Made by a program: the position numbers and the translations under genes. 41,593 bases of DNA from an uncultured Hyphomicrobiales bacterium (GTDB lineage: Bacteria > Pseudomonadota > Alphaproteobacteria > Rhizobiales > Beijerinckiaceae): the NCBI GenBank assembly GCA_903885755.1, contig CAISJZ010000331.1, positions 1-41,593 on the forward strand, in the 5' to 3' direction. The notes beneath the pieces were generated by a model that did no database searches, was not told the DNA's origin, and worked only from the letters and a program-made list of their open reading frames with translations. This document shows, piece after piece, positions 1 through 41,593 of this stretch; position 1 is the first letter of the stretch; every line of letters starts with the position of its first letter.

Positions 1-393
1 CAGACCAAGGGTTCGATCGGCTACGTCGAATACGCCTACGCCAAGCAAAACAAGCTGACCTTCACCGCCATGATCAACAAGGATGGCAAGAAGGTCGAGC
101 CGACGGTTCCGGCCTTCCAGGCCGCCGCCGCCAACGCCGACTGGGCCAAGGCCCCCGGCTATTACGTCGTGCTGACCGATCAGCCCGGCGCGCTGTCGTG
201 GCCGCTGACCGCCTCGACCTTCATCCTCATGTACAAGGACCCGACCGACAAGGCGGCCGCCGCCGATGCGATCAAGTTCTTCGAATGGGCTTTCGAGAAG
301 GGCGGCAAGACCGCCGAGGAACTCGACTACATCCCGATGCCGACGTCAGTTGTCGCGCTGGTCAAGAAGACCTGGGGCGAAATGAAGAAGTGA
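1..393 (+). CDS. pstS: Phosphate ABC transporter substrate-binding protein PstS (3' part)
   Basis: The frame is open from the first base, so this is the C-terminal 130 residues of a protein whose start lies off the left edge. PstS binds inorganic phosphate in the periplasm and hands it to the PstCA permease. The stretch TKGSIGYVEYAYAKQ at the left edge and the end LDYIPMP followed by a short Lys-rich tail are typical of the PstS C-terminal lobe. The identification is firmly supported by pstC, pstA, pstB, phoU and phoB following in order on the same strand. A strong hairpin directly after the stop separates it from pstC, which fits higher expression of the binding protein than of the membrane parts. 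Confidence 0.93.
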   Translation, partial: QTKGSIGYVEYAYAKQNKLTFTAMINKDGKKVEPTVPAFQAAAANADWAKAPGYYVVLTDQPGALSWPLTASTFILMYKDPTDKAAAADAIKFFEWAFEKGGKTAEELDYIPMPTSVVALVKKTWGEMKK

Positions 394-398
394 TCGAC

Positions 399-433
399 GC
401 GAGGGCGGGGGAAATCCCCGCCCTCGCTCTTTT
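399..433 (+). terminator. Intercistronic hairpin (attenuator) between pstS and pstC
   Basis: A perfect 12-bp stem (399-410 pairs with 416-427) has a 5-nt loop and is followed by TCTTTT. It starts 5 bases after the pstS stop. It can act as a partial rho-independent terminator or as a 3' stabilising hairpin, setting PstS above PstCAB. Structure seen directly; effect inferred. Confidence 0.75.
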
Positions 434-460
434 CCGGCGCGTTGAATTGATTATTGTTGA

Positions 461-1468
461 ATGGAGATGGATGTGACCGACATGGCGGTCGAGGCGGAAC
501 TCGGGGCGAGCGACGTGGTGCAGGACAGGGCGCGGGCGCTCGGGGTTCTCAAGATCACCGACCGCGTCTTTCACTGGATGACGTTTCTGGCGGCGTCTTT
601 CGTTCTGCTGCTGCTCGGCGCCATTATCATCTCGCTGGTCATCGGTGCCTGGCCCGCGCTTTCGACGTTCGGTTTCGGATTTATTGTCAACGACCGCTGG
701 TCGCCGTCGCGCGAAATCTTCGGCGCGCTCGCGCCCATCTACGGTACAATCGTCACGTCGATCATCGCCATGATCATCGCGGTGCCGGTCGGCCTCGGCA
801 TCGCGATCTTCCTGACGGAACTCTGCCCGCCCTCTCTGCGCCGGCCCGTTGGCATCGCCATTGAACTGCTCGCAGGCGTCCCCTCGATCATCTATGGCAT
901 CTGGGGCTTCTTCATTCTCGCGCCCCTGCTGAAGGAGACGCTTCAGCCCGCGTTGATTAACTCATTCGAGCACATCCCCTTGCTCAACGCGCTTTTCGCG
1001 GGCCCGGCCTACGGCATCGGCATGCTGACCGCCGGCCTCATTCTCGCGATCATGGTGCTGCCGTTCATCACCGCCGTCTCGCGCGACGTCTTCCAGACCG
1101 TGCCTCCGGTGCTGAAGGAAGCCGCCTTCGGCGTCGGCTGCACGACCTGGGAAGTGGTTCGCAACGTGGTCATACCCTACACGCGCGTCGGCCTGGTCGG
1201 CGGCGTCATGCTGGCCCTCGGGCGCGCCCTTGGCGAGACCATGGCGGTGACCTTCGTCATCGGCAACTCGCACAATATCTCGGCGTCGATCATCGCCCCG
1301 GCGACGACGATTTCAGCCTCGATCGCCAACGAATTCCAGGAAGCGTCCGGCGATCTCTACACATCGGCTCTGGTTGCATTGGGCCTGTTGCTGTTCGTCA
1401 TAACCTTCATTGTCCTGTCGATCGCCCGGCTGATGCTGATGCGCATCGAACGCAAGTCTGGAGGCTAG
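461..1468 (+). CDS. pstC: Phosphate ABC transporter permease PstC
   Basis: Inner-membrane permease subunit that forms the phosphate channel together with PstA. The 335-residue product has a cytoplasmic N-terminus of about 40 residues and then six or so hydrophobic segments, which is the usual PstC layout. The cytoplasmic loop EAAFGVGCTTWEVV matches the EAA motif that contacts the ATPase, and GRALGETMAVTFVIGN near the C-terminus is characteristic of the Pst permeases. The start is not certain. ATG 461 lacks a clear ribosome site, whereas GTG 473 has GGAG at good spacing and would shorten the protein by four residues. It lies 67 bases after pstS and 3 bases before pstA. Confidence 0.95.
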   Translation: MEMDVTDMAVEAELGASDVVQDRARALGVLKITDRVFHWMTFLAASFVLLLLGAIIISLVIGAWPALSTFGFGFIVNDRWSPSREIFGALAPIYGTIVTSIIAMIIAVPVGLGIAIFLTELCPPSLRRPVGIAIELLAGVPSIIYGIWGFFILAPLLKETLQPALINSFEHIPLLNALFAGPAYGIGMLTAGLILAIMVLPFITAVSRDVFQTVPPVLKEAAFGVGCTTWEVVRNVVIPYTRVGLVGGVMLALGRALGETMAVTFVIGNSHNISASIIAPATTISASIANEFQEASGDLYTSALVALGLLLFVITFIVLSIARLMLMRIERKSGG

Positions 1469-1471
1469 GCG

Positions 1472-2317
1472 ATGGATCCGAAATACGCCCGCCGGCGCCA
1501 CGGCAACACGATCACGATGGGCCTGTGCTGGTCCGCCGCCGCCTTTGGTCTGACCTGGCTGGCCTTCATCCTCGTATCACTGCTGTGGAACGGTCTCGCG
1601 GGGCTCAACATCGCGGTCTTCACGGAAATGACGCCCGGACCGGGCAGCACGGGGGGCGGGCTTCTGAACGCGATCGCCGGGTCGCTCCTCATGACCATTC
1701 TTGGCGTCGCCATCGGCACGCCAATCGGCATGCTCGCCGGCACCTATATGGCGGAATATGGCCGCTACGCCAAAATCACCATGGTTGTTCGCTTCATCAA
1801 CGACATCCTGCTGAGCGCGCCATCGATCATCATCGGCCTCTTCATCTACGAAGCCGTGGTGGTGCCCATGCACCATTTTTCCGGCTTCGCCGGGGCGCTC
1901 GCGCTGGCGGTGATTGTCATCCCCGTCGTCGTGCGCACCACCGAGGACATGCTCTTGCTGGTGCCCCAGCCGCTGCGCGAGGCGAGCATCGCGCTCGGCA
2001 TGCCGCGCGGATACATGATCGTGCGCATCGCCTATAGCGCCGCGCGCGCGGGCATTGTCACGGGCGTGTTGCTCGCCATCGCGCGGGCCAGCGGCGAAAC
2101 CGCGCCGCTTCTCTTCACCTCGCTGTCGAGCCCGTTTTTCAGCCTCGATCTCGGCAAGGAAATGGCCAACCTTCCGGTGATCATCAACAATTTCGCCGGT
2201 AGCCCCTATGAAAACTGGCGCCAGCTCGCCTGGACCGGCGCGTTGCTCATCACCCTTGCCGTGCTCACGCTGTCGATCAGCGCGCGCGTGCTTACCCGCC
2301 AGGGAGCCCAGAAATGA
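1472..2317 (+). CDS. pstA: Phosphate ABC transporter permease PstA
   Basis: Second inner-membrane permease subunit of the Pst phosphate importer, 281 residues with about six membrane segments. The EAA loop [18 protein letters not shown] and the following [14 protein letters not shown] stretch are the family hallmarks. The start ATG follows a GGAGG ribosome site that overlaps the end of pstC, so the two genes are probably translated together. The end overlaps pstB by 4 bases (ATGA). The length is ordinary for PstA and nothing looks broken. Confidence 0.95.
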
Positions 2318-3135
2318 ATTCGCTCGCGACCACGTCCACGACAGCAGGCGCCTCGCCAATCGGCGCCGCTGGCGCCGGCCTTCCCGAGAAAATTTCCGTC
2401 CGCGACCTTAAGTTCTTCTATGGTGCCAATCTCGCGCTCAAAGGCATCAATCTGCCGCTGTATGACAAGCACGTGACGGCGTTCATCGGCCCGTCGGGGT
2501 GCGGTAAGTCGACGCTGCTGCGCGTGCTCAACCGGATGTACGACCTCTATCCGAACCAGCGCGCCGAGGGCGAGGTTCTGCTGGATGGCGAAAACCTGCT
2601 CGACCCCAGCCAGGATCTGAACCTGCTGCGCGCGCGCGTCGGCATGGTGTTCCAGAAACCAACGCCATTCCCGATGACGATCTATGAAAACATCGCATTT
2701 GGCATCCGGCTTTACGAGAAGCTGTCGAAGTCCGAAATGGACGACCGCGTCGAGACAGCCCTGAAAGGCGCCGCATTGTGGGGTGAGGTCAAGGACAAGC
2801 TTCACACCAGCGGACTTGGCCTGTCGGGCGGACAACAGCAGCGCCTGTGCATCGCCCGCACCGTGGCGATCAAGCCCGAGGTCATCCTGTTCGACGAGCC
2901 CTGTTCCGCGCTCGACCCTATTTCGACGGCGAAGGTCGAGGAATTGATCGACGAATTATCGGCGACCTACACGATCGCCATCGTCACCCACAACATGCAG
3001 CAGGCCGCCCGCGTTTCCGATTATACCGCGTTCATGTACCTCGGCGAACTCATCGAGTTCGACAAGACCAATACGATCTTCACGTCGCCGAGCAATCAGC
3101 GCACCCAGGAATACATCACTGGCCGCTTCGGCTAA
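2314..3135 (+). CDS. pstB: Phosphate ABC transporter ATP-binding protein PstB
   Basis: ATPase that powers phosphate import through PstCA at the inner face of the membrane. The 273-residue product has Walker [10 protein letters not shown] (about residues 59-67), the Q-loop in [11 protein letters not shown], the signature LSGGQQQR (170-177), Walker B ILFDEP (191-196) and the switch histidine in THNMQQA. The [14 protein letters not shown] region separates PstB from other ABC ATPases. The first 25 residues are a low-complexity Ala/Ser/Gly extension before the core. It overlaps pstA by 4 bases and is followed 26 bases later by phoU, so it belongs to the same operon. Confidence 0.97.
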
Positions 3136-3161
3136 AACGCCAAGAGGCTCGAGGAACAGAC

Positions 3162-3872
3162 ATGACCGATCACATCGCCAAGGCCTATGACCGCGATCTG
3201 GAAGCGCTGGGGCGCAAGATCGCCGAGATGGGCGGCATCGCGGAAAAGATGCTGTCCGACTCCATCGACGCCCTCGTCAACCTCGATGAGGCGCTTGGAC
3301 GATCCACGATCGCCGCCGATCCACGGCTCGACGCCCTGCAACGGGAAGTCGAGGAAGCCGCGATTCTCACCATCGCGCGCCGCCAGCCCATGGCGGTCGA
3401 TCTGCGCGAGATCGTCGCGGCCATCCGCGTCTCTGGCGATCTCGAACGCGTCGGCGATCTCGCCAAGAACATCGCCCGTCGCGCGGTCAAGCTCGCGGGG
3501 GAACCGCGCCTGCCGCGCGCCATGATCGGCCTGCGTCACATGGGCGAGATCGCGGCGCTGCATCTCAAGGAAGTACTCGACGCCTACGCCCAGCGCGATA
3601 CCGCCATGGCGCGGCAGGTCTGGGAGAGCGACAAGGACCTCGACGCGCTTGAAGACTCGGTGTTTCGCGATCTCCTCACCTTCATGATGGAAGATCCGCG
3701 CAACATCACCTTCTGCACGCATCTGCTGTTCTGCTCGAAGAATATCGAACGCGTGGGGGATCACGCCACCAACATCGCCGAAACCGTCTATTACGTCGTC
3801 ACGGGCGGCAACCTGCCCGTCGACCGGCCGAAAGGCGGTGAGGCCGCCATCGCGGGAGGGACCAGCGCGTGA
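3162..3872 (+). CDS. phoU: Phosphate signalling protein PhoU
   Basis: PhoU links the Pst transporter to the PhoR-PhoB system and prevents Pho activation when phosphate is plentiful. The 236-residue product shows the two repeated three-helix halves, each with the metal-binding motif: GDLERVGDLAKNIARR in the first and KNIERVGDHATNIAE in the second. ATG 3162 was chosen because it begins the typical MTDHIAKAYDRDLEAL start and follows a GAGGAA ribosome site; the frame is open further upstream inside pstB but that part has no family resemblance. The stop overlaps the phoB GTG start (3869), suggesting coupled translation. Confidence 0.96.
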   Translation: MTDHIAKAYDRDLEALGRKIAEMGGIAEKMLSDSIDALVNLDEALGRSTIAADPRLDALQREVEEAAILTIARRQPMAVDLREIVAAIRVSGDLERVGDLAKNIARRAVKLAGEPRLPRAMIGLRHMGEIAALHLKEVLDAYAQRDTAMARQVWESDKDLDALEDSVFRDLLTFMMEDPRNITFCTHLLFCSKNIERVGDHATNIAETVYYVVTGGNLPVDRPKGGEAAIAGGTSA

Positions 3873-4645
3873 GCGAACTGGACATGCAGGATTCGGGAGC
3901 AGGCGCCGAAAGCGCGCGTGGTCCCGCGTTTCGCCCCGCGGGCGCCAATGCGCCGCGCGTGATGGTCGTCGAGGACGAGACATCGCTCGCCACCCTGCTC
4001 GCCTACAATCTCGAGGCGGAGGGTTATCTCGTCGAGCGGATCGAGCGCGGAGACGAAGCTGAATTGCGCCTGCAAGAGGCTCCGCCCGATCTGCTCGTGC
4101 TGGACTGGATGCTGCCGGGCGCGTCGGGCCTCGAAATCTGCCGCCGTCTGCGCGCGCGCGACGCCACCCGGAGCCTGCCGGTCATCATGCTGACCGCCCG
4201 CGGCGAGGAGAGCGAGCGCGTCAGGGGCCTGTCGACCGGCGCCGATGATTACGTGGTCAAGCCGTTTTCCGTGCCCGAACTGATGGCGCGCGTGCGCTCG
4301 CTGCTGCGCCGGGCGCGGCCCGAGCGGATCGCGGGTCGCCTGAAGATGGGCGATATTTCGCTGGACCGCGAGACGCGCCGGGTTCGCCGCGGCGATCGCG
4401 ACATTCATCTGGGCCCGACGGAATTCCGCCTGCTCGAATTCCTGCTGGAAAAGCCGGGCCGCGTTTTCTCACGATCCCAGTTGCTGGATTCGCTTTGGGA
4501 TATTTCGGCCGAAATCGACGAACGCACGGTTGATGTGCATGTCGGTCGCCTGCGCAAGGCTCTGGTGCGCGGACGCGAGCGCGACCCCATCCGCACGGTG
4601 CGGGGGGCCGGATATTCGCTCGACGAAACGTTCGGAAAAGTCTGA
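3869..4645 (+). CDS. phoB: Phosphate regulon response regulator PhoB
   Basis: OmpR/PhoB-type response regulator that activates phosphate-starvation genes when phosphorylated by PhoR. The receiver domain spans about residues 30-145, with acidic residues E35 and D36, phospho-acceptor D79 in LVLDWMLPG, and K131 in VVKPF. The C-terminal winged helix (about 160-255) has the ERTVDVHVGRLRKAL recognition region. The GTG start overlaps the phoU stop and has a GGGAGGG site upstream, so the unusual 29-residue tail before the receiver is probably real. No phoR is present here; it would be expected upstream of pstS, outside the window. Confidence 0.94.
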   Translation: MSELDMQDSGAGAESARGPAFRPAGANAPRVMVVEDETSLATLLAYNLEAEGYLVERIERGDEAELRLQEAPPDLLVLDWMLPGASGLEICRRLRARDATRSLPVIMLTARGEESERVRGLSTGADDYVVKPFSVPELMARVRSLLRRARPERIAGRLKMGDISLDRETRRVRRGDRDIHLGPTEFRLLEFLLEKPGRVFSRSQLLDSLWDISAEIDERTVDVHVGRLRKALVRGRERDPIRTVRGAGYSLDETFGKV

Positions 4646-4683
4646 CGGAAGCGGCGGGGACGCCCGAGCGCCCCCAATCGCGA

Positions 4684-5223
4684 CTACTGCTGACGCATCA
4701 GGGCGCGGCGCTCGCGGTCACGCTCGCGCCGACGATCCTGCACTGGTTGGTAGGCAACCCGCGAGTGATACGCACAGTAGGAGACGCCGATCGGCGATCC
4801 GGCGCCGCAATAGCGGAAATCCGCCGAGGTGGGGTCGCCAAGGGGCCAACGGCACATGGATTCACGAAGTTCCATGATCGTCACGCGTTCCGACATGGGA
4901 ATGACGACTTCTTCCATTGGTCTCTGCACCGGGACGGGGTCCGTCCGGGGCATATAGGCAAGTGCGTTAGCTCCGCGCGTCATGGGCGCGTTATTGGTTC
5001 TCATGGCTGGCCGATTCTGGTGCTGGTGCTGCTTCGGCGGTCGCGGGCGAGGCGCCGACATGCTGGGCGCCTTTACCCGACCCGAAAGTCCGAGCCGATG
5101 GACCTTCCCTATCACAGCATTGCGCGTAATGCCATTGGCGAGTTCAGCCGCGATCTGGCTGGCGCTCCGGCCGTCAAGCCAAAGCTTCTTGAGTTGTTCG
5201 ACTCGGTCATCCGTCCAGGACAT
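4684..5223 (-). CDS. gcrA: Cell-cycle regulator GcrA
   Basis: GcrA is an alphaproteobacterial transcription factor that works with sigma-70 RNA polymerase at promoters carrying CcrM-methylated GANTC sites. The N-terminal domain MSWTDDRVEQLKKLW...ITRNAVIGKVHRLGLSGR and the C-terminal Cys-containing part (CRWPLGDP, YCAYHSRVAYQP) are hallmarks. The start was set at MSW (ATG 5221-5223), because upstream in-frame codons are not family-like. The 179 residues are close to the usual size. The middle (about 60-110) is a Pro/Arg/Gln-rich linker. It is convergent with phoB and stands alone. Five GANTC sites lie in the stretch upstream, fitting methylation-linked control. Confidence 0.93.
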   Translation of the reverse strand: MSWTDDRVEQLKKLWLDGRSASQIAAELANGITRNAVIGKVHRLGLSGRVKAPSMSAPRPRPPKQHQHQNRPAMRTNNAPMTRGANALAYMPRTDPVPVQRPMEEVVIPMSERVTIMELRESMCRWPLGDPTSADFRYCGAGSPIGVSYCAYHSRVAYQPVQDRRRERDRERRALMRQQ

Positions 5224-5580
5224 TCCGTCGCCCTCGGTTCGCTGTTGCAGTGTTGCTCTCGCGGAATCGACCAACGCACGCCGCGACGGTCTCCCGTCGT
5301 CGTTCACCACGTTACGCTCTACGAAAAGGTCCGCCGCACGAAATGTCGTCGCCGACGAAGAAACGCTACACTAGCCCTTGAATCGCGCGCAAGAGTCGAC
5401 GGGGCTATACATTTGTTTTCCCCAACTGCTTGTGGCTTCGACGTCACATTTTTGAATCAAACCGTGAACAAAGACCCGTCGCGAGGCGGTTTTCCACCGG
5501 TCACGGGCGCGCGGGAGTCGGGGTCGCGCAGCCCGCGCGACTGGTCTAGAGTTGAAAACGCCCGATCCGGAACGCAAGAA
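5224..5580. promoter_or_regulatory. gcrA upstream region with clustered GANTC sites
   Basis: This 357-base gap between divergent gcrA and the hydroxyacid dehydrogenase gene holds no convincing gene. It carries five GANTC sites (5264, 5380, 5393, 5454, 5515), the target of the alphaproteobacterial CcrM methylase. At about 64% GC one would expect roughly one by chance. An AT-richer patch near 5401-5470 is the likeliest promoter area. No TTAA-N7-TTAA CtrA box was seen. Confidence 0.5.
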
Positions 5581-6546
5581 ATGACCAATGTCCTCGTGAC
5601 GCTCACGCTGCCGCCACCCATCCGCGAGCGCTACGCCAACCATCTTCGCGCAAGTTTTCCCGGCCTTAACGTTAATCTCGTCGATCATCACGAAAAGGTC
5701 GATCCATACATCGGCGACGCGGACGTTTTGATCACCTTCGGTCCGATGATGGCGGATCATGTCTTCGCAAAGGGCAAAAACCTTAAATGGGTACAGGCGC
5801 TTGGCTCGGGCGTTGATGGCATCGCGGACCAGGCGTCGTTTCGCAAGGACGTCCTTCTCACCAACATTCGCGGCATTCATGGCGCGCCAGTCGCCGAAGC
5901 CGCCATCGCCTCGATGCTGGCGCTGGCGCGCGATCTCCCACGCAGCGTGCGCAACCAGGACGCCCATGTCTGGGAGCGCTGGCCATCTCGCGTGCTTGAG
6001 GGCAAGACCGTCGCCATCGTGGGCGTGGGCCTGATCGCCGAGGCGCTCGCGCCCTTTTGCAAGGCCTTCGGCATGAAGGTCGTCGGCGTCACCAGCGCGC
6101 CGCGCTCATTGCCAGGTTTTGACGCGCTCGAACCGGCGGATCGTCTGCATGACGCGCTGGGCCGGGCGGATCACGTGGTTCTGCTGGCGCCGCATACACC
6201 CAGAAATCACCGCATGATTGGCGCTCCCGCGCTCGCCGCGATGAAACGCGGCGCCTTCTTCATCAATCTGGCGCGCGGCGGCGTCGTCGATGAGGCGGCC
6301 TTGATCGAATCCCTGAAAAGCGGCCAGATCGCCGGCGCCGCGCTCGATGTCTTCGACGAGGAGCCATTGCCAGCCAGCCATCCCTTCTTCACCATGAAGA
6401 ATGTCCTCGTCACCGCGCATCTCGGCGGCTTCTTCGTGGAATATCCCGATCGCGCCCTGCCGACGGTCGAGGAGAACATGCGGCGCTTCCTAGCCAACGA
6501 TTTCGCCAATATGATCAATCTCGTGGACACGCAGGACCTCCGATGA
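5581..6546 (+). CDS. D-2-hydroxyacid dehydrogenase (NAD-binding)
   Basis: Cytoplasmic NAD(P)-dependent dehydrogenase of the D-isomer 2-hydroxyacid family, interconverting a 2-oxoacid and a D-2-hydroxyacid; the exact substrate is unknown. In the 321 residues the nucleotide-binding loop is GVGLIA (148-153, with Ala in place of the third Gly), the catalytic Arg is R232 in NLARGG, the acid pair is E260/E261 in DEEPLP, and the catalytic His is H280 in TAHLGG. The frame is open well upstream, but ATG 5581 begins the conserved part. It overlaps the next gene by 4 bases, forming an operon with the M24-like hydrolase and the CoxG-like gene. Confidence 0.9.
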   Translation: MTNVLVTLTLPPPIRERYANHLRASFPGLNVNLVDHHEKVDPYIGDADVLITFGPMMADHVFAKGKNLKWVQALGSGVDGIADQASFRKDVLLTNIRGIHGAPVAEAAIASMLALARDLPRSVRNQDAHVWERWPSRVLEGKTVAIVGVGLIAEALAPFCKAFGMKVVGVTSAPRSLPGFDALEPADRLHDALGRADHVVLLAPHTPRNHRMIGAPALAAMKRGAFFINLARGGVVDEAALIESLKSGQIAGAALDVFDEEPLPASHPFFTMKNVLVTAHLGGFFVEYPDRALPTVEENMRRFLANDFANMINLVDTQDLR

Positions 6547-7739
6547 CCATCAACGAACGCATCAACTCGCCGATCTCCGCCGCCGAACTCGAACGGCGTT
6601 GGGCCGCCGTGCGCGCCGCCATGAAAGAGCAGGGCATCGACGTCCTCGTCATGCAGAACAACAACGATTTCATGGGCGGATACGTCAAATATTTCAGCGA
6701 TATCCCGGCCACGAACGGTTATCCTCTGACCGTCGTTTTCCCGCGCGACGAGCTTATGACCATGATCGGCCAGGGTCCGTTCGGCCTTGACCAGACCCTG
6801 CCCGACGGAACCGACGGCCTGCGCCGCGGCGTCAAGCGCGTGATGTCGTCGCCGAGCTTCACGCCGGTGGGCTACACCAGCGAATATGACGCGGAACTGG
6901 CCGCCAAGGCGCTCGCGCCTTTCGCGCGGGGAACCATCGGCCTCGTCGGCGTGTCGCAACTGCCGTGGGCCTTTGTCGAACACCTGCGACATGTGGCCTT
7001 GCCCAAGGCCAATTTCGTCGTGGCCGACGATCTTGTCGACGAAATCCGCGCGATCAAGAGCGAAGAGGAGATCGCCGGCTTCCGCAAATCCTGCGCGATG
7101 CAGGACGCCATGATGAAAGAGGTTTTCTCCAAAATTCGCCCCGGATTGCGCGATCAGGAAGTCGTCGCGATCGCGCGCTCCGTCGCGGCGTCATGGGGTA
7201 GCGAACAGGGCTGGTACATGGCCGCGTCGGCGCCCATCGGCGTCAGCGCGCCCATGCTGCCGCCGCATCAGCAGAACCGGGAAATCCGCGAGGGCGATCA
7301 GTTCTGCATCCTGCTGGAGAACAGCGGGCCCGGCGGCTTCTACACCGAACTGGGGCGAACCTGCATCCTCGGCAAGGCCAATCAGGAGATGAAGGACGAA
7401 TTCGCCATCGTGCTTGAGGCGCGGCGCTTCGCTCTGTCGCTGCTGAAGGACGGCGCTTCGTGCAAGGCGGTCGGGGAGGAATACAACGCCTTCATGCGCA
7501 AGCACGGCAAGCCCGAGGAAAAGCGCGTGTTCTGCCACTCGCAGGGTTACGATATGGTGGAACGTCCGCTGATGCGGCATGACGAGACCATGACTGTCCG
7601 GCGCAACATGGTGCTGGCGTGTCATCCGACCTATGTCACCGAGCGGACCTATAGCTGGATCTGCGACAACGTGCTGATCGGCGGCAATGGGCCGGAGCGG
7701 ATGCACGCCTTCCCCGAAACCATCGCGGAACTCGGCTGA
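6543..7739 (+). CDS. M24-family (creatinase/aminopeptidase P-like) hydrolase with altered metal site
   Basis: The 398-residue product has the two-domain layout of the creatinase/prolidase family: an N-terminal creatinase-like domain (about 1-165) and a C-terminal pita-bread fold (about 170-390). Family M24 peptidases bind two metals through Asp, Asp, His, Glu, Glu. Here the matching positions read Glu259 (LLEN), Glu269 (YTELGRT), His332 (CHSQG), Cys360/His361 (LACHPT) and Asp375 (ICDNVL), so only the His is canonical. It may be a metal-independent amidohydrolase like creatinase rather than a peptidase. It overlaps the dehydrogenase gene by 4 bases. Family clear, substrate unknown. Confidence 0.82.
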   Translation: MTINERINSPISAAELERRWAAVRAAMKEQGIDVLVMQNNNDFMGGYVKYFSDIPATNGYPLTVVFPRDELMTMIGQGPFGLDQTLPDGTDGLRRGVKRVMSSPSFTPVGYTSEYDAELAAKALAPFARGTIGLVGVSQLPWAFVEHLRHVALPKANFVVADDLVDEIRAIKSEEEIAGFRKSCAMQDAMMKEVFSKIRPGLRDQEVVAIARSVAASWGSEQGWYMAASAPIGVSAPMLPPHQQNREIREGDQFCILLENSGPGGFYTELGRTCILGKANQEMKDEFAIVLEARRFALSLLKDGASCKAVGEEYNAFMRKHGKPEEKRVFCHSQGYDMVERPLMRHDETMTVRRNMVLACHPTYVTERTYSWICDNVLIGGNGPERMHAFPETIAELG

Positions 7740-7746
7740 CCGGTTC

Positions 7747-8295
7747 ATGAAAATCCACAACGAGATCGTCATCGCCGCGCCGATCGATGTCGCGTGGAGC
7801 GCGCTCAACGACATGCCGCGCGTCGCGCGCTGCGCGCCGGGCGCGCAACTTCTCGAACAGCGAGAGGATGGCTCCTGCGTGGGGACCATCGCGGTGCGGC
7901 TCGGCCCCGTGGCGCTGAAGTTCAAGGGCGTCGTCGAATTCATCGAGCGTGACGACGCCGCGCATCGCGTCGCCGCCAAGGCGCGGGGTTCGGAGGAAAA
8001 AGCCCGCGGGTCGGCCAGCGCCGATGTCGTGTTCACCCTCGCCTCGGTCGACGCTGGCGTGAAAATCATCGTCGACAGCGACATCCAGCTTGCCGGGTTC
8101 ATCGCGCAATATGGCCGCGGCGCGGCGCTCATTCAGGGGACGGCGCAGGCGCTGATGGCGGATTTCGCCAAAAATCTCGAAGCCGATCTCAACGGCGCGG
8201 GCGGCGCGGACGCCGGCGAGATTTCAGCGGCGAAGCTGGTTGCGCGCGGCGTGTCGAACGCCGTCGCGGGAATGTTCCGCAAGGACGGGGAATAG
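7747..8295 (+). CDS. CoxG-like SRPBCC family protein
   Basis: The 182-residue product matches the CoxG (carbon monoxide dehydrogenase subunit G) family, a START/SRPBCC-fold group. The start MKIHNEIVIAAPIDVAWSAL is typical, as are GCAPGAQL-like RCAPGAQLLE and the GxxxxGTAQALMADFAKNLE helix. CoxG proteins are linked to membrane attachment of CO dehydrogenase, but no coxSML genes occur in the window, so a general lipid or ligand-binding role is as likely. ATG 7747 was chosen over upstream in-frame codons lying inside the preceding gene. It lies 7 bases after the M24-like gene and ends 4 bases before the convergent reductase-like gene. Confidence 0.85.
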   Translation: MKIHNEIVIAAPIDVAWSALNDMPRVARCAPGAQLLEQREDGSCVGTIAVRLGPVALKFKGVVEFIERDDAAHRVAAKARGSEEKARGSASADVVFTLASVDAGVKIIVDSDIQLAGFIAQYGRGAALIQGTAQALMADFAKNLEADLNGAGGADAGEISAAKLVARGVSNAVAGMFRKDGE

Positions 8296-8315
8296 GGCGT
8301 CACGCGCCCTGTTTT
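8294..8315 (+). terminator. Possible terminator after the CoxG-like gene
   Basis: A 6-bp stem (AGGGCG at 8294-8299 with CGCCCT at 8305-8310) with a 5-nt loop is followed by GTTTT. It overlaps both the stop of the plus-strand gene and the end of the convergent minus-strand gene. Short stem, so moderate support. Confidence 0.4.
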
Positions 8316-9304
8316 CCCGCCGCCTCGCGGGCGTTCCGCAAGGCGAGGTCGAGCCCCCGCAACAGGGGCAGCACGACATCGAGAGTCGGCGTCGGAACGC
8401 CAAACGTGCGACCGAAGGCCTGTACCTGTCCGACGATGCCTTCAACTTCCAGCGCGCGACCGGCGTCCACATCCTGCAGCATCGAAGAGCGCCCGCCGCC
8501 GCGGCCGCCGGGCGGCCGCACGATGTCCTCGGCGCAGGTCTCCGATCGCAGGTCGCAACCCATGGCGAGAGTGACGGCCAGCGCCTCGTCGATCGCCTTG
8601 ACGCAGAGGTCGTCAAGACCGGGAACAGCCGCCCCTTCCTGCGAGGTCAGGCGCGTCAGCGCGGCGAAGGGATTGGAACTGATGTTGACGAAGAGCTTGC
8701 GCCAGATGTCGGCGCGGATGTCGCCGGAAACGATAGCTTGCAGGCCGGCGTCGCCGAAAAGATCGACAACCGCTTGCGCGCGCGGCGAAAGGGCGCCATC
8801 GGGCTCGCCGATCATCCAGCGGTTGCCGCCGTAGTGTTGAATGACGCCCGGCGCGACAACCGCGTTCGATGAACTGATGACGCCATGCAGGGCGCGTCCC
8901 GGGCCAACCTCGCGCCACATGGCCGCGCCGGGATCGACGAGTTCGAGCGGTCCATCGCGATCTGTTGCGTGGTTCCACCACCAGGGAATGCCGTTCATGA
9001 GGAAGACCGCGAAGCCGGTCTCGCCCAGAAGGCGCGCCAACGGCCGCGCGGCGGCGGACAGCGAAGGGCCTTTGAGTGTGACCAGAACGATGTCCTGTGG
9101 CGGCAGGCTGGCCGGATCGTCCGTCACTGCGCGGGGGTGGCCGCCAATTTCCTGGCCGCCGGAGCGCAGCGTGATCCCGTTGGCGCGGATCGCCGCCAGA
9201 TGCGCGCCGCGCGCGACGATGGATACTATCGCGTCGGTTTTGGCGATCAACCGCGCCGCGATGTGACCGCCGATGGCGCCCGCGCCGTAAATGCAAACTT
9301 TCAT
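8300..9304 (-). CDS. Ketopantoate reductase-like (2-dehydropantoate 2-reductase family) protein
   Basis: NADPH-dependent reductase of the PanE/ApbA family, 334 residues. The Rossmann motif GAGAIGG is at residues 7-13, the catalytic Lys is K203 in WRKLFVN, and Asn207 and the following SSNPFAALT match the substrate region. ATG 9302-9304 was chosen since it begins MKVCIYGAGAIGG. True PanE makes pantoate for coenzyme A, but many paralogues reduce other 2-oxoacids. The position in a catabolic region, next to a D-2-hydroxyacid dehydrogenase operon, makes a catabolic paralogue more likely than the housekeeping panE, so no symbol is given. Convergent with the CoxG-like gene. Confidence 0.85.
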   Translation of the reverse strand: MKVCIYGAGAIGGHIAARLIAKTDAIVSIVARGAHLAAIRANGITLRSGGQEIGGHPRAVTDDPASLPPQDIVLVTLKGPSLSAAARPLARLLGETGFAVFLMNGIPWWWNHATDRDGPLELVDPGAAMWREVGPGRALHGVISSSNAVVAPGVIQHYGGNRWMIGEPDGALSPRAQAVVDLFGDAGLQAIVSGDIRADIWRKLFVNISSNPFAALTRLTSQEGAAVPGLDDLCVKAIDEALAVTLAMGCDLRSETCAEDIVRPPGGRGGGRSSMLQDVDAGRALEVEGIVGQVQAFGRTFGVPTPTLDVVLPLLRGLDLALRNAREAAGKQGA

Positions 9305-9335
9305 GCCGCTCCCCGTCGCGTCTCGCGAGAGACCT

Positions 9336-9352
9336 GCTGGCTTTTCGCCAGC
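9336..9352. promoter_or_regulatory. Inverted repeat between divergent reductase-like and LVIVD genes
   Basis: GCTGGC-TTTTC-GCCAGC is a perfect 6-bp inverted repeat in the 89-base divergent gap, preceded by the palindrome TCTCGCGAGA at 9321-9330. Either could be an operator; no regulator gene is adjacent. Confidence 0.3.
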
Positions 9353-9393
9353 GTACAATTACTATTCCCGCGAAGCCATACGGGGAGGACAGC

Positions 9394-10503
9394 GTGAGCG
9401 ACGCGAGCGGCATCAGGGAAGTCGGCTATTTCGACAATATCGGCGGCGGTCAGATCGTCGTCGAAAACGGCCATGCCTATATCGGCCACATGAAGGCGCC
9501 GCACGGCACGAGCGTCATCGACGTGCGCGATCCAAAACATCCCCGGCAGGTCGCCACGATCGAAATTCCCGAGGGCGTTCATTCGCACAAGGTGCGCGTC
9601 GGCAATGGGCTGATGCTGGTCAATCACGAATTGATGAGCGACACGGCGACGACGGGCGGCGGCCTCGCCATCTACAATATCGAGAATCCCGCCACGCCGC
9701 GGCTGATCCACAAATGGGAGGTGCCGGGCAAGGGCGTGCATCGCTTCGATTTCGACGGGCGTTATTTCTATGGCTCGGCGACGCAGGAAGGCTATTCCGG
9801 CACGATCGTGATGATCCTCGATCTGATCGATCCAACGAAGCCGCGCGAGGTCGGTCGCTGGCACATGCCCGGCCAGTGGCTGGCGGGCGGCGAAACGCCG
9901 ACATGGGGCGCGATCGATGACCGGCGCTGCCATCATCCCCTGCGCTTCGGCGATCGGCTTTTCACCAGCTACTGGCATGGCGGCTTCGTCATTCTCGACA
10001 TCTCCGACATGTCGAAACCAAAATTCGTTTCGGGGCTCGACTGGAGCCCGCCCTTCACCTGCCCGACACACAGCGCGGTTCTCGTGCCCTTCCCGATCAA
10101 CGGGCGTCGGATCATGCTTGTGGCGGACGAGGACGTGGCGAAGATCGGCGTGGGGCCGCCGGCCTTCCTCTGGATCGTCGATATCACAGACGAGACGCGG
10201 CCAACGCCCTTCGCCAGTTTCCAGCTCGATTATCTCGGCGACAGGGAAGCGCCGCCGATGACGGGCTGCCATCAACCCGTCGAAAAGATCACCGGCATGG
10301 AGGTTCCCGTCGCGTGGTTCGCCAATGGACTGCGCATCGTCGATATCTCGAAGCCGCACGCGCCACGCGAGGTCGCCCATTACGTGCCAGACGTTCCCGA
10401 GGGATCGCGCCGGGTGTCGAGCAACGATGTTTTCGTTGACGATCGCGGCCTGATCTACCTGCTTGATCGCGTGCGCGGCCTGCACATTCTCGAACGCGCG
10501 TAA
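9394..10503 (+). CDS. LVIVD-repeat beta-propeller-like protein
   Basis: A 369-residue protein built from repeated segments of the form 'LxIVDVSDPxxPRxVGxxxxP', seen for example in SVIDVRDPKHPRQVATIEIP, VILDISDMSKPKFV and LRIVDISKPHAPREV. These LVIVD repeats predict a propeller-like fold. No signal peptide is visible, so it is probably cytoplasmic. Several conserved histidines (SHKV, GVHRF, CHHPLR, TCPTHS, GCHQP) could bind a metal. The GTG start follows a strong GGGGAGGA site. It stands alone, divergent from the reductase-like gene and convergent with the MmgE/PrpD gene. The enzymatic role, if any, is unknown. Confidence 0.8.
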   Translation: MSDASGIREVGYFDNIGGGQIVVENGHAYIGHMKAPHGTSVIDVRDPKHPRQVATIEIPEGVHSHKVRVGNGLMLVNHELMSDTATTGGGLAIYNIENPATPRLIHKWEVPGKGVHRFDFDGRYFYGSATQEGYSGTIVMILDLIDPTKPREVGRWHMPGQWLAGGETPTWGAIDDRRCHHPLRFGDRLFTSYWHGGFVILDISDMSKPKFVSGLDWSPPFTCPTHSAVLVPFPINGRRIMLVADEDVAKIGVGPPAFLWIVDITDETRPTPFASFQLDYLGDREAPPMTGCHQPVEKITGMEVPVAWFANGLRIVDISKPHAPREVAHYVPDVPEGSRRVSSNDVFVDDRGLIYLLDRVRGLHILERA

Positions 10504-10506
10504 CGC

Positions 10507-11832
10507 TCAGCCCCGCATCGCCGACACGAAGAGGTCGGCGAGGCGGCGACAGGAGGGCGCGTCGTCAAGCCCATGCATCGCCGCCGCGATGCTTTCGCCG
10601 GCTCGCGCCGCGCCGAGCAGCGGCGACAGGATGCGACGGCCCTTGTCGGCGATGGCGGCGTCATCAAGGCGGCGGTCGGGATCGCCGCTCACGGAAATCG
10701 CGACCCGCTCGATTGTCTTGCCTCCGGCCATCACCTCGACCGCGGCGGGCCAGCGGTTCGGAAAATGCGCCTGCAATCCGGCGTCGGGGACAACCCGCAC
10801 CTTGCCGGCGAAAGCCAGCACATCGGGATCGGTCATGACGGCGCCGCGATCGAGATCCCAGAGATGATCCCCGCGGAAGGCGGCAAGGCCCATCTGGAAT
10901 CCCGCGCTGACAAACCCGGATGACCGGTTGGCAGCCTCTATGGGCTGCGAGATCATGCCCGCATACGTCTGGGGAACACGCACCGTCACCGCTTCCACGC
11001 TTCGCGGATCAAGCCCTTCGTTGAGCAGCGCGATGAAGGCGTCCGTCGGCCCCAGCGCCTGGCGCGCGGTGCAGAACGGTTTCATGCTGAGCGCGGGATA
11101 GATGCTTGTCGCTCCCAGATTTTCGGTCAGCTTCGCGGGATCTAAGGCAATGCCCTGCGCCTTTTCCAGCCACGGACCGTCCAGCAGCGCCGCGTCGCCG
11201 CAAAAGCCTTCTTTCGCCGCGCGGGCGGCGCGCAGGCCCTCCGTCATGGCACCAATAAACAACACCCAGCGACCGGACAGCGCGCCCTGAAATCGCGCCG
11301 TGCGGCCTCCCATCAGCATGAGCGCCAGCGACAGCGCATTCTCGGTTTGCGCCTGGTCGAGACGCCACAGCCGCGCGGCGACCGCGGCGACGCCCAGCGG
11401 CGCGCCAACGCAGGTCGGCCAGACGCCGCGATAGAGAACGTTGGGGCCATCGATGGCGACGCCGAAGCGCGTGACCAGTTCCGTACCAACCCAGACCGCG
11501 TCGGCGACGCGCGCCGCGTCGAGATCGCCCTCCCCGGCGGCAAGCATCAGCGCCGCGGGAACCGCCACGGAGCTTGGCGTCGTGCAGGAAGGCAGATGGA
11601 TATCGTCAACCTCCGTATGGCGAACGATCGTCGCCGCGATGGCGATCTCCTCGTCGCCTCGCGCGTCGGGATGAATGGATCGCAGGGCCGCGGCCTCGTG
11701 CGTGCGCGCGCCGGCGACGCCAGCCATCGCGATATCGGCAACGTGCCGACGCAACATGGCGGCCTCCGTTGCCGGAAGGGTCTTGACCGAGGCCTCGCGC
11801 GTGAACCGCGCGAGATCGCCGATAATGCTCAT
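10507..11832 (-). CDS. MmgE/PrpD family protein
   Basis: Member of the MmgE/PrpD family (2-methylcitrate dehydratase and relatives), 441 residues, slightly shorter than PrpD itself. The N-terminal all-helical domain with HEAAALRSIHPDARGDEEIA and the later AAGEGDLDAARVADAVWVG are family-like, and the C-terminal part (about 270-400) fits the smaller alpha/beta domain (SVEAVTVRVP, HFPNRWP). No other methylcitrate-cycle gene is present, so dehydration or isomerisation of another carboxylic acid is more likely. It is the last gene of an eight-gene minus-strand operon and overlaps the upstream Bug gene by 4 bases. Confidence 0.82.
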   Translation of the reverse strand: MSIIGDLARFTREASVKTLPATEAAMLRRHVADIAMAGVAGARTHEAAALRSIHPDARGDEEIAIAATIVRHTEVDDIHLPSCTTPSSVAVPAALMLAAGEGDLDAARVADAVWVGTELVTRFGVAIDGPNVLYRGVWPTCVGAPLGVAAVAARLWRLDQAQTENALSLALMLMGGRTARFQGALSGRWVLFIGAMTEGLRAARAAKEGFCGDAALLDGPWLEKAQGIALDPAKLTENLGATSIYPALSMKPFCTARQALGPTDAFIALLNEGLDPRSVEAVTVRVPQTYAGMISQPIEAANRSSGFVSAGFQMGLAAFRGDHLWDLDRGAVMTDPDVLAFAGKVRVVPDAGLQAHFPNRWPAAVEVMAGGKTIERVAISVSGDPDRRLDDAAIADKGRRILSPLLGAARAGESIAAAMHGLDDAPSCRRLADLFVSAMRG

Positions 11833-12914
11833 TGCTTGCTCCCACCCGGCTTCGCGCCCGCGACCTCGCGCAGATCGAGCGCGCGGGGTTCGATGGAGAC
11901 CTTGACCCGCGCCTTGATCGCGTCGGGCGCGCCGATGAGATCATTTATGAGACTCGCCAGTTGCGCGCCAGTCATGGGGCTGATCTCGGCGCGCTCGACC
12001 GCCGCCTCTCTGATGAACTCCGGGTCTTTCAGGGTTTCGTCGAAGGCGCGGCGCAAGGCCGCGACGCGCGGGGCGGGAACGTCCGGCATCGTCGCGATGG
12101 GACGCCCGACGGCCACCGCTTCCGACATGAAATCGACCAGCGGCTGGTCGGCGGGCGTTGGAGCCATGTCGCGCAGCAAGGGGGTGTCTGGCAGCGCCGG
12201 ATCCTTGCGCAGACCGACCTGCAGGATCGGGATGATGAGCTTTTGCGAGACATAATGCGGCGTGACGGAAATGTAGCTCGCCCAGGTGTTGGTGCCGCGG
12301 CCCTCGATCTCGCCGCGCTCCATGGCAAGGTCAACATCATGACCATCGGGATAGCCGAAAATGATCTTGAGTTTCGCGCCGAGCACGTTGTTGTAGAAGG
12401 CCGTCAACTGCTGCGAGATCGAGCCCGCCTGCGTCGTGCCGATGGTGGTCTCGCGCGCGCGCGCCTGTTCAAAGCTCTTTGTTGGCGCGGTATGCCAAAC
12501 CGCGAGAATCTGGTTGGAGTCGCTCATATTGCCGATCCAGTTGAAAGCGCGCAGATCGGCCTGAAAACTCTTGTTGAGCCCGAGCGACTGATCGACCGCG
12601 AGCCCCTGACTGACGATGGTCAGAATCGTTCCATCCCGCGGGGCGACCTTCGCCACGTAATTCGCCGCGACGATGCCGCCGCCGCCCGGCATGTTGAGCG
12701 GCAGAACGCGCGGATTGCCGGGGATGTGACGCCCTATGTGCCGCCCGAGCAGTCGCGCGTAGGAATCATACCCGCCGCCGCCGGCGGCCGAGCGAATGAC
12801 GAACTGGATTGTCTTGCCGCGATAGAAGTCCTCGACTTCGTCGGCGCGCGCGGCCGAGGCAAACAGCGCGACCAGACAAACCGGGACGATGTTCGCGCGC
12901 GTCAGGACATCCAT
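11829..12914 (-). CDS. Bug/TctC-family tripartite tricarboxylate transporter solute-binding protein (1)
   Basis: Periplasmic binding protein of the Bug (TctC) family, which binds organic acids or similar anions. The 361-residue product starts with a signal peptide ending about ASAARA-DEVEDF. The mature part begins with DFYRGKTIQFVIRSAAGGGYD-like sequence, then RHIPGNPRVLPLNMPGGGG and KVAPRDGT, the standard Bug features. No TctA or TctB membrane genes lie in the window, so it is an orphan binding protein. Its start is 1 base after the acyl-CoA dehydrogenase stop and its end overlaps the MmgE/PrpD start. It resembles the two other Bug proteins at 16262 and 28291. Confidence 0.88.
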   Translation of the reverse strand: MDVLTRANIVPVCLVALFASAARADEVEDFYRGKTIQFVIRSAAGGGGYDSYARLLGRHIGRHIPGNPRVLPLNMPGGGGIVAANYVAKVAPRDGTILTIVSQGLAVDQSLGLNKSFQADLRAFNWIGNMSDSNQILAVWHTAPTKSFEQARARETTIGTTQAGSISQQLTAFYNNVLGAKLKIIFGYPDGHDVDLAMERGEIEGRGTNTWASYISVTPHYVSQKLIIPILQVGLRKDPALPDTPLLRDMAPTPADQPLVDFMSEAVAVGRPIATMPDVPAPRVAALRRAFDETLKDPEFIREAAVERAEISPMTGAQLASLINDLIGAPDAIKARVKVSIEPRALDLREVAGAKPGGSKQ

Positions 12915-12915
12915 C

Positions 12916-14070
12916 TCAATATGTCTTCAGCACGTGGCGCGCGATGACCATCTTCATGACCTCGGTCGCGCCTTCGGTGATGCGGTAGGAGCGTTGCTGA
13001 CGCCACATTTTCTCGATCGGCAAATCCGTCGTCAACGCGATGCCGCCATGAATCTGCATGCAACGATCGGCAACCTGAAACGCCATCTCATCCGCGTAGG
13101 TCTTGGCGATGTAGCAGTCGTTGCGGACATCCTCGCCCTTGTCCATCTTGCAGGCGGCTTCCCAGACCATCAGTCGCGCGGCCTTGATCTCCATGTAGGA
13201 ATCAACAAGCATCCACTGAATGGATTGCCGTTGTGACAATGGCTGGCCGAAGGTGACGCGCTGTTTGGCATAACTCGCCGCCATTTCGAGACAGCGTTCT
13301 GCGACGCCCAGCGCGCGCGCGCCGTGATGCAATCGCCCGACGCCCAGCCATTTCTGACCGAACTTGAACCCCTCGCCCTCGGCGCCAACACGGTGGCTCG
13401 CCGGCACGCGCACGTTGTCGAAATGAATTTCGCAGGGCCGATCGCCCATCATCGTCTTGAACCGCGCGGTGATCTTCACGCCGGGCGTATCCATGTCGAC
13501 GAGGAAACAGGAAATTCCGCCACGAGAGCCTTTCGAGCGATCGGTCGCAACCATCAACTGGATGAAATCAGCGCTCGCCGCGCCCGTGATGAAGCGTTTG
13601 GTGCCATTGATCACGTAATCGTCGCCATCGCGCACCGCTGTCGTGCGCATGGAGCCTGGATCGGAGCCCGCCTCGGGCTCGGTTTGACCGAAACACGCAT
13701 GTTTCTTGCCCTCGAGCACGGGATAGAGATATTTTTTCTTCATATCCTCGGGCAGATCGAAGAGAATCGCGCGAACGCTTGGCCCGGTGATTTCCGAATG
13801 ACGCGCCGGCAAGGCCACCGTCCGCGCAAGTTCCTCCCAGATGATGCAGCGGGCCATGATGCCAAGCCCCTGCCCACCGTATTCCTCGGGAATGTCGTAC
13901 ATCCACAGACCGAGATCGCGCATGCCGCGCTGGAACTTTTCCTGCCACTCCGGTTTCAGTTCCTCGTCGTCGGTGACACTGACGCGCTCGACGGGGATCA
14001 TCTCCCTGTCGACATAGCGACGAAGGTTCTCGCGTAACATGCGCAGTTCCTCGGGCAGCGAGAAATCCAT
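12916..14070 (-). CDS. Acyl-CoA dehydrogenase
   Basis: FAD-dependent acyl-CoA dehydrogenase that introduces an alpha,beta double bond into an acyl-CoA and passes electrons to ETF. The 384-residue length is typical. The N-terminal helical domain, the middle FAD-binding beta region (CFGQTEPEAGSDPGSM) and the C-terminal helical domain are all present. Glu366 in TEGATEV sits at the catalytic-base position of the medium and short-chain enzymes. Substrate unknown. It follows the acyl-CoA synthetase gene by 17 bases and comes just before a Bug binding-protein gene, consistent with oxidation of an acid activated by its neighbour. Confidence 0.92.
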   Translation of the reverse strand: MDFSLPEELRMLRENLRRYVDREMIPVERVSVTDDEELKPEWQEKFQRGMRDLGLWMYDIPEEYGGQGLGIMARCIIWEELARTVALPARHSEITGPSVRAILFDLPEDMKKKYLYPVLEGKKHACFGQTEPEAGSDPGSMRTTAVRDGDDYVINGTKRFITGAASADFIQLMVATDRSKGSRGGISCFLVDMDTPGVKITARFKTMMGDRPCEIHFDNVRVPASHRVGAEGEGFKFGQKWLGVGRLHHGARALGVAERCLEMAASYAKQRVTFGQPLSQRQSIQWMLVDSYMEIKAARLMVWEAACKMDKGEDVRNDCYIAKTYADEMAFQVADRCMQIHGGIALTTDLPIEKMWRQQRSYRITEGATEVMKMVIARHVLKTY

Positions 14071-14087
14071 GATCTTTCCTCCGAAGT

Positions 14088-16184
14088 CTATTCGCGGCGC
14101 ACGACGCGCGTATCGACCGCGCGCACGCCTTCGCCCCTTGGCAGCACGATGATGGGATTGATCTCGATGTCGTCGATGAGATGGCGATGAACGAGAAAAA
14201 AGTCGCCAAGGCCAACGACCGCGCGGACGAGCGCGTCGATGTCGGCGGCCGGCGCGCCGCGCCAGCCGGCGAGCAGCTTCGCGATCTTGAGTTCGCCGAG
14301 CATGGCATGGACGTCGGCCTCCGTCAGCGGCAACAGGCGGAAGGCGATATCCTTGACGAGTTCAACGAGGACGCCGCCCGCGCCCAGCAGCAGGACAGGC
14401 CCGTACATCGGATCGTTGCGCGCGCCGACGATGACTTCAACGCCTCTCGCCATTTCCTGCACGAGGAAACCATCAATCCCGGCGCCGGGCGCATGAGCGC
14501 GCATACCCGCCGCGAGCGCTGTCGCCTCGCCTTCGACCTCGGCGGCCGATCTGAGATTCAGCTTCACGCCGCCGATCTCCGTCTTGTGACTGAATTGCGG
14601 GGATACGATCTTGAGCGCGACGGGATAGCCAATGCCGGACGCGAGAGCCGCCGCTTCGGCGGGCGTTCTGGCCAGGCCGCTGTTCGGCGCCGTCACGCCA
14701 TGGCGCGCCAGCGACGCGGCCAGCGCCTCGCCACCGATCGACGCCGCGACGCCTTTTGGCGCGGGCAGTGGCTCGATCCCGCGTCCGACGCGCGCGCCGT
14801 AGAAGGCGAGGCCGCCCAGCGCGCGAATGGTTGGCGGCAGCGCCTGCAGGAACGGAAATCCGACGGCGTCCTGAAATTCCAGCGCCTGGGGTTCGAACAT
14901 GTACTGCATGCGTCCGAAGGCGATGACGGGTTTATCCGTCGAGGCGAGAATGGTCTTGATGATCCCGGCGTCCGGCTGGCGCTTGCCGCTCGGCAGAACC
15001 TGCGCCCAGGCGAGCATGTCAATGCCGGGATCGTTGGCGACCTTGATGCACATTTCCGCCGCGTTGGCGTCGGTCGTGGGGATGCCCGCGTCGAGCGGAT
15101 TCTTGATCGCCAGTTCCGCCGGCACGAGGTGACGGATACTCGCTTTCACATCGGCGCTGAATTCGGGCGCGGTTGTGCCGCCGATCTCCTCGATGTAATC
15201 GAAAAGCAGATCGACCGTCCCACCGGAAGTCGTAACCCAGCCAACGCGATTGCCCTTGGGCCAGCGGCAGGGCTCGAAGGCCAGCAGCGTCTCCACCATG
15301 TCGTCGAGGGAGTCGCAGGCGACGATGCCATAGCGCTCGCACATGGCCTGAAAAACTTCGTAGTCGCCCGCGATGGCGCCGGTGTGCGACATCGAGGCCT
15401 CGCGCGACTTTTGCGACTTGCCGGTCTTGATGGCGACGATGGGCTTGGCCGCCGCCAGCGCTCGCGCGGCGGCGCGCATGAACACTTGCGGGCGCCGAAT
15501 ACCCTCGATGAAGAGCGCGATGACCTTGGTATGCTCGTCGTCGACGAGGAAATTGACGAAGTCCGCGAGATCGAGATCGATCTCGTTGCCACTGGAGAAC
15601 AGGGTCGAAAACCTGACGCCGCGCGCGGCGGCCGATTGCGCGAGAAACTGCAAGGTGCCGCCCGACTGCGAAATCATCGACACGTTGCCGATGGGAAGAC
15701 TGATCAGCTCTGGATTAGGATAACCGAAGAACCGCTCGCGCAGGGAATTGCCGCCCATGCAATTGGGCCCGTTGACGGCGAGCCCGGTGCGTTCAACGAG
15801 TTCGCGCAACGCCACGCCGCGGGCGACAACTTCCGGATTCGTTCCCTCGCCGATATTGCCGGCGTAAACGGTGCAGCTCTTGAGGCCCGCCTTGACGCCC
15901 GATTCCAGCACGTCGATGACGGCCGGCGCGGGCACGATGACGAGCGCGTGGTCCGTCCGTTCGGGGAGCGATGCAAGATCGGGGTAACACTTCTCGCCCC
16001 AGACCTCGGTCTGCCGCGGATTGACGGGGTAAATTCGCCCGGCGAAGCCAGATGTTTTCAACTGCCCGTAAATCGTTCGCGGCCAGGCGGCGCGCTCGGA
16101 CGCGCCGATAATGGCGACATTGCGCGGCTTGAGCACCGGTACAGGCGATTTGAATGTCTCACGCGGGTTGGCCGGCACGGACAC
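14088..16184 (-). CDS. Acyl-CoA synthetase, NDP-forming type
   Basis: Single-chain NDP-forming acyl-CoA synthetase, 698 residues: a CoA-binding Rossmann domain (about 15-140, VAIIGASE and GPNCMGG), a succinyl-CoA-synthetase-like middle part (about 150-460, ISQSGG and the putative phosphohistidine H267 in SHTG) and a C-terminal ATP-grasp domain (from about 485, GYPVALKIVSP, SHKTEIGGV). It converts a carboxylic acid, CoA and ATP to acyl-CoA, ADP and phosphate. The order (alpha-like then beta) is that of the PatZ/AcdAB fusions, but there is no acetyltransferase domain. It lies between Bug 2 and the acyl-CoA dehydrogenase and is likely the activating enzyme of the operon. Confidence 0.9.
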   Translation of the reverse strand: MSVPANPRETFKSPVPVLKPRNVAIIGASERAAWPRTIYGQLKTSGFAGRIYPVNPRQTEVWGEKCYPDLASLPERTDHALVIVPAPAVIDVLESGVKAGLKSCTVYAGNIGEGTNPEVVARGVALRELVERTGLAVNGPNCMGGNSLRERFFGYPNPELISLPIGNVSMISQSGGTLQFLAQSAAARGVRFSTLFSSGNEIDLDLADFVNFLVDDEHTKVIALFIEGIRRPQVFMRAAARALAAAKPIVAIKTGKSQKSREASMSHTGAIAGDYEVFQAMCERYGIVACDSLDDMVETLLAFEPCRWPKGNRVGWVTTSGGTVDLLFDYIEEIGGTTAPEFSADVKASIRHLVPAELAIKNPLDAGIPTTDANAAEMCIKVANDPGIDMLAWAQVLPSGKRQPDAGIIKTILASTDKPVIAFGRMQYMFEPQALEFQDAVGFPFLQALPPTIRALGGLAFYGARVGRGIEPLPAPKGVAASIGGEALAASLARHGVTAPNSGLARTPAEAAALASGIGYPVALKIVSPQFSHKTEIGGVKLNLRSAAEVEGEATALAAGMRAHAPGAGIDGFLVQEMARGVEVIVGARNDPMYGPVLLLGAGGVLVELVKDIAFRLLPLTEADVHAMLGELKIAKLLAGWRGAPAADIDALVRAVVGLGDFFLVHRHLIDDIEINPIIVLPRGEGVRAVDTRVVRRE

Positions 16185-16261
16185 GGGCGTTCCTCCTGAT
16201 ATTTTGTTCTCGCAAGATTCCCGATGGCGTGGCGGGAATCAACCAAATTCGGCGCCGCGCC

Positions 16262-17272
16262 TCATTGCACCATCGGCAGCGCGCGATCCTTGATCGCTTG
16301 CGGCGTCGCGATGAGTTCCTCCGCGACCTTGCGCATGGTTTCCCCGTCGACCGGATCGACGTCAATATCATTCGCCGCGGCTTCCTTCAGGAACTCCGGA
16401 TCCTTCATGGTGGCCATGAAGGCCTCGCGCAGGGCGGCGACGCGATCGACGGGAACGCCGGGCGCCGCGGCGAGCGGACGGCCGAAGCGCGTGCCCGCCG
16501 CGATGAGGCGGATGGCCTGCCTGTCGGCGTCGTTGGTCGCCAGTTCCTGAAGCGACGGCACGCCATTGAGATCGGCCGGCTTGGGGCCCTCGTAGGCGAG
16601 AATGGAGATCAGCTTTTTCGCGAGCCAGTCCTTCTTGGTGATCTTCCAGCTCGACCATGTGTTGTTGCGGCCCATGGCCTCGCCGCGCTCCATCGCGAGA
16701 TTGACGTCGTTGCCGCCGGGATACCCCACGACGATCTTGAATTTCGTGCCGGCGAATTCGTTCATCATCAGCGGGAATGTATAGGTAATGCCGCCGCGCC
16801 CGACCGCGCCGATGACGATCTCCTTCTGGCGCGCCTGTTCGATGCTGGTCACGCCGCTCGTATGCCAGAGCGCGAGGGTTTCGACCGTCGGCGCGATCGA
16901 GCCGATCCAGTTGAATTTAGCGGAATCGAATTGCGGGCCGGACACGCCGACGGCCTGCATCGTCGGCAGCGCGTTCTGGATCATGCCAATGAACGTGCCG
17001 TCCTTGGGCGCGACATTGTAGAGATAATTGGCCTCGGTGATACCGCCGGCCCCAACCATGTTCTGGGCGACAACGGTGGGATTTCCCGGAATATGCCCAC
17101 CAATGAATCTTGCCACCAGACGCGCGAGAAAATCGTATTCACCGCCGGCGCTGACGCCAATCAGCACGGTCAGCGTCTTGCCGCGATAGAACTCGGCGAC
17201 GGACTGCGCCTGACATGCCGATGAATACAGCGCCGCGATCAAGGCGATTAGCGTCAAGCGAGCCATGCGCAT
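16262..17272 (-). CDS. Bug/TctC-family solute-binding protein (2)
   Basis: Periplasmic organic-anion-binding protein of the Bug family, 336 residues. The start at 17272 was chosen because GGGAGGG lies 5 bases upstream and the next residues MRMARLTLIALIAALYSSACQA form a proper signal peptide; the frame extends further but enters the TauE-like gene. The mature protein has EFYRGKTLTVLIG, FIGGHIPGNPTVVAQN, NVAPKDGT and MERGEAMGRN, all Bug-like. The end VPVDRVAALREAF is shared with the other two Bug genes here. It lies 28 bases after the permease gene and 77 bases before the acyl-CoA synthetase. No TctAB partner is nearby. Confidence 0.88.
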   Translation of the reverse strand: MRMARLTLIALIAALYSSACQAQSVAEFYRGKTLTVLIGVSAGGEYDFLARLVARFIGGHIPGNPTVVAQNMVGAGGITEANYLYNVAPKDGTFIGMIQNALPTMQAVGVSGPQFDSAKFNWIGSIAPTVETLALWHTSGVTSIEQARQKEIVIGAVGRGGITYTFPLMMNEFAGTKFKIVVGYPGGNDVNLAMERGEAMGRNNTWSSWKITKKDWLAKKLISILAYEGPKPADLNGVPSLQELATNDADRQAIRLIAAGTRFGRPLAAAPGVPVDRVAALREAFMATMKDPEFLKEAAANDIDVDPVDGETMRKVAEELIATPQAIKDRALPMVQ

Positions 17273-17300
17273 CAAGTCCCTCCCGATTTCTGGCGTCGTT

Positions 17301-18089
17301 CTACCAGAAAGCCCGCGCGATAGGCCAGCGCTCCCACGCGAGACGCAGGGCAAGGAGAAGACTGATGGTGATCAGCAATGGCTTGATCAGTCGCGCGCCT
17401 GCCAGCATCGCCGCGCGCGCGCCAAGATTTGCGCCAGCGAACTGGCCCGCGCCCATGGCGAAACCGAGCGCCCAGATGACATGGCCGGAGAAGGCCAACG
17501 TCGCGAGGCCCGCGAGGTTGGACGCCAGATTCGCCGCCTTGGTGCGCGCCGTGGCCGCGATCAGCCCAAATCCGCGCAGGCCGACGAAGGCGAGCATGAA
17601 GAACGAACCCGTGCCCGGACCGAACAATCCGTCGTAGCAGCCAATCAACGGGACGATGGTCGCCGCGAACGTCATCGGCGACAGGCGCTCGCGCGACCCT
17701 TCATCGCCGATGCGCGGCGACAGCGCGAAATAGAGCGCGACGGCGACGAGCAGGATCGGCAAGGCCGTGATGACCGCCGCCGTCGGCACGCTCGCCAGCA
17801 GGGATGCTCCGATGACAGCGCCCAGCGCGGCGAGCGCCACGATCCACCGCGTGTCGCGCCAGCGAAGATGCCCGGCGCGCGCGAAGGACAACGCCGCGGA
17901 CCCCGAACCGAAACTCGATTGCAGCTTGTTGGTGGCGATCGCCGTCACGGGGTCGAGCCCCGCCAGCGTCATGCAAGGCACGGTGATCAGTCCGCCTCCG
18001 CCGGCGATGGCGTCGACGAATCCCGCGACGAATGCGGCGCAGACGAGGGCGACGAAGGCAAGCGGCGACAGCGATCCCGCGTCAGGCAT
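17301..18089 (-). CDS. TauE/SafE family membrane permease (1)
   Basis: Inner-membrane protein of the TauE/SafE (YfcA-like) family, 262 residues with about seven or eight hydrophobic segments. The family signature AGFVDAIAGGGGLITVP is near the N-terminus, with the second conserved part PLIGCYDGLFGPGTGSF in the middle, representing the repeated halves. Members move sulfite, sulfoacetate or other organic anions; the cargo here is unknown. It overlaps the DapA-like gene by 8 bases and precedes Bug 2, so it may carry the pathway substrate or a product. A different TauE/SafE protein is encoded at 40004. Confidence 0.88.
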   Translation of the reverse strand: MPDAGSLSPLAFVALVCAAFVAGFVDAIAGGGGLITVPCMTLAGLDPVTAIATNKLQSSFGSGSAALSFARAGHLRWRDTRWIVALAALGAVIGASLLASVPTAAVITALPILLVAVALYFALSPRIGDEGSRERLSPMTFAATIVPLIGCYDGLFGPGTGSFFMLAFVGLRGFGLIAATARTKAANLASNLAGLATLAFSGHVIWALGFAMGAGQFAGANLGARAAMLAGARLIKPLLITISLLLALRLAWERWPIARAFW

Positions 18090-18966
18090 CCGCCCGCGCC
18101 GCCGCCATGTCGCTCGCCAGCGCGGCGGCCTCGGTCTCGCCCCAGGCGGTCAGGGGCGGCATGGGCGCGGCCAAGGCCGGATCGGCGTGGATCGCGGCGA
18201 GACCCGCCTTGACGCCAGCGACGAGAGGTTTGCCGTCGAACAGCTTGCGGATGCGCATGGCGCGGTCGAGCGCACCAGCGTCGCCATCGCGCCAGGCGCG
18301 CGCGCAGAGATCGGCGTTGAGATTTGCCGTGGCGGAAATACAGCCCGCGAAAACGCCGGTCCTGCCCTCGATAAGCGTCGCTTCGTTGGCCGGAAACACG
18401 GCGAACGCGGGGTGACGCCCAGCGAGCAGACGCTCGTAGGGCAGATCGCCCGAGGAATCCTTGAGGCCCGCCATGCGAGTCGGGAAGGCCCGGATCAACC
18501 GGCCGACCAGCTCCGGCGTATAGGGCACGCCGGACAAGGCGGGGTAATGGTAGAGATAAATCGGCGCCGGCGCGGCGGAGGTCGCCGCGACAATCGCCGC
18601 GATACAGGCGAAAACGCCATCTTCGGCGACGCCCTTGTAATAGAACGGCGGCAGGATCAAGGCCCCGCCGAAACCGAGTTGGCCAGCCTCGCGGGTCAGG
18701 GCGATGGCGTCGTCGAGCGAGGCGGCGCCGGTTCCCACCATCATGCGCGAAACATCAAGTTCCTTGGCCGCGGCGCGCATGACCGCGAACCGCTGATCGC
18801 GCGAGAAGGATGTCGCCTCGCCCGTCGTGCCGAGCACGTTGAGACCATCGCAACCGTTGGCCAGCAGATATCGGGCGAGCTTGAGAAACCGGGCAATGTC
18901 CGGCGCGCGGTCGGGCGTGATCGGCGTGGCGATGGCGGCGACGACGCCGCGAATGGGAGCAGGCAT
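18082..18966 (-). CDS. DapA-family (dihydrodipicolinate synthase/N-acetylneuraminate lyase) aldolase
   Basis: Class I aldolase or lyase of the DHDPS/NAL family, 294 residues forming a TIM barrel. It has GTTGE at residues 46-50, the catalytic Tyr at Y139 in LYHYP, and the Schiff-base Lys at K169 in AGLKDSSGD. It is unlikely to be the lysine-pathway DapA: the context is catabolic, and the usual NVP of DapA is replaced by HYP. It likely cleaves or condenses a 2-oxoacid such as pyruvate with an aldehyde. It lies 8 bases after the enoyl-CoA hydratase gene and overlaps the permease gene, so it is firmly in the operon. Confidence 0.88.
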   Translation of the reverse strand: MPAPIRGVVAAIATPITPDRAPDIARFLKLARYLLANGCDGLNVLGTTGEATSFSRDQRFAVMRAAAKELDVSRMMVGTGAASLDDAIALTREAGQLGFGGALILPPFYYKGVAEDGVFACIAAIVAATSAAPAPIYLYHYPALSGVPYTPELVGRLIRAFPTRMAGLKDSSGDLPYERLLAGRHPAFAVFPANEATLIEGRTGVFAGCISATANLNADLCARAWRDGDAGALDRAMRIRKLFDGKPLVAGVKAGLAAIHADPALAAPMPPLTAWGETEAAALASDMAAARADA

Positions 18967-18973
18967 GCGGACC

Positions 18974-19744
18974 TCAGCGATTGGTGAATTTGGCCGGACG
19001 CTTCTCGGCGAAGGCGGCCATGCCTTCCTTCTGGTCCTGCGTCGCGAACATGGAATGGAAGACCCGGCGCTCGAATTTCATGCCTTCGGCGAGCGTCGTC
19101 TCGAAGGCCCGATTAACCGATTCCTTCGTCATCAGGACGGCGGGGCGCGACATGGCCGCGACGCCAGCCGCGGTCTTCAGCGCCTCGGCGACGAGATCGG
19201 CGGCGGGGACAATCCGCGAAACAAGGCCGCAACGCTCGGCCTCGGCGGCGTCCATCATGCGGCCCGTCAGGCACATGTCCATGGCCTTGGACTTGCCGAC
19301 GAAGCGCGCCAGACGCTGGGTGCCCCCCGCGCCCGGCATGACGCCGAGCCTGATCTCCGGCTGGCCGAATTTGGCTGTATCGGCGGCGATGATGAAATCG
19401 CACATCATGGCGAGCTCGCAGCCGCCGCCCAGCGCGAAGCCGGCCACCGCCGCGATGATCGGCTTGCGGCGCTGGCCAACCCTGTCCCACGTGGCGATGA
19501 AGTCCTCCAGATAGACCTCCATGTAGGTCCTGGACTGCATCTCCTTGATGTCGGCGCCAGCGGCGAAGGCCTTCTCAGACCCCGTGATCACCATGCAGCC
19601 GATACCGCTGTCCGCCTCGAAGGCGTCGAGCGCGGCGTTGACCTCCGTCATCAACTCGCCATTGAGGGCGTTCAGCGCTTGCGGGCGATTAAGGCGGATG
19701 AGGCCAACCTGGTCGTGCGTCTCCACGATGATGCAATTGGGCAT
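18974..19744 (-). CDS. Enoyl-CoA hydratase/isomerase
   Basis: Crotonase-fold enzyme, 256 residues, the first gene of the eight-gene minus-strand operon. The oxyanion-hole segment AAGADIKEM, and both acidic residues of true hydratases, E110 in GGGCELAMM and E130 in [15 protein letters not shown], are present with the normal 20-residue spacing, so hydration of a 2-enoyl-CoA is likely. It would act directly after the acyl-CoA dehydrogenase encoded in the same operon. The ATG has AGGGAC upstream. The promoter of the operon should lie in the gap 19745-19854, where I see no clear operator. Confidence 0.92.
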
Positions 19745-19854
19745 GGCTCTGGTCCCTCGCGAGATTTCGAGCCCTTGCTAGGATGGAATGTGACGGAAGG
19801 GAAGAGCGGGACATGATTGGCCAAGGCCAGCCAGCAATTCACCCGCGAAAACGC

Positions 19855-19883
19855 CGGGCCCTCGCGCGAGACGCGAAGGCCCG
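19855..19883 (-). terminator. Rho-independent terminator after the HiPIP gene
   Basis: A 12-bp stem (19855-19866 with 19872-19883, one G-T wobble) and 5-nt loop lie 15 bases beyond the HiPIP stop. Read on the minus strand it is followed by GGCGTTTTCGC, a short T run. Confidence 0.6.
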
Positions 19884-19897
19884 AAAATCAATCCTGA

Positions 19898-20167
19898 TCA
19901 GGCTTTGACATAAATCTTGCACCAGCCCTGCGGGCTGATCGCGCCATCGACGCTCTTGCAGGACCCGGGCGCCTCGAAGAGCTTGCAGTTTGAGCAATCC
20001 TGGGCGCCTTTCGGCGAACCTTGATAGCTAACCGCGGCCTGACTCATCTTGGCCGCGCGCGCTGGCGAGGTGGCCAGATCCAGCGCGCAACCCGTCCCTA
20101 CGACGCCCACGAGCGTCCGGAGCGCGGCGCGACGATTAATGCGAACATTGCCGATCTTGAGTTCCAT
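19898..20167 (-). CDS. High-potential iron-sulfur protein (HiPIP)
   Basis: Small periplasmic electron carrier with one [4Fe-4S](3+/2+) cluster, 89 residues before processing. A Tat signal is visible (NRRAALRTLVG, then ATSPARAA as cleavage region). The mature part holds four cysteines, C58, C61, C70 and C83, in the HiPIP pattern C-X2-C-X8-C-X12-C ending GWCKIY. The start at 20167 has AAGGAGA upstream. HiPIPs donate electrons to photosynthetic reaction centres or terminal oxidases, and the Iro-type HiPIP is tied to iron oxidation in Acidithiobacillus. It is divergent from a fused cytochrome-barrel gene with an FNR-type box between them, and a terminator follows it. Confidence 0.93.
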   Translation of the reverse strand: MELKIGNVRINRRAALRTLVGVVGTGCALDLATSPARAAKMSQAAVSYQGSPKGAQDCSNCKLFEAPGSCKSVDGAISPQGWCKIYVKA

Positions 20168-20242
20168 GGAATCTCTCCTTCTCCGCAAGCGCCTCGCGGA
20201 GACCCAACCAAAGCATTCGTTGCATCTTGGCAACGACTGAAA

Positions 20243-20248
20243 AGTATC
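20243..20248 (-). promoter_or_regulatory. Candidate -10 element of the HiPIP promoter
   Basis: On the minus strand GATACT (4 of 6 matches to TATAAT) is centred 30 bases from the centre of the FNR-type box at 20269-20282. That places the box near -41.5, the class II activation geometry. The match is modest. Confidence 0.4.
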
Positions 20249-20268
20249 TGATTTTTCGAGCTTCTGGC

Positions 20269-20282
20269 TTGATCAAAATCAA
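20269..20282. promoter_or_regulatory. FNR/FixK-type box between HiPIP and Cyc2-like genes
   Basis: TTGATCAAAATCAA is a perfect match to the FNR/FixK consensus TTGAT-N4-ATCAA. It lies 102 bases upstream of the HiPIP start and 70 bases upstream of the cytochrome-barrel gene start, so it can serve either or both divergent promoters. Seen directly; the factor that binds it is inferred. Confidence 0.7.
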
Positions 20283-20351
20283 ATCCCGCCCGCGGCATTC
20301 ATGACCACATGAGATCTAGCGCCGAATCGTCATGCGGCGGTCGACGGATGG

Positions 20352-21791
20352 ATGGGGTGCATGATGCTTGGCTTGTCGGAATCCGGTTCAAAAAAAGTTT
20401 TGACGTCGCGCGGCGGAGCCAACGCGCCTCTGGCTCGCGCAACGTCGGCGGTTTCGTCACTCGTCATGCTCGGTTTCATCGCCGCTTTCGCTGTCATTGT
20501 TCCCGAACGCGCTTCGGCCATTCCGAGTTTCGCACGACAGACCGGCCAGCCCTGTGCGGCCTGTCACACCGCGTTTCCCGAACTGACCCCCTTTGGTCGG
20601 CGCTTCAAGCTTGGCGGTTACGTTTTGGGCGGCGGCGACAGCAAGATTCCGCCGGTCGCGGCGATGATCCTGCCCACGTTCACGCATACGAACGCCGCGC
20701 AGGACACTCCGCCGGCGCCGGGAACCCAGACAAACAACAACATCGTTCTCCAGCAGGCGAGCCTGTTCTACGGCGGGCAGATTTACGGCAATCTCGGCGC
20801 CTTCATGCAGGCGACCTATGATCGCGCCTCGGGGCAGTTCTTTCTCGACAATACGGATATTCGCTACACCGATACGTTCAAGCTGTTCGGTCAGGACACG
20901 ATCATCGGCGTGACGGTGAACAACACCCCGACCGTTCAGGATGTCTGGAACACGACTACAGCTTGGGGTTATCCCGAAGTCGGCGCGACGCTCGCGCCAC
21001 AGTTCGCGCCGCCCGGCACCATGCTGGAAGGCAACTTCGCCGGTAAGGTCATTGGCGCGGGCGTCTACGCCTTCTGGAATGACATGCTGTATCTGGAATT
21101 AAGCGGCTATCAGACAATGTCGCCAAAGATGCTGACGACCCTCGGGGAACCGGATGCCGCGACTTCCGACGGAATTCGCGGGATCGCGCCCTACTGGAGG
21201 TTGGCGATTGAACCAACTTGGGGCGAACATTCGTTTATGATCGGCACGTTCGGTATGGCGGCGGACATTTACCCCGGACGTCAGATGACTTTCGGAGTGA
21301 ACCATCTTACGGACATCGGAGTCGACGCGCAGTATCAATACAACGGAGACATGAACAGCCTGACGATCAAGGCGACCAACATTTTCGAGCAGCAGCAGCT
21401 TGGATCATCGTTTCTGCAAATGAACTCGTCCAACTCAACCAATTCTCTGCGTAGTTTCAAGCTGTCGGCTTCTTGGGTTTACGACCACACTTATAGCGCC
21501 TCGGCCGGGTTCTTTGACGTGGCGGGGAGCGCCGATATGAATCTTTACGGCGTCGCCAATGGCGGCAATTCGCTGACCAACTCGCCCAACGGCCAGGGTC
21601 TCGTATTCGATCTCGCCTTCCTGCCGTTCAGTCATGGCGGTCCATCGTTCTGGCCATGGGCGAATGCGCGGATTGGCGTGTCGTATACGCACTATCTGAA
21701 ACTTTACGGAGGCGTGGCCAATTTCGATGGCGCGGGACACAACGCCAGCGATAACAACACGACCTTCGTCTACGCCTGGATCGCATTCTAG
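20352..21791 (+). CDS. Fused monoheme cytochrome c / outer-membrane beta-barrel protein, Cyc2-like
   Basis: The 479-residue product has a Sec signal (about 30-56, ending ERASA), then one c-type haem site CAACH (C68, C71, H72) in FARQTGQPCAACHTAFPELT, then about 390 residues of alternating polar and aromatic strands ending YAWIAF, a terminal aromatic typical of outer-membrane barrels. This is the layout of Cyc2, the outer-membrane Fe(II) oxidase, and of a wider set of uncharacterised porin-cytochromes, so iron oxidation is possible but not shown. The start is uncertain: ATG 20352, 20361 or 20364. It is divergent from the HiPIP gene, which would be a plausible periplasmic electron partner. Confidence 0.8.
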   Translation: MGCMMLGLSESGSKKVLTSRGGANAPLARATSAVSSLVMLGFIAAFAVIVPERASAIPSFARQTGQPCAACHTAFPELTPFGRRFKLGGYVLGGGDSKIPPVAAMILPTFTHTNAAQDTPPAPGTQTNNNIVLQQASLFYGGQIYGNLGAFMQATYDRASGQFFLDNTDIRYTDTFKLFGQDTIIGVTVNNTPTVQDVWNTTTAWGYPEVGATLAPQFAPPGTMLEGNFAGKVIGAGVYAFWNDMLYLELSGYQTMSPKMLTTLGEPDAATSDGIRGIAPYWRLAIEPTWGEHSFMIGTFGMAADIYPGRQMTFGVNHLTDIGVDAQYQYNGDMNSLTIKATNIFEQQQLGSSFLQMNSSNSTNSLRSFKLSASWVYDHTYSASAGFFDVAGSADMNLYGVANGGNSLTNSPNGQGLVFDLAFLPFSHGGPSFWPWANARIGVSYTHYLKLYGGVANFDGAGHNASDNNTTFVYAWIAF

Positions 21792-21799
21792 GAGCAGCG

Positions 21800-21838
21800 T
21801 CGAAACCGTCGGCCAGCGAATCCGGTGGGCGGTTTCGA
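21800..21838. terminator. Possible bidirectional terminator
   Basis: The inverted repeat TCGAAACCG (21800-21808) and CGGTTTCGA (21830-21838), with a 21-base loop, lies between the convergent cytochrome-barrel and porin genes. There is no T run, so support is modest. Confidence 0.35.
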
Positions 21839-21847
21839 GTTCAGCCC

Positions 21848-23401
21848 TCAGAAGGTCCGCTCGATCCGCAACCGTGTCTGCAATATGGTCGAGCCTGGCG
21901 TCCATCCGCCCCAGGCGGCCGGAATTGGGGTGGGGACGCCCGTGCCGCTATTGGCGGGCGAGGTCGCGGACAATGTCTGGTTCAGCCGCTCGTAAACGAC
22001 TTCAAGACCAATATCGAAATCCCGCGATGGCGACCAGATCAGGGAGCCGCCGATCTCCAGACTGGTTGCCGGGCCAAGCCCGCCCAAGGTCCAGTCAATA
22101 TTGCGGGTATTCACGCCCGGCGTCAGGTTGAGATAGGACGCCATCAGGTTAGATCGCAGCGACGCCGACCAGAAATGCGTGAACATGCCGGCGATGGAAT
22201 AGCCCTTCGTCGTCTCGCCCGAAAAACACGCCGCGGTCGCCGTGGCCGGCGCGGCGCAAGCTCCGGCGCTGGATGTCGGGAAAACGTAGAGATCCTTATC
22301 CTGCCGCAACAATCCATTGAATTCGCGGCCTATGTTCCCGGTATGCGCCGAGGTCGATGACGACTGCAACCATTCAAGCGCGCCGTCAGCGTATTCAGCC
22401 GTCAAATGCAGAACATCGCCCGGGGCGATCATCGGCAAATTGATCTTCAGTCCCGCTCCAACCGCCCATCCGGTTTTCGCGATCGTCCCATTGTTCGACG
22501 ATGTCGCGAAATTCGAGACTGCGGTGTTCTGTATCACGCCAGCCATGGCCTGAGCGGCGCCCCACGTCTGATCAAGTCGAAGATTGCCGACCGCCGCGGG
22601 AAGGGCATAAACCCCGTTCGCCCATGGCGTCGTGGTCGCGACCGCGAGAACGCTGGCGCCAGCCGCGGCGCCTGCTGGGCCGATCCATTCGTATCCCACC
22701 GCATTGGCCGCCGTCAGATTTCCACGATCCTCCAACCCGATTGTCGCGGACAGCCCGCCTCCGAACGAAGCGGTATAAGTCAGGACGCCGATCCCGACGG
22801 GAAAACCCGCCCAGCCAAACGAGGCGTAATTCCATGGCGGCATGAATGCAAAGGTCTCGGACGTCGTGCGGCCGAAGGTGAAGCCCGCGAACTGAATGAT
22901 CGCGTTTTCGAGAAACACGTTGTCCTTGCCCGTCTGGCCCGTCACGACGCCGGTCAGGCCATTGTCTCCGTAAAGCCCGGTCTTGATCTCCGGACGAATG
23001 GAAATGAACGTTCGCAAATCGCCCCATGGCGTTCGCGCGCGCGCGTCAAGATCAACGCGCGCACGGGTCAGAAACCCCGTCTGGTCCATCGTCGACCCAG
23101 GCGCGAAAGTGGCGTTCGCGGCTCCCGCCGGCGCGAACCCGCCCGTCGCCGTGGTCTTCTGTGGCGACACAAAAGCGGAAGCCGCTGAATTGATGTAGGC
23201 GTATTCACCGCGACCGCGGCCACCCAAACGCAAACAGATGTCCGCCCCCGGAATCCAGAAATAGCCGGCGCCAAAGGCGTCGCAAACCTTGAGGTATTCG
23301 GCCGCTTCGGCCTTTCGCGACGGAAGTTGGGCGGCCGCGCCAGGCAAGGTTGCGTGCAAAAAGACCGCCGCACAGGGCAGCCCGATCTCGACGCATCGCA
23401 T
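21848..23401 (-). CDS. Outer-membrane porin, Porin_2 family
   Basis: General-diffusion porin of the alphaproteobacterial Porin_2 (Omp2/RopA-like) family, 517 residues. Start 23401 was chosen because AGGGGACA lies just upstream and a signal peptide follows (MRCVEIGLPCAAVFLHATLPGAAAQ in part). The mature N-terminus has the hallmark AEAAEYLKVCDAFGAGYF, IPGADICLRLGG, and the chain ends in a terminal Phe (RLRIERTF), as required for barrel assembly. Two cysteines in the N-terminal signature are usual for this family. It is convergent with the Cyc2-like gene and could supply general permeability for the same envelope, but a functional link is not shown. Confidence 0.92.
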   Translation of the reverse strand: MRCVEIGLPCAAVFLHATLPGAAAQLPSRKAEAAEYLKVCDAFGAGYFWIPGADICLRLGGRGRGEYAYINSAASAFVSPQKTTATGGFAPAGAANATFAPGSTMDQTGFLTRARVDLDARARTPWGDLRTFISIRPEIKTGLYGDNGLTGVVTGQTGKDNVFLENAIIQFAGFTFGRTTSETFAFMPPWNYASFGWAGFPVGIGVLTYTASFGGGLSATIGLEDRGNLTAANAVGYEWIGPAGAAAGASVLAVATTTPWANGVYALPAAVGNLRLDQTWGAAQAMAGVIQNTAVSNFATSSNNGTIAKTGWAVGAGLKINLPMIAPGDVLHLTAEYADGALEWLQSSSTSAHTGNIGREFNGLLRQDKDLYVFPTSSAGACAAPATATAACFSGETTKGYSIAGMFTHFWSASLRSNLMASYLNLTPGVNTRNIDWTLGGLGPATSLEIGGSLIWSPSRDFDIGLEVVYERLNQTLSATSPANSGTGVPTPIPAAWGGWTPGSTILQTRLRIERTF

Positions 23402-23749
23402 TTTGTCCCCTGCCCCAGATTTTTGTATTTTGTCAGCCCCACAGCCTAGGCCAACATCCTCCGCCATTGCAATAGCGCGGAATTCGACGATTTACCAGCG
23501 CGCTACAGATCGTAAAGACACGGCCACGGCCCGGCTTTACAAGTGACGGAAAAAGATAATTACGAATAATCCTTGTGTTTGGCTCAATTCTGGCCCATAT
23601 GTGCAGTCGTCGATAGACGGATAGATGACTTAGACCTTACGCGAGAGACTTTTCGCGTCGCGCCGACACTCTTCTCGCCTGAAAACGCGATTTCGACGGT
23701 CCTCGGCGACGTGGGCAAGCAGTAATCTTTTATCTGGAAGGAGGTTTCC
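23402..23749. promoter_or_regulatory. Divergent porin/cspA intergenic region
   Basis: This 348-base gap holds no convincing gene. It must contain the promoters of the porin (minus) and the cold-shock gene (plus). A weak sigma-70-like pair, TTGTGT (23573-23578) and CATATG (23596-23601), is spaced 17 bases and would leave a leader of about 140 bases before cspA, the kind of long leader common in cold-shock mRNAs. The leader is GC-rich near 23640-23720 and could fold. Confidence 0.35.
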
Positions 23750-23962
23750 ATGGCTACGGGAACCGTTAAGTGGTTTAATATCCAAAAGGGCTTCGGCTTT
23801 ATCGCGCCGGATGCCGGCGGTAGCGACGCCTTCGTTCACATCAGCGCGCTTGAGCGGGCTGGCATTGGCGATCTGCGCGAAGGTCAGAAAGTTGACTTCG
23901 AGCTCGTCGCCGATCGCAAGAGCGGCAAGATGACCGCCGATAAGCTCAAGGTCCTGAGCTGA
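23750..23962 (+). CDS. Cold-shock protein, CspA family
   Basis: A 70-residue single-domain cold-shock protein that binds single-stranded RNA and DNA. The RNP1 motif KGFGFI (13-18) and RNP2 AFVHI (about 27-31) are intact, along with the starting MATGTVKWFN. A very strong ribosome site GGAAGGAGG lies just before the ATG. It has its own long leader and a downstream hairpin at 24099-24134, so it is probably a single-gene unit. Which csp paralogue it is cannot be told from sequence alone. Confidence 0.96.
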   Translation: MATGTVKWFNIQKGFGFIAPDAGGSDAFVHISALERAGIGDLREGQKVDFELVADRKSGKMTADKLKVLS

Positions 23963-24098
23963 TCGCAACGCTGGCGGCGCCGGGGCTTCCCTGACTCGCT
24001 GGCGGCAGGCATCAATCTTCAAGCCGACCATGGATGTACCGGCGGCTGAGCGAGAGATGCGGCGAAACCTGGCAATATGAGGCGCCTCGCGCCCCATT

Positions 24099-24134
24099 GG
24101 CCCCGCGTCTCAAGGAGGACGCGGGGCCTTTTTG
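24099..24134 (+). terminator. Strong rho-independent terminator
   Basis: A perfect 11-bp GC-rich stem (24099-24109 with 24118-24128), an 8-nt loop and a run of five T residues. It lies 136 bases after the cspA stop and 45 bases before the next small gene, so it either ends a long cspA message or sits in that gene's leader. Confidence 0.85.
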
Positions 24135-24179
24135 TTTTCTGGCCGACGCTTATGCGATCGGCTTTTTCCGGAGGACGTC

Positions 24180-24308
24180 ATGGTCAAGGAACAGAAGCGC
24201 GGCAATCGCGAAGCCAAGAAACCGAAACAGGACAAGAAGCCGGCGGCCGCGCCGGTTGGTCTGGCGAAGGGTATGTCCGCGTCGATCGGGCAGTCCAAGA
24301 AGAAGTAA
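24180..24308 (+). CDS. Small Lys-rich basic protein
   Basis: A 42-residue product rich in Lys, Arg and Ala, beginning MVKEQKRGNREAKKPKQDK and ending in three lysines. ATG 24180 has GGAGG five bases upstream, a very good start. I know of similar small basic proteins in related Hyphomicrobiales but not of any proven role; nucleic-acid binding is a guess from charge alone. It lies behind a strong terminator and 68 bases before the next small gene. No membrane segment and no cysteine. Confidence 0.7.
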   Translation: MVKEQKRGNREAKKPKQDKKPAAAPVGLAKGMSASIGQSKKK

Positions 24309-24376
24309 GGCGCGGCGCGCCTGGACGGGACTCAAAAAAAGTCGGCGCACGCAAGCGCGTCGGGCGGAGGAATGAA

Positions 24377-24691
24377 ATGGCTGAATTGTCGGACGACGAT
24401 CGTAGGAAAATTCTTGGCGAGAGATACAAGGAAATCGAGGAAGCGGCCCTGAAATCGAGCGGCATGCTCGATGAGGACCGCGTCAGGAACGCCCGAAAGC
24501 TGAAGGCCGAGGCGAACAAGCTCAACGCGCTGGCCGTGGGCGCCGTGGGATTCATTCTGCTGGTCTCGAATTATTATGCGATGTCGGGACCATCCATCGC
24601 CCTGGTGACGGCCTTCGCGGCCGCTTTGTGCGTGATTGGCGGCGCGTGGTACGCGCGTCAGATCATTGTCCTGCGGCAGGTCGCGGCCTGA
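24377..24691 (+). CDS. Small two-segment membrane protein of unknown function
   Basis: A 104-residue product not recognised as any named family. The first half (1-50) is charged and helical, rich in Glu, Lys and Arg (DDDRRKILGERYKEIEEAA), and may form a coiled coil. Two hydrophobic segments follow, about 54-74 and 78-100. ATG 24377 was chosen for its GGAGG site with 6-base spacing; the frame is open further upstream but has no ribosome site there. It may be co-transcribed with the Lys-rich gene 68 bases upstream. Confidence 0.7.
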   Translation: MAELSDDDRRKILGERYKEIEEAALKSSGMLDEDRVRNARKLKAEANKLNALAVGAVGFILLVSNYYAMSGPSIALVTAFAAALCVIGGAWYARQIIVLRQVAA

Positions 24692-24761
24692 CGCGCGGCC
24701 ACGTCTCGGTCGAGCGTATTTGCGTTACATCAATGCTCTTCGGCGCGGGATCGATGAGAAT

Positions 24762-24775
24762 TTGACTCAAGTCAA
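24762..24775. promoter_or_regulatory. FNR/FixK-type box upstream of doxX-like gene
   Basis: TTGACTCAAGTCAA has perfect TTGAC/GTCAA half sites, a common variant of the FNR/FixK box. Its centre is only 38 bases from the annotated ATG at 24807, which is too close for ordinary class II activation unless the message is almost leaderless, so repression or a different start should be considered. Confidence 0.6.
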
Positions 24776-24806
24776 ACGAACTCATCACCCGACACCGAGG
24801 GCCGTC

Positions 24807-25301
24807 ATGTCTGATCCATCCGTTGAATCTTCCTTCGACCGCTTCGTGATTCTGTTCCTGCGTCTGGCGATGGGCTGGACCTTTCTTTACGCGGGAATTC
24901 ATCATTTCGGCGACGACAAGTTCGTCGCGGGCTTTTTGAGCCACACGAAAACATTCCATGATGTCTACGCGCCGCTCACGAATCCAGCGATCGCGCCAGC
25001 TCTGACTTTTCTCGTTGAATACGGACACCTGTTGATCGGGCTATCGCTTGTCACGGGGTTGGCGGTGCGCGCCAGCGCTCCGTTCGCGATCATGATGATG
25101 CTGCTTTACTGGACCGCGCACATGAACTTCCCCTACATCGAGGACGCCAACAACTACCTCCTCGATTTCCATATCGTTTACGCCGTCATTCTGGTCGTTC
25201 TGATCGTCAAGCGCGCTGGCCATGTCTGGGGCCTTGATGGCCTCGTCAGCAATCTACCGGTGGTTCAGCACAACGCGGGTCTGCGAGCGATCGTGGCCTG
25301 A
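24807..25301 (+). CDS. DoxX-family membrane protein
   Basis: A 164-residue inner-membrane protein with four hydrophobic segments, of the DoxX/DoxD-like family. The N-terminal RLAMGWTFLYAGIHHF and central EYGHLLIGLSLVTGLAVR are family-typical. Relatives include the small subunit of thiosulfate:quinone oxidoreductase and proteins in oxidative-stress complexes, but most are uncharacterised. ATG 24807 follows GAGGG. An FNR/FixK-type box lies 32 bases upstream, suggesting oxygen- or nitric-oxide-linked control. It is convergent with the Crp/Fnr regulator gene. Confidence 0.86.
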   Translation: MSDPSVESSFDRFVILFLRLAMGWTFLYAGIHHFGDDKFVAGFLSHTKTFHDVYAPLTNPAIAPALTFLVEYGHLLIGLSLVTGLAVRASAPFAIMMMLLYWTAHMNFPYIEDANNYLLDFHIVYAVILVVLIVKRAGHVWGLDGLVSNLPVVQHNAGLRAIVA

Positions 25302-25414
25302 GGCGCGGCCATCGGTCCTGAAACCGGGCGGCGAGCGCTTCACGGCGCCGCCGCTCCTTGATTATGGATTTTTGATTCATTCGTCGCGCGGCGTCGCGAT
25401 CGATCGCGCCAACA

Positions 25415-26131
25415 TTACGCGGGTACGCGGCTTTCGTGGAGAGCCGTTCTCGCGGGCAATTCATTTCCCGAGAGTGTCGCCCAAAGGCGGGAGACACTGG
25501 ACACCGTAATTTCCCGAGCGTCCGTCACGACCCCCCGGTCGCGAAGTTTCGCGAGACATCGAGATAGCGTCGCCTGCTGAATCCCCAGCAATTCCGCGAC
25601 GACCCGCTTGTGATGGGGGATGCGTATCGCGCAGGATTCAAGCCCGTCCGGGCATAGAGACAGGATATATCGCGTCACGCGCTCATCGGCGCTCTGAACC
25701 TTCAGGCCTTCGATCATGTCCATGAGCGCGATGATCTTCTTCTGGGTCTCGCCGAATAGCGCAAGCACCAGTTGAGGCGAAAGATGCAACTCCCGCTTCA
25801 CGACCGACGCCGGAATGCGCGCGACGACAACGTCTCCCACCGCCGACGCGCTTGTCGAGTGGACGCCGCCGCTCAGCGCCAGCGCTTCGGCGATCGTCCG
25901 CCCGGCGGGCAGAATCTGGACAATGGTCTGATCGCCGTTGGATGCCACGCGCACCAGTTTGACGAAGCCCTCGACCACGACGAAAACCGCGCCGACATCA
26001 TCGCCCTGAACGAAAATGGTCTGCCCGTCACGATATTCGTCCTGCCGCGCGGCCTGCCGAAGTCTGTCACGGGTAGAGGCTGGAACCCGAGCAAGGAGCG
26101 GCAAGTCGTTCAGTTTATCAAGCGCCAACAT
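25415..26131 (-). CDS. Crp/Fnr-family transcriptional regulator
   Basis: A 238-residue regulator with an N-terminal cyclic-nucleotide-like sensor domain (about 10-125), a long dimer helix and a C-terminal helix-turn-helix (about 165-225, HHKRVVAELLGIQQATLSRCLAKL). There is no N-terminal cysteine cluster, so it is not an iron-sulfur FNR; it is closer in design to FixK, DNR or NnrR types. In the recognition helix the usual Glu of the FNR 'E-T-x-S-R' motif is Ala (Q-A-T-L-S-R), so binding to TTGAT/TTGAC sites cannot be assumed. ATG 26131 was chosen by domain fit; the ribosome site is weak. Confidence 0.85.
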   Translation of the reverse strand: MLALDKLNDLPLLARVPASTRDRLRQAARQDEYRDGQTIFVQGDDVGAVFVVVEGFVKLVRVASNGDQTIVQILPAGRTIAEALALSGGVHSTSASAVGDVVVARIPASVVKRELHLSPQLVLALFGETQKKIIALMDMIEGLKVQSADERVTRYILSLCPDGLESCAIRIPHHKRVVAELLGIQQATLSRCLAKLRDRGVVTDAREITVSSVSRLWATLSGNELPARTALHESRVPA

Positions 26132-26230
26132 CGAACAATGGGGGTTGACCAATCGATCGACACCATCGCGCCGACGCGTTGGGTCACAATTGATCCCGCG
26201 CAAACAAGACCCGCGACATTTTGGCCGCTG

Positions 26231-27037
26231 TCAGCGGCCCGCCGGCCGGCGCCGCCGCCAGTCCTTGCGCGGGGTCGCGGGACCGCCGCGCGATCCAATC
26301 CCGGGAGGAACAAGCGGCGATCCCCGGAGGTCGCCATTCGCCAGCGCCGAACGATATCGCTGCAACATGCGCATGAAGCTCGACCGTAAAGTTGTTTCGA
26401 TCTCTGGCCGCCGCTCCAGGCGGCTCAGGGTCAGCGCGGCGGCCTCGAGGGTCGAGAGCCCCTCGCGCCGTGGTTCCCGCCTCAGTTTGCCATAGAGCGA
26501 CGCCTGCCGGGGATTGAGAACCAGACGCTTGGCTTTCAATATCCATGCATTGCGCCACCATAGGGTCTTGGCCTGGCTCCATGTGCCGTCGAAAACGATC
26601 ACGCCACGAATGCCGGCGAGCGCCCGGTCCTGATCCGGCAGAACCGCGCCCTTGCGATCGAGTACGACGATTTCCCGATCGGGCGGCAGATCGCCGCTTT
26701 TGGCGGAGCCAAGATGCAGCACCGCCCACTGGGCGGGATCGGCCTCCTTTCCCAGGGCCTTGGTCAGGCTTGGCCAGGACAGGCCGATGCGGAAGACGGA
26801 GTTGGTCAAATGCAATGTCGCCAAACGGGCCGTGCCGAGCAGGCGGTCCTGCTCCTGCGGGTGCTGCAGCACGAGAAGGCCAACTCTGTTCTCGATCGGC
26901 GTGACGGCGTCGCATACGCAGAGAAACGCCGGCTTGAGACAGCGCGGACAGGCGTCCGCCACGGCGTCGGGCGACACGACCGTGGCGGACGGCGCTTCGG
27001 CTTCTGGATCGTCCGGTCTGTCAGGTGGCGACTGCAT
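26231..27037 (-). CDS. DTW-domain protein (tRNA-uridine aminocarboxypropyltransferase, TapT-like)
   Basis: A 268-residue DTW-domain protein. Characterised members transfer an aminocarboxypropyl group from S-adenosylmethionine to a uridine in tRNA (acp3U). The zinc-like cysteine set CPRCLKPAFLCVC (about 30-42) and the signature FDGTWSQA (about 150) are intact, with STLEA later. The C-terminal 30 residues are Pro/Arg-rich. It is encoded 99 bases upstream of the Crp/Fnr gene on the same strand and 45 bases downstream of SURF1; no functional link is evident. Confidence 0.88.
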   Translation of the reverse strand: MQSPPDRPDDPEAEAPSATVVSPDAVADACPRCLKPAFLCVCDAVTPIENRVGLLVLQHPQEQDRLLGTARLATLHLTNSVFRIGLSWPSLTKALGKEADPAQWAVLHLGSAKSGDLPPDREIVVLDRKGAVLPDQDRALAGIRGVIVFDGTWSQAKTLWWRNAWILKAKRLVLNPRQASLYGKLRREPRREGLSTLEAAALTLSRLERRPEIETTLRSSFMRMLQRYRSALANGDLRGSPLVPPGIGSRGGPATPRKDWRRRRPAGR

Positions 27038-27082
27038 TGTCTTCCATACACGCGGGCGGAAAAATCCGCGAGTGTCGCGCGA

Positions 27083-27835
27083 TCAGCCGCCGCGAAGCCG
27101 CCGCCACGTGAAGGCGCCGAGTACGCCGATCAGCGTCGCGGCAAGACCGAACCAGGTGACGGCGTAGCTCAGGTGATTGTTGGGAATGTCGAAGACGGTC
27201 GCGCCGCCGGAGGGCAGGCCCGAAGGCGCGGGATGGGGATCCTCATCAAGCGAGAAAGGCGCGGCCCGTTCCAGATGTAGAGCCGCGGCGATGGCGGCTG
27301 GGTCGCGCGTGTACCAGGCGCCGCGCGCGGGGTCGTCAGCGGGCGTGAAGGGATTGCGCGTCTCGGGCTCGCGCAGCAGACCCGTCAAAGCGACCTCGCC
27401 CCGGGGCAGGCTTTCGAGACGCGTGGGATCGTCCTTGCGGCTGGCCGCGACAAAGCCGCGATTAACCAGCAGGGTCGCGCCGTCAGGCAAACGCAACGGC
27501 GCCATGACCCAATAACCCGGCTGCTCCAGCGCGCCCTCGATCTTGCCGGAGCCGCGAAAGATCAGGGCCTCGACGCGCGGCTCGAAACGCCCATTCACGC
27601 CGACGCGCGTGTAATCGTAATCGGCGAGGGTCGCCCATTGCGCCGATGGCGCGAGGGGGATCGGCGGCGCATGAACGCGCGCGGCGATTTCGGCGATGAC
27701 GCCTTCCTTCCAGGCGAGGCGCTCGATCTGCCAGACGCCAAGGCCAAGAAGCACGGCCAGCACGGGCGCGGCGAACAGGAACGGCGCGATGATGGATCGC
27801 CGCCTTTCGGGCGCCGGCTGGACGTCAATGCTCAT
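27083..27835 (-). CDS. SURF1-family cytochrome oxidase biogenesis protein
   Basis: SURF1/Shy1 family membrane protein needed for haem insertion or assembly of haem-copper (aa3-type) oxidases. The 250-residue product has one membrane segment near each end (about 15-35 and 220-240) and a periplasmic domain between them. GVWQIERLAWKEGVI at the first segment and the end PNNHLSYAVTWFGLA are strong family hallmarks. It starts 1 base after the DUF983 stop, an arrangement common in Hyphomicrobiales, where both usually lie beside the oxidase structural genes. Those genes are absent here, so the pair appears separated. Confidence 0.93.
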   Translation of the reverse strand: MSIDVQPAPERRRSIIAPFLFAAPVLAVLLGLGVWQIERLAWKEGVIAEIAARVHAPPIPLAPSAQWATLADYDYTRVGVNGRFEPRVEALIFRGSGKIEGALEQPGYWVMAPLRLPDGATLLVNRGFVAASRKDDPTRLESLPRGEVALTGLLREPETRNPFTPADDPARGAWYTRDPAAIAAALHLERAAPFSLDEDPHPAPSGLPSGGATVFDIPNNHLSYAVTWFGLAATLIGVLGAFTWRRLRGG

Positions 27836-27836
27836 G

Positions 27837-28211
27837 TCAGCTTTCCAGCCGGCCTTGCTCGGCCTTGTTCTGGAATTGCAGCGCGATCATGACCCCCTTG
27901 AGGGGCCGCAGAATTGCCAGACACACGAGCAGGCCGAGCGGCAGGGTGACGAGCAGATGAACCCACCACGGCGGCTCGTATTTGAAATCGAACACAAGCG
28001 CCGCGCCGACCACGATAAAGCCGGCGATGAGCATGACGAAGACCGCCGGACCGTCGCCGGAATCGGCGAATTTGTAGTCCTGCCCACAAACCTCGCAGGA
28101 TGGCGCAAGGTCGAGAAATCCCCGGAACAGCTTGCCGTCGCCGCAGCGCGGGCAGCGCCCGGCCATGCCAGTCGACCAGGGGGATTGCGGGGGGTAGTCG
28201 TCGTCGCGCAT
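27837..28211 (-). CDS. DUF983-family membrane protein
   Basis: A 124-residue protein with two Cys pairs near the N-terminus (CPRC and CEVC, about residues 20-41) that look like a zinc or haem-handling knuckle, followed by two hydrophobic segments (about 52-75 and 85-108). This is the DUF983 family, often found with cytochrome oxidase assembly genes; no biochemical role is established. ATG 28211 follows GGAGCTGGCG. It is the first gene of the DUF983-SURF1 pair. Confidence 0.9.
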   Translation of the reverse strand: MRDDDYPPQSPWSTGMAGRCPRCGDGKLFRGFLDLAPSCEVCGQDYKFADSGDGPAVFVMLIAGFIVVGAALVFDFKYEPPWWVHLLVTLPLGLLVCLAILRPLKGVMIALQFQNKAEQGRLES

Positions 28212-28290
28212 CGCCAGCTCCGGCGCGCAAGCGGCGCGCCGCGCCGGATTACCACATTGGCGGGTGGGGGGCGAATGACGATCTGCCGCC

Positions 28291-29319
28291 TCAATCCACC
28301 TGATTGCGGATCGCCGTCACGCGATCGACCACGGGCCTGGGAGTCGCGTAGATGCGGCGGATCAGCGCCTCAACGCTCGCGCCATCGCTTGGCCCATCGA
28401 AGTCGATGCGCGAGGTCTTGATGTCCTCCAGAAATTCGGGGTCCCCGAGTGTTTCATCGAAGGCCTTGCGCAGCGCCGCGATGCGCTCGGCGGGAACGCC
28501 CGGCGGCGTGGCGATGGGGCGGCCCATCTTGCCGAGGCCAAAGACAAGCTGGAACGCCTGCCGGCCCGCCTCGTCCTTGACGAAATCGAGCGCGTTGGGC
28601 GTGTCCTGGAGATCGCGGTGCTTTTCCGGGCCCATCTGCGAGACGATGGAAACGACGTTCTTTTCCAGCCATTGCGGGCGCGAGGAACGCACCGAGCCGA
28701 GTGTGAAGCCGCAATAACCGTCGACCTCGCCCTGCTCCATCGCGAGGCCCACCGCGCCGCTGTCGGGATAGCCATTAAACACCTTGAATTTCGTGCCTAT
28801 GAGCGCGTTGAGCACGCGCGGCATGATGGCGGAATCGGTCTGCGGGCCATTGCCGCCGATCTTCCACTCGCGACGCATGGCGTCCTCGATGGTGACGAGG
28901 CCGGAGGCGCGCCAGCCAAGGCAGGTCGCCACATCGCTCGACACCGAGCCGATCCAGCCAAATTTCAGCGCGTCATATTTCGCGGCGTCATTGCCGTGCA
29001 GCGGCTCGGTGACGAGATTGCGCGAGGGCAGGCCGATGGCCGTGCCGTCGCGCGGCGCGACATTGTAGAGCGTGTTGGCCATCACAAGACCGCCGGCGCC
29101 GGGGACGTTCTCGGGAATGACCGTGGGATTGCCGGGAATATGCGCGCCGATGTGCCGCTGCACCACGCGCATGTAAACGTCATAACCCGTGCCCGGCCCG
29201 TAGCCGACGAGAAACCGGACGGTCTTCCCCTTATAGAAATCTGCGATCGGGTCGGCCGCCGCGGACGTCGCCAGACACAGACAGATGCCCACAACGGCGA
29301 CACGCCATCCGCGCTTCAT
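28291..29319 (-). CDS. Bug/TctC-family solute-binding protein (3)
   Basis: A 342-residue periplasmic binding protein with a signal peptide ending near SAAADP. The mature start DFYKGKTVRFLVGYGP, the stretch HIGAHIPGNPTVIPENVPGAGG and NVAPRDGT are Bug features, shared closely with the two Bug proteins at 11829 and 16262. VPAERIAALRKAFDETLGDPEFL is also nearly the same in all three. The start is followed upstream by a divergent gap of 188 bases leading to a Rieske oxygenase gene, so the cargo may be an aromatic acid handled by that oxygenase. No TctA or TctB genes are nearby. Confidence 0.88.
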   Translation of the reverse strand: MKRGWRVAVVGICLCLATSAAADPIADFYKGKTVRFLVGYGPGTGYDVYMRVVQRHIGAHIPGNPTVIPENVPGAGGLVMANTLYNVAPRDGTAIGLPSRNLVTEPLHGNDAAKYDALKFGWIGSVSSDVATCLGWRASGLVTIEDAMRREWKIGGNGPQTDSAIMPRVLNALIGTKFKVFNGYPDSGAVGLAMEQGEVDGYCGFTLGSVRSSRPQWLEKNVVSIVSQMGPEKHRDLQDTPNALDFVKDEAGRQAFQLVFGLGKMGRPIATPPGVPAERIAALRKAFDETLGDPEFLEDIKTSRIDFDGPSDGASVEALIRRIYATPRPVVDRVTAIRNQVD

Positions 29320-29402
29320 GCGACCCTCCCCGGATTATTATTCTGGCGATGGTGGGATAGTTCCGCCCCGCGCGCAAGGTCGCGATCCCATTCGTCCCAC
29401 CG

Positions 29403-29417
29403 GTTGGCGGCGCCAAC
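29403..29417. promoter_or_regulatory. Palindrome in the Bug 3/Rieske divergent gap
   Basis: GTTGGCG-G-CGCCAAC is a perfect 7-1-7 palindrome in the 188-base divergent gap. A second inverted repeat, CCATGC and GCATGG, lies at 29426-29449. They are candidate operators, but no regulator gene is adjacent. Confidence 0.4.
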
Positions 29418-29507
29418 ACAAAATGCCATGCTCTTGCCTCAAGGCATGGAGCGTCGCCATTCCGGGCGCCGGCTTTGTCGCGCAAAAATACGTCGGGAGG
29501 ATCGGCC

Positions 29508-30587
29508 ATGTGGATCAGGAACTGTTGGTATGTGGCCGGGTTCAGCGAGGACGTCGAGCGCAAAATCCTGGCGCGCACATTCCTCAATCAGGCGGTGATC
29601 CTGTGGCGCACGTCCGGCGGCAAGGTTGTCGCGATGGAGGACCGCTGTCCGCACCGGCTGGTGCCCTTGTCGATCGGCCAGCTCGTCGATGATCAGGTGC
29701 AATGCGGCTATCACGGCCTGCGCTTTGGCGCCGACGGCGCCTGCTCGCACGTGCCTGGGCAGGACACGCTGCCGCGCGCCTGTCAGGTCAAATTGTTTCC
29801 CGTCGCGGAGCGACACGCGCTCGTCTGGATCTGGCTGGGCGCGGCCGATCTCGCCGACGAAAAACTCATTCCCGATGTTCACTGGATGAGTTCGCCGGGA
29901 TGGACGGCGAGCAAGGGCTATCACCACATCGAAGCCGACTACCGGCTTGTCAACGACAACCTGCTCGATCTCTCGCACGAAACCTACGTACACAAGGAAA
30001 CCATCGGCAATGGCGCGGTGGCGGATTCGCCGGTGGTCGCGACCATCGACGAGGGGCGCGTCGTGCGCGCGCACCGCGAAATGCCAAACATTATCCCGCC
30101 GCCATTTTTCGCGATGATGCTGAACGCGCCGGGCCGGATCAACCGCTGGCAGATCGCCATCCACATGCCGCCGGGCATCAACATGACCGAGGCGGGTTTT
30201 CACTCCGTCGGCACCGATCGCGCCAAGGCGCTGATGATCCGGCCGCTGCATCTGCTGACGCCGGAGACGGAACACTCGACCCATTATTTCTGGGGAACGT
30301 GTCGCAACTTCAATCACGACGATTCGGTCTTGACCGAGCGCATCCGCGAAGGCACCGCGCATACATTCGATCAGGACAAGCATCTGCTCGAAATTCAGGA
30401 TCGCGCGCTGCGGGCGCAGGGCATGCCGAACATTCCGCAATCGGCCGTCAAGGTCGATGTCGGACCGGTGCAAGGACGGCGGCTGCTGGCGGCGCTGATC
30501 GAGCGCGAGCAGGCGGACCCGCACGCCGTGGCGCCGACCGGAACGCTCGCCGTCGACGGGAAAGTCACCATGCCGCCCGCGGCTTGA
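29508..30587 (+). CDS. Rieske non-haem iron oxygenase (aromatic ring/O-demethylase type)
   Basis: Oxygenase component of a Rieske ring-hydroxylating or O-demethylating system, 359 residues, close in size and layout to vanillate O-demethylase VanA. The Rieske cluster ligands are C47-X-H49 and C66-X2-H69. The catalytic iron ligands H157 and H162 lie in NDNLLDLSHETYVH with bridging D154. ATG 29508 has GGGAGGA upstream and starts MWIRNCWYVAGF, the family start. No reductase gene (VanB-like) occurs in the window, so electrons must come from a reductase encoded elsewhere. Divergent from the third Bug gene. Confidence 0.92.
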   Translation: MWIRNCWYVAGFSEDVERKILARTFLNQAVILWRTSGGKVVAMEDRCPHRLVPLSIGQLVDDQVQCGYHGLRFGADGACSHVPGQDTLPRACQVKLFPVAERHALVWIWLGAADLADEKLIPDVHWMSSPGWTASKGYHHIEADYRLVNDNLLDLSHETYVHKETIGNGAVADSPVVATIDEGRVVRAHREMPNIIPPPFFAMMLNAPGRINRWQIAIHMPPGINMTEAGFHSVGTDRAKALMIRPLHLLTPETEHSTHYFWGTCRNFNHDDSVLTERIREGTAHTFDQDKHLLEIQDRALRAQGMPNIPQSAVKVDVGPVQGRRLLAALIEREQADPHAVAPTGTLAVDGKVTMPPAA

Positions 30588-30611
30588 TACACGGGTGGAG
30601 GCAAGCGCGCG

Positions 30612-33044
30612 TCAGCCTCTGAGCACGGCGCCCGTCTTGCCCAATACTTCGGCGACGATTTTCGCGGCCACCGAGTCGATCTCGGCGTCGGTGAGCGTCT
30701 TGTCGCGTGGCTGCAGCGTGACGGAAATCGCCACGGACTTCTTGCCCGCGTCGACGCCCGGCCCCTCGTAAACGTCGAACACGCCAGCGTCGGTGATCAG
30801 CGCGCGCTCGGCGCCGCGGGCAAAACGCAGAATGTCCGCCGCCTTGACCGCGCGATCCACGACGAAGGCGAAATCGCGTTCGACCGGCAGAAGCTCGGGC
30901 AAATCGAGCTTACCCTTCGTTTTGGTCGGGCGGGCTTTCGGCGCGGGAATGTCGTCCAGAATAATTTCAAACGCGACGATCGGCCCTTCCGCGTCGATCG
31001 CTTCGAGCGCGCGCGGATGCAACTCGCCGAACCAGCCAACAATATTCTTCGGGCCGAACTGCAACGTGCCGGAGCGTCCGGGGTGAAACCACGCCGGCGC
31101 GCCCGAGACAAGCTGCATTCCCGCCGTCTGCACGCCAAGCGTCGCGAGCAGCGCCATGGCGTCGGCCTTGACATCGAAAGCGTCGACGGGCGTCGCCTTG
31201 CCCGACCAGTGCCGCCCCGCGCCCGATGGCCGCGCCGAGCCCCGGCGGATGGCGGCTGCGGACATGCGCTGGTCTTTTTCGCCCGCGCCCCTGAAGATTT
31301 GCCCCACCTCGAACAGCGCGACATCGCCCATGCCGCGATTGGCGTTGCGCTGCGCGCTGGCGATCAGCCCGGGCAGCAGCGAAGGCCGCATGTCCGAGAG
31401 ATCGGCGGCGATGGGATTGGCCAGCGCCAGTTCCGGCGCGCCGCCGCCAAACATTTTCGCGCGATCATTCGAGATGAACGACCAAGTCACCGCCTCGACC
31501 AGCCCGCGCGCGGCAAGAGCGCGGCGAGACTGGCGCGTGCGCTTTTGCAACAGGGTCAGAATCGGTTTCGCGATGGTCTGCTCGTCGCGCGGCATGGGCG
31601 TTGACGCGACGCGATCAAGACCCGCGACGCGGACAATCTCCTCGACGAGATCGGCCTTGCCCTCGATGTCGGGCCGCCATGAGGGCGCCTTGACGTGAAC
31701 GCGATCGGCGTTGGTCGCCTGCGCCATGAGGCCGAAGCCAAGCTTTTCGAGAATACCCGCCATTTCGGCGGGCTCCAGTTTGAGGCCGGTGAGGCGCTCG
31801 ACCTCGCTGAAAGGAAAATTGACAACATGATCGACCGCGGGCGGCGCGCCGGCGACGATCATTTCGGAAGGCTCGCCGCCGCACAATTCCAGCACGAGAT
31901 GGGTCGCGAGTTCGAGGCCTGGAACACAGAAGGCTGGATCCACGCCGCGCTCGAAGCGATAGCGCGCATCGGTGACGATGCCGAGATCGCGGCCGGTGCG
32001 CGCGATATTCATGGGGTCCCACAACGCGCTTTCAATCAGCACGTCGGTTGTGTGTTCATCACAGCCAGAGGCCTCGCCGCCCATGACGCCAGCGATGGAT
32101 TCAACGCCATTGTCGTCGGCGATGACAACGTTGTTCGTGGCAAGTTTGTAGGTCTTGCCATCAAGCGCGAGAACGTCCTCGCCATCCCGCGCGCGGCGCA
32201 CAACCAGATCGCCCCTGACCTTTTTCGCGTCGAAGACATGCAGCGGCCGGGCGCGATCGAAGGTGAGATAATTGGTGATGTCGACCAGCGCGTTGATGGA
32301 GCGCAGGCCGATTTCTTCTAGCCGTTTGCGCATCCAGGTGGGCGAGGGACCATTTTTTACGCCGCGCACGAGGCGCAGCGCGAAGGCGGGCGCCAGATGT
32401 TTGTCGCCATCGGTGAAATCGAACCTGACCGTGACGGGGCAGGGAAACTTGCCCGCGACCGGCTTGATCTCGCGGTCCTTCAGCTTGCCGAGACCCGCGG
32501 CGGCAAGGTCGCGCGCGATGCCGTGGATGCCGGCGGCGTCCGGGCGGTTGGGCGTCAGGTTGATCTCGATGACCGGCTCGTTGAGTCCGGCGAAATCAAC
32601 ATAGCGCTGGCCAACGGGAGCGTCGGCGGGCAATTCAATAATGCCCTCGTGATCGTTGGAGAGTTCGAGTTCCGCCGCCGAGCACAACATGCCGTTCGAA
32701 TCGACGCCGCGAATATTGCCCTTGGTGAGCGTGATCTTCTTGGCCGGGATATACGTCCCCACCGGCGAGAACACGCTCTTGAGGCCGGTGCGCGCGTTGG
32801 GCGCGCCGCACACGACCTGCACCGGTTCGCCCGAGCCCGTATCAACCATGCAGACGCGCAGGCGGTCGGCGTTGGGATGCTGTTTCGCCTCGATGACATG
32901 AGCAACGACGAAGGCGCCGAGCTTGTCGGCAGGGTTGTCGACATGCTCGACCTCGAGGCCGATGCGCGTCAGCGTCTCGACAATCTCGTCAAGGCCGGCG
33001 GTGGTGTCGAGGTGATCCTTGAGCCAGGAGAGGGTGAGTTTCAT
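30612..33044 (-). CDS. pheT: Phenylalanyl-tRNA synthetase beta subunit
   Basis: Beta subunit of the alpha2-beta2 phenylalanine-tRNA ligase, 810 residues. It starts [20 protein letters not shown], has the tRNA-binding EMAP-like domain (about 40-150), the B3/B4 editing domain, B5 (two copies of helix-turn patterns around 400-480), the catalytic-like domain and the C-terminal anticodon-binding FDX-ACB domain (from about 715). All parts are intact. It lies 8 bases after a toxin gene, which in turn follows an antitoxin gene and pheS. The pair of PheRS genes is thus split by a toxin-antitoxin module. Confidence 0.97.
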
Positions 33045-33052
33045 TGGGGCGG

Positions 33053-33331
33053 CTACTTTCTCCAGCCCCGTTCAAGGGCCTTGTAAATCTCGTCGTCGTT
33101 GCGCTTGCCGATCAGGCGGACTTGCACCAAATCGCCCTCGATGGCGAAAATGATCCGGAATTCGCCCGACTTCAGCCGGCGCATGGGTGCATAGCCCCTC
33201 GGCAATTCCGAGGGCAAGGCCTGGGGGTCGTTGGCGAGCGCCTGAAGTTTTTCGGCGATCCGCCGCGCCTGCTTGCCGGGCAGGGATTCCAAAAACCCAG
33301 CCGCCTGCCGGGAGAGATCAATCCGCGGCAT
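33053..33331 (-). CDS. RelE/ParE-family toxin
   Basis: A 92-residue small basic protein of the RelE/ParE superfamily. The pattern [20 protein letters not shown], then [34 protein letters not shown] is typical, with Arg and Lys residues in the C-terminal half where ribosome-dependent RNases have catalytic residues. RelE toxins cut mRNA in the ribosome; ParE toxins act on gyrase, and sequence alone leans to RelE. The start overlaps the antitoxin stop by 14 bases and the stop is 8 bases before pheT. Whether it is active is unknown. Confidence 0.85.
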
Positions 33332-33554
33332 TCAGCAGGCGATCCATGAGCTTGCGGCTCGCCTCGGGGCCGACGTAGCCCTCGGCATGGGCGCGCAGGG
33401 CCTGCTCGCCCCAGATCGTATCCTCAAGGTCCTGCATGGACAGGAAGACGCCCACGGGCCGATCGTTCTTGGTCACGACGACAGGCTCGCGCTGGGCTGC
33501 GTCGAGAAACTGGCCGAAGGCGTTTTTGGCCTGAGCGGCGGTCATGGTTTTCAT
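33318..33554 (-). CDS. Phd/YefM-family antitoxin
   Basis: A 78-residue antitoxin. The N-terminal MTAAQAKNAFGQFLDAAQREPVVVTKNDRPVGVFLSM is the Phd/YefM DNA-binding domain, and the C-terminal part (about 45-78) would bind the toxin. The start at 33554 was chosen for its GGAGCC ribosome site; an ATG 21 bases further up lacks one. Such proteins repress their own promoter through small repeats, and three 9-base repeats lie just upstream (33566-33592). The gene overlaps the toxin gene by 14 bases and lies 58 bases after pheS. Confidence 0.86.
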   Translation of the reverse strand: MKTMTAAQAKNAFGQFLDAAQREPVVVTKNDRPVGVFLSMQDLEDTIWGEQALRAHAEGYVGPEASRKLMDRLLNAAD

Positions 33555-33565
33555 GAGAAGGCTCC

Positions 33566-33592
33566 GATTAGCCATTTTAGCTAATTTAGCCA
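33566..33592. promoter_or_regulatory. Triple 9-base repeat, probable antitoxin operator
   Basis: Three consecutive 9-base units, GATTAGCCA, TTTTAGCTA and ATTTAGCCA, lie 11 bases upstream of the antitoxin start. The tract is strikingly AT-rich compared with its surroundings and on the minus strand contains TAAAAT, a possible -10. It fits an operator and promoter of the toxin-antitoxin pair. Confidence 0.5.
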
Positions 33593-33612
33593 GTTTTCGC
33601 TTTTCGATCAAG

Positions 33613-34695
33613 CTACCCGCTCAATCCCCCCGCCAGGGTCGGGAAATCCAGCGGCCTGAATCCGTAATGCGACAACCAGCGCACGTCCGCCTCAAAGAAG
33701 GGCCGCAGGTCCGGCATGCCGTATTTAAGCATGGCGATGCGGTCGATGCCCATGCCCCAGGCGAAGCCCTGATATTCATCGGGGTCGAGGCCGCAGTTGC
33801 GCAGCACGTTAGCATGGACCATGCCGCAGCCCAGAATTTCCAGCCAGTCGTCGCCCTCGCCAAACCTGATGTCGCCGCCCTTGCGCGAGCACTGGATGTC
33901 GACTTCCATCGATGGCTCGGTGAAGGGGAAGAACGAGGGCCGGAAGCGCATCTTGACGTTGGGCACCTCGAAGAAGGCCTTGCAGCTTTCCTCCAGCACC
34001 CATTTGAGGTGGCCCATGTTCGCCTTCTTGTCGATGACGAGGCCCTCGACCTGATGAAACATCGGCGTGTGGGTCTGGTCGCTGTCGCAGCGATAGGTGC
34101 GGCCGGGGCAGATGACGCGGATGGGCGGCTTGTTGGCCAGCATCGTGCGCACCTGCACCGGGCTTGTATGGGTGCGCAGCAGCTTGCGCGAGCCGTCCGC
34201 CGCCGGGTTGAAGAAAAACGTATCGTGCATTTCGCGGGCGGGGTGTCCCTCCGGGAAATTCAACTTCGTGAAGTTGTAGTCGTCGCTCTCGATGTCCGGC
34301 CCCTCGGCGATGGAGAATCCGAGGTCGGCGAAGATCGCGGTCAGTTCGTCCATGACCTGGGAGATCGGATGAATGCGCCCTGTGTCGATGGCGGCGTCCC
34401 GCGTCGGCAGGGTGACATCCAGCGTCTCGGCCTTCAGCCGGGCTTCCAGCGCCGCCTCTTTCAGCACCGACCGGCGCTCGCCGAGCGAAGCCGCGACCTT
34501 GTCCTTGAGTGCGTTGATGGCCGCGCCCGCGGTCTTACGCTCGTCGGGCGACATCTTGCCCAACGTCGACAGGAGGGCGGAGATCGAGCCCTTCTTGCCA
34601 AGCGCGGCGACGCGGACGTTTTCCAGCGCCGGCTCGTCGGCCGCGGCCGCGATGGCGTTGAGCGTTTCAGCTTCCAGGTGAGCGAGATCGGTCAT
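33613..34695 (-). CDS. pheS: Phenylalanyl-tRNA synthetase alpha subunit
   Basis: Catalytic alpha subunit of PheRS, 360 residues, charging tRNA-Phe with phenylalanine. The N-terminal coiled-coil (about 1-85) is followed by the class II catalytic core: motif 2 [20 protein letters not shown] and motif 3 [13 protein letters not shown] are intact. ATG 34693-34695 was chosen for [12 protein letters not shown], as the in-frame codons upstream are not family-like. It is followed by the antitoxin and toxin genes, then pheT; normally pheT directly follows pheS. Confidence 0.97.
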
Positions 34696-34828
34696 GGGTC
34701 TTTCGCGCGCGCGAACAGGGGAACGCGCGGCTTTTGACACGCGGGGGCCGGGTTGTCGAGAATCGGGCTTGGGGGGAGGCGCGCCGCAAGGCTACCATCG
34801 GGCATCCCCATCAACCCGGCAGCGCGCT

Positions 34829-35368
34829 TTGTCAGACCCAGCCATACCAACCGGCCAGCCGGCGCGCCGAGCGCCCGAAACCCGGATCGTCGCGGGCTTT
34901 CGGCCCGGCGCGATCGGACGTATCGTCGAGATGCACGCGCGCTTCTACGGACGCTTCGCCGGGTTCGGACGGTACTTTGAGGCCAGGGTCGCGGCGGAAC
35001 TCGCCGGATTCGCTAACCGGCTCGACAATCCTCGCAACGAATTGTGGCTGGCGCTCGTGGACCAAACCACTGTCGGGTCCATCGCCATCGACGGCGAGGA
35101 CCTCGGGAATGGCGTGGCGCATCTGCGCTGGTTCATCATGGATGACGACGCGCGGGGCGCGGGAGCCGGCGGGCGTCTTCTGCGCGAGGCTCTCGCCTTT
35201 TGCGACCAGTCGGGTTTCGCGGAAACGCGGCTATGGACCTTCGATGGCCTCAAAGCCGCCCGCAAACTCTACGAAGCGCATGGTTTCGCGCTCGTCGAGG
35301 AGCTGCCAGGGCGGCAATGGGGGTCCGAGGTACTTGAACAGACGTTTGCCCGGCCGGGGCGGAGTTAG
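34829..35368 (+). CDS. GNAT-family N-acetyltransferase
   Basis: Acetyltransferase of the GNAT fold. The acetyl-CoA binding region ARGAGAGGRLLREAL (the R/Q-x-x-G-x-G/A motif) and the following FCDQSGFAETRLWTFDGLKAARKLYEAHGF are clear. The substrate cannot be told. The frame is open back to 34694, inside the pheS start on the other strand, so the real start is uncertain. TTG 34829 was taken because it precedes the conserved part without overlap, though no ribosome site is visible; a start at 34931 would cut into the fold. The product would be 179 residues. Confidence 0.7.
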   Translation: MSDPAIPTGQPARRAPETRIVAGFRPGAIGRIVEMHARFYGRFAGFGRYFEARVAAELAGFANRLDNPRNELWLALVDQTTVGSIAIDGEDLGNGVAHLRWFIMDDDARGAGAGGRLLREALAFCDQSGFAETRLWTFDGLKAARKLYEAHGFALVEELPGRQWGSEVLEQTFARPGRS

Positions 35369-35377
35369 GCCCGGCCC

Positions 35378-36163
35378 TCAGGCATCGCTGTCGCTACTCC
35401 CGCTCGATCCGCCGAACAGCCCGCCCAGAATGCCGCCGACCGCGGTCGCCGCCGCCGCGCCGCCGATGCTGCTCGAGGTCGAGGCCTCGGCCTTGCCGGG
35501 GAGGTAGCGACCGATTTCCTCGGCCAGATTCATGATCGGCATGGATTGCAATGCGACATGGCCGGGGCCGGTGAGGGTCGCGAGAAACAGGCCCTCGCCG
35601 CCGAACAGCACATTCTTGAAGCCGCGCACCATCTGGATGTCGAAGCCGATGCTCGGGTCCATGACGCCAACGTGGCCGGCGTGGACCAGCAGCTTTTCGC
35701 CGGCCATGAGGTCCTTTTCCACGACCTCGCCGGACAGGTCGAGCCAGACCGTGCCGGGGCCCGTCACCTTTTGCAGAATGAAACCCTCGCCGCCGAAGAA
35801 GCCGGCGCCAAGGCGCTTCTGCCAGGCGATTTCAAGGGTCACGGATTTTTCGGCGCAGAGAAAGGTTTCCTTGCGGCAGATGAGCGACTGGCCGGCGCCG
35901 AGCGGAACCGGCATGATCGTGCCGGGAAAGCGCGGCGCGAAGGCGACGTGGCCGTTTCCCCGCGCGGTGAAATCGGTGATGAAGAAACTGCCGCCGCCAA
36001 AGGAGCGCTTGAGCCCGGCGAGAAAGCCGCCGCCCGTGTGCGTGTTCATCTCGACGGCGTCGTTCATCCAGCACATGCAGTTGGTCTGGCTGTAGACGAC
36101 CTCGCCGGGCATCAGGTCGATGGCGACCGTCTGCATCACCGTTCCGCTCAATTCATATTTCAT
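35378..36163 (-). CDS. AIM24 / TIGR00266 family protein
   Basis: A 261-residue protein of the AIM24 family (mitochondrial biogenesis AIM24-like), a beta-rich fold of repeated Gly-rich segments (GGSFFITDFTARG, GGEGFILQKVTGPG, GGEGLFLATLTGPG). The C-terminal 40 residues are Gly, Ala and Ser rich (GGAAAATAVGGILGGLFGGSS) and look like a flexible or membrane-associated tail. The function of the bacterial family is not established. ATG 36163 follows GGGAGG. It is convergent with the acetyltransferase gene. Confidence 0.85.
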   Translation of the reverse strand: MKYELSGTVMQTVAIDLMPGEVVYSQTNCMCWMNDAVEMNTHTGGGFLAGLKRSFGGGSFFITDFTARGNGHVAFAPRFPGTIMPVPLGAGQSLICRKETFLCAEKSVTLEIAWQKRLGAGFFGGEGFILQKVTGPGTVWLDLSGEVVEKDLMAGEKLLVHAGHVGVMDPSIGFDIQMVRGFKNVLFGGEGLFLATLTGPGHVALQSMPIMNLAEEIGRYLPGKAEASTSSSIGGAAAATAVGGILGGLFGGSSGSSDSDA

Positions 36164-36250
36164 GGCCAGCCTCCCTGCCCCGGCGGACGAATCCATCCGC
36201 CGGGGCAGGATATAGCCGAAGCCGCGCGGCGCGAAGACGAGCGGAGCGAA

Positions 36251-37801
36251 TTATTCCGCCGGCTGCGCCTCCGGCCCGGCGTCCGCCCAGCCCGCGCCAG
36301 AGCGGTTCGCAATCTCCTCGAACCGTTCGAACGCCACGCCACGCGAGGTCATGAGCGAGACAATCCAGATAACGAAGAACGACAGGGGCGTCGTGATGAT
36401 CGCGGGAGCGGCCAGAGTGATCATCGGCGCTGCGCGGCCAAGCATCTGCATCTGCACGAGCGGACCCATGTAGAGTAGCGCGAGGCCGGCGACCAGTCCG
36501 ACGATCAGGCCCGCGACCGTGCCGGCGTAGGTCAGCCCGCGCCAGTAGATCGAAAGAATAAGCGCCGGGAAGATCGTGCTGGCCGCGATGGTGGCGGAGA
36601 TGGAGGAGAGAACAAAGATGTTCTGGCCCTCGACCATGATCGCCAGCGCCACGCCGCCAAGGCAGAGGAACAGCGTCGACAGGCGCGCGACAAGGAACTC
36701 CTCCTTCTCGTTTTCGCGGCCGCCGCGCACCACGCCAATCCAGAAATCGTGCGCCAGCGCCGCCGAGCCGGCCAGCAGGATGCCGCAGACCGCCGCCAGA
36801 ATGGTGGCGAAACAGACCGCGCCAACAAAGCCGAGCAGGATGGGGCCGCCGAAATGATCGGCGAGCAAGGGCACCGCCATGTTGCCGCCGCGATCGACCG
36901 CGCGCACCGCGTCTTGCCCAAGCACCGCCATGATGCCATAGCCGAGGAAGACGAAGGCCAACACGCTCAGCCCAATGATGACACAGGCGACAAGCAGCGA
37001 ACGACGCGCCACGCCGGGGTCGGGCACGGTGTAGAAGCGCAGCAGAATCTGCGGCAGGCTGGTGACGCCAATGGTGGTGGAGAAGCCGAGCGAAAAAAGT
37101 TGCAGGGCGTTCATGCTGCCGCCGGGGCCCAGCACTTTCTCGCCGCCGCGCTTGGCGGCCGCCTCCAGCACCGCCGCCGGCGAATATCCGTAGTTCGCCA
37201 GCACCAGGCCAATCAGCAGAATGGTCACGAACAGCAACAGCACCATCTTGATGATCTGCACCCAGGTCGTTGCGATCATGCCGCCGAACAAGACATAGAC
37301 GAGCATGAAGACGCCGATGACGGTCACCGACATCGCATAGGAAAAGCCGAAAAGGAGCTTGATCACCGCGCCCGCGCCCGCCATCTGGAAGGTCAGGATG
37401 GTGAAGATGCTGACCATCGTCACCAGCGCCGTCCAGCCCTTGATGCTGGAATTGCCAAGACGATGTTCGATCACATCGGCGAAAGTGTATTTACCGAGCG
37501 CGCGCAGCGGTTCGGCGAAGAGGAACAGCATGAGCGGCCAGGCCACCGTCATGGCGACGGCGAAGACAAGCGCGTCGAAGCCCGACAGGGCGGCGATGCC
37601 GGTCACGCCCAAAAAGGCGCTGCCGGCGATGAAATCGCCCGCGAGCGCGAACCCGTTTTGCGCGGTGGTGATACGATGGCCAGCCGCGAAGAAGGCGTCG
37701 GTCGTATGAGTGCGCCGCGCCGCCCACCAGGTAATTGCCAGCGTCGCCACGATAAACAGCAGGAAAAAGAAGATCGCGCTTTGCGTGCCGGCGCCGTTCA
37801 T
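36251..37801 (-). CDS. Sodium:solute symporter, ActP-like (acetate/monocarboxylate)
   Basis: Inner-membrane cation:monocarboxylate symporter of the SSS family, 516 residues with about 13 hydrophobic segments. GDFIAGSAFLGVTGIAALSGFD and the later FLVARLSTLF and GGVALAIMVEGQN are typical of the acetate/glycolate permease ActP group. ATG 37801 was chosen because GGGAGA lies upstream and it overlaps the DUF485 gene by 4 bases; the open frame further upstream lies inside that gene. The DUF485-ActP pair is a conserved acetate uptake module. The C-terminal tail is short and acidic with Pro/Ala. Confidence 0.92.
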   Translation of the reverse strand: MNGAGTQSAIFFFLLFIVATLAITWWAARRTHTTDAFFAAGHRITTAQNGFALAGDFIAGSAFLGVTGIAALSGFDALVFAVAMTVAWPLMLFLFAEPLRALGKYTFADVIEHRLGNSSIKGWTALVTMVSIFTILTFQMAGAGAVIKLLFGFSYAMSVTVIGVFMLVYVLFGGMIATTWVQIIKMVLLLFVTILLIGLVLANYGYSPAAVLEAAAKRGGEKVLGPGGSMNALQLFSLGFSTTIGVTSLPQILLRFYTVPDPGVARRSLLVACVIIGLSVLAFVFLGYGIMAVLGQDAVRAVDRGGNMAVPLLADHFGGPILLGFVGAVCFATILAAVCGILLAGSAALAHDFWIGVVRGGRENEKEEFLVARLSTLFLCLGGVALAIMVEGQNIFVLSSISATIAASTIFPALILSIYWRGLTYAGTVAGLIVGLVAGLALLYMGPLVQMQMLGRAAPMITLAAPAIITTPLSFFVIWIVSLMTSRGVAFERFEEIANRSGAGWADAGPEAQPAE

Positions 37802-38082
37802 GATCGCTTCTCCCGGTCGCTGTCGTTGCGATTTGCTTGCGCGACGTAATAGAAACTCAAGCCGAGCGCCGCGAGGATCACGCAGGCGCCAAGCACGAGA
37901 CCTGGCGTGAAATGCCCGCCGATGTTGGCGGACATCGACGCCGGCGTCGCGATGACAAGATAGAGATAGGAAAGATAGATCGCGGTCAGAATGATCGTGA
38001 GCGTCCAGCCGATGCGCCGCTGGCGCCACGCAGCCGACTTCGCGCCGGATGATTGCGGCGCGAGATTCTGGTTCGCCGTCAT
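37798..38082 (-). CDS. DUF485-family membrane protein (YjcH-like)
   Basis: A 94-residue small membrane protein with two hydrophobic segments (about 27-48 and 58-81). It belongs with the DUF485/YjcH group that is nearly always encoded just before an ActP-type symporter, as here, where they overlap by 4 bases. It may help the symporter, but no direct role is proven. ATG 38082 follows GGGGGAGGG. The N-terminal 23 residues are polar ([19 protein letters not shown]). Confidence 0.85.
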
Positions 38083-38263
38083 GGCGCCCTCCCCCGTTAT
38101 TATTGGCCACATGCTAGCAGGAACGCGCGGGCTGGCAACAGGGACCGGCGCTCTGGCGCCAGTCCGATATTTGACCTCCGGCGCCCCGCTCCCTAGTGTG
38201 CGCCCGTTCGCGATGCGCGGCGCGTTCGCGCCCTGTCGCGCATTCCACCTGCAAGGAAACTCC

Positions 38264-39991
38264 ATGTCCGCCGCCGCTCCGGCGCCTGAATCGCCGGTCT
38301 CTCTCCACGCCGCTTCACTCCAGTCTTCCGCCTGGCCCTTCGAGGAGGCGAAAAAGCTGGTCGCGCGCGTGGCGAAATCAGGCGCGAGCGAGGTTCTCTT
38401 CGAGACCGGCTATGGACCCTCGGGACTGCCGCATATTGGCACCTTCGGCGAGGTGGCGCGCACCAGCATGGTGCGGCACGCCTTTGAGGTCCTGACCGAG
38501 GGCAAGATCAAGACGCGGCTGCTGGCCTTTTCCGACGACATGGACGGGCTTCGCAAGGTTCCGGACAATGTTCCCAACAAGGAAATGCTGACGAGGCATC
38601 TCGGCAAGCCGCTTTCGCGCATTCCCGATCCATTCTCGAACGAATACCCCTCGTTCGGCGCGGCCAACAACGCGCGCCTGCGCGCCTTTCTCGACCGGTT
38701 CGGCTTCGACTATGAATTCTCGTCATCGACGGATTATTACACGTCGGGGCGCTTTGACGCGGCGTTGCTGCACATGCTCGACCGCTTCGATCAGGTTCAG
38801 GCGATCATGCTGCCGTCGCTGCGCGAGGAACGCGCCTCGACCTATTCGCCCTTCCTGCCGATCCATCCCGTGACCGGCGTCGTCATGCAGGTTCCGCTGG
38901 AAGCGATCGATGTGAAGGCGGGCACGATCACGTGGCGCGATCCCGACGGCGGCCAGCATTTCGAGACGCCGGTCACCGGCGGGCATTGCAAGCTGCAATG
39001 GAAGCCCGACTGGGCCATGCGCTGGTACGCGCTGAAGGTCGACTACGAGATGGCCGGCAAGGACCTCATCGATTCAGTGAAGTTGTCGGGCAACATCGTG
39101 CGCGCGCTCGGCGGCATGCCGCCCGAGGGTTTCAACTACGAACTCTTCCTCGACGAGAAGGGCCAGAAGATCTCGAAGTCGAAGGGCAATGGCCTGACGA
39201 TCGACGAGTGGCTCACCTACGCCAGCCCGGAGAGCCTTTCGCTGTTCATGTACCAGAAGCCGCGCGAGGCCAAGCGGCTCTACTTCGACGCCATTCCGCG
39301 CGCCATGGACGAATACATCCAGTTTCTCGCGGGCTACGAACGGCAGGACTGGAAGAACCGTCTGGGCAATCCAGTCTGGCACATCCACGCGGGCCATCCG
39401 CCCGCGCCTGAAGTACTTCACCATCCCGGCGAGACCGACACGCGCGGCGCGACGATCTCCTTCGTCATGCTGCTCAATCTCGCCGCGGTCGCCAACAGCG
39501 AGGACCCGCAGGTGCTATGGGCGTTCCTGCGCCGCTACGCGCCGGGCGTGTCGCCCGCGACCCATCCCAAACTTGACGCCATGGTGGGCTACGCCGTCGC
39601 CTATTTCCGCGAATTCGTGCGACCGAAGAAGACGTATCGCGCGGCGGACGACGTGGAGGCGAATGCGCTGCAAAAGCTCGACGCCATGCTCGCGGCAAAG
39701 CCCGAAGGCGCCAGCGCGGAGGATATCCAGACCTCGCTCTACGATGTGGCGCGACCCATTCCGCGCTATCAGGATCTGAAAGCCAAGGGCGCGACACCCG
39801 AAAGGCCCGGCGTGTCGAACGACTGGTTCAACATGCTCTATCAGATTCTGCTTGGCGAAAATCGCGGGCCGCGGTTCGGCTCCTTTGTCGCGCTCTATGG
39901 CGTCAACGAGACTCGCGCGCTGATCGCCAAGGCGCTGACCGGCGCGCTTGTTGCTGAACACACGGCGTTTCTTGAATCGCGCAAGGGCTGA
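38264..39991 (+). CDS. lysS: Lysyl-tRNA synthetase, class I
   Basis: Class I LysRS (archaeal type, also called LysK), 575 residues. The HIGH-like motif is PHIGT (56-60, within [13 protein letters not shown]), and the KMSKS-like motif is KISKSKG (302-308). The long C-terminal part (about 400-575) is the helical tRNA-binding region. Alphaproteobacteria commonly use this class I enzyme in place of the class II LysS. ATG 38264 was chosen because it follows AAGGAA and the N-terminal extension upstream is not conserved. It is divergent from the DUF485 gene and followed by a TauE-like gene. Confidence 0.96.
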
Positions 39992-40003
39992 GATAGGCGC
40001 CGG

Positions 40004-40762
40004 ATGACCCTTTCGGCCGGCGTTCTCATCCTCATCTCGTTCACGGGCCTCCTCGGCTCCTTCGTGTCCGGCGTATTCGGCATGGCGGGCGGGCAGATAT
40101 TTCTGGCGGTGGTGCTTTTCTATATGCCCGTCGCCGCCGCGCTGGTGGTCTTCGCGGCGATGCAGGTGGCGTCCGGTTCGTGGCGCGGATGGTTGTGGCG
40201 GCGCTACATCCATTGGCCGGTCGCCTTGCGCTACATCGTCGGCTCGCTTGTCGCCTTCGCGCTGATGCGCTTCGTGAGTTTCGTACCGACCAAGCCCGTT
40301 GTCTATCTCGGCATAGGGCTCATGCCCTTCGCGGCTTTCGCCGTGCCAAAACGTTTTGCTCCCGACATCACGCGGCGCGGCGCGCCCTATATCTGCGGCG
40401 CATTCATCATGGCGCTGCAACTCGTCGTCGGGCAGGCCGGAAATCTGCTCGACGTTTTCTTTCAGGCGAGCCCGCTCGACCGCAAACGCGTCGTCGCGAC
40501 CAAGGCCGTCACGCAGCTTGTGTCGCAGGTGTTGCGCATCGCCTATTTCGGGGCGGTCTCGGGCGACGTGGCGCGCGATATCCCGATCTGGACCTGGGCG
40601 TGCCTGCTGGCCGCCGCCATCGCGGGAACCTCGCTCGCGCCGCTCGTGCTGCATCGCATGACGGACGACGGTTTTCGCAAATGGACGAAGGTCATCATCG
40701 CCTGCTTCAGCGCCCTCTATGTCGCGCGCGGTCTATGGCTGCTCGTGTTCGGGGAAGCCTGA
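40004..40762 (+). CDS. TauE/SafE family membrane permease (2)
   Basis: A 252-residue inner-membrane protein with about seven hydrophobic segments, of the TauE/SafE family. FTGLLGSFVSGVFGMAGGQ near the N-terminus corresponds to the first conserved motif; the second half has VVGQAGNLLDVFF. It is clearly different from the permease at 17301. The cargo is not known. The start ATG 40004 lies 12 bases after lysS, so it could be co-transcribed; it ends 1 base before the convergent S24 regulator gene. Confidence 0.86.
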   Translation: MTLSAGVLILISFTGLLGSFVSGVFGMAGGQIFLAVVLFYMPVAAALVVFAAMQVASGSWRGWLWRRYIHWPVALRYIVGSLVAFALMRFVSFVPTKPVVYLGIGLMPFAAFAVPKRFAPDITRRGAPYICGAFIMALQLVVGQAGNLLDVFFQASPLDRKRVVATKAVTQLVSQVLRIAYFGAVSGDVARDIPIWTWACLLAAAIAGTSLAPLVLHRMTDDGFRKWTKVIIACFSALYVARGLWLLVFGEA

Positions 40763-40763
40763 C

Positions 40764-41393
40764 TTACTGGCTCGCCCAGAGAATGCGCGCGATCCAGGCG
40801 ACATTTTCCATCGCCAGCACGCGATCCTCGTGCTCGGCGTTCAGGGATCGCAGTTCCAGCGTCCTGGCGGTCTGACGCTTGAGTTCCTTGGCGAGCACCT
40901 CGCCCTCCGAGGTCTTGACCACGACGCGATCGCCGCGCCGCACCGGCTGCTCCGGATTGACGATGATGATATCGCCCTCGCGATAGACGGGCGACATGGA
41001 ATCGCCGGAAATCTCCAGCGCGTAAGCATGTGTGCCCGCGAGTTCCGGCGCCTCGACTTCATCCCAGCCCGAACCGACGGGAAATCCGCCATCGTCGAAG
41101 AACCCGCCCTTGCCAGCCTGCGCCAGGCCGATCAGCGGCACCGTCTGCTTGAGCGCGGGACTGATGGCGTTGACGAGGCCGAGAAACCGGTCGAGCGGCG
41201 TGTTGGTCGCCTCAAGAATCTTGGCGATGGATTCAGTCGATGGCCAGCGCGGACGGCCATTGGCCGCCTGCCGCTTGGATTTATTGAAGGTGGTGGCGTC
41301 GAGCCCGGCGCGACGCGCAAGGCCGGACGCGCTCATGCCGCTGGCGGCGGCAAGCGCATCGACCGCACCCCAGACCTGGTGGTGGGTGAGCAT
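40764..41393 (-). CDS. LexA-like regulator with helix-turn-helix and S24 peptidase domain
   Basis: A 209-residue repressor-like protein. The N-terminal Cro/CI-type HTH (about 15-65, SASGLARRAGLDATTF) is followed by an S24 domain with an Ala-Gly cleavage pair (A93-G94 in LAQAGKGG), nucleophile S132 in ISGDSMSP and general base K169 in VLAKEL. The S132 to K169 spacing of 37 equals that of S119 to K156 in E. coli LexA. It can therefore plausibly self-cleave. ATG 41393 starts MLTHHQVWGAVD; the frame is open upstream but lacks family features. A perfect 16-base palindrome lies 69 bases upstream of the start. Confidence 0.88.
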   Translation of the reverse strand: MLTHHQVWGAVDALAAASGMSASGLARRAGLDATTFNKSKRQAANGRPRWPSTESIAKILEATNTPLDRFLGLVNAISPALKQTVPLIGLAQAGKGGFFDDGGFPVGSGWDEVEAPELAGTHAYALEISGDSMSPVYREGDIIIVNPEQPVRRGDRVVVKTSEGEVLAKELKRQTARTLELRSLNAEHEDRVLAMENVAWIARILWASQ

Positions 41394-41461
41394 CTGGCAT
41401 CTCCACCCCGCCCACGCGGACCTCTCGCGTGTGGTGACGAGGTTCCTAGTGCGGTATATAT

Positions 41462-41477
41462 GCCTTTCATGAAAGGC
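41462..41477. promoter_or_regulatory. Perfect 16-bp palindrome, probable operator
   Basis: GCCTTTCATGAAAGGC is fully self-complementary and lies in the divergent gap between the S24 regulator and the DUF952 gene. It follows GGTATATA (about 41453-41460), which on the plus strand may be a -10 for the DUF952 gene. A 10-residue reading frame with ribosome-site-like sequence lies at 41499-41531 but is too short to judge. Confidence 0.6.
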
Positions 41478-41541
41478 GCAACGGGCGGAGTGAACGACAT
41501 GCCGATTGTGCGAGAAGCGAGCTCCCACTAGTGTCCGCGCC

Positions 41542-41593
41542 ATGACGCTCATCTACAAAATCGTGCCCAAGACCCTCTGGCGAGAGGCGGAGA
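41542..41593 (+). CDS. DUF952-family protein (5' end)
   Basis: Only the first 17 codons are visible, MTLIYKIVPKTLWREAE, running off the right edge. This start is characteristic of small DUF952 proteins, which in Hyphomicrobiales often precede pyrD. The ribosome site is weak. It would be controlled by the palindrome at 41462-41477 if that is an operator. Confidence 0.6.
   Translation, partial: MTLIYKIVPKTLWREAE

Follow-up and report, generated by a model that had tools for sequence, protein, structure and literature searches.

Two genes that lie back to back in an uncultured member of the Beijerinckiaceae, one for a small HiPIP and one for a cytochrome fused to an outer-membrane barrel, raise the question of whether they form a route by which electrons enter the cell from outside. 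They were found in a window, that is, the whole stretch of DNA that was analysed (41,593 nucleotides), on contig C331 of an assembly of 4.39 Mb in 577 contigs, with a completeness of 92.45% and a contamination of 5.77%. The preliminary description of the window had noted the pair and had interpreted it as a Cyc2-like electron-uptake module; the observation was confirmed and the interpretation is supported by the results given below. On balance, and judging from gene content and sequence motifs, we lean towards a role of the pair in taking up electrons at low oxygen, with dissolved Fe(II) as the probable source; the electrons would pass from Cyc2 through the HiPIP to a cbb3 or aa3 oxidase under the control of a FixK/FNR-type switch.

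The reading frames bore out the coordinates, the back-to-back arrangement and the 184-base gap given for the two genes (Table 1). That the pair had reached the genome on a misbinned contig was considered and rejected: among 298 genomes of the family, the PheT encoded on the contig had its closest relatives in the window's own genus (86% for G119), the best value in any other genus being 75% (G037). This placement backs the membership of the contig in the genome, not that of every gene on the contig. The barrel/HiPIP pair was present in one of 24 genomes (rows counted) of the window's genus and is thus dispensable there. Twelve stretches around pheT from relatives within the genus, several of them short, contained neither barrel nor HiPIP at E 1e-8, a limit that may miss a short HiPIP. 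The clear orthologous neighbours in these stretches were PheS/PheT, with ECH and DHDPS in a single one (L151); weaker matches to TctC and Rieske proteins were seen in another (L152).

Table 1. Features of the HiPIP/barrel locus, in window coordinates
Feature	Position	Strand	Basis
Gene for a small HiPIP of Iro/PioC type (89 aa) with twin-arginine signal	19898..20167	-	NCBIfam Feoxidase_Iro 4.7e-19 (under cut-off), PioC 6xyv E 3.1e-10, cysteine spacing
Codons of the four HiPIP cluster cysteines (residues 58, 61, 70, 83), CX2CX8CX12C	19919..19996	-	Translation and pattern; Iro spacing from PMC10654088
Divergent control region common to HiPIP and barrel genes, 184 bases	20168..20351	.	Gap between reading frames
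Perfect FixK/FNR-type box TTGATCAAAATCAA	20269..20282	.	One of 8 perfect sites genome-wide
Cyc2-type fused cytochrome-porin gene, 479 aa	20352..21791	+	Reading frame, alignment, signature test
Cyc2 signature AIPSFARQTGQPCAACHTAFPEL; single haem site CAACH at 20553-20567	20517..20585	+	Match to PMC8406198 consensus

The Cyc2 consensus given in PMC8406198 comprises AXPXFAR[Q/K][T/Y] before CXXCH, which is followed four residues on by PXL, with a screening length of at least 365 residues. The window barrel agrees with it on every point, having the signature, one CxxCH and 479 residues, in line with the Cyc2 layout proposed earlier, with FARQTG preceding CAACH. The full pattern was found to the letter in 32 of 38 family loci, the other six having one-residue changes such as YARQTG, and in an alignment of 23 homologues the signature segment was conserved, as were positions along the barrel. 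Searches of Pfam and NCBIfam assigned the protein to no family (best matches E ~0.1). Two AlphaFold runs on four sequences each gave 16 strands both times, at a mean pLDDT of only 42.5 and 44.8, and Foldseek with the first of these low-confidence models listed general porins, among them OprP; a 16-stranded barrel is the likely fold of the Cyc2-type protein according to these models, although no haem plug is visible in them. A Porin_2-family gene (21848-23467) lies tail to tail with the barrel gene at a distance of 56 bases and shows no sign of belonging to the module.

Barrel matches were obtained in 41 of the 298 family genomes (weak or fragmentary in three, G038, G118 and G172) and in 12 of 43 genera; the named carriers are Roseiarcus fermentans, Methylocystis sp. 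KS32, one MAG and a Methylocystis plasmid. Across the phylum, 89 of 398 genomes matched. In 18 the match spanned most of the model; in the remaining 71 it was partial, and these partial matches were mostly N-terminal and mostly from one family (f38), whose sampled proteins have FARQTG or FARKYG ahead of the haem site. Two f38 genomes (G301 and G443) each encode two deeply different barrel types, one with FARQTG and one with FARKYG (L140 and L145; L141 and L146). A barrel tree of 77 rows, from which L073, L077, L081, L128, L129, L131 and L132 were omitted, had three deep groups, whose deep joins are unsure owing to long branches. The window barrel fell with alphaproteobacterial and burkholderial homologues and with those on Acidiphilium plasmids.

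Of all parts of the proposal, the donor is the least secure. Fe(II) in solution, or a small reductant of similar kind, would pass an electron to the haem, which would be attached to the CAACH site and plug the periplasmic mouth of the barrel. We prefer Fe(II) here because the Cyc2 proteins so far tested are reported to oxidise it and because the authors of that work predicted dissolved Fe(II) as the substrate. The donor might instead be a reduced metal other than iron, an organic reductant or another cell, given that the wider barrel family occurs in many genomes not selected for iron oxidation and that function within one Cyc2 cluster is called uncertain in PMC8406198; set against the Fe(II) oxidation by the tested proteins, we consider a donor other than iron rather unlikely.

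The HiPIP begins with a twin-arginine start (RINRRAALRTL), in agreement with the predicted Tat export, and its cysteines, CX2CX8CX12C, are spaced like those of the Iro cluster (Cys 24, 27, 36 and 49; PMC10654088). The preliminary description had pointed to HiPIP of the Iro type as a known periplasmic partner in iron oxidation. The spacing agrees with that type, but with the NCBIfam iron oxidase model (Feoxidase_Iro, NF041615 equivalog) the score of 68.5 bits (4.7e-19) is well under the cut-off of 100 bits, and the protein is therefore not filed as Iro itself. With Pfam HIPIP it reached 21.3 bits, just under the 22-bit gathering cut-off, and the nearest solved chain was that of PioC. All 28 family HiPIPs encoded within 2 kb of a barrel gene have the Iro/PioC cysteine spacing, preceded in 26 by RRx[FLAVIM]. 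The HiPIP beside the barrel is the single HiPIP match in the window's genome. At the Roseiarcus fermentans locus (L057, 1774-11272), three HiPIP-matching frames surround one barrel gene.

Both aa3 and cbb3 oxidases are encoded in the window's genome. Genome searches gave no match to a photosynthetic reaction centre, the RuBisCO large subunit or the decahaem MtrA/PioA family (TIGR03508), absences which, at a completeness of about 92%, are likely, not certain. No multihaem or other cytochrome c gene was seen adjoining the pair, and one weak c4-like protein is encoded elsewhere in the genome (E 2.5e-11). In the path that we propose, the periplasmic PioC/Iro-type HiPIP would take the electron from the barrel, in the role of c4 (Cyc1) in other Cyc2 systems, and hand it to the cbb3 or aa3 oxidase, either directly or via a c-type cytochrome. 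As neither the RuBisCO large subunit nor a photosystem was found, the cell would gain energy from respiration, or balance its electrons, without fixing carbon. The potentials reported for Cyc2PV-1 (208 mV) and PioC (450 mV), both values from other organisms, fit such a downhill path.

The control region points to a link between the pair and oxygen supply. The FixK box reads TTGA(N6)TCAA, and a box of this kind mediates the control of pioABC by FixK (PMC3050613). Two TTGA-N6-TCAA sites are present in the window, against 0.27 expected, and two were reached in 3 of 100 shuffles. Among 40 homologous loci, the window included, the box was found ahead of the HiPIP/barrel unit in 14, compared with a mean of 0.28 and a maximum of 3 in 300 dinucleotide shuffles of the 40 units. 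The other 26 units have no box, and the 14 include near relatives (L035 and L036; L055 and L056), so that the independent events are fewer. A box occurred in 12 of 25 units with a HiPIP upstream versus 2 of 15 others (p 0.04, kinship ignored). Genome-wide there are eight perfect boxes, compared with none for the reversed control; one lies 84 bases ahead of the start of ccoN (cbb3 oxidase), another at a heavy-metal P-type ATPase gene, and further ones near genes for a PDZ protease, a response regulator and a luciferase-like protein, among others; a functional role for every one of them is not necessary. The shared box suggests that the pair is produced when oxygen is scarce: a FixK/FNR-family regulator binding there would turn on both genes alongside the cbb3 oxidase. 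Scans for sigma-70 promoters and terminators over positions 19800-22000 gave no match. The second window box, TTGACTCAAGTCAA (24762-24775), ends 31 bases before the likely ATG of a DoxX-family gene (24807-25301), which may be a further member of the low-oxygen set to which the pair would belong. A Crp/Fnr-family regulator gene (25415-26203), for which the best NCBIfam match, FtrB, is under cut-off, is situated approximately 4 kb from the pair.

A low-oxygen box would also suit the same proteins working in reverse, with electrons exported to Fe(III) or some other acceptor outside the cell once oxygen is gone, and PMC10715153 links Cyc2 isoforms of acidithiobacilli with the reduction of ferric iron. 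However, high-potential carriers, to judge from the 450 mV of PioC in another organism, are better suited to uptake toward an oxidase, and the box is common to an oxidase that uses oxygen; we regard outward flow as improbable.

A partnership of HiPIP and barrel is suggested by the linkage of the two genes within the family. The association exceeds chance: HiPIP matches were obtained in 29 of 41 barrel-positive versus 29 of 257 barrel-negative genomes of the same 298, the tables being compared by eye, and a HiPIP gene lies within 2 kb of the barrel gene in 25 of 38 family loci. The 38 loci exclude L073, which has no CxxCH, and the duplicates L002, L003, L004 and L072 (of L057, L061, L068 and L074) were removed from the locus table. 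The conserved HiPIP neighbour expected from the preliminary description is thus found within the family but not outside it, where the profile search gave no HiPIP at any of 36 barrel loci sampled; a Caballeronia plasmid barrel from outside the family has an annotated HiPIP gene and a dihaem gene at its locus. Likewise, the divergent pairing holds for the window but is not a fixed arrangement, as 10 of the 25 linked loci are co-directional and 15 have the genes on opposite strands, including one (L054) in which the HiPIP gene lies past the end of the barrel gene.

Of the 13 family loci that lack a HiPIP nearby, nine have dihaem genes no more than 2.5 kb from the barrel gene; L070 has neither, and in L038, L048 and L051 a contig end cuts the upstream side. 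The dihaem genes (approximately 200-250 aa) were collected on the basis of their resemblance to three seeds, and the solved structure nearest to one representative protein was 1h1o, listed as cytochrome c-552, which we take to be the c4 of At. ferrooxidans called Cyc1 or CYC41. The Acidithiobacillus-type c4 is a known partner of Cyc2. Among the 31 loci with flanks of 1.5 kb or more on each side (L038, L048, L051, L052, L053, L059 and L066 were omitted for short flanks), 21 have HiPIP only, seven c4 only, two both and one neither, an exclusion with a Fisher p of 1e-4, kinship ignored (3.6e-5 if L072 is added as c4-only). The family tree implies five or six changes in the HiPIP state. In six independent pairs, c4 changed in the opposite direction to HiPIP in three or four and in no case in the same direction (sign-test median p 0.125); with so few independent pairs, p <0.05 is out of reach. 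With kinship accounted for, the alternation of HiPIP and c4 at the Cyc2 barrel is not significant and no more than suggestive. That the two window genes are neighbours and not partners, the HiPIP working in another periplasmic route, as its occurrence in family genomes without a barrel and the variable orientation might imply, is very unlikely in our opinion, since the linkage is kept in both orientations, the sole HiPIP match of the window's genome adjoins the barrel and the loci without HiPIP mostly have c4-like genes instead.

Inward electron flow from Cyc2 to a HiPIP has been proposed before. A Bradyrhizobium Cyc2 cluster is described as containing a HiPIP and three periplasmic cytochromes c, including Cyc1 and CycA1 homologues (Percak-Dennett et al. 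2017, cited in PMC5566968). Like the window, it combines a Cyc2 homologue with a neighbouring HiPIP gene in a member of the Rhizobiales, with a proposed inward electron relay, and as this cluster is in print the window pair is a variant of something known; the pair differs from it in the cytochrome c gene, none being seen adjoining, and in the oxygen-type control box. With Cyc2-Cyc1 of Acidithiobacillus ferrooxidans the window shares a one-haem barrel with the Cyc2 signature, and family relatives adjoin c4-like genes, whereas in the window a HiPIP takes the place of the c4 gene. The similarity to pioABC of Rhodopseudomonas palustris TIE-1 lies in the small HiPIP, nearest to PioC, and in the TTGA-N6-TCAA box; in contrast to that system, the window has a one-haem fused barrel, not decahaem PioA with PioB, and no reaction centre was found. 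In a search of the open literature, with subscription papers mostly outside its scope, we came across neither a description of a Cyc2 gene with a FixK/FNR box nor one of HiPIP and c4 alternating as partners of Cyc2.

We tentatively suggest, as a possibility that falls short of our main reading, that the inner half of the Cyc2 system is exchangeable in this family, a FixK-controlled PioC-like HiPIP having repeatedly replaced c4, or been replaced by it, as the direct partner. If true, the pair would be a hybrid of Cyc2 and Pio logics, an add-on to the cbb3 oxidase for low-oxygen respiration with iron (or an electrode) in bacteria without RuBisCO or photosynthesis. In relatives of Roseiarcus and Methylocystis, a group in which, to our knowledge, iron oxidation is not commonly expected, the oxygen-type box would link a putative iron oxidase with the cbb3 oxidase. 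According to PMC10715153 and PMC4725956, it is unresolved or unknown what role HiPIP has in such pathways; with a constant barrel and an alternating neighbour, the family makes this role directly testable by partner swap.

Two plasmid-borne barrels should be mentioned separately. A copy filed under At. ferrooxidans YQ-N3 is not a canonical Cyc2: its barrel protein is letter-identical to that encoded on pACRY03 of Acidiphilium cryptum (L076, L077), and the neighbouring genes are the same; the identity would reflect either plasmid transfer or a mixed culture. On plasmid pACMV3 of Acidiphilium multivorum (L081, 5890-7258), the barrel gene is annotated in two pieces and is adjoined by transposases.
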